Notes: generated by a model not told the origin, from the sequence alone. DNA of 33,374 nt from Bacilli bacterium (GCA_017463365.1 JAFTPH010000048.1:1-33374), one strand, 5' to 3'; shown: positions 1 through 33,374, counted from the first letter of the stretch. A program made the numbers and translations.

Positions 1-147
1 AAAGCCACAAGGAGGCATACAAATCCACATTCACATTTTTAATATAACAATTTTTTAAAAAATATTCAACAGAAGTTGAAAGAAAGGAAAAAGGTATATT
101 TAAATGACTATTAGATGAGTCAATTATAATATACCAGGAGGGAAAAT
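1..147. other. Left edge: possible tail of an upstream gene plus murE leader
   Basis: The first bases may be the 3' end of a gene cut by the window edge. All three forward frames reach a stop by base 58 (frame 1 at 40-42, frame 3 at 45-47, frame 2 at 56-58), and I cannot tell which, if any, is coding or recognise a product. The rest is AT-rich, with a TTTTTTAAAAAA run at about 51-62 and a TATAAT at 125-130. That hexamer has no good -35 and lies so close to the ribosome binding site (about 136-142) that it may be chance. Confidence 0.3.
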
Positions 148-1581
148 GTGCGAATAAAAGATTTATATCCTAACAACTATATTAAAAATAATCATCGAAT
201 TACAGGAATAAGTGATAATTCACAAGAAATAAAAGAAAATATGATTTTTGTTGGTATAAAAGGTTACACTCTTAATGGTAATGACTTCATTGAAGAAGCA
301 ATTAATAATGGTGCTAAAACAATTATAACTGATTCTTTTTATGAGACTAATAATCAAAAAATAAATGTTATTCAAGTAAATAATTCTAAAAAAGAATTAG
401 CTAATATTTTAAAAAAGATGTATTTCAATAAATTTAAAAATTTAAAATTCATTGGTATTACCGGAACAAGTGGTAAAACAACATGTGTAAGTTTATTATA
501 TCAATTTCTATTATCTAATAATTATAATGTAATCTGTTTTTCAAGTAATGGAAATTATATTAATAAAACGTATTATCCAACTAATAATACAACTTCCAAA
601 ATAACTACTATATACCAAATGATTTTAGATAGCAATATTAAAAAAGGTTATGTTATTCTCGAAATAAGTAGTCAAGCTATATCCGAATTTAGGTTGCATG
701 GTCTTGAATTTGATATTGTATCATTTACCAATATTGATCAAGATCATTTAGATTATCATAAAAATATAACAGATTATGTTTATACTAAAGCACGACTTTT
801 AAATCAAATAAAAAACAATGGTTTAGTCGTTTTCAATAATGATAACAAATATTATAAATTAATAAATGATTTATCAAATAATAAATTATATACCTTTGGT
901 AAAACCAAAGAAGCTGATTTTAATTACGAAATAATTGAATCAGATTTAACAAAAACATTATTTTTTATTAATCATAATTTAGACTTTTATTCTTGTAAAA
1001 CTTCATTAATTGGTGAATTTAATATCCAAAATATTACCAATATTTTTACAATTATAACTTTATTAAATTTAAATATAGATAAGTATTTAGACTTTATTCA
1101 AAATATTAATTATATTGAAGGCAGAATGAATATCTATTATTTTAAAGACCGAACGATAATAATTGATTATGCTCATACAATTAATGCGGTAGAAGAAGCA
1201 TTAAAAACAATTAAACAAAATAGTAATAATAAAATAAAATTAATTATTGGTTGTGGAGGAATGCGAGATCGTTCTAAAAGACCTAAAATTGGGAAACTCG
1301 CATGTTTTTATGCAGATTTTGTATATTTTACCGAAGATAATTCGCGCGGAGAAAATCTAAAAAGGATTTTAAAAGAGATTACTTGTGATTTACTTTCAGA
1401 TAATTATATGATAATTGAATCACGTTTTAAAGCAATCAAAAAAGCTATTATTGATAGTTCGCCAGGTGATATTATTATATTAATGGGAAAAGGTAAAGAA
1501 AAAACAATATGGAATGAAATAGAATATTCTGATTTAGAAATGGTTTTAATGAATATGAAAGAAGAGAAAAAAGATGTTTAA
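148..1581 (+). CDS. murE: UDP-N-acetylmuramyl-tripeptide synthetase (MurE)
   Basis: This Mur ligase adds the third stem-peptide residue (meso-DAP or L-Lys) to UDP-MurNAc-L-Ala-D-Glu in the cytoplasm, using ATP. Of 477 residues, the N-terminal UMAG-binding domain covers about 1-95, the P-loop GTSGKTT is at 106-112, the Lys that is carbamylated in Mur ligases is probably K214 in YTKARLL, and the C-terminal domain carries GCGGMRDRSKRP. The substrate motif, DNPR in DAP-adding enzymes, reads DNSR at 397-400; the kept Arg leans towards DAP, but this is inference. The start is GTG at 148 behind AGGAGGG; an overlapping ATG at 146 stops after three codons. The last 8 bases overlap mraY (ATGTTTAA), suggesting translational coupling. 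Confidence 0.95.
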   Translation: MRIKDLYPNNYIKNNHRITGISDNSQEIKENMIFVGIKGYTLNGNDFIEEAINNGAKTIITDSFYETNNQKINVIQVNNSKKELANILKKMYFNKFKNLKFIGITGTSGKTTCVSLLYQFLLSNNYNVICFSSNGNYINKTYYPTNNTTSKITTIYQMILDSNIKKGYVILEISSQAISEFRLHGLEFDIVSFTNIDQDHLDYHKNITDYVYTKARLLNQIKNNGLVVFNNDNKYYKLINDLSNNKLYTFGKTKEADFNYEIIESDLTKTLFFINHNLDFYSCKTSLIGEFNIQNITNIFTIITLLNLNIDKYLDFIQNINYIEGRMNIYYFKDRTIIIDYAHTINAVEEALKTIKQNSNNKIKLIIGCGGMRDRSKRPKIGKLACFYADFVYFTEDNSRGENLKRILKEITCDLLSDNYMIIESRFKAIKKAIIDSSPGDIIILMGKGKEKTIWNEIEYSDLEMVLMNMKEEKKDV

Positions 1582-2551
1582 TTATTTAAAGAGTGGATTA
1601 ATTATTATCTTTTGTTTAGAAATATTAGCTTATTTTATTTATATTCCTTTACTAAAGAAACAAAAAGTTAAACAAGCTGTAAGAGGCGATGGGCCGAAAA
1701 ATCATTTAAAAAAATCAGGTACCCCAACCATGGGAGGATTAATATTTGGAATATTTATAATATTAGGGTATATAGGAGGATTAAAATTATTAAATGTCCC
1801 AATTAATACTAAAACGACTCTAATAATTATGATTAGTTTAATTGGTTATGGTTTACTAGGTTTTATTGATGATTATCTAATTGTAGTAAAAAAGAATAAC
1901 TTAGGTTTAAAAGCAAATATTAAATTTATAATTCAACTTGTTTTAGCAAGTTTCATTTATTTAATCTTATTAATTAATCATCATCCTAGTACAATTAATA
2001 TCTTTGGATATATTATTGATTTATCATTTATGTATGGCGTATTTTTAATGTTTTTCTTTTCAGCAACCACTAATTCTGTTAATTTAAGTGATGGATTAGA
2101 TGGTCTTGCTAGTGGAATAATTGTAACAATTTTAATAGGTTGTATGTTTTTAGGATATTTTAAAAACAACACTGAAGTGGTAGTTTTATCACTTGTAAGC
2201 ATTGTATCTTTATTAGCATTTATGTTTTTCAATCTAAATCCGGCTAAAATATTTATGGGTAATGTTGGGTCAATGTTTTTAGGTGGTTTGCTTTCAATTA
2301 TCTTTGTGATTTTAGAATGTGAAATATTACTTATTGTAATGGGATTAATTTTAGTAATTGAAACATTAAGTGACATAATTCAAGTAACTTATTTTAAATA
2401 CAGTAAAGGTAAAAGAATATTTAAAATGGCCCCCATTCATCATCATTTAGAATTACTTGAATATTCTGAATGGCAGATCGATTTGATATTTTGGGCATTT
2501 AGTTTAGTTATGTCACTTTTAGGTGTTATTATGGGGGTGCAATTATTTTAA
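1574..2551 (+). CDS. mraY: Phospho-N-acetylmuramoyl-pentapeptide transferase (MraY)
   Basis: MraY is a polytopic membrane enzyme that moves phospho-MurNAc-pentapeptide from UDP to undecaprenyl phosphate, giving lipid I. Its 325 residues match the usual bacterial length. Visible family motifs are KKSGTPTMGG (46-55), the metal-binding Asp pair in GFIDDY (D99, D100), NLSDGLDGLASG (from about 168) and the histidine motif MAPIHHHLE (from about 285). The oddity is FMGNVGS: the family has FMGD-x-GS, and this Asp (D231 in Bacillus subtilis MraY) is one of three aspartates reported as needed for activity. Here residue 230 is Asn, codon AAT at 2261-2263, one base from GAT. Otherwise the gene looks intact. 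It overlaps murE by 8 bases and probably murD by a few. Confidence 0.95.
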   Translation: MFNYLKSGLIIIFCLEILAYFIYIPLLKKQKVKQAVRGDGPKNHLKKSGTPTMGGLIFGIFIILGYIGGLKLLNVPINTKTTLIIMISLIGYGLLGFIDDYLIVVKKNNLGLKANIKFIIQLVLASFIYLILLINHHPSTINIFGYIIDLSFMYGVFLMFFFSATTNSVNLSDGLDGLASGIIVTILIGCMFLGYFKNNTEVVVLSLVSIVSLLAFMFFNLNPAKIFMGNVGSMFLGGLLSIIFVILECEILLIVMGLILVIETLSDIIQVTYFKYSKGKRIFKMAPIHHHLELLEYSEWQIDLIFWAFSLVMSLLGVIMGVQLF

Positions 2552-3804
2552 ATAAAAAATATCTACTCTATGGAAATGGTTTAACTATTCAAAGTATCGA
2601 ACGTTTTTTTATCAAAAAAGAAGTCAAATACCAAATTGTTACATCTAATTATGAAAATATAAATTTATCAGATTTTGATATTGTTATTAAAAGTCCCGGA
2701 ATTCCTTATAATGATGATTTTATTATAAAATTAATTAAGAATAATAAATTGATTATTAGTGATTTAGAATTGTTTTATATCCTCTACCCTAATAGTAAAA
2801 TAATTGGGGTAACAGGAACAAATGGCAAAACAACTACGGTTTTGTTAATCAAAACGATTCTTGATACATTATACAAAGTACATTTAGGTGGTAATATTGG
2901 AATACCGTTATTTGATTTGATGAGTGAAGTAAATTTCGAGAATGAAATAATTTTGATTGAATGTTCAAGTTATATGTTAAAAGACACATATTTATTCCAT
3001 CCTAATATTTTTTTAGTAACTAATATTTATCCCAATCATTTAGATCATCACTTAAATTTTAAAGATTATGTTGAGGCTAAATTAAAAACAATTAAACGAA
3101 TGAAAAATAATGATATATTAATTTATCATCATGATTTAAAAGATTATCAGCAAATAACTGAATTTCAAGGGAATAAACAAGAAGTAGATGATAAAAATAA
3201 TAGGGTTTTAGAAATTAAAAATAATGATATATTTTATCAGGGGCATTTATTAAAATATTTAAAAGGTTATCACAATTTTATTAATTTAAAATTAGCTTTA
3301 GAGGTTGGTAAAGAATTTAAAATTAATTTAGATTCAATAATTGATAATTTAGTTAATTTTAAGGCACCAAGTTTTCGTTTAGAAAAAATATTTGATTCAG
3401 ATAAAGTAAAAATATATAATGATTCAAAATCAACCAATTTTTTATCGTTAATTAGATCGCTTGAATTTTTTAAAGATGATAAATCGTCAATTCATTTGAT
3501 ATTAGGCGGTTTAAAAAGAAAAGAAGATTGGTATGAATTAAAAAATTATTTGTGTAACTTAAAATGTGTTTATGTTTATGGAGAAAATAGATATGCTATT
3601 AAAAAAGTTTTAGATGAAAACAAACAAAAAAATTTTATATTTGAGACATTAGAAGAAACTATTAATGTGTTACAAATAAATAATAACGAAACAAATATTA
3701 TTCTATTTTCTCCTGGGGCTCCTAGTACCGATCAGTATAAAAATTATATTGAACGAGGTATTAAGTTTAATGAATATATTTTAAAAAAGGTAAGATTGAT
3801 TTAA
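2545..3804 (+). CDS. murD: UDP-N-acetylmuramoylalanine--D-glutamate ligase (MurD), probable ATT start
   Basis: MurD adds D-Glu to UDP-MurNAc-L-Ala. The P-loop is GVTGTNGKTT (residues 88-97 from 2545), and the C-terminal SPGAPSTDQYKNYIERG is the MurD version of SPAxASFDxFKNFEERG. The first conventional start, TTG at 2749, lies just before the P-loop and would delete the N-terminal Rossmann-like domain. The frame is open from 2503 and encodes a normal MurD N-terminus (LNKKYLLYGNGLTIQ, later DFDIVIKSPGIP), but has no ATG, GTG, TTG or CTG before 2749. The best start is ATT at 2545, five bases after the Shine-Dalgarno-like GGGGGTG (2533-2539); ATT at 2542 is the alternative. This gives 419 residues, a little short for MurD (about 450). 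The start overlaps the mraY stop. A missing base in the read is also possible. Confidence 0.88.
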   Translation: MLNKKYLLYGNGLTIQSIERFFIKKEVKYQIVTSNYENINLSDFDIVIKSPGIPYNDDFIIKLIKNNKLIISDLELFYILYPNSKIIGVTGTNGKTTTVLLIKTILDTLYKVHLGGNIGIPLFDLMSEVNFENEIILIECSSYMLKDTYLFHPNIFLVTNIYPNHLDHHLNFKDYVEAKLKTIKRMKNNDILIYHHDLKDYQQITEFQGNKQEVDDKNNRVLEIKNNDIFYQGHLLKYLKGYHNFINLKLALEVGKEFKINLDSIIDNLVNFKAPSFRLEKIFDSDKVKIYNDSKSTNFLSLIRSLEFFKDDKSSIHLILGGLKRKEDWYELKNYLCNLKCVYVYGENRYAIKKVLDENKQKNFIFETLEETINVLQINNNETNIILFSPGAPSTDQYKNYIERGIKFNEYILKKVRLI

Positions 3805-3831
3805 AAATAATCAATTTCTTACCTATTTTTT
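3789..3831 (+). terminator. Terminator at the end of murD
   Basis: GGTAAGATTGATT (3789-3801) pairs with AATCAATTTCTTACC (3809-3823), leaving a two-base bulge, and TATTTTTT follows. The left arm contains the last codons of murD. It closes the murE-mraY-murD unit. Confidence 0.75.
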
Positions 3832-3871
3832 GATTTATGTGTTAAAATAAATAAGCGAAAGGATGATTGTT

Positions 3872-5695
3872 ATGAAAATTAAAGAATTAGCAGATTATTG
3901 TTTAAAATGTAAAAATCCTAACTGTGTAAAAGGATGTCCTCTTCATAATGACATCCCAACTATTATGGAATTAGTATCTAATGAACAATATGTAGAAGCT
4001 CATCAAGAACTTTTAAAAACCCAAGTTATTCCTGAATTATGTGGTTTATTATGTGCTCACGATCACCAATGTGAAGGAAAATGTGTTAGAGGAATAAAAG
4101 GTGATCCAGTTGAAATTGGTAATGTTGAATATCTACTAGGTTCAATGTATAAAAATAGTTATTTAGATAATTTAAGTGCTCCAAAGAAAGCTTTAGAACG
4201 TAAATCTGTTGTGATAGTGGGAGCTGGAATTACCGGAATAACAGCAAGCATTATCTTAGCTAGAGCTGGACTTGATGTAACTTTATTCGAAAAAGAAGAT
4301 CGAATTGGTGGTACTGTCGATAAATTTGTTCCAAATTTTAGACATTTGACTAGCGTCTTTACCGATTTTGAACGACATTTAAGAAAATTAAACGTTAATA
4401 TTTGTTTAGGTAAAGAACTAGGAAAAGATGTTACATATGAAGATTTAGAAAAATTTGATTATAAGATTATTGCTACTGGAGCGATGATTCCAACTAATAT
4501 TTGGAATGATCACTATCCATCATGTTTTTATGGTCTTGATATATTAAAAGATTTTAATAAAAACGAATGTACAATTAAAGGCAAAAACATTATTGTTTTA
4601 GGTGCTGGTAATGTCGCAATGGACGTTTCAAGAGCTTTAAAACGTTTAAAGAATAATGTCACAGTTGTTTACCGAAGAACTCTTGCTAATTCACCTGCAT
4701 CAATTCACGAAATTAATGCCGCTAAAAATGACAAAGTTAATTTTGTTGAATTATGGGCTCCAATAAAACCAATTGTTAAAAATGAAGTTTTAGTTGGTTT
4801 ACAAGTCCAAAAAATGCGTTTAGTAGATGATGAAAAAGGTGGACGTAAAAATGTTGTTCCAGTTGAAGGAGCAATTAGTATAATTCCTTGTGATACAATT
4901 GTCATCGCAACAGGCGCAAAAGCAGATAAAACATTTGTAAATAAATATCATATTGATACGAAGAAGAATAGCTATTTAACTTATTATTTTGGTGGAGATT
5001 TTTATACTGGGCCTAAAACAATCGTTGAAGCTATTAAATCTGGTAAAGATATTTCTAATACAATTATTGAAAAAATCAATAAACTTTATCGTTTAAAAGA
5101 TACTATTAAAGATAGTAAAAAGAAGGTCTTTTTTGGCGGATCATTTAATCCTCCAACTATTGCCCATTATAACATTTTAAAACTTTTATCTAATGATTTA
5201 AATGCTAACGTATTGCTTGTCCCTAATGGTGATGATTATCATTACCATAATAAAGAATTACTTACATTTGATCATCGAGTTGAAATGTTAAAATTGATGA
5301 CTAAAGATCTAAAAAATATTGAGATTATAACAAGTGAACAAAATAAAGCCTTTAAAGGCAGCGTTGAAACACTTAAAGAATATAATCATCCATGGTTTGT
5401 AATAGGAGCTGATTCTTTAGCTTATATTACTACTTGGATTGATGCGAAAAAACTAATTCGTCAAAATCGTTTTATTGTTTTAAATCGTGAAGGTTTCGAT
5501 ATTGATTCTATATTCCAAAATGATCGTTTACTTACTTTATACCGTCATCATTTTACAATTATTGATTTTGAATTAGGAGACGTTTCATCTAGTAATTTTA
5601 GATCTACATTTGATGAATCTTTAGTTACTAAAGAAGTTTATAATTATATTATTAATAATAATTTATACAAGGAGGATCAAGATGAACAAGAATAA
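3872..5695 (+). CDS. nadD: Fusion: GltD-like Fe-S/FAD oxidoreductase + nicotinate-nucleotide adenylyltransferase (NadD)
   Basis: This is one 607-residue frame with two enzymes. Residues 1 to about 415 resemble the glutamate synthase small subunit (GltD) family. Eight cysteines (C10, C13, C18, C22, C57, C61, C67, C71) fit two 4Fe-4S clusters; GAGITG (117-122) fits FAD binding and GAGNVAMD (near 245) NAD(P)H binding. Residues from about 416 are NadD, which adenylates nicotinate mononucleotide: GGSFNPPTIAH replaces the usual GGSFDPPHxGH, and VSSSNFR replaces ISSTxxR. No start codon or ribosome binding site precedes the NadD part, so it is made only as a fusion. ATG 3872 was chosen because AAAGGA lies 8 bases upstream; ATG 3863 overlaps that site. 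The gene overlaps nadE by 14 bases. No GltB lies in the window. The electron acceptor is unknown. Confidence 0.9.
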   Translation: MKIKELADYCLKCKNPNCVKGCPLHNDIPTIMELVSNEQYVEAHQELLKTQVIPELCGLLCAHDHQCEGKCVRGIKGDPVEIGNVEYLLGSMYKNSYLDNLSAPKKALERKSVVIVGAGITGITASIILARAGLDVTLFEKEDRIGGTVDKFVPNFRHLTSVFTDFERHLRKLNVNICLGKELGKDVTYEDLEKFDYKIIATGAMIPTNIWNDHYPSCFYGLDILKDFNKNECTIKGKNIIVLGAGNVAMDVSRALKRLKNNVTVVYRRTLANSPASIHEINAAKNDKVNFVELWAPIKPIVKNEVLVGLQVQKMRLVDDEKGGRKNVVPVEGAISIIPCDTIVIATGAKADKTFVNKYHIDTKKNSYLTYYFGGDFYTGPKTIVEAIKSGKDISNTIIEKINKLYRLKDTIKDSKKKVFFGGSFNPPTIAHYNILKLLSNDLNANVLLVPNGDDYHYHNKELLTFDHRVEMLKLMTKDLKNIEIITSEQNKAFKGSVETLKEYNHPWFVIGADSLAYITTWIDAKKLIRQNRFIVLNREGFDIDSIFQNDRLLTLYRHHFTIIDFELGDVSSSNFRSTFDESLVTKEVYNYIINNNLYKEDQDEQE

Positions 5696-7517
5696 ATTTG
5701 TTAAAGTTGGTCTAGTTGTTCCTAAAATTAAACTTGGGGATGCATATTCAAATGCGATTGAAATTGTTAAAATAATTGAAAAAGATAAGAAAAATGCGAT
5801 ATTATTATTTCCAGAATTAACAATTACGGGTTATAGTTTAGGTGATTGGATTTTTAATCGCCAAGTATTAGAAGATGCAAAACTCGCTTTAAAATATATT
5901 TTAGAACATAACGATAATCATTTAATTATTATAGGTTCAGTTTTAGAATTTAATGGTTCTTTATTTGATGTTGCTTATGTTATTCAAGGAAATGATATTT
6001 TAGGAATTGTTCCAAAATATAATTTAAAACGCCATCGCGATTCAAACGAGCCACGCTATTTTAATAGTGGAGCTTGTATTGGATATGAAGAAACTGTTGA
6101 AATAGAAATATTTGATCAAACAGTGCCATTTGGGTCAATGCTTTTCAAGAGTGAAAATGGTGATGTAACATTTGGAGTAGAAATTGGTTGTGATAACCAA
6201 GATGTTCCACCCGTAAATAATTTATTATACCGAAATGGAGCCGAAATTGTTTTCAATTTATCTAGTTCTGCATATAACATCAAAAAGAATGCTAAACTTG
6301 TAAACTTATGTTCAGCAGCAAGCTTAAATGGTTTTGGAGCTTATGTTTACACTTCAACAGGTGTAAGTGAAACAAGTAGTGATGTCTTATTTGATGGTGA
6401 ACAAATTGTATGTTGTAATGGAGAAGTATTACTAAACCAAAATAATTTAGATAACTATAATAGTAAAATTAGTTATGCGGATATCGATTTAGAAGTAATT
6501 AAATATAATCGCTTAATAAGTGGGAATATGTGTTCTAATGATTTACTAGTTTCTGTGTTTGATGATATCTTATATGAAGATTATCATTTAGATTTAGAAT
6601 ATAATAATGCACCATTCATCACAAACGAAGAAGAATCAGATGAAATATTAAAAGTTGTAAGTAATGCCTTATATAATCGTTTAACTTATAGTAAAGCTAA
6701 AGGATTAGTTATTGGTATTAGTGGCGGGCTTGATTCAACTCTTGCTTTATTAATGGCGGTTTACATGTGTGATCGTTTTAATTTAAATCGTAAAATGATT
6801 CATGGTATTACAATGCCTGCGATGGGAACAAGTAGTAAAAGTAAAGATCGTTCAATTAATTTAATGAAAAAATTAGAAATTGATGATCATATTATGGATG
6901 TAAATCTTGAAGTTGGACATCATTTAGATTTAATTGGTCATGATGGGTTAACTAAAGATATTGCTTATGAAAATTCACAAGCTCGATATCGTACTCTTGT
7001 ATTAATGAATTTTGCAAACGCAAATAGTAGTTTAGTTGTTGGTACAGGAGATATGAGTGAAATAGCTTTAGGTTTTGCGACCTTCAATGGTGATCATATG
7101 GCAATGTATAACGTTAATTCAGGAATTCCTAAAACAGCCATTCGTCATTTAACTAGACATTTTATTAAATACTATCCCGAAGTAGCTGAAGAACTTGAAG
7201 ATGTATGTAACGCTATGATTAGTCCTGAACTTGTAAGTAGTGCTCAATCTACTGAAGATTTCTTAGGCAAATATGAAATAAATGACTTTATTTTATATGA
7301 GTTACTAGCAAATGGTTCAAGTAAAGAACGTTTAGTTTTCTTAATGATGGAAGTCTTTAAATTAAATGAAAGTGATGCTGAAACGTATTATGATCGTTTC
7401 TTACGCCGTTTTAAAGCCCAACAATATAAACGTTTAACTGGTCCGGAAGGTATAAAAGTATTCGAAGTTTCTTTATCAGCAAGAAGCGAACTTAAGATGC
7501 CTGGAGACTTATATTAA
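5682..7517 (+). CDS. nadE: Glutamine-dependent NAD+ synthetase (NadE)
   Basis: NadE amidates nicotinic acid adenine dinucleotide to NAD, the step after NadD, using ATP and ammonia released from glutamine. The 611 residues show the two-domain form. The N-terminal nitrilase-type glutaminase has a likely Glu-Lys-Cys triad at E45 (FPELTITGYS), K112 (VPKYNLKRH) and C170 (GVEIGCDNQD). The C-terminal synthetase has the PP-loop SGGLDS at 347-352 and GTGDMSEIALGFATFNGD further on. ATG 5682 lies behind AAGGAGG (5670-5676), inside the end of the GltD-NadD gene. The overlap and consecutive pathway steps argue for coupled expression. No terminator is seen before the valS promoter. Confidence 0.95.
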   Translation: MNKNKFVKVGLVVPKIKLGDAYSNAIEIVKIIEKDKKNAILLFPELTITGYSLGDWIFNRQVLEDAKLALKYILEHNDNHLIIIGSVLEFNGSLFDVAYVIQGNDILGIVPKYNLKRHRDSNEPRYFNSGACIGYEETVEIEIFDQTVPFGSMLFKSENGDVTFGVEIGCDNQDVPPVNNLLYRNGAEIVFNLSSSAYNIKKNAKLVNLCSAASLNGFGAYVYTSTGVSETSSDVLFDGEQIVCCNGEVLLNQNNLDNYNSKISYADIDLEVIKYNRLISGNMCSNDLLVSVFDDILYEDYHLDLEYNNAPFITNEEESDEILKVVSNALYNRLTYSKAKGLVIGISGGLDSTLALLMAVYMCDRFNLNRKMIHGITMPAMGTSSKSKDRSINLMKKLEIDDHIMDVNLEVGHHLDLIGHDGLTKDIAYENSQARYRTLVLMNFANANSSLVVGTGDMSEIALGFATFNGDHMAMYNVNSGIPKTAIRHLTRHFIKYYPEVAEELEDVCNAMISPELVSSAQSTEDFLGKYEINDFILYELLANGSSKERLVFLMMEVFKLNESDAETYYDRFLRRFKAQQYKRLTGPEGIKVFEVSLSARSELKMPGDLY

Positions 7518-7529
7518 TTAACAAAAAAC

Positions 7530-7558
7530 TTGTTAAAAATAACTTATTTTGATATAAT
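7530..7558 (+). promoter_or_regulatory. valS promoter
   Basis: TTGTTA (7530-7535), a 17-base spacer and TATAAT (7553-7558), with the extended -10 TG at 7550-7551. It lies just upstream of the T-box leader, as expected for a T-box operon. Confidence 0.8.
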
Positions 7559-7576
7559 ATCACTGATATTAAAATC

Positions 7577-7818
7577 TAAGAAGAGGAAGAGTAAATTTAT
7601 TAAACTTTTTAGAGAAAGACTGGTTGGTGAAAAGTCTTAAGTTTTTAAATTGAAGGTAGCCTTGGAGATGCCTTAGGGAAATAGTAGTACTTAAGTGCCG
7701 TTCATCAGCGTTAATGATTAATGAAGGGTAAATAGATTTTCTATTTAAACTAAGGTGGTACCGCGAAATTTTCGTCCTTAGAAATGTAACGTAATGTTAT
7801 ATTTTTAAGGACTTTTTT
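7577..7818 (+). ncRNA. T-box leader of valS (specifier GTA, Val), with terminator
   Basis: Stem I contains AGAGA, then GACT-GGTTGGTGAAA-AGTC, the GGTGAA-type apical motif. The likely specifier is GTA (7656-7658) in GAAGGTAGCCTTGGAG, a valine codon that fits the downstream gene. AAATAG-ATTTT-CTATTT near 7731-7747 looks like stem III. The T-box AAGGTGGTACCGCG is at 7752-7765; its TGGT fits an ACCA tRNA end. CCTTAG after it can close the antiterminator. The competing terminator is GTCCTTA (7774-7780) with TAAGGAC (7806-7812) followed by TTTTTT. Uncharged tRNA-Val should favour readthrough into valS and folC. The 7518-7836 gap holds only this leader and its promoter. Confidence 0.95.
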
Positions 7819-7836
7819 AATTGAAAGGAGAAGAAT

Positions 7837-10467
7837 ATGATTGATAAAAAAGAATTAGGAGCTAAATATAATCATCATGAAGTTGAAAAAGGAAAATATG
7901 ATTATTGGTTAAAAAATGGCTTCTTTACCGCAGGAGACAAAAATAAAATCCCATACACTATTGTAATTCCTCCCCCAAATGTAACAGGTAAATTACACTT
8001 AGGACATGCTTGGGATACAACATTACAAGATATTTTAATTCGTCGTAAACGTATGCAAGGTTATGATGCTTTATGGCTTCCAGGTATGGACCATGCAGGT
8101 ATCGCTACTCAAGCAAAAGTTGATGCGAAATTACGTGAACAAGGAATTAGTAGATATGATTTAGGACGTGAAAAATTTTTAGAAGTCGCTTGGGATTGGA
8201 AACATGAATATGCTCATTATATTCGTGATCAATGGGCTGCTTTAGGTCTTTCACTTGATTACACTAAAGAACGCTTCACATTAGACGATGGATTACAAAA
8301 AGCTGTTCAAACTGTATTCATTACTTTATATAATGAAGGATTATTATATCGTGGTGAAAAAATCATCAACTGGGACGTTCAAGCTAAAACTGCTTTATCA
8401 AACGTTGAAGTAGAATATAAAGATATTGAAGGCGCATTCTATCACTTTATTTATCCATTTGTTGATGGAAATGGCGGATTAGAGATTGCGACTACAAGAC
8501 CAGAAACAATGTTTGGGGATAGTGCTTTAATGGTTCATCCAGATGATGAAAGATATCAAGCTTATATTGGGAAAGAAGTATTTATTCCGGGAACTGACCG
8601 TAAAATTCCGGTTATTAGCGATGAATATGTTGAAATTGAATTTGGAACAGGGGTTGTTAAAGTAACACCAGCCCATGACCCTAATGACTTTGAAGTAGGT
8701 AATCGTCATAACTTACCACGTTTAATTTGTATGAATGAAGATGGTACAATGAATGAACTTGCTGGAAAATATACCGGAATGGATCGTTTTGAATGTCGTA
8801 AAGCAGTCGTTAAAGATTTAACAGATGCTGGACTATGTCCACAAATTGAAAAAATGATTCACTCTGTTGGACACTCAGAACGTACTGGTGTAGTTGTTGA
8901 ACCTCGTTTATCAAAACAATGGTTTGTTAAAATGAAACCACTAGCAGATGATGTTGTAGCAATGCAAAAAAGTGAAGAAGCCATCGAATTCGTTCCAAGT
9001 CGTTTTAATAAAACATTAATTCAATGGTTCGATGTAGATGATGTACAAGACTGGTGTATTAGCCGTCAATTATGGTGGGGACATCGAATTCCTGCTTGGT
9101 ATAATGGCGATGAAATTTATGTTGGTGAATCAGCCCCAGATGGTGATGGATGGGTACAAGACGAAGACGTTTTAGATACTTGGTTCTCAAGTGCTTTATG
9201 GCCTTTCTCAACTCTTGGATGGCCAGAATCTACTGAATTATTAGATAGATATTATCCAACTGATTGTTTAGTAACTGGTTATGACATTATTACATTCTGG
9301 GTATCTAGAATGGCATTACAAGGTCGTCATTTCACTAAAAAGCGTCCATTTAAGAAATGTTTCATCCATGGTTTAATTCGTGATGAACTAGGTCGTAAAA
9401 TGAGTAAATCATTAGGTAATGGGGTAGATCCATTCGACTTAATCGAAGAATATGGATGTGACGCAATGCGTTATTTCTTAACAACTAATGCTACTCCAGG
9501 TCAAGATTTAACTTATTCTAAAGAAAAAATGGCTTCATCTTGGAACTATATTAATAAAATTTGGAATATCTCTAGATTTATTTCAATGAATCTTAAAAAT
9601 AATAATTATCAAAATGAAGAAATTGATTATAACAATTTAACTTCAATTGATAAATGGATTTTAGAAAAAGCTAATAATTTAATTGTAGCTGTAGATAAAT
9701 TATATGAAGATTACGAGTTAGGAGAAGTAGCAAGATTAATTTATAACTTTACATGGAATGATTTTGCTTCTTGGTATATTGAATTAACTAAAGTTTCTTT
9801 AAATAATCCAAAATATGCCATTAACACTTGTGCAGTTTTAAAACATGTTTTAATTATTATCTTAAAATTATTACATCCATTTATGCCATTCGTAACTGAA
9901 GAGATTTATCAAAATTTCTGTGATGGTTCAATTATGGTTTCAGATTGGCCAGTAGCATGCAACTTAGAAGTAGAAGCAAACTTAATTAAAGACGTTGAAA
10001 AATTATTAAACATCATTACTGCAGTTCGTAACATTAGAGCCGAAAAGAATGTTGCGCCAAGCAAAAAAATCAGTATTGGTTTAGAAACAAATAATACTTT
10101 ATATCAAGAATTCTTAAAAGCTCATGAAGATTATTTACAACGCTTCTTAAATTATGAAGAATTAACAATTAACAATGAAATTTCTCATGATCGTGCAACA
10201 ATTGTAGTTGTAAATGATATCAATGTTATTGTTCCATTAAAAGAATTAATTAACTTTGAAGAAGAAAAAATTCGTTTAACTAAAGAATTAGAACGTTTAA
10301 ACAATGAAGTAAAACGTTCTGAAAATATGTTAAATAATCAATCATTTATTTCAAAAGCTCCTGCTCAAAAAGTAGAAGCAGAAAAAGCTAAACTTGTTGA
10401 ATATCAAAATCAATTACAAGAAGTTAAAAATTTATTAAAAGATATCGAGATGAATCAAAATGCCTAA
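7837..10467 (+). CDS. valS: Valyl-tRNA synthetase (ValRS)
   Basis: ValRS charges tRNA-Val. The 876 residues match the class Ia enzyme. PPNVTGKLHLGHAW carries the HIGH signature as HLGH (54-57), ATTRPETMFGDSA lies in the CP1 editing domain, WWGHRIPAWY in the catalytic core, and KMSKS at 521-525. The end is the Lys/Glu-rich coiled coil typical of ValRS (from about 805). ATG 7837 follows AAAGGAG. Expression is controlled by the T-box upstream. The gene overlaps folC by 8 bases (ATGCCTAA), the same pairing seen in Bacillus. Confidence 0.97.
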   Translation: MIDKKELGAKYNHHEVEKGKYDYWLKNGFFTAGDKNKIPYTIVIPPPNVTGKLHLGHAWDTTLQDILIRRKRMQGYDALWLPGMDHAGIATQAKVDAKLREQGISRYDLGREKFLEVAWDWKHEYAHYIRDQWAALGLSLDYTKERFTLDDGLQKAVQTVFITLYNEGLLYRGEKIINWDVQAKTALSNVEVEYKDIEGAFYHFIYPFVDGNGGLEIATTRPETMFGDSALMVHPDDERYQAYIGKEVFIPGTDRKIPVISDEYVEIEFGTGVVKVTPAHDPNDFEVGNRHNLPRLICMNEDGTMNELAGKYTGMDRFECRKAVVKDLTDAGLCPQIEKMIHSVGHSERTGVVVEPRLSKQWFVKMKPLADDVVAMQKSEEAIEFVPSRFNKTLIQWFDVDDVQDWCISRQLWWGHRIPAWYNGDEIYVGESAPDGDGWVQDEDVLDTWFSSALWPFSTLGWPESTELLDRYYPTDCLVTGYDIITFWVSRMALQGRHFTKKRPFKKCFIHGLIRDELGRKMSKSLGNGVDPFDLIEEYGCDAMRYFLTTNATPGQDLTYSKEKMASSWNYINKIWNISRFISMNLKNNNYQNEEIDYNNLTSIDKWILEKANNLIVAVDKLYEDYELGEVARLIYNFTWNDFASWYIELTKVSLNNPKYAINTCAVLKHVLIIILKLLHPFMPFVTEEIYQNFCDGSIMVSDWPVACNLEVEANLIKDVEKLLNIITAVRNIRAEKNVAPSKKISIGLETNNTLYQEFLKAHEDYLQRFLNYEELTINNEISHDRATIVVVNDINVIVPLKELINFEEEKIRLTKELERLNNEVKRSENMLNNQSFISKAPAQKVEAEKAKLVEYQNQLQEVKNLLKDIEMNQNA

Positions 10468-11758
10468 TACTTATCCATTTAATGATATAACATCATGTAT
10501 TAATTGGATTGAATCCCAAAGACGTTTCAGCAAAAAAACATCCCTAGACAATATGAAACATTATTGTAAACTACTTGGTAATCCTCAAGATAAGTTTACT
10601 AGTATTCACGTAACGGGAACTAATGGAAAAGGTTCAGTAGTTAGTTATCTTAAAAATATTTTTCTAGATGCGCATATTAATGTAGGAACATTTACTTCAC
10701 CATATATTATCAAATTTAATGAACGTATTTGTTATAATGGAGAAATGATTTCTGATGAAGAAGTTTTAAAACTAGCTAAAAAAGTATACGATATTTACAG
10801 TCAATTAGAATTAGATAATATTAGCTATCCTAGTTTTTTTGAATTTACAACCTTAATGGCCTTTGTTTATTTTAGCGAAAAAGAGAATTTGGATGTTGTG
10901 ATAGTTGAAGTGGGAATAGGGGGAACATTGGATTCAACCAATGTTATTACTCCAATCGCATCCATAATTACCAATGTTTCGTATGACCATATGAATGTTT
11001 TAGGAAATACTTTAGAAGAAATTTTAGCCAATAAACTTGGAATCGTTAAAACTAATGTTCCAGCAATCATGGGAATTAAAGATGAAAATTTAATTGAAGT
11101 TGCGAAAAAACATTTAGAAACTGTAACAACTGAAGGATATTTTCCGTTAACAAAATCTCCTGTAATTCATTATTCTAATATTAATGGCTCAAGTTTTGAT
11201 TATCAAGGATTCAAGGATTTACAAATCACCCTATCAGGATACCATCAAATAGAAAATGCGATTATCGCTCTTGAAACAATTAAAACATTAAAAAATAAAT
11301 TTAACATTACGACAGATAACATCTATCAAGGTTTATTAAATACTAAATGGCTTGGTCGTATGGAAATTTTATCAAATCAACCATTAATTGTGGTAGATGG
11401 GGCTCATAACATTGATGGTATAACAAGAATTGCTGAATTTGTTAAGAATTTAAAATATACTAAAAAACGTTGTATCTTTTCATGTAGCGATGATAAAGAA
11501 AAAGAAAAGATGATCGCAGAAATAGAACCTTATTTCGATGAAATCATTCTTACAGCGTTTACTTATAAAAGACATAGTGATGCGAGTGAATTATATGAAT
11601 ATTCACAACATCAAAATAAAAGAATAAATTTAGATATTGATTCAATAATTGATGAAGTTTTTGAAAACCCATATGATTTCAATATTTTTATTGGAAGTCT
11701 ATATTTTGTAAGCGAAGTTAGACCAAAAATATTAAATAGAAAACACAATCCAAATTAA
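10460..11758 (+). CDS. folC: Folylpolyglutamate synthase / dihydrofolate synthase (FolC)
   Basis: FolC is an ATP-dependent Mur-ligase-like enzyme that adds glutamate to folates (and in many bacteria to dihydropteroate). The P-loop GTNGKGS is at 53-59, preceded by the conserved SLDNMKHYCKLLGNPQ region; VEVGIGGTLDSTNVI, VSYDHMNVLG and VDGAHNIDG are further family motifs. Its 432 residues are of normal length. The start overlaps the valS stop and the ribosome binding site inside valS is weak, so translation probably depends on ribosomes ending valS. Whether it has both activities cannot be read from the sequence. Confidence 0.95.
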   Translation: MPNTYPFNDITSCINWIESQRRFSKKTSLDNMKHYCKLLGNPQDKFTSIHVTGTNGKGSVVSYLKNIFLDAHINVGTFTSPYIIKFNERICYNGEMISDEEVLKLAKKVYDIYSQLELDNISYPSFFEFTTLMAFVYFSEKENLDVVIVEVGIGGTLDSTNVITPIASIITNVSYDHMNVLGNTLEEILANKLGIVKTNVPAIMGIKDENLIEVAKKHLETVTTEGYFPLTKSPVIHYSNINGSSFDYQGFKDLQITLSGYHQIENAIIALETIKTLKNKFNITTDNIYQGLLNTKWLGRMEILSNQPLIVVDGAHNIDGITRIAEFVKNLKYTKKRCIFSCSDDKEKEKMIAEIEPYFDEIILTAFTYKRHSDASELYEYSQHQNKRINLDIDSIIDEVFENPYDFNIFIGSLYFVSEVRPKILNRKHNPN

Positions 11759-11774
11759 TTGGATTGTGTTTTTT
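11742..11774 (+). terminator. Terminator of the valS-folC unit
   Basis: A perfect 12-bp stem AACACAATCCAA (11742-11753) / TTGGATTGTGTT (11759-11770) with a 5-base loop, then a run of T. The folC stop codon lies in the loop. Confidence 0.92.
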
Positions 11775-11826
11775 CGAAAAAGTAAAATCAATACGTTTGG
11801 CGTATTATATATTTGTAGGTGATAAA

Positions 11827-12498
11827 ATGATTTTAAAAGAACTTCCAAATAGTGAAAGACCAAGAGAAAGAGTATTAGAAAAAGGGGTAAAAAATGTATC
11901 AACTTTAGAGTTATTAGCTATTCTTCTTAGAACTGGTTCAAAAAAATATTCGGTCTTAGAAACAGCCCATTTAATTTTATCTAAAATATCTAAACTTCAA
12001 GATTTAAATGATTTGTCATTAGAAGAGCTAAAAGAAATAGATGGTATTGGTACAACAAAAGCTATAACCATTCTTTCAGCAATTGAATTAGGTAAAAGAA
12101 TTAATCAATTAGATAAAAATGATATTTCTTTTAATGAAGCTTTTCAAGTATATGAATATATGAAAGATGAACTAAAAAATCTCAAAGAAGAACATTTATA
12201 TGTTTTATATCTAAACACTAAAGGTAAATTAATTGATAAAAAATTATTATCAATTGGTACAGTTAATCAAACATTAATCGACAGTAAAATTATTTTTAAA
12301 TGGGCTTATAAACTTTCGGCATCGGCTTTTATTTTAGTGCATAACCATCCATCAGGTGATGCAACTCCATCTAAAGCAGATATTCAAATTACGGATATAA
12401 TAAATAAACAAGCTAAAATGCTAGGGTTTGTTTTAGTTGATCATATTGTGATTGGCTATACCTTTTATAGTTTGATGAAAAATAAAAAAATATTATAA
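11827..12498 (+). CDS. radC: RadC-family JAMM/MPN+ domain protein
   Basis: The N-terminal part has a helix-hairpin-helix-like segment (LKEIDGIGTTKAITILSAIE), and the C-terminal JAMM domain carries the zinc motif HNHPSGDATPSKAD with H172, H174 and D178. RadC proteins are named for DNA repair, but the role is unsettled. ATG 11827 was chosen because AGGTGAT precedes it and the protein then begins MILKELPNSERPRERV, the usual start; a TTG at 11764 would add 21 unconserved residues and sits in the folC terminator. The product is 223 residues. An inverted repeat AATACG-TTTGG-CGTATT lies about 20 bases upstream. In Bacillus radC heads the mreBCD-minCD-spoIVF cluster; here the SpoIVFA-like gene follows directly. 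Confidence 0.93.
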   Translation: MILKELPNSERPRERVLEKGVKNVSTLELLAILLRTGSKKYSVLETAHLILSKISKLQDLNDLSLEELKEIDGIGTTKAITILSAIELGKRINQLDKNDISFNEAFQVYEYMKDELKNLKEEHLYVLYLNTKGKLIDKKLLSIGTVNQTLIDSKIIFKWAYKLSASAFILVHNHPSGDATPSKADIQITDIINKQAKMLGFVLVDHIVIGYTFYSLMKNKKIL

Positions 12499-12540
12499 CA
12501 TAATAGATTTATTTTCTGCATATATTTAAGTGGTGATATT

Positions 12541-13137
12541 ATGCAGAATTATCATAAACAATTTAAAAAATATCAAAACTTTAAAAAAAGAAAAAATAGA
12601 AGTATCAAAAAAAGTAAAAGCATAAAAAAAGATAAAACTTACTTTGATAAACTATACATTCGTATATTTTTAAGCTCCTTTATATTATTGTTTTTAGTAT
12701 TATTAAATAATTTTTTTAATATCAATTTTATTAATAAAAATATAAATATCATACCAATTATGAATTTATTTACTCATGCTTATGATATAAATAATGATTT
12801 AGAAGTAGATTTAGTTACAAATTATGAAAAAATTAATTATGTAAATGGTATTAATTATATTCAAAACAGTACCTTTAATGGAGTTGCTGCAGCTAATACG
12901 GGTATCGTAACTCAAATTAAAAAAAACAATAATTTATACTATGTAACAATTAAGTCAGAAGATGATTTAGAATATACCTATGGAGGTTTAGAAAGTATAG
13001 ATGTTTTAATTTATTCCTATGTTAGCTCCAATAATATAATTGGAGCTAGTCCTAAAATAAAAGATTATTATACTTTTACCATCGAAATTAAAAAAGATAA
13101 TGAATGTTTTAGCGTTTCAATGATTAATAATGAATAA
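12541..13137 (+). CDS. SpoIVFA-like membrane protein with degenerate M23 domain
   Basis: The first 35 or so residues are rich in Lys/Arg (cytoplasmic), one hydrophobic segment spans about 39-60, and the rest is outside. Residues from about 115 have the pattern of an M23/LytM beta fold (GIVTQIKKNNNLYYVTIKS, YGGLESIDV, IGASP), but the His residues that bind zinc in active M23 enzymes are missing: the usual YxHL reads YGGL. This matches SpoIVFA, which anchors and regulates the SpoIVFB protease in Bacillus. The assignment rests on architecture and on the overlapping protease gene (8 bases, ATGAATAA) more than on similarity. The start follows GTGGTGAT. The role in this organism is unknown. Confidence 0.65.
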   Translation: MQNYHKQFKKYQNFKKRKNRSIKKSKSIKKDKTYFDKLYIRIFLSSFILLFLVLLNNFFNINFINKNINIIPIMNLFTHAYDINNDLEVDLVTNYEKINYVNGINYIQNSTFNGVAAANTGIVTQIKKNNNLYYVTIKSEDDLEYTYGGLESIDVLIYSYVSSNNIIGASPKIKDYYTFTIEIKKDNECFSVSMINNE

Positions 13138-13741
13138 AATAAATTTTCATCCTTCTATAATCTTAATATTATTTATTGGATTATTTGGAGGTTTTTTAAA
13201 AGAATTGATAATTTTTTTTGTAGTTATTATGTTTCATGAATTTGGACATATTTTGATTGCTAAATTATTTAAAATAAAAGTTAAGAAAATTAGACTAACA
13301 ATGATTGGTGGAATAATTGAATTAGATGATTATCAATTCAAAAAAACATATCAAAAAATACTAATAAATTCAGCAGGTATCATGATTAATTTATTATTAA
13401 TTATGATATTTAAAGTTATAAAACTATCTAATGATGTTAATAATATAATTGTACAATATAATTATTTAATGATTGTGGTTAATTTATTACCAATTAATCC
13501 GTTAGATGGATATAAAATTATTTATGATATGTTTAATATTTTTTTTGATGAAGAATATAGTTTAGATTGTATGTATTATCTCTCAATGATATCAATTGTT
13601 ATTTGTAGTATTTTACTGTTTATTTTCAAATTATATGGATATTATATAATTATTTGTTTTTTATCATATAAAACTTTTAAAGATTATAGATTAAGTAAAT
13701 ATATGATCTTAAAACATTATCAAACAATTAATAATTTGTAA
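13130..13741 (+). CDS. SpoIVFB-like site-2 zinc metalloprotease (M50)
   Basis: This multi-pass membrane protein has the M50 motif HEFGH (H36, E37, H40) in one membrane segment and NPLDG (D126 as third zinc ligand) in a later one, so it should cut substrates within the membrane. In Bacillus, SpoIVFB cuts pro-sigma-K in the mother cell. At 203 residues it is shorter than B. subtilis SpoIVFB (about 288) and ends soon after the last hydrophobic segments, so the C-terminal CBS domain seems absent. It overlaps the SpoIVFA-like gene, which supports the pairing. Whether this species sporulates cannot be told here; a role in other regulated proteolysis is possible. Confidence 0.8.
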   Translation: MNKINFHPSIILILFIGLFGGFLKELIIFFVVIMFHEFGHILIAKLFKIKVKKIRLTMIGGIIELDDYQFKKTYQKILINSAGIMINLLLIMIFKVIKLSNDVNNIIVQYNYLMIVVNLLPINPLDGYKIIYDMFNIFFDEEYSLDCMYYLSMISIVICSILLFIFKLYGYYIIICFLSYKTFKDYRLSKYMILKHYQTINNL

Positions 13742-13777
13742 TTCTAAAGCAAATTATTTTATCAGTTTATAAAAAAA

Positions 13778-13786
13778 TGATATAAT
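13778..13786 (+). promoter_or_regulatory. trxA promoter (extended -10)
   Basis: TGATATAAT, an extended -10 with TATAAT at 13781-13786; no clear -35. It lies 22 bases before the trxA start. Confidence 0.6.
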
Positions 13787-13807
13787 ATTTGTGAAAGAGG
13801 TGATTAT

Positions 13808-14119
13808 ATGCGTAATTACAATACAAAAGAATTTAAAGAATTAATCAGTCAAGAAGGTTTAGTATTAGTAGATTTCTTCGCTACATGGTGCGGACCTTGT
13901 AAAATGCTTGCTCCTGTATTAGAAGAACTACAAGAAGAATTAAAAAATGATGTTACAATTGCAAAAATTGATGTTGATGAAGAAAGTGAACTTGCGGCTG
14001 AATATCGTATTAGTAGCATTCCAACTTTAGTTTTATTGAAAAATGGTAAACCAGTTGATAGTGCAATTGGATATCGAGATGTAAATTTTTTAGCGGAAAT
14101 GGTTAAGAAACAAAAATAA
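13808..14119 (+). CDS. trxA: Thioredoxin
   Basis: A 103-residue thioredoxin with the redox motif WCGPC (C28, C31) and the cis-proline loop SIPTLVLLKNGKP. It reduces disulfides in cytoplasmic proteins; no signal peptide is present. ATG 13808 follows AGAGGTGAT. It has its own promoter and seems to be transcribed alone. Codon choice and length are ordinary. In Bacillus no thioredoxin sits next to spoIVFB, so this is the first gene of the block between the two halves of the radC-obg cluster. Confidence 0.96.
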   Translation: MRNYNTKEFKELISQEGLVLVDFFATWCGPCKMLAPVLEELQEELKNDVTIAKIDVDEESELAAEYRISSIPTLVLLKNGKPVDSAIGYRDVNFLAEMVKKQK

Positions 14120-14165
14120 GTAATTTTAACCAAAAATAAGCAGAAATAAATTATTTTTGTTTTAT

Positions 14166-14194
14166 TTGCTTTTATTGTTAAAAAATGGTATAAT
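14166..14194 (+). promoter_or_regulatory. ppdK promoter
   Basis: TTGCTT (14166-14171), 17-base spacer, TATAAT (14189-14194) with extended -10 TG at 14186-14187. The hairpin arms AGCCC (14196-14200) and GGGCT (14209-14213), followed by TTTTA, span the likely transcription start and may end trxA transcripts. Confidence 0.7.
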
Positions 14195-14262
14195 TAGCCC
14201 GGTGGTTAGGGCTTTTTATTATGCCTATAACGATTAATATAATTAGAAAAGGAGAACACTAA

Positions 14263-16890
14263 ATGAGCAAATTTGTTTATTTATTTAGCGAAGGAAATGC
14301 TGATATGCGTGAACTTCTAGGTGGTAAAGGTGCAAACTTAGCGGAAATGACTAAACTTGGTTTACCAGTTCCTCAAGGTTTTACTGTAACTACTGAAGCT
14401 TGTACTCAATATTATGAGGACGGAAAAAGAATTAACGAAAGCATTCAAAATGAAATTTTAGAAAATATCGCTAAATTGGAAGAAATCGCTGGAAAGAAAT
14501 TCGGTGATAAAGAAAATCCATTATTAGTATCAGTTCGTTCAGGAGCACGTGCTTCAATGCCTGGTATGATGGATACAATCTTAAACTTAGGGTTAAATGA
14601 AGAAGTAGTTGAAGCTTTAGCTGCAAAATCTGGAAATCCCAGATGGGCTTGGGACTGCTACAGAAGATTCATTCAAATGTATTCTGACGTAGTAATGGAA
14701 GTAGGTAAAAAATACTTCGAACAACTAATTGACCAAATGAAAGAAGAAAAAGGCGTTGAAAAAGACGTTGATTTAACAGCTGAAGATTTAAAAGAATTAG
14801 CTAACCAATTTAAAGCTGAATACAAAGAAAAAATTGGTGCTGAATTCCCAACTGACCCAATTGAACAATTAATGGGTGCTGTTAAAGCCGTATTCAGATC
14901 ATGGGACAACCCTCGTGCTAACGTTTATCGTCGTGACAATGATATCCCTTATTCTTGGGGAACTGCTGTTAACGTACAAATGATGGCATTCGGTAACATG
15001 GGTGAAACTTCTGGTACTGGGGTAGCCTTCACAAGAGATCCAGCTACTGGTGAAAAGAAATTAATGGGTGAATTCTTAATGAACGCTCAAGGTGAAGACG
15101 TAGTTGCTGGTGTTAGAACTCCACAACCTATCGCTCAATTAGAAGAAGTAATGCCTGAAGTATATGCACAATTCGTTGAAATCTGTAATACTCTTGAAAA
15201 TCACTACCGTGATATGCAAGATATGGAATTCACAATTGAAGATAAAAAATTATACATGTTACAAACAAGAAATGGTAAGAGAACAGCTGCTGCTGCATTA
15301 AAAATTGCTTGTGCTTTAGTTGATGAAGGTTTAAGAACTGAAGAAGAAGCTGTATTAATGATTGACCCTCGTAACTTAGATGCATTATTACACCCAACAT
15401 TTGATGCAAAAGCATTAAAAGATGCAACTCCTATCGGTAAAGCATTACCTGCATCACCTGGTGCTGCATGTGGTAAAATTGTTTTCACTGCTGAAGATGC
15501 TAAAGTTTGGGCTGAAAGAGGAGAAAAAGTTGTTCTTGTTCGTTTAGAAACTTCTCCAGAAGATATCGAAGGTATGAAAGCTGCTCAAGGTATCTTAACA
15601 GTTCGTGGTGGTATGACATCTCACGCTGCTGTAGTTGCTCGTGGTATGGGTACTTGCTGCGTATCTGGATGCTCAGAAATCGCTATGGATGAAGAAAACA
15701 AACAATTCACTTTAGCTGGTAAAACTTATCATGAAGGAGATGCAATCTCTTTAGATGGTTCAACTGGTAAAATCTATGATGGTATTATGCCAACAGTAGA
15801 AGCTACAGTTGCTGGTGACTTCGGACGTATCATGGGATGGGCTGACAAATACCGTGTATTACAAGTTAGAACAAATGCTGATACTCCAAAAGATGCATTA
15901 AAAGCTAGAGAATTAGGAGCTGAAGGTATTGGATTGTGCCGTACTGAACATATGTTCTTTGAAGCAGATAGAATTGCTGCAATCAGAGAAATGATCTGTT
16001 CTGATACAGTAGAAGAAAGAGAAGCTGCATTAGCTAAGATTGAACCAATGCAACAAGGTGACTTCGAAATGCTTTATGAAGCTATGGAAGGTCATGGAGT
16101 AACTATTCGTTACTTAGACCCACCTCTACATGAATTCGTTCCTACCGATGAAAAAGATATCGAATTATTAGCTAAGACTAAAGGTAAAACAGTAGAACAA
16201 ATCAAAGCTATCATCGAAGGATTACATGAATTCAACCCAATGATGGGACACCGTGGATGCCGTTTAGCAGTAACTTATCCTGAAATTGCAGCAATGCAAA
16301 CAAGAGCGGTTATTAAAGCTGCTATCGCTGTATCTCAAAGAAAGAACGTTAAGATCGTTCCTGAAATCATGATTCCACTTGTAGGTGAAATCAAAGAATT
16401 AAAATATGTTAAGAATATCGTAACTACAACTGCTGATAAAGTTATTGCTGATGAAGGTGTTGAATTACAATACCACGTTGGTACAATGATCGAAATTCCA
16501 AGAGCTGCTTTAACTGCTGATGAAATCGCAAAAGAAGCTGAATTCTTCTCATTTGGTACTAATGACTTAACACAAATGACATTCGGATTCTCAAGAGATG
16601 ACGCTGGTAAATTCTTAAATTCATACTATGATACTAAGATTTATGAAAACGATCCATTCGCAAAAATTGACCAAACTGGTGTTGGTAAATTAATGAAAAT
16701 GGCAGTTGAATTAGGTAGAGAAACAAGACCTGACATCAAACTTGGTATCTGTGGAGAACATGGTGGAGATCCATCATCTGTAGAATTCTGCCATAAATTA
16801 GGATTAACTTATGTTTCTTGTTCACCATTCCGTGTTCCAATTGCACGTTTAGCTGCTGCACAAGCTAACATCAAAAATCCTAGAAACTAA
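14263..16890 (+). CDS. ppdK: Pyruvate, phosphate dikinase (PPDK)
   Basis: PPDK interconverts pyruvate + ATP + Pi and PEP + AMP + PPi in the cytoplasm. The 875 residues cover the whole enzyme: an N-terminal ATP-grasp domain (GGKGANLAEMTKLGLPVPQG near the start), the phosphohistidine domain with GGMTSHAAVVARG (H454, equivalent to His455 of the Clostridium symbiosum enzyme), and the C-terminal PEP/pyruvate barrel with GICGEHGGDP (C830). Compared with its neighbours the gene uses more C-ending codons, as expected for high expression in an AT-rich genome. It follows its own promoter, has an AAAGGAGA site and ends at a strong terminator, so it is monocistronic. In anaerobes it often works in glycolysis or makes PEP from pyruvate; the next gene imports lactate. 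Confidence 0.97.
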   Translation: MSKFVYLFSEGNADMRELLGGKGANLAEMTKLGLPVPQGFTVTTEACTQYYEDGKRINESIQNEILENIAKLEEIAGKKFGDKENPLLVSVRSGARASMPGMMDTILNLGLNEEVVEALAAKSGNPRWAWDCYRRFIQMYSDVVMEVGKKYFEQLIDQMKEEKGVEKDVDLTAEDLKELANQFKAEYKEKIGAEFPTDPIEQLMGAVKAVFRSWDNPRANVYRRDNDIPYSWGTAVNVQMMAFGNMGETSGTGVAFTRDPATGEKKLMGEFLMNAQGEDVVAGVRTPQPIAQLEEVMPEVYAQFVEICNTLENHYRDMQDMEFTIEDKKLYMLQTRNGKRTAAAALKIACALVDEGLRTEEEAVLMIDPRNLDALLHPTFDAKALKDATPIGKALPASPGAACGKIVFTAEDAKVWAERGEKVVLVRLETSPEDIEGMKAAQGILTVRGGMTSHAAVVARGMGTCCVSGCSEIAMDEENKQFTLAGKTYHEGDAISLDGSTGKIYDGIMPTVEATVAGDFGRIMGWADKYRVLQVRTNADTPKDALKARELGAEGIGLCRTEHMFFEADRIAAIREMICSDTVEEREAALAKIEPMQQGDFEMLYEAMEGHGVTIRYLDPPLHEFVPTDEKDIELLAKTKGKTVEQIKAIIEGLHEFNPMMGHRGCRLAVTYPEIAAMQTRAVIKAAIAVSQRKNVKIVPEIMIPLVGEIKELKYVKNIVTTTADKVIADEGVELQYHVGTMIEIPRAALTADEIAKEAEFFSFGTNDLTQMTFGFSRDDAGKFLNSYYDTKIYENDPFAKIDQTGVGKLMKMAVELGRETRPDIKLGICGEHGGDPSSVEFCHKLGLTYVSCSPFRVPIARLAAAQANIKNPRN

Positions 16891-16900
16891 TTTAATATCT

Positions 16901-16930
16901 AAAGGATAAGTTTTCACTTATCCTTTTTAT
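16901..16930 (+). terminator. ppdK terminator
   Basis: Perfect 10-bp stem AAAGGATAAG (16901-16910) / CTTATCCTTT (16917-16926), 6-base loop, then a T-rich tract. Confidence 0.92.
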
Positions 16931-16941
16931 TTTTTAAAAAT

Positions 16942-16970
16942 TTGACTTATTATAATATTTTTAATATAAT
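16942..16970 (+). promoter_or_regulatory. Lactate permease promoter
   Basis: TTGACT (16942-16947), 17-base spacer and TATAAT (16965-16970): the closest to sigma-A consensus in the window, and the only clear promoter here without an extended -10 TG. Confidence 0.8.
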
Positions 16971-16996
16971 TAATAAGAAGATATAGGAGGAAAAAT

Positions 16997-18622
16997 ATGT
17001 TAGCACTTTTAGCCTTTATTCCAATATTATTAACTTTAATTTTAATGATGGTTTTTAACTGGCCAGCTAAATGGTGTTTATTAATATCCTGGATTTTAGC
17101 AAGTATTTTTGCTTTAGTATTTTGGGATATTGATATTATTGCTATTTTAGCTAGTTCGTTATTTGGAATGCTTAGTTCGATAGATGTATTAATTATTATC
17201 TTAGGGGCCATTCTCTTAATGAATACATTAAAAGCTTCAGGCGCAACAGCGAGCATCAATCGTGGATTTATGAATATTTGTCCAGACAAACGCGTACAAG
17301 CGTGCATTATTGGATTTTCATTTTGTTCGTTCATTGAAGCCGCTGCAGGATTTGGAACCCCAGCAGCTTTAGCCGGACCATTAATGGTTAGTTTAGGATT
17401 CCCACCAATGGCTGCCGCAATGATTGCTTTAGTATTTGATTCAACAGCTGTTTCATTTGGAGCCGTAGGAACGCCAATTACATCTGCATTAAATGCTTTA
17501 GGCCTTTCAGGGAATGAAATCTTTACAGAACACTTTTCATTTTGGACAGCATTACCTCATGCGATCATAAGTACCTTTTTACCATTAATTGTTTTAATAA
17601 TGACAACTAAATTTTTCAGTAAAGAAAAATCAATTAAACCAGCAATAGAAGCAGCGCCTTTTGCGATATTTACTGGATTATCATTTTCAATACCAATGTT
17701 TTTAACAGCAACCTTTATTGGTTATGAATTTGCATCTTTAATTGGGGCCTTAGTTTCAATAGCTTTAACAGTTATTGCTGCTAAAAAAAGATTTTTAGTT
17801 CCTAAGAATACATGGGATTTTGGTGATCCTAATAATTGGAATGATGATTGGAAAGCTAGTAGTGAAGTATCACCAATTGCAGAATCGAAGATGTCTTTAA
17901 CAAAAGCTTGGATTCCATATTTATTAGTAGCTTTAATTTTAGTTTTAACAAGAATTCCTCAATTAGGTATTAAAGATTTCCTATCAAATACTTTCCCATT
18001 TGTCATTAATATTAATAACATACTAGGATTTAAGAATCTAGATTGGAATTTAAAATGGGCTTATTTACCAGGAACATTCTTTATTTTAGTAGCCATAATT
18101 ACTAATTTTATGCATAAAATGGATAAAGAAAAAATTAAACAATCATGGAAAGATACTATTAAACAAGTATCAGGTGCAGCACTAGCTTTATTATTTGGAC
18201 TTGCATTAGTCGAAGTATTAAAGTTTAAAAATTCAGAAGATGTAAGTATGATGGTCGAAATGGCAAATGCTTTATCTAAAGTAGGTAAAGAACTATATAT
18301 TTTAATTTCTCCATTCATTGGAGTATTAGGGGCTTTTGTATCTGGATCAGCTACTGTATCAATGAATTTATTTTCAAATTTACAATTTGATACTGCTTTA
18401 GTTTTAGAAATACCTGTTGTATTTATTTTATCAATGCAATGTGTAGGAGCAGCTGTTGGAAATATGGTTTGTATTAATAATGCTGTTGCAGCAAGCGCAA
18501 CAATCGGAACAGTAGGAAAAGAAGGTAAGTTAATTAAAATGAACGCAATACCGATGGTAATCTATACTGTTTTAACAGCTGTTATATTCTATATCGTAAT
18601 TTTCTTAAATATTAAACCTTAA
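16997..18622 (+). CDS. lctP: L-lactate permease (LctP/LldP family)
   Basis: A 541-residue polytopic membrane protein of the lactate permease family, which carries L-lactate (also D-lactate or glycolate) with protons or other cations. Typical stretches are [20 protein letters not shown] (about 113-132), [17 protein letters not shown] and, near the end, [20 protein letters not shown] and [22 protein letters not shown] 16997 follows TAGGAGG. It has its own promoter and terminator. No lactate dehydrogenase is in the window. With PPDK next door, import of lactate, oxidation to pyruvate and conversion to PEP is possible, but the two genes are separate units and the link is inference. Confidence 0.93.
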
Positions 18623-18648
18623 AGAGTAGATAAACTACTCTTTTTTTA
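18621..18648 (+). terminator. Lactate permease terminator
   Basis: Perfect 9-bp stem AAAGAGTAG (18621-18629) / CTACTCTTT (18635-18643), 5-base loop, then TTTT. It begins at the stop codon. Confidence 0.92.
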
Positions 18649-18667
18649 TCAATATTTAATTTTTTTA

Positions 18668-18676
18668 TGATATAAT
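18668..18676 (+). promoter_or_regulatory. azlCD promoter (extended -10)
   Basis: TGATATAAT, with TATAAT at 18671-18676; no good -35. It lies 36 bases before azlC. Confidence 0.55.
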
Positions 18677-18712
18677 ACCAATAAATTTTATAAAAAAGTA
18701 GAGGATGAAAAT

Positions 18713-19411
18713 ATGAGACAAATTATTAAACATTCTTTTATAAAATCACTTCCTGTCATGGCAGGATATTTAGTATTAGGGTTTGGATTTGGAATAATCT
18801 CTGAAAAAAGTGGTTATGGGTTTATATGGGTTCTTGCTATGAGTACCTTCATTTACGCTGGTTCAATGCAATATGTAACAATTAGTTTATTAACTGGTGG
18901 TGCAACATTAATTAGTGCTGCTCTAACAACTTTAATGGTAAATGCAAGACATTTATTTTATGGAATTACGATGATTGAACCATATAAAAAAACAGGATTA
19001 TTTAAACCTTATCTTATATTTGGATTAACTGATGAAACTTATTCGTTAGTATGTAATGGTGAAACCCCAGATAATGTTGATTTCACTAAATATGCATTCT
19101 TTGTATCATTATTTAACCAAATATATTGGATTGTTGGTAGTATCTTAGGAGCAATAATTGGTAATTTAATTAAAATAAACTTTATGGGAATTGAATTTGC
19201 AATGACAGCATTATTCATTACTGTTTTAGTTGATCAATGGCGAAAAACCAAAAATCATTTTCCATCAATCATAGGATTAGTTACCTCAATAATTTGCTTA
19301 ATTATTTTTGGTAAAGAAAACTTTTTAATTCCTTCAATGTTAATTATTAGTTTAGTTCTATGGCTTACAAGTGAATTAAACAAGAAGAAGGAGGTAAAAA
19401 ACAATGAATAA
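18713..19411 (+). CDS. azlC: AzlC-type branched-chain amino acid exporter, large subunit
   Basis: The 232-residue membrane protein belongs to the AzlC/YgaZ family, which with AzlD/YgaH exports branched-chain amino acids and analogues such as azaleucine. Family features are SLPVMAGYLVLGFGFGI near the N-terminus, STFIYAGSMQYV, LMVNARHLFYG and GLTDETYSLV. ATG 18713 follows AGAGGATG. The last 8 bases overlap azlD (ATGAATAA). No regulator such as AzlB/Lrp is adjacent. Confidence 0.93.
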   Translation: MRQIIKHSFIKSLPVMAGYLVLGFGFGIISEKSGYGFIWVLAMSTFIYAGSMQYVTISLLTGGATLISAALTTLMVNARHLFYGITMIEPYKKTGLFKPYLIFGLTDETYSLVCNGETPDNVDFTKYAFFVSLFNQIYWIVGSILGAIIGNLIKINFMGIEFAMTALFITVLVDQWRKTKNHFPSIIGLVTSIICLIIFGKENFLIPSMLIISLVLWLTSELNKKKEVKNNE

Positions 19412-19733
19412 TTTAGATGCTATTTTATTAATAGTAATTGTATCTTTAGTTACTATTCTTTTACGTTTTTTACCTTTTATTATCTTTAACGGTAAAAAAG
19501 AAACGCCAAAGATTATAACTTATTTAGGAAACGTACTACCATTTTCCGTAATGGCAATGTTAGTTGTCTATTGTTTTAAAGATGTAACTTTTAATAATTT
19601 CCCTTATGGACTCCCTGAATTAATTGCGGGAGGAAGTGTTTTTATTTTACATATTTTAAAGAAAAATACATTATTAAGTATTATTGGTGGAACAGCTATT
19701 TATATGATTCTAATTCAATTTATATTTATCTAG
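19404..19733 (+). CDS. azlD: AzlD-type branched-chain amino acid exporter, small subunit
   Basis: A 109-residue protein with four likely membrane segments. The family pattern is a TxLLRFLPF-like stretch near residue 20 and GNVLPFSVMAMLVVYC in the middle. It partners AzlC in the membrane, and the 8-base overlap suggests the two are made in a fixed ratio. ATG 19404 follows AAGGAGG inside azlC. It ends with TAG, one of three in the window. No T-run terminator is seen after it; a palindrome lies at 19746-19760. Confidence 0.92.
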   Translation: MNNLDAILLIVIVSLVTILLRFLPFIIFNGKKETPKIITYLGNVLPFSVMAMLVVYCFKDVTFNNFPYGLPELIAGGSVFILHILKKNTLLSIIGGTAIYMILIQFIFI

Positions 19734-19745
19734 TTTCTAAAAAAA

Positions 19746-19790
19746 TTAAAGTTACTTTAACTCGACAAAAAACAATTAGAATGTTATAAT
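19746..19790 (+). promoter_or_regulatory. Lipoprotein operon promoter with upstream palindrome
   Basis: TCGACA (19762-19767), 17-base spacer, TATAAT (19785-19790) with extended -10 TG at 19782-19783. Just upstream, TTAAAGT-T-ACTTTAA (19746-19760) is a perfect 7-1-7 palindrome, overlapped by a second, AGTTA-CTT-TAACT (19750-19762). With no T-run after it, an operator is more likely than a terminator. The regulator is unknown. Confidence 0.6.
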
Positions 19791-19826
19791 GATGACGTTA
19801 AAAATAATAAATAAGAGGTGATTGAA

Positions 19827-21857
19827 ATGAAAAAAATATTCTTACTAGTTGTCCTATTTTTATCGTTAGGACTTATTACAAGTTGTACACCATCTTCATC
19901 AAATGTTGATGGTATAACAATTTCTAGTTCAAATAATGCAAGAACAATTAAAGTAAATGAAACTTTACAATTAACTGCTAAAGTTTTCCCTGAAAATGCT
20001 GATCAAAGTGTTGTTTGGTCAAGTGAAAATGAAAGTATAGCAACTGTTGATCAAACTGGTAAAGTATTAGCAATTGCTATTGGTAATGTTAATATTGTTG
20101 CTACATCTAAAGCAAATACTAATATTAAACAACAATTTTCATTAATTGTTGAAGAAGCTGATGAAATTGTAATTAACCCAGAAAGCATCACAATTCAAGC
20201 TGATAATAATCAAACAACTTGCAAAGTTGGCGAAACTATTTCATTAACAGCTACTGTTAATCCAAAAGAAGCTAATCAATCAGTAGACTGGACAAGTAGT
20301 GATCCAGAAGTTGCTACAGTTTCACGTGGTGAAGTAACTGCCTTAAAAGAAGGTAGTGTTGTTATAACAGCTAACGCTAAAGGATATCCTAACGTAAAAG
20401 CAACAATCACATTAACTTTTGAAAAAGCTGATGCTCCAGCTGTTACAAAAGATTGGGATAATATGGATTTCGCAAGTCATGAAGAATACATGACATCAGA
20501 AGATGGAACTCCATTAAAAGTTAAAGGGGTTGTAACTCATGTCAATCCTCTAAATGAAAATACTGTTACATACTTAATTCAAAATGGAACTAAAGGTTAC
20601 TATATTTATGCTCAAAACTATTCAAGTTTCCCAGTGGAACTAGGTAAAGTTTACGAAATTGGTGGTTTCAAAAAATACTACCGTGGTTTAAATGAAATTG
20701 TAAATGTTGAATATTGTAAAGAAATTAAAGAAAATATTACATACACAACAAATAAAATAACAACTGAAGATGTTACATCATTAGAGGAAATGTCTACTTT
20801 CCATTCATCATTTGTAACTGCCAAAGCTGTATTTAAAAATGCAAATGTAAATGATACAAAAGCATATAGTTTCTACGCAGCAATTAATGGAAAAGAAATT
20901 GCCTTCCGTGTAGATCCATCTTATATGACAGCAGAAGAATTTGCTGCAATTAATCAAAAAGTATTAGCAGCAGTAGAAGGTATGGAATTCGAATTTGTTG
21001 GTATTATGACTGCCTTTGGATATGGTGCACCATCTCCTCAAATTCAAATTGTTAAAGCAGAAAATTTAAAATTTGCTGAATTATCAGATAAAGCTCTATT
21101 AGATGTAGCAGCTGAATCTGTTACAATTGCTAGTTCAATTGCATTCTCAGTTAATGAAATTATTTTACCAACATCAGTAGCAAATTTTGCAGATGTTAAA
21201 ATTAGTTGGACAAGTAATAGTGATGTAATTAATGTAGCAAATGGAACTATTAATCATAAATCTGAAAATGTAACTGTTACTTTAACTGCAACATTCACTT
21301 ATAAAAATGAAACATGCACTAAAAATTATAGTGTAATCGTATTTGCGGCAGATAATGCTACTTATGAAGTATTAGCAAGTTTAGATTTAGAAGATGCTCT
21401 AGCTCCAAACTCTTGGGGTAACTCTGAATCTAAATCTGGTTATGCAGAAGGAACAGTCACTTTAGGAACTCCAAAATATACTTGGTTATTAAGAAACGCT
21501 TTAATCGCTGCAGCAACAAATGATATCTATAATGGAACACTAGGTATTAGAGCACAAGCTGGTAAAACAAAAGATGCAACTGGTCGTATCGAAATTCAAA
21601 ATGATGATGAATATAATGTTGTAGAATTTGCCACTGCTGTTTATGGTAATGATGCATTAGGTATCCAAATTATGATTGAATATTCACTTGATAGTGGTAA
21701 AACATGGACAGCATGTCAAGAAGTAATTACTGTTGATTCTAAAACAATGCAAACATATCGTATTAATTTACCAGAAGGTGTAAAACGTGTAGCAATCGTT
21801 ATCGTTGAAAATTCAGGACGAAGAGTTAATATTGACGATATTAAATTAATGAAATAA
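19827..21857 (+). CDS. Secreted lipoprotein with Ig-like (Big2) domains and an OB-like domain
   Basis: A lipoprotein signal ends at LITSC (Cys20), so the mature protein should be anchored to the outer face of the membrane. Two Big2-type Ig domains follow (about 30-110 and 115-205; VVWSSENESIATVDQTGKV and VDWTSSDPEVATVSRGEVTA). Residues about 220-300 resemble the OB-fold domain of secreted nucleases and related proteins (VKGVVTHVNPLNENTVTYLI, IQNGTKGYYIYA type). A divergent Ig-like domain (about 425-515) and a C-terminal beta-sandwich-like domain complete 676 residues. I see no catalytic motif. ATG 19827 is chosen over GTG 19818, which lies in the GAGGTGAT binding site. The next lipoprotein gene follows after 13 bases. 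The function is not established. Confidence 0.8.
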   Translation: MKKIFLLVVLFLSLGLITSCTPSSSNVDGITISSSNNARTIKVNETLQLTAKVFPENADQSVVWSSENESIATVDQTGKVLAIAIGNVNIVATSKANTNIKQQFSLIVEEADEIVINPESITIQADNNQTTCKVGETISLTATVNPKEANQSVDWTSSDPEVATVSRGEVTALKEGSVVITANAKGYPNVKATITLTFEKADAPAVTKDWDNMDFASHEEYMTSEDGTPLKVKGVVTHVNPLNENTVTYLIQNGTKGYYIYAQNYSSFPVELGKVYEIGGFKKYYRGLNEIVNVEYCKEIKENITYTTNKITTEDVTSLEEMSTFHSSFVTAKAVFKNANVNDTKAYSFYAAINGKEIAFRVDPSYMTAEEFAAINQKVLAAVEGMEFEFVGIMTAFGYGAPSPQIQIVKAENLKFAELSDKALLDVAAESVTIASSIAFSVNEIILPTSVANFADVKISWTSNSDVINVANGTINHKSENVTVTLTATFTYKNETCTKNYSVIVFAADNATYEVLASLDLEDALAPNSWGNSESKSGYAEGTVTLGTPKYTWLLRNALIAAATNDIYNGTLGIRAQAGKTKDATGRIEIQNDDEYNVVEFATAVYGNDALGIQIMIEYSLDSGKTWTACQEVITVDSKTMQTYRINLPEGVKRVAIVIVENSGRRVNIDDIKLMK

Positions 21858-21870
21858 ACGAGGTTCTAAA

Positions 21871-23355
21871 ATGAAGAAATTTATTGGAATCTTAACAATA
21901 TGTTTCTTACTATTATTAACTAGTTGTTCACAAAATAGTTCAACACAAATTAATAGTATTGAAATTATAAAAGATGAAGTTTTAATTGAAGAATTAGAAG
22001 TTTTAGTAAATGATGAATTTACATTAAATACCCAAATTAATGATAATTTAAAAACAACTCTTGTTTGGGAAAGCTCAAATCCAAATATTATTTTAGTTGA
22101 TAACAATGGTAATGTAAAAGTTTTAAATAAAGGGCAAGCTGTAATTACAGTTTCAGTAAAAGATGCACCTTATTTAAATGATAGTGTTTTTATAAATGCC
22201 TCAACTAAAGTAGAACAAATAGGAGTTGGAAGTGGTTTATCAAAAGATGATCCTATTTTCCTTGGAAATGAAGGAGAAGATGAGCCAATTGAAGTATACT
22301 TTATTGAAATGCAACATATCTATGCTGACTCAATCTTTATTAAAAAAGGTAATGTTGAAGTGTTAATTGATGCCGGATTTGAATATGATGGAAATTACGT
22401 TAATAAAGTATTAACTCAATATTGTGCAGATGATCGTTTAGATTTATTTATGGTATCACATAGCGATGGAGACCACGTTGATGGAATTGCTAATGCCTTA
22501 TCAACTGTTGATGATATTTCTTTAATGATTGATTACGGTGGACAAGGTACTGGTAATGTTCTAGCCACAAGAAACAAATACATTCCTAAAGGCATGATAT
22601 ATCATTCTGCATATGATTGTATTAATCATTTAAATGGAGCTACAGATGTATATTATTTAACTGAAGATTTCTATTTTGAAGTATTAAATACTGGGAATTA
22701 TATCACTTCAGAAAAAACAAGTGCTTCAAATCCTCATTCACTTGCTGTAATATTCTATTATAAAAACTTTTCATTCTTTACGGCTGGTGATATCACAACT
22801 GCTACAGAAGCTCAATTATTAAAAAATGAAGATTTACCAGAAGTAACTCTTTATAAAGCATCTCATCATGGTTCACATGGTTCTAATTCACAAGAATTAT
22901 TAGATACTTTAAATCCAAAAGCCGTTGCAATTTCAGCAGCTAGAGCTAACCAATATCAAGTAGCTCCTACCGGTCCACAAGAGGGTAAAACATATAATTT
23001 AAATGGAGCAAGTGGTCACCCTGCTGCTGCAGCAATCGAAAGAATTTATAAAGCTCCTAATATTTCTCAAAACTTAAATGTTTATTGGAATGCGGTAAAC
23101 GGGACAATGAAATTCACATCATATGGTAAAAATGATTTCACTTTCACTGGAAGCACAACAATGAAAGGTTACTATGATTTATCAATAACTGGTGGAGTAG
23201 CTGTTTGGAATAAAGAATTACAAGATTTTGAAAATAAAGTTACAGGCGAAGAAAACTTTAAACTTCACGAAACTAAAGTTTTCCAATTTAGAAACTATAT
23301 TCAATATCTACCAAACTGGGCAAAAGAAGAATATTTCCCAGAATATAATGGTTAA
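21871..23355 (+). CDS. Lipoprotein with ComEC-type metallo-beta-lactamase domain
   Basis: The signal peptide ends at LLTSC (Cys19), giving a surface lipoprotein of 494 residues. Residues about 35-110 resemble one Big2 Ig-like domain (TLVWESSNPNIILVDNNGNV). From about 140 comes a metallo-beta-lactamase fold of the ComEC/Rec2 kind: VYFIEMQHIYADSIFIKKG, VLIDAGF, the metal motif HSDGDH (H197, D199, D201, H202), FFTAGDIT, and SHHGSHGSNS (331-340), the ComEC-family signature. The usual GQGDS is replaced by HIYADS. Relatives hydrolyse phosphodiesters, and the ComEC domain is linked to DNA uptake, but the substrate here is unknown. It is co-transcribed with the Ig/OB lipoprotein and ends at a terminator. 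Confidence 0.82.
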   Translation: MKKFIGILTICFLLLLTSCSQNSSTQINSIEIIKDEVLIEELEVLVNDEFTLNTQINDNLKTTLVWESSNPNIILVDNNGNVKVLNKGQAVITVSVKDAPYLNDSVFINASTKVEQIGVGSGLSKDDPIFLGNEGEDEPIEVYFIEMQHIYADSIFIKKGNVEVLIDAGFEYDGNYVNKVLTQYCADDRLDLFMVSHSDGDHVDGIANALSTVDDISLMIDYGGQGTGNVLATRNKYIPKGMIYHSAYDCINHLNGATDVYYLTEDFYFEVLNTGNYITSEKTSASNPHSLAVIFYYKNFSFFTAGDITTATEAQLLKNEDLPEVTLYKASHHGSHGSNSQELLDTLNPKAVAISAARANQYQVAPTGPQEGKTYNLNGASGHPAAAAIERIYKAPNISQNLNVYWNAVNGTMKFTSYGKNDFTFTGSTTMKGYYDLSITGGVAVWNKELQDFENKVTGEENFKLHETKVFQFRNYIQYLPNWAKEEYFPEYNG

Positions 23356-23362
23356 ACTAATT

Positions 23363-23390
23363 AGGATACAAAATATTTTGTATCCTTTTT
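23363..23390 (+). terminator. Terminator of the lipoprotein operon
   Basis: AGGATACAAAA (23363-23373) pairs with TTTTGTATCCT (23376-23386), then a T tract. The innermost pairs will open to form the loop. Confidence 0.9.
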
Positions 23391-23432
23391 TTCAACTAAT
23401 TTGTTGAAATAATCAATATAATATGATAAAAT
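23390..23432 (+). promoter_or_regulatory. Promoter and possible operator of the EamA transporter gene
   Basis: TTGAAA (23404-23409), 17-base spacer, TAAAAT (23427-23432) with extended -10 TG at 23424-23425. The inverted repeat TTTCAAC (23390-23396) / GTTGAAA (23403-23409) with a 6-base spacer has its right arm over the -35, a common operator position. Confidence 0.55.
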
Positions 23433-23459
23433 AACTAAAAAATTTGACATGGTGATTAT

Positions 23460-24347
23460 ATGAAAAACATTAAAACATTATCTTACTTTATTATTTCAAT
23501 GATTGTCTTTGGTACTCTTGGATGGTTTGTTAGAAATGTTCCTCTAGCATCCGGAGAAATTGCGTTATATCGAGCGATAATGGCAATAATTTTGGTAGGA
23601 ACATATTTACTAATTACAAAGCAAAAAATAGAGTTTAAGAAAATAAAAAAAGAAATTCCATTATTAATTCTATCAGGAATTGCGATGGGAATAAACTGGG
23701 TCTTATTATTTGAAGCTTATAACTATACAACTGTTACGGTAGCAACATTAAGTTATTATTTTGCACCAGTAATTGTTATGATCTTATGTCCAATTTTATT
23801 TAAAGAAAAAATGACATTAAAACAAATTATTTGTTTTATTGCTTCATCTATTGGATTAGTTTTAGTTATGGGAATTACTAATATCGGAAAAGAAGCTCTT
23901 AATTTAAAAGGAATAGGATTAGGTCTAGGCGCTGCATGTTTTTATGCAACTGTTATTTTAATCAATAAATTTATTAAAAACATTGATGGTATTCAAAGAA
24001 CCTTTATTCAATTTATTTCTTCGTTAATTGTTTTAATCCCTTATGTATTATTAACAAGTGGTATTAATATTGTTTCTTTACAAGGTTCTGAATTAATTTA
24101 CTTATTAATTATTGGTTTAATTCATACCGGTGTATCTTACTGTTTATACTTTAGTTCATTAAAAGAACTATCAGGACAAAAAGTATCAATCCTAAGTTAT
24201 ATTGATCCACTAGTAGCAATTCTTGTATCATATTTCTTATTAAGTGAAACAATAACTTTACCTCAAATATTAGGAGGTATCTTAATAATTATTTTCACTT
24301 TATTTAACGAAATTTCTATTAAAAAAACACCTAAAAATATATCATAA
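23460..24347 (+). CDS. EamA-family (DMT) transporter
   Basis: A 295-residue membrane protein with about ten hydrophobic segments in two similar halves (each an EamA domain), the drug/metabolite transporter layout. Examples are TLGWFVRNVPLASGEIALYR in the first half and GLIHTGVSYCLYFSSLK in the second, with ILSYIDPLVAILVSYFLLSE near the end, typical of RarD/RhaT-like exporters. The substrate cannot be read from sequence; such proteins export amino acids, metabolites or drugs. It seems monocistronic. ATG 23460 follows GGTGATT. It is not part of the conserved rplU cluster downstream. Confidence 0.88.
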   Translation: MKNIKTLSYFIISMIVFGTLGWFVRNVPLASGEIALYRAIMAIILVGTYLLITKQKIEFKKIKKEIPLLILSGIAMGINWVLLFEAYNYTTVTVATLSYYFAPVIVMILCPILFKEKMTLKQIICFIASSIGLVLVMGITNIGKEALNLKGIGLGLGAACFYATVILINKFIKNIDGIQRTFIQFISSLIVLIPYVLLTSGINIVSLQGSELIYLLIIGLIHTGVSYCLYFSSLKELSGQKVSILSYIDPLVAILVSYFLLSETITLPQILGGILIIIFTLFNEISIKKTPKNIS

Positions 24348-24364
24348 AAATATTTGTATATAAC

Positions 24365-24393
24365 TTGCAAAAAATAGTGTATAGTGGTATAAT
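24365..24393 (+). promoter_or_regulatory. rplU operon promoter
   Basis: TTGCAA (24365-24370), 17-base spacer, TATAAT (24388-24393) with extended -10 TG at 24385-24386. Confidence 0.8.
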
Positions 24394-24399
24394 ATGAAT

Positions 24400-24485
24400 G
24401 TTGCGAATTCTAGCAACCGCACAAAAGAGGTTTTAAGATGAAATATCACACCTCAATGGCGTGTCTTAGTTTAATTAATTTTAAA
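24400..24485 (+). ncRNA. L21 leader upstream of rplU
   Basis: Between promoter and rplU lies a leader with TTGC-GAATTCTA-GCAA, ACCGCACAAAAGAGG, a pairing GAGGT (24427-24431) with ACCTC (about 24450-24454), and ATGGCGTGTC. Order and position match the L21 leader of Firmicutes, a probable autoregulatory element for ribosomal protein genes. It is recognised by eye, not by a covariance search. Confidence 0.75.
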
Positions 24486-24501
24486 AAGGAGGTAAAATTA
24501 G

Positions 24502-24804
24502 ATGTACGCAATTTTCGTTACTGGTGGTAAACAATACCGCGTTCAAGAAGGTGATTCAATTTACGTTGAAAAACTTGAAGCTGAAGTAGGTGAAGAAGTA
24601 ACTTTCGACCAAGTATTATTAGCTGATGGTAAAGTTGGTACTCCTGTTGTTGAAGGAGCTAAAGTAGTAGCTACTGTTGAAAAACAAGGACGTAGCCCTA
24701 AAATCATCGTATTCAAGATGAAACCTAAAAAGAACTATCGTAAAAAACAAGGTCATCGTCAAGCTTATACAAAAGTTTTAATTAAAGAAATCGTATTAGC
24801 ATAG
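24502..24804 (+). CDS. rplU: 50S ribosomal protein L21
   Basis: The 100-residue protein begins [20 protein letters not shown] and has the usual basic end [18 protein letters not shown]21 binds 23S rRNA in the large subunit. ATG 24502 follows AAGGAGG. prp begins one base after its stop (TAG), followed by rpmA, the standard Firmicute order rplU-ysxB-rpmA. Codon choice is richer in C and G than in neighbouring genes, as for other ribosomal protein genes. Confidence 0.98.
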
Positions 24805-24805
24805 T

Positions 24806-25123
24806 ATGACAAAAGCGAGTTTTATTTTAAACAACTCAAAACCATATGCATTTACAATTAGTGGACATGCTGAATATGGAAATTATGGTGAAGATATTGT
24901 ATGTAGTTCAATTACTACCGCAGTCTTTACAACTTTGAATCTTCTTGATAAATTATTAAATGAAGAAGATTACACATTAATTCAAAATGAAGATAAAGGT
25001 TTAATTGATTTTAAATTAAATAAAACCTCAAAATTATCTTTATTAATCATTCAAAATTTATTAGACATTCTAATTAATATTGAGGAACAATATCCTCAAA
25101 ATCTTAAAATAATTATAAAATAA
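24806..25123 (+). CDS. prp: Ribosomal-processing cysteine protease Prp (YsxB)
   Basis: Prp removes the N-terminal extension of L27 in Firmicutes and related bacteria. The 105 residues contain SGHAEYG (H21) and DIVCSS (C33), the catalytic pair equivalent to His22/Cys34 of the Staphylococcus aureus enzyme. The usual residue after the Cys is Ala or Ser, so this looks active. Its substrate is encoded next, and L27 there carries the expected cleavage site. It has no strong ribosome binding site of its own and probably depends on coupling to rplU. Confidence 0.93.
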
Positions 25124-25146
25124 GCCCAAATAGGAGGTGGCACGCA

Positions 25147-25431
25147 ATGTTAAGATTTAATTTGCAATTTTTTGCTTCTAAAAAAGGGGTTGGGTCTACT
25201 AAGAACGGACGTGACTCAATTGGTAGACGCTTAGGTGCTAAACTATCTGATGGTCAATTTGCTACTACAGGATCAATTATTTATCGTCAAAGAGGTACTA
25301 AAGTACATCCTGGTAAAAACGTTGGTATCGGTAGCGATGATACTTTATTCAGTAAAATCGATGGAATCGTAAAATTCGAAGTTATTGGTAAAGGTAAAAA
25401 ACAAGCATCAGTGTACCCTGTACAAGAATAG
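25147..25431 (+). CDS. rpmA: 50S ribosomal protein L27 with Prp-cleaved extension
   Basis: The 94-residue L27 begins [14 protein letters not shown]. In Firmicutes Prp cuts after the FF to expose Ala10, so that the mature N-terminus reaches the peptidyl transferase centre. The rest ([22 protein letters not shown], then [17 protein letters not shown]) is canonical. ATG 25147 follows AGGAGGTGG. It ends with TAG and a terminator, closing the rplU-prp-rpmA unit. Confidence 0.98.
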
Positions 25432-25443
25432 AAAAATAAATTT

Positions 25444-25472
25444 AGCACTTCATAATAATTGAAGTGCTTTTT
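25444..25472 (+). terminator. Terminator after rpmA
   Basis: Perfect 9-bp stem AGCACTTCA (25444-25452) / TGAAGTGCT (25460-25468), then TTTT. It lies between rpmA and obgE and probably lowers readthrough to obgE, for which I see no separate strong promoter. Confidence 0.88.
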
Positions 25473-25495
25473 ATCTTCATAAAAGGAGGAATTTT

Positions 25496-26773
25496 ATGTT
25501 TGTAGATACAGCTAGAATTGTCGTTAAAGCCGGTAAAGGTGGAGACGGGATTGTTGCTTTCAGACGTGAAAAATATGTAGCTAAAGGAGGTCCATCTGGA
25601 GGAAAAGGTGGTAAAGGTGGTAGTGTTATCTTCGTTGGAGATAGCGGACTTACTACTCTTTTAGATTTCCGTTATAATCGTAAGATTAAAGCCGAAGACG
25701 GACAAAATGGTATGAACAAAGATAAATTTGGAGCCGATGGCAAAAGTGTTTATGTTAAAGTGCCAATTGGAACTACAATTATCGATGTTGATAAAAATAT
25801 AATTATCGGTGATATCGTTAAACCATTCCAAGAAGTCGTTGTTTGTAAAGGTGGTAAAGGAGGAAGAGGTAATGCGTTTTTCGCAAGTCCCCGTCACCCT
25901 GCTCCTGATATTTGTGAAAAAGGAGAACCTGGAGAAGAACGTAATATTGAACTAAACTTAAAAGTGTTAGCTGATGTTGGTTTAGTTGGATTCCCAAGCG
26001 TTGGAAAAAGCACTTTAATTTCAGTTGTAAGCGAAGCCAAGCCAAAAATTGCTGACTATCATTTTACAACTTTAATTCCAAATCTTGGAGTTGTAGCCGT
26101 ACCGGATGGAAGAAGTTTCGTTATGGCTGACTTACCTGGTTTAATTGAAGGAGCTCATACAGGACTCGGACTTGGTATTCAATTCTTAAAACATGTTGAA
26201 CGTACAAGAGTTATTGTTCATGTTATAGATATGAGCGCAAAAGAAGATCGTGATCCAGTATCTGATTATTTAAAAATCAATAAAGAACTTGAAAGTTATA
26301 ATTTAGATTTATTAAAACGTCCACAAATTATTGTTGCTAATAAAATGGACATGCCAGGTTCTGATGATAATTTAGAACGCTTCAAAAAAGAATTAGGTAT
26401 CGACAACGTTATCGCAATCTCTGCTTTAACAAAAAATAATTTAAATGAATTATTATATGCGGTTGCGGATAAGTTAGAGGAAGTAAAAGATGAAGAAGAA
26501 ATCGTTACTCCTCAAGATGTTGTTGTTGAATACAATTTTGTTGAGCCTGAAGCTCCATTCACTATTACCCTTGAAGATGATGGTGTATTTAACGTTACAG
26601 GTCCTGCCATCAAACGTTTATTTGATAAACTTGATGTTTCGACTGATGCTAACGCTAGATTATTTGCCAAGAAACTTCGTACTATGGGAGTAGATGAAGC
26701 CTTACGCAAGAAAGGCGTAAAAAATGGTGATACTGTTCGTATTCTAAATTACGAATTTGAATTCATCGATTAA
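25496..26773 (+). CDS. obgE: Obg-family GTPase (ObgE/CgtA)
   Basis: Obg is an essential GTPase tied to 50S subunit assembly and stress signalling. The 425 residues have the three expected parts: the glycine-rich Obg fold (about 1-158), the G domain with P-loop GFPSVGKS (165-172), DLPGLIEGA (G3) and NKMD (G4), and a C-terminal OCT domain (from about 345) of the Firmicute type. ATG 25496 follows AAAGGAGG. In Bacillus spo0B lies between rpmA and obg; here there are only 64 bases. Confidence 0.97.
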
Positions 26774-26831
26774 TTAATTTAATTTTATTACTATTGGGAC
26801 TCATATTGATTGAGCCTAAAGAGGAGGAAAA

Positions 26832-27410
26832 ATGAGAAGAAATTTACAAATTAACAAAATTACAGGTATTGCGATATTAGGAGCATTAGTAGTTGTGTTA
26901 CAACTTTTCAGCAACTACGTTCAATTTGGATCTGTTAGTATCACATTATCACTTATTCCAATTGTAGTAGGAGCCGTTATTTATGGACCTCTAACAGGAT
27001 TTATTTTAGGAGCTCTTTGTGGAGTTTTAGTTTTCGTTGCCCCAAGCACAATGGCTTTATTCTGGGAATACGGAGTTATCACAACGTTCTTTGTTTGTGT
27101 ATTAAAAATGGGAATTGCCGGATTAGCATCAGGAATTTTATACAAACTGTTATATAAGAAAAATAATAGTGTTGCAGCCGTAGTTGCATCAGTTATTGTT
27201 CCAATTGTAAATACAGGGTTATTCGCTATAGCAGCATATCTATTCTATTATGATTTATTAGATGGATTTGCAGCTGGACAAAATGTTGTAGCTTTCCTAT
27301 TTTTATCATTTATTGGTATAAACTTTATAATTGAATTATTTGTAAACAGTATATTATCGACAGTAGTTGTTAGATTAACAAATGTCGAAAAACTAAAAAA
27401 AGATAAATAA
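26832..27410 (+). CDS. ECF transporter substrate-binding (S) component
   Basis: The 192-residue membrane protein has about six hydrophobic segments and the pattern of ECF S components (VSITLSLIPIVVGAVIYGP, then TGFILGALCGVLVFV). S components bind a vitamin or similar micronutrient and share the EcfA/EcfA'/EcfT energising module, not encoded here. The ligand cannot be assigned, and no classical vitamin riboswitch precedes it; only a weak GG-A-CTCA / TGAG-CC hairpin is visible in the 58 bases upstream. ATG 26832 follows AGAGGAGG. It may be read from the obgE transcript, and it ends at a terminator. Confidence 0.82.
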   Translation: MRRNLQINKITGIAILGALVVVLQLFSNYVQFGSVSITLSLIPIVVGAVIYGPLTGFILGALCGVLVFVAPSTMALFWEYGVITTFFVCVLKMGIAGLASGILYKLLYKKNNSVAAVVASVIVPIVNTGLFAIAAYLFYYDLLDGFAAGQNVVAFLFLSFIGINFIIELFVNSILSTVVVRLTNVEKLKKDK

Positions 27411-27417
27411 AAAAATT

Positions 27418-27455
27418 ACTTCAAATGCTTTATAAAAGTGTTTGAAGTTTTTATC
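27418..27455 (+). terminator. Terminator after the ECF S component gene
   Basis: ACTTCAAA (27418-27425) pairs with TTTGAAGT (27441-27448), with an inner CTTT/AAAG extension, followed by TTTTATCTTTT. Confidence 0.88.
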
Positions 27456-27469
27456 TTTTATGTTATAAT
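27442..27469 (+). promoter_or_regulatory. Promoter of the small antitoxin-like gene
   Basis: TTGAAG (27442-27447), 16-base spacer, TATAAT (27464-27469) with extended -10 TG at 27461-27462. Its -35 lies in the right arm of the preceding terminator. Confidence 0.55.
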
Positions 27470-27489
27470 AATATAAAGAGGTGAATCTA

Positions 27490-27630
27490 ATGCATAATTC
27501 AAAACAACCAAATAATGAATTTAAACAAGAAACTATCGAAGCAATAAAAGAAGGAATTAAATTAGCTAATGATAATTCAATAGGTTACACTAATATTGAA
27601 GATTTAAAAAAAGCCCTTGATGTAGAATAA
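27490..27630 (+). CDS. 46-residue RelB/DinJ-like antitoxin fragment
   Basis: A small gene with its own promoter, an AGAGGTGA binding site 8 bases before ATG 27490 and its own terminator. The product, starting MHNSKQPNNEFKQETIEAIK, ends with EGIKLANDNSIGYTNIEDLK. That end resembles the C-terminal toxin-binding part of RelB/DinJ antitoxins (helix, ANDP-like turn, then Y-x-x-I/V-E-E/D-L). The N-terminal ribbon-helix-helix DNA-binding domain is lacking and no toxin gene is adjacent. It could be an orphan antitoxin, an anti-addiction remnant still expressed, or an unrelated small protein. The signals at both ends make it a likely real gene; the family call is tentative. Confidence 0.7.
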   Translation: MHNSKQPNNEFKQETIEAIKEGIKLANDNSIGYTNIEDLKKALDVE

Positions 27631-27665
27631 TACCATATGCATTTAAATATATACTAATTACAATC

Positions 27666-27693
27666 GGCAGATAATCTGCCATTTTTTATTTTT
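27666..27693 (+). terminator. Terminator of the small antitoxin-like gene
   Basis: Perfect GGCAGAT (27666-27672) / ATCTGCC (27674-27680), then ATTTTTTATTTTT. Confidence 0.9.
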
Positions 27694-27724
27694 AATCTTT
27701 ATTCTTTCTAATTTTCGAAAAAAA

Positions 27725-27733
27725 TGTTATAAT
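27725..27733 (+). promoter_or_regulatory. mutS promoter (extended -10)
   Basis: TGTTATAAT, with TATAAT at 27728-27733; no clear -35. A short palindrome TTTTCGAAAA lies at 27712-27721. Confidence 0.55.
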
Positions 27734-27752
27734 AATGGATAAGGTGATAAAT

Positions 27753-30320
27753 ATGTACGAAAATATTGATAAAAACTTATACACGCCAATGATGCGTCAA
27801 TATCTAACAATAAAAGAAGATTATCCTGATACTTTAGTTTTCTTTAGACTTGGTGATTTCTATGAAATGTTTTTTAATGATGCTTTAGTTGCAAGTAAAG
27901 AATTAGAAATTGTATTAACAAGTAGAGATGCAGGAACAAATAATGAACGTGTTCCAATGTGTGGTGTACCTCATCATGCGGTTGAAAATTATATCGAAAG
28001 ATTATCTTCTAAAGGTTATAAAGTAGCTATCGTTGAACAAATGGAAGAAGCAAATAATAAAAAAATTGTAACTCGTGAAGTTACAAAAATTATTACTCCT
28101 GGTACTAATGTCGATGAACTATATTTATCAGAAAAAGACAATAGTTATTTAGGAGCTGTCGAAAAAATTGATGAAGGATTTGCTTTCTGCTATATTGATC
28201 TATCAACTGGTGAAACAAATGTAACAGTCTTACCTAATCATATTGATTATTTCTATAATGAATTACAAAAATTAAATATTAAAGAAATTGTAACTAGCGA
28301 TAAATTTCCTAAAATTTATCGAGATTATTTAAAAAATCGTCTTAACATTTTAGTATCTCTTGAAGAAAATACAAAAATTGATGATTATTTAAATAACTTA
28401 GTTTCTGATTTAGATGACAAATTAGTAAGTGTATGTAAAAGATTATTATGTTACATTATTAATACTCAAAAAAGAGTATTAGTTCACTTAAAAACATTTA
28501 AATTATATTCTAACGATGATTTCTTAAAATTAGATTCTAACTCACTTAAAAATTTAGAATTAATTGAGTCATTACATGGCAATCGTAATAAAAAGAACTT
28601 ATTTAGTTTATTAGATAAATGTTCAACTGCCATGGGATCACGTTTTTTAAAACGAAGTATTATTTATCCGTTAACTGACTACAACAAAATCCAAGAAAGA
28701 TTACAAGTAGTTGAAGACTTAACTCAACAAGTAGTCCTTCTTACTGATTTAAATAAAGAATTAAGTAATATCTATGATTTAGAAAGAATAGTTGGTCGTA
28801 TCAGTTATGGAAATCTTTCACCACGTGATTTATTACAATTAAAGAAATCTCTTGCTAGTTTACCAAATATTAAAAAATTATTAGTTGAAGGGAATACAAA
28901 AAGTTTTTCTAAACTTGAAAAAAATATTGAAACTTACGATGAGTTATTTGAACTATTAGATAAATCAATTAAAGAAGATGCTCCATACTTATTAAGAGAT
29001 GGAAATATCATTAAAGCAGGTTATCATGAAGAATTAGATAAAATTAAAGAAGTTAGTCAAACTAATAAAGTGTTCTTAACTAATCTTGAAATTCGTGAAA
29101 AAGAACGTACTGGAATCAAATCTTTAAAGGTTGGATACAACAAAGTATTTGGTTATTATATCGAAGTAACAAAAGCTAATTTATCTTTAATTACTGATGA
29201 TTTAGGATATATTAGAAAACAAACTACAAGTAATTCTGAAAGATTTATAACTGAAGAATTAAAAGAACGTGAAGCCTTAATTTTAAGAGCTGATGAACGA
29301 ACTTTACAACTTGAAGTAGAATTATTTAATAAAATTAGAGATGTTTGTAAAACATATTCAGCAAGACTTCAATATACAGCATCATTAATTTCTGAACTTG
29401 ATATGCTTCATGCTTTCGCAAAAGTATCAAAAAATGAAAATTATGTTCGTCCTAAATTTTCTTTATATGGAGAAATCAAAATTGTTGAAGGACGTCACCC
29501 CGTAATCGAAAATGAAACTGATTCCCCATTTGTACCAAATGATCTAACAATGTACAATGATAATTTAATTATGTTAATCACTGGACCAAATATGAGTGGG
29601 AAAAGTACTTTCATGAGACAAACGGCGATTATTGCGATTATGGGACAAATCGGATGTTTCGTTCCAGCTACAAAAGCGCTTTTACCAATTTTTGATCAAA
29701 TCTTTACTCGTATTGGATCAAGTGATGATATCTCCGCAGGTCAATCGACTTTCATGATGGAAATGTTAGAAGTTAATTATGCCTTACAAAATGCTACTAC
29801 CAATAGTTTAATTATTCTAGATGAAGTAGGTCGTGGAACAGCAACCTTTGATGGTATGGCACTTGCTCAATCAATTATTGAATATCTACATGACAATGTT
29901 AAAGCAAAAACTTTATTTTCAACACATTATCATGAATTAACAACTTTAGATCAAAGTTTACCTGGTCTATTTAACGTTCACGTAGAAGCAAAAGAAGAAA
30001 AAGGAAATATTATTTTCTTCCATAAAGTAATAAATGGACCAACTGATCAAAGCTATGGTATTAATGTTGCGAGCTTAGCGAAATTACCACTTGAAGTAAC
30101 TTTAAGAGCAAAAGATATTTTAGAAAAATTAGAAACAAGTAATAGTTACGAAACAGATTTATTATCTAAAAATAATTACACTAAACCGGTAATAATTAAT
30201 AATGTTGATCCAAACGAATTAGAAGTTTTAAATGAACTTAAAAACTTGTCAACGGATGATTTAAAACCAATTGAAGCTTTACTTAAATTAGCAGAATTAA
30301 AAGGAAAGTTAGGTGAATAA
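27753..30320 (+). CDS. mutS: DNA mismatch repair protein MutS
   Basis: MutS finds mismatches and recruits MutL. The 855 residues carry the mismatch-binding GDFYEMF (F37, E39 in the Phe-x-Glu pair), the core lever and clamp regions, and the ATPase with Walker A GPNMSGKST (611-619), ILDEVGRGTATFDG (Walker B and following) and STHYHEL. The start is ATG 27753, with AAGGTGATA just before it; ATG 27735 would place the start before that site and add 6 residues. mutL follows 8 bases after the stop. Confidence 0.97.
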   Translation: MYENIDKNLYTPMMRQYLTIKEDYPDTLVFFRLGDFYEMFFNDALVASKELEIVLTSRDAGTNNERVPMCGVPHHAVENYIERLSSKGYKVAIVEQMEEANNKKIVTREVTKIITPGTNVDELYLSEKDNSYLGAVEKIDEGFAFCYIDLSTGETNVTVLPNHIDYFYNELQKLNIKEIVTSDKFPKIYRDYLKNRLNILVSLEENTKIDDYLNNLVSDLDDKLVSVCKRLLCYIINTQKRVLVHLKTFKLYSNDDFLKLDSNSLKNLELIESLHGNRNKKNLFSLLDKCSTAMGSRFLKRSIIYPLTDYNKIQERLQVVEDLTQQVVLLTDLNKELSNIYDLERIVGRISYGNLSPRDLLQLKKSLASLPNIKKLLVEGNTKSFSKLEKNIETYDELFELLDKSIKEDAPYLLRDGNIIKAGYHEELDKIKEVSQTNKVFLTNLEIREKERTGIKSLKVGYNKVFGYYIEVTKANLSLITDDLGYIRKQTTSNSERFITEELKEREALILRADERTLQLEVELFNKIRDVCKTYSARLQYTASLISELDMLHAFAKVSKNENYVRPKFSLYGEIKIVEGRHPVIENETDSPFVPNDLTMYNDNLIMLITGPNMSGKSTFMRQTAIIAIMGQIGCFVPATKALLPIFDQIFTRIGSSDDISAGQSTFMMEMLEVNYALQNATTNSLIILDEVGRGTATFDGMALAQSIIEYLHDNVKAKTLFSTHYHELTTLDQSLPGLFNVHVEAKEEKGNIIFFHKVINGPTDQSYGINVASLAKLPLEVTLRAKDILEKLETSNSYETDLLSKNNYTKPVIINNVDPNELEVLNELKNLSTDDLKPIEALLKLAELKGKLGE

Positions 30321-30328
30321 TAAAATTT

Positions 30329-32173
30329 ATGAATAACATTAACAATTCTAAAATTCATGTAATGAGTCCTGAACTAGCCAATTTGATTGCTGCAGGGGAA
30401 GTTGTTGAACGTCCCGCAAGTGTAGTTAAAGAATTAGTTGAAAATAGTATCGATGCAGGAAGTACCAAAATAAAAGTTGAATTAACTGATTGTGGTTTAA
30501 AAAAAATAACTGTTTTAGATAATGGTTGCGGAATGGAAGAAGAAGATATCCCTTTAGCTATCCTACCTCATGCAACTAGTAAGATTTATGATGAAAATGA
30601 TTTATTTAAAATCACAACATTAGGTTTTAGAGGAGAAGCTTTACCTTCTATTGCAAGTGTTGCTGAAGTAAGAATAACTTCCTCAACAACAGGAAATGGT
30701 GGATACTATTATTTATATTCTTATGGTAAAGAAATAAATAGTGGACTAGCCAGTCTTCCGAAAGGGACAATGGTTGAAGTATCAAATTTATTTCACAATA
30801 CTCCAGCTAGACTTAAACACTTAGGATCTATTTACCAAGAACTAAGTAGTATAACTGATTATTTTTATAAATCAGCTTTATCACACCCTAACATTGCTTT
30901 TACATTGACAAATAATAATAAACAATTATTTAAATCAAGTGGAAATAATGAAATTAAAGAAATAATGATGGAAGCATACGGAAGTAGTATCACAAAATCA
31001 CTAATTTATTTTGAAGGACAAAATACTCTATACAAAATTTATGGTTATACTACAAATAATGAAGTATTTAGAAGCAATCGTTCATCAATGACAATTATCG
31101 TTAATGGTCGTGTTATTAGAAACCTTGCTTTAATCTATGCAATTGATGACGCTTATCAAACAATTCTAACAACAGGTAAACATCCAATTACAACTTTGTT
31201 TATTGAAGTCGATCCAACACTAATTGATGTCAACGTTCATCCATCTAAACTTGAAATTAGATTGACTGATGAACTAAAATTAAAAGCATTAATTACCAAT
31301 ACAATTGCTTTAGCAATCAAAGAACAAGAACTATTAAAATTTAAAAAAGAAGAGATTTCAAAAACTGAAGATTTTGTCAATAATTTAGAAAACGATGAAA
31401 ATTTAGCATATGAAATACCTAAAATTAATACCTCTGATGACCTCTGGGCCCTTTTTGAAGAGGATGAAAAAAATGAGACGACTAATTCTTCAACTCAAAC
31501 GCTAAAAAACGATTTTGTTTTTGAAGAAGAACAAATTCAAGAAGAAACTAAAAAGATAGAACAAATTAAATTTAAAACTGAAAATCGTTCATTTTTTAAA
31601 CAGTTAAATTTTATTGGTCGATTTCATGAAACTTACCTTTTATTAGAAGATGAAAATACTTTATATCTACTAGATCAACATGCGGCTATGGAAAGAATAA
31701 TGTATGAAAAAATCAGCAATGATTTTGCTAAAACAACTCATAGTTGTTATGATTTATTAGTTCCACTAACTATGGAATTTTCTGTAAAAGAAAAAATTCA
31801 AATTATGGAAAACATTGATAGCTTAACAAACTTGGGAATTACATTAGAAGAGTTTGGAAATAATACTATTATTATTCGTTCAATTCCAACATGGATTCCA
31901 AATGGTCTAGAAACTGAATTTATCCATGATATAATTCAACATATTGTTATTGATGCACCAATCAATAAAAGTGTTATGTATGATTCTTTAGCAAAAAAAC
32001 TTAGTTGTAAAAAAAGTATAAAAGCTGGTATGCATATTAGATTAGATGAAGTTAAATCATTACTAACTGATCTAGACAAATGCGAAATGCCTTATACTTG
32101 CCCACATGGTAGACCAACTATGATTAAGTTTACCAACTATGAAGTTGAAAAATTATTCAAGCGAGTAATCTAA
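30329..32173 (+). CDS. mutL: DNA mismatch repair protein MutL (endonuclease type)
   Basis: MutL links mismatch recognition to strand removal. The 614 residues have the GHKL ATPase motifs KELVENSIDAG (catalytic E35), DNGCGM and GFRGEALPSIASV, and a C-terminal domain with DQHAAMERIMYE (from D449), which fits DQHA-x2-E-x4-E, the metal motif of MutL endonucleases. TCPHGRP near the end is a further conserved piece. It should thus nick DNA itself, as in bacteria lacking MutH. The ribosome binding site is AGGTGA inside mutS, 12 bases from the ATG. It ends at TAATG, sharing one base with miaA. Confidence 0.97.
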   Translation: MNNINNSKIHVMSPELANLIAAGEVVERPASVVKELVENSIDAGSTKIKVELTDCGLKKITVLDNGCGMEEEDIPLAILPHATSKIYDENDLFKITTLGFRGEALPSIASVAEVRITSSTTGNGGYYYLYSYGKEINSGLASLPKGTMVEVSNLFHNTPARLKHLGSIYQELSSITDYFYKSALSHPNIAFTLTNNNKQLFKSSGNNEIKEIMMEAYGSSITKSLIYFEGQNTLYKIYGYTTNNEVFRSNRSSMTIIVNGRVIRNLALIYAIDDAYQTILTTGKHPITTLFIEVDPTLIDVNVHPSKLEIRLTDELKLKALITNTIALAIKEQELLKFKKEEISKTEDFVNNLENDENLAYEIPKINTSDDLWALFEEDEKNETTNSSTQTLKNDFVFEEEQIQEETKKIEQIKFKTENRSFFKQLNFIGRFHETYLLLEDENTLYLLDQHAAMERIMYEKISNDFAKTTHSCYDLLVPLTMEFSVKEKIQIMENIDSLTNLGITLEEFGNNTIIIRSIPTWIPNGLETEFIHDIIQHIVIDAPINKSVMYDSLAKKLSCKKSIKAGMHIRLDEVKSLLTDLDKCEMPYTCPHGRPTMIKFTNYEVEKLFKRVI

Positions 32174-33075
32174 TGAAAAAAGTAATTGTAATTACTGGTC
32201 CAACTGGTGTTGGAAAAACTAAAATGTCTATTGAACTAGCTAAAGAACTTAATACCGAACTAATCAATGGTGATGCCTATCAAATATACAAATATATGAA
32301 TATTGGTACAGCAAAACCAACTGTTGAAGAACGATGTGGAATTACTCATCATTTAATGGATTTTTTAGATCCTTTATCAAGTTTTTCAATTTGTGATTAT
32401 CAAAAGTTAGTGCGACAAAAAATTGATGCTTTTTATGAACAAAACAAAACTCCAATTATTGTTGGAGGTAGTGGATTATACATTGATAGTGTTTTATACG
32501 ATTATCGTTTTACCGAAGATGCTAGATCCATTGAAGATGAAAAAAAATACGATGAATATACAAATGAAGAATTACATAAAATTCTAGAAAAATTAGATAG
32601 TGACTCAGCCAATAAAATTCATCCAAATAATCGTAAACGTGTTTTAAGAGCTATTGAACTTGCTGAAAGCGGAAATAAAGAAAATCGAAATTTAAAAGAT
32701 CAACCAATTTATGATTTTCTATTAATTTTTCTTAATGATGATCGAGAAATATTATATGAACGTATCAATAAGAGAGTTGATGAAATGGTCGGAAATGGTT
32801 TACTAGAAGAAGTTAAATCTTTATATCCTGATAAATTATCTCTTCAAGCAAGTAAAGCCATTGGATATCAAGAAATCTATGATTATTTAGATGGTAAACA
32901 AACATTAGATGAAGCTATTAATTTAATAAAACAACATTCAAGAAATTATGCTAAACGCCAAATGACTTGGTATCGAAATCATCAAAATGTCAAATTCATT
33001 ATGATTGATGTCAATAATCTAAATAATACTAAAAAAGAAATAATTAAATTAACAAATGAATTTCTTCAAAAATAA
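32173..33075 (+). CDS. miaA: tRNA dimethylallyltransferase (MiaA)
   Basis: MiaA transfers the dimethylallyl group to A37 of tRNAs that read codons beginning with U, which stabilises decoding. The 300 residues have the P-loop GPTGVGKT (9-16), the DAYQIYKYMNIGTAKP stretch, GGSGLYIDSVLYDY, and QASKAIGYQEIYDYL near the end. mutS-mutL-miaA in a row is a common Firmicute order (hfq often follows; here the chain ends). The start shares one base with the mutL stop, so translation should be coupled. Confidence 0.97.
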   Translation: MKKVIVITGPTGVGKTKMSIELAKELNTELINGDAYQIYKYMNIGTAKPTVEERCGITHHLMDFLDPLSSFSICDYQKLVRQKIDAFYEQNKTPIIVGGSGLYIDSVLYDYRFTEDARSIEDEKKYDEYTNEELHKILEKLDSDSANKIHPNNRKRVLRAIELAESGNKENRNLKDQPIYDFLLIFLNDDREILYERINKRVDEMVGNGLLEEVKSLYPDKLSLQASKAIGYQEIYDYLDGKQTLDEAINLIKQHSRNYAKRQMTWYRNHQNVKFIMIDVNNLNNTKKEIIKLTNEFLQK

Positions 33076-33079
33076 GGGC

Positions 33080-33159
33080 CCTATAATTTAGATTGGGGTT
33101 TATAGAAAAACACCTATAACTTTCTTTGGGGTTTTAATACCTATAAAGAAGATTGGGGT
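33080..33159 (+). repeat. Three direct repeats CCTATAA-N6-TTGGGGT
   Basis: Three 20-base copies with the same internal spacing lie at 33080-33099, 33113-33132 and 33140-33159, 33 and 27 bases apart start to start. They begin 5 bases after the miaA stop codon and lie downstream of the transposase fragment on the other strand. The most likely reading is a subterminal region of an insertion sequence, with GGGCCCTATAA (33076-33086) as its possible end. A different reading is a small repeat family of the host. Confidence 0.75.
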
Positions 33160-33172
33160 CATAAATGTAAAT

Positions 33173-33200
33173 AAGCAGCTTCCGAAAGGGAGCTGCTTTT
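33173..33200. terminator. Terminator between miaA and the transposase fragment
   Basis: AAGCAGCTTCC (33173-33183), GAAA tetraloop plus one base, GGAGCTGCTT (33189-33198, one G-U pair), then TTTT on the + strand. It can end mutSL-miaA transcripts; on the minus strand the T tract is weaker. Confidence 0.8.
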
Positions 33201-33219
33201 ACCACACAAAATTATAAAA

Positions 33220-33374
33220 TTATTTTTTAATATTTTTTATTGGTTTGTACTTTATAGGAACATTTTTATTTATTGAATAAATAGTTCTATTTCTAAAACG
33301 TCTAAAATTTTTAAAACCATTAGCACTTTTTATAATTGTTTTAATTCTTGAATTTATACCTTCTATAGGACCAT
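33220..33374 (-). mobile_element. 3' end of an ISL3-family transposase gene (partial)
   Basis: Read on the minus strand, 50 codons run from the window edge (33372) to a TAA at 33220-33222. The peptide begins GPIEGINSRIKTIIKSANGF and goes on KNFRRFRNRTIYSI, which matches the C-terminal end of ISL3 transposases (GPIEG-N-x-I-K and a G-x-x-N-F-x-x-F-R-x-R stretch). The end is rich in Lys. The rest of the gene, the other IS end and any target duplication lie beyond the window, so whether it is intact is unknown. Confidence 0.8.

Follow-up and report, generated by a model that had tools for sequence, protein, structure and literature searches.

GltD-like modules, exemplified by the β subunit of glutamate synthase (GOGAT), the N-terminal domain of DPD, and AegA, combine an N-terminal domain carrying two [4Fe-4S] clusters with a pair of Rossmann domains for FAD and NADPH, and are used as plug-in units of larger enzymes, where they supply a second protein or domain with electrons from NAD(P)H by way of low-potential clusters (PMC8097209). 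A cluster ligand set of three Cys residues and a Gln or Glu has been described for DPD and glutamate synthase, and Nfn-II has been found to act as a simple NADPH:Fd reductase (PMC8097209). With respect to NAD synthesis, NadD is fused to a second enzyme domain in the NadD–YqeK proteins of mycoplasmas (PRK07152; PMC9426524), and NadE is regulated by PII, a partner protein that ties NAD synthesis to a metabolic signal (PMC7196632).

The protein described here differs from each of these systems. It is encoded in a 33,374-nucleotide stretch of DNA from a Bacilli bacterium (the window, corresponding to contig C31 of genome G000, which comprises 1.74 Mb in 65 contigs and is 97.4% complete), and joins a GltD-like module to NadD. 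Compared with other GltD-like modules, that of the window is shorter (405 aa), and its fused partner is an adenylyltransferase without a redox center. Whereas YqeK is a C-terminal HD hydrolase, the window protein has an N-terminal redox module, and Pfam detected no HD (YqeK) domain in its 610 aa. The signal conveyed by PII is the C/N status at NadE, not redox state at NadD. All of the component families are known; their pairing, for which the initial annotation knew of no precedent, matched no description in the open-access papers searched, where its occurrence in four genera, in fused form or as adjacent genes, likewise appears to be undescribed.

The fusion gene and its neighbors

The fusion gene lies on the plus strand in an uninterrupted open reading frame at 3863–5695 (610 aa). 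The frame is open from an ATG at 3863, and the ATG at 3872 is the better-placed start, having a better-spaced GAAAGGA ahead of it; counted from there, the gene spans 3872–5695 and encodes 607 aa. Residues 1–405 match GltD-like Fe–S flavoproteins and residues 420–605 match NadD. Specifically, Pfam places Fer4_20 at residues 7–91 (3881–4135; PF14691, 83 bits), Pyr_redox_2 at 196–370 and CTP_transf_like/NadD at 423–580, all above gathering scores. A linker of ~14 residues (5078–5119), which is ~12 residues shorter in the fusions of genus g6, leads into the NadD domain (5120–5677). The nadE gene (5682–7517, plus strand) shares 14 bases with the end of the fusion gene. Its product is a glutamine-dependent NAD synthase of full length, scoring 481 bits on NF002730 (cut-off 473), in which both the nitrilase and the NAD_synthase domains were found. 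Both the domain identities initially assigned (a GltD-like Fe–S flavin module, a complete NadD and NadE) and the single frame with its 14-base overlap were thus borne out. A single-sequence structure prediction of the fusion protein, made without an alignment, had a pLDDT of 34.5, too low to be of use, and a search of genome contigs with the fusion as the single query protein returned one match, weak and unrelated.

The gene order in the window is murE-mraY-murD-[fusion]-nadE-(T-box)-valS, with murD (2749–3804) and valS (7837–10467), both on the plus strand, serving as conserved anchors of the locus. The T-box leader ahead of valS lies at 7569–7782 (RF00230, 150.7 bits). As for murD, its frame (2503–3804) is open upstream of the first ATG, GTG or TTG codon (2749), encodes the missing N-terminal part and overlaps the end of mraY; translation probably starts at a rare codon such as ATT near 2542–2548.

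The C-terminal half of the fusion scores above the PF01467 gathering threshold and carries the active-site motifs of a nucleotidyltransferase of this kind, GGSFNPPTIAH (residues 425–435) and the SSxxFR-type VSSSNFR (574–580); the former and VSS(S/T)xFR are kept by NadD in every fusion. Its TIGR00482 score of 103.1 bits is below the curated cut-off of 112.45 bits, which is also missed by 59 of the 318 NadD-bearing genomes of the class, and TIGR00482 is still its best nucleotidyltransferase family, with no competing annotation. Three PF01467 matches occur in the source genome, and since the other two are CoaD (contig C52) and RibF (contig C5, between truB and rpsO), the fusion is the only NadD found there; the separate nadD that had been envisaged as speaking against a functional fusion did not emerge from this whole-genome family search. 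Moreover, ATG, GTG and TTG are absent from the 60 codons preceding the NadD motif, so that NadD can only be made as a fusion, as initially proposed, and this fused form is likewise the only one producible in G010 and G012. Judged by these motif and family matches, the cell has no NadD other than the C-terminal half of the fusion.

The redox module and its relatives

Conservation within the module was assessed across eight modules of 34–37% identity. Seven Cys residues (13, 16, 21, 25, 64, 70 and 74) are invariant, and an eighth ligand position near residue 89 is occupied by Glu, or by Cys in g6. The eight Cys residues counted in the initial annotation are present, but the conserved set is the seven Cys plus this Glu/Cys; Cys60 is not conserved, being Thr in one relative. 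This arrangement, four Cys for one [4Fe-4S] cluster and three Cys plus Glu/Gln for the other, is the one known from DPD and glutamate synthase. Also invariant are the glycines of the FAD-binding GxGxxG motif (GAGITG, residues 120–125; 4220–4237) and, in the predicted NADP(H)-binding site (4601–4678), the GxGNxA motif (GAGNVA, 247–252) and the Tyr-Arg-Arg of VYRR (269–272), whose Arg pair we take to signify NADP(H) specificity. Pairwise dN/dS ranges from 0.13 to 0.38 for the module and from 0.07 to 0.36 for NadD. The module evolves faster than NadD but is under purifying selection, and hence is not decaying; together with the invariant cofactor residues, these values indicate that it is kept as a redox protein. 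On the strength of its ligands for two [4Fe-4S] clusters and its FAD and NAD(P) motifs, the module is a GltD-like Fe–S flavoprotein in the broad sense of that class.

The designation GltD-like holds as a statement of homology, but not as assignment to glutamate synthase. The module has the domain pair by which GltD is defined (Fer4_20 and a pyridine nucleotide–disulphide oxidoreductase domain), and its scores against the GltD profiles are 210 bits for TIGR01316 and 196 bits for TIGR01318, below the NCBI cut-offs of 472 and 483 bits; the NCBI equivalog cut-offs for GltA/GltD/YgfK/AegA are not reached. GltB (PF01645) is absent from 14 of the 15 family genomes, the remaining one (G002) giving only a 20.5-bit fragment of 91 positions. 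A role as the GOGAT small subunit was therefore rejected, as the large subunit was not found in the family, and "GltD" serves here as a homology label only.

NfnB is among the best solved relatives of the module (5jca_L, 4ylf_B) and shares its ligands, and Nfn occurs in the sister family f2. In contrast to Nfn, however, the window module has no NfnA in its own genome, falls outside the Nfn clade and is missing ~30 residues of insertions. Specifically, the sole match to NfnA (PF10418) in the source genome is PyrK of the pyr operon, and the PF10418 matches of G000, G008, G010 and G012, the fusion-bearing genomes in which these loci were opened (that of G011 was not), are all PyrK in carAB-pyrK-pyrD-pyrF-pyrE operons. 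With no NfnA found and these matches accounted for by PyrK, assignment as an Nfn subunit was rejected. At all seven f2 loci opened and in G013, NfnA adjoins NfnB, and none of these has the nadD-linked module. In a 52-sequence tree, the modules of f1 form a clade of their own (100/98), apart from both the Nfn clade (100/99) and a clade whose members are associated with operons for chorismate biosynthesis. Both Nfn and the module are lacking in G009, another genome of the family, indicating that the function of the module is dispensable in the wider family.

Outside the family, the nearest relatives of the module are partnerless GltD-like proteins of 400–430 aa from the same class (best match 332 bits), which have no adjoining NfnA or GltB; class-wide, module match scores of 547–618 bits inside the family drop to 333 outside it. 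Unlike the module, these proteins are not nadD-linked at the loci opened, where their gene neighborhoods include aro, polC-rnc and lon, among others. Their separate clades and varied surroundings indicate that partnerless GltD-like proteins are common in the class and that their partners vary. In family f21, a standalone GltD-like gene of ~420 aa closes the order aroB-aroA-chorismate mutase-aroE-aroC (L120:474-5920, L121, L124, L125, L128, L136, L177), and its product is a candidate supplier of reduced flavin to chorismate synthase. Orphan GltD-like genes of family f19 adjoin a chorismate-mutase-like gene (L123, L127, L135).

Distribution and history of the locus

Among the 15 genomes sampled from family f1, the fusion is found in four besides the source genome, which belongs to genus g1: G008 (g4) and G010, G011 and G012 (g6). 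It always stands at murD-X-valS, and the four further proteins show 38–40% overall identity to the window protein. The initial annotation had counted absence from all relatives, or reads showing a frameshift between the two parts, against the fusion. The former does not apply, and the same continuous frame in G008, G010, G011 and G012 speaks against an assembly frameshift, which was rejected as the explanation. The fusion is genuine and is maintained by selection. No module–NadD fusion was found outside f1 in 395 genomes of the class and 392 of the phylum, so that recurrence, which the annotation had proposed to survey, is confined in this sample to three genera of one family. Among the best matches listed in the NadD survey of the class, only NadD-sized frames or frames of 340–480 aa were seen. 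Those of 340–400 aa are, judged by size, probably NadD–YqeK fusions, which are thus probably widespread in the class.

Genus g2 (G001, G003 and G005) presents a second arrangement, in which the module is a separate gene of 411–412 aa that overlaps a NadD–NadE fusion of 799–802 aa; a covalent join between module and NadD is hence not essential. The genes for these NadD–NadE fusions (L039:4634-7042, L040:4219-6627, L041:3955-6354) immediately follow that for the unfused GltD-like protein. In G006 (g3) and G009 (g5), nadD-nadE is present without the module. In the outgroup family f2, nadD and nadE are unfused; valS lies nearby in both of the loci opened, and in G016 the pair stands downstream of mraY-murD. 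From these module-free loci, the ancestral order was probably murD-nadD-nadE-valS. Comparison of gene orders further places the entry of the module within f1, followed by rearrangement into at least two fusion types. The fusion may have arisen on two occasions, or on a single one and then been split in g2; trees of ValS, of five genes, of NadD and of the module disagree at weak nodes on this history.

The tight coupling to nadE proposed for the window holds there but is lost in g4 and g6, where the fusion no longer adjoins nadE; the complete members of these genera (G008, G010 and G011) have a short, ammonia-type NadE of ~250 aa elsewhere in the genome. NadE coupling is therefore not a constant feature of the fusion, and redox activation of the NadE glutaminase was rejected as a general role, given that these genomes keep the fusion with a short NadE. 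In terms of NAD precursors, the fusion-bearing genera (g1, g4 and g6) have nicotinate phosphoribosyltransferase (NAPRTase) and lack NadA, and probably depend on niacin salvage for that reason; g2 has NadA and no NAPRTase, and both enzymes occur in g3 and g5. Within f1, then, the precursor route and the architecture of the locus vary together. A role for the module in feeding the Fe–S enzyme NadA was rejected, since no fusion-bearing genome has NadA, which does occur in g2, g3 and g5. In G002 and G013, which are 95–96% complete, NadD was undetectable and no clear NadE match was found, and these may be NAD auxotrophs or cases of assembly gaps. In G013 (L188), the genes upstream of valS are arranged differently, and a genuine NfnA–NfnB pair is retained.

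Possible roles of the fusion

We tentatively favor, while regarding it as far from settled, the reading that the fusion is a lineage-specific protein with two activities, an NADP(H):low-potential-carrier oxidoreductase and NadD, tied to the NAD operon and standing in for Nfn. The NadD half would adenylate NaMN to NaAD, which NadE, encoded by the next gene, would amidate to NAD. The N-terminal half, as a partnerless relative of NfnB and GltD, would transfer hydride from NADPH onto FAD and hand on single electrons, via the two [4Fe-4S] clusters, to a soluble carrier of low potential, most likely ferredoxin, or would run in reverse and make NADPH from reduced ferredoxin. The module would in this way take the place of the Nfn complex kept by close relatives, and its insertion beside nadD and subsequent fusion would have united NAD synthesis on one polypeptide with electron flow linked to NADP(H). 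NADPH as substrate, the acceptor, the direction and any effect between the halves are all inferred. The source genome encodes pyruvate:ferredoxin oxidoreductase and NuoEFG/HydB-like subunits, and for this reason the organism is probably a ferredoxin-based anaerobe; no small ferredoxin was seen in 1.29 Mb of the 1.74 Mb genome (~74%). Against the two-activity reading, no acceptor emerged from that part of the genome, the family is small (eight modules), G009 does without both Nfn and the module, and NadD has no redox center, unlike the partners of GltD-like modules described previously (PMC8097209).

Alternatively, as initially suggested, the FAD/Fe–S module could be a redox sensor: in response to the NADPH/NADP+ ratio or to oxidation state, it would adjust NadD allosterically and make NAD production follow the redox state. 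The covalent join is consistent with such a role, as is the very short linker of g6, in which the C-terminal helix of the module runs into strand 1 of NadD, and NadD is always fused in G000, G010 and G012. Regulated NAD synthesis also has precedents, in that PII relieves NAD+ inhibition of NadE-Gln, the glutaminase domain of which needs reducing conditions; the same study, however, found NadE activity to be unaffected by NADP(H) (PMC7196632). A further precedent is the policing of NadD by a fused domain, YqeK (PMC9426524). Sensing is possible but, on balance, unlikely, as the module is unfused from NadD in g2, and as the electron-transfer ligands are all conserved, those of the exit cluster included, which is more readily explained by turnover than by sensing. 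A particular form of coupling, in which a module poised by NADPH or ferredoxin gates NAD supply by setting NadD activity through direct domain contact, we consider decidedly unlikely.

It is also rather unlikely that adjacent genes of two unrelated enzymes were simply joined in a compact genome, with no functional link between them. A different fusion (NadD–NadE in g2) did arise at the same locus, orphan GltD-like genes occur in many unrelated operons of the class, and the faster evolution of the module would fit such an origin. Yet four genera separated by deep divergence keep the join or tight adjacency, the linkers are short and selection is purifying, and the fusion is retained even where nadE has left the locus.

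It is improbable that the module reduces or oxidizes a pyridine nucleotide, damaged or otherwise abnormal, that NadD produces or receives. We know of no GltD-like module that acts on damaged nucleotides; such modules oxidize NAD(P)H and pass the electrons on, and the sequence suggests no substrate. The comparison is nonetheless prompted by YqeK, a quality-control enzyme that proofreads NadD in mycoplasmas (PMC9426524), and by the resemblance in size of the 340–400 aa NadD frames of the class to NadD–YqeK. Finally, by analogy with the aro-operon genes, the module might donate electrons in trans to chorismate synthase or another flavin enzyme, but this is highly improbable: although an orphan GltD-like gene ends the aroB-aroA-CM-aroE-aroC operons of f21 and aroC is present in 15 of 15 family genomes, the f1 modules and the aro-linked proteins are separate clades, G009 has aroC but no GltD-like protein, and the aro operons of f1 lack the module.

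These observations draw attention to the large set of partnerless GltD-like flavoenzymes without assigned function in the class. Little is known of the means by which bacteria adjust their NAD(P) pool to redox demand. The NadD locus has been rearranged in at least two ways, as redox module–NadD and as NadD–NadE with the redox module next door, which suggests that NAD synthesis is organized here as a physical unit that includes a redox component, and because the fusion is a single, soluble and expressible protein, any link between redox state and NAD synthesis is directly testable.
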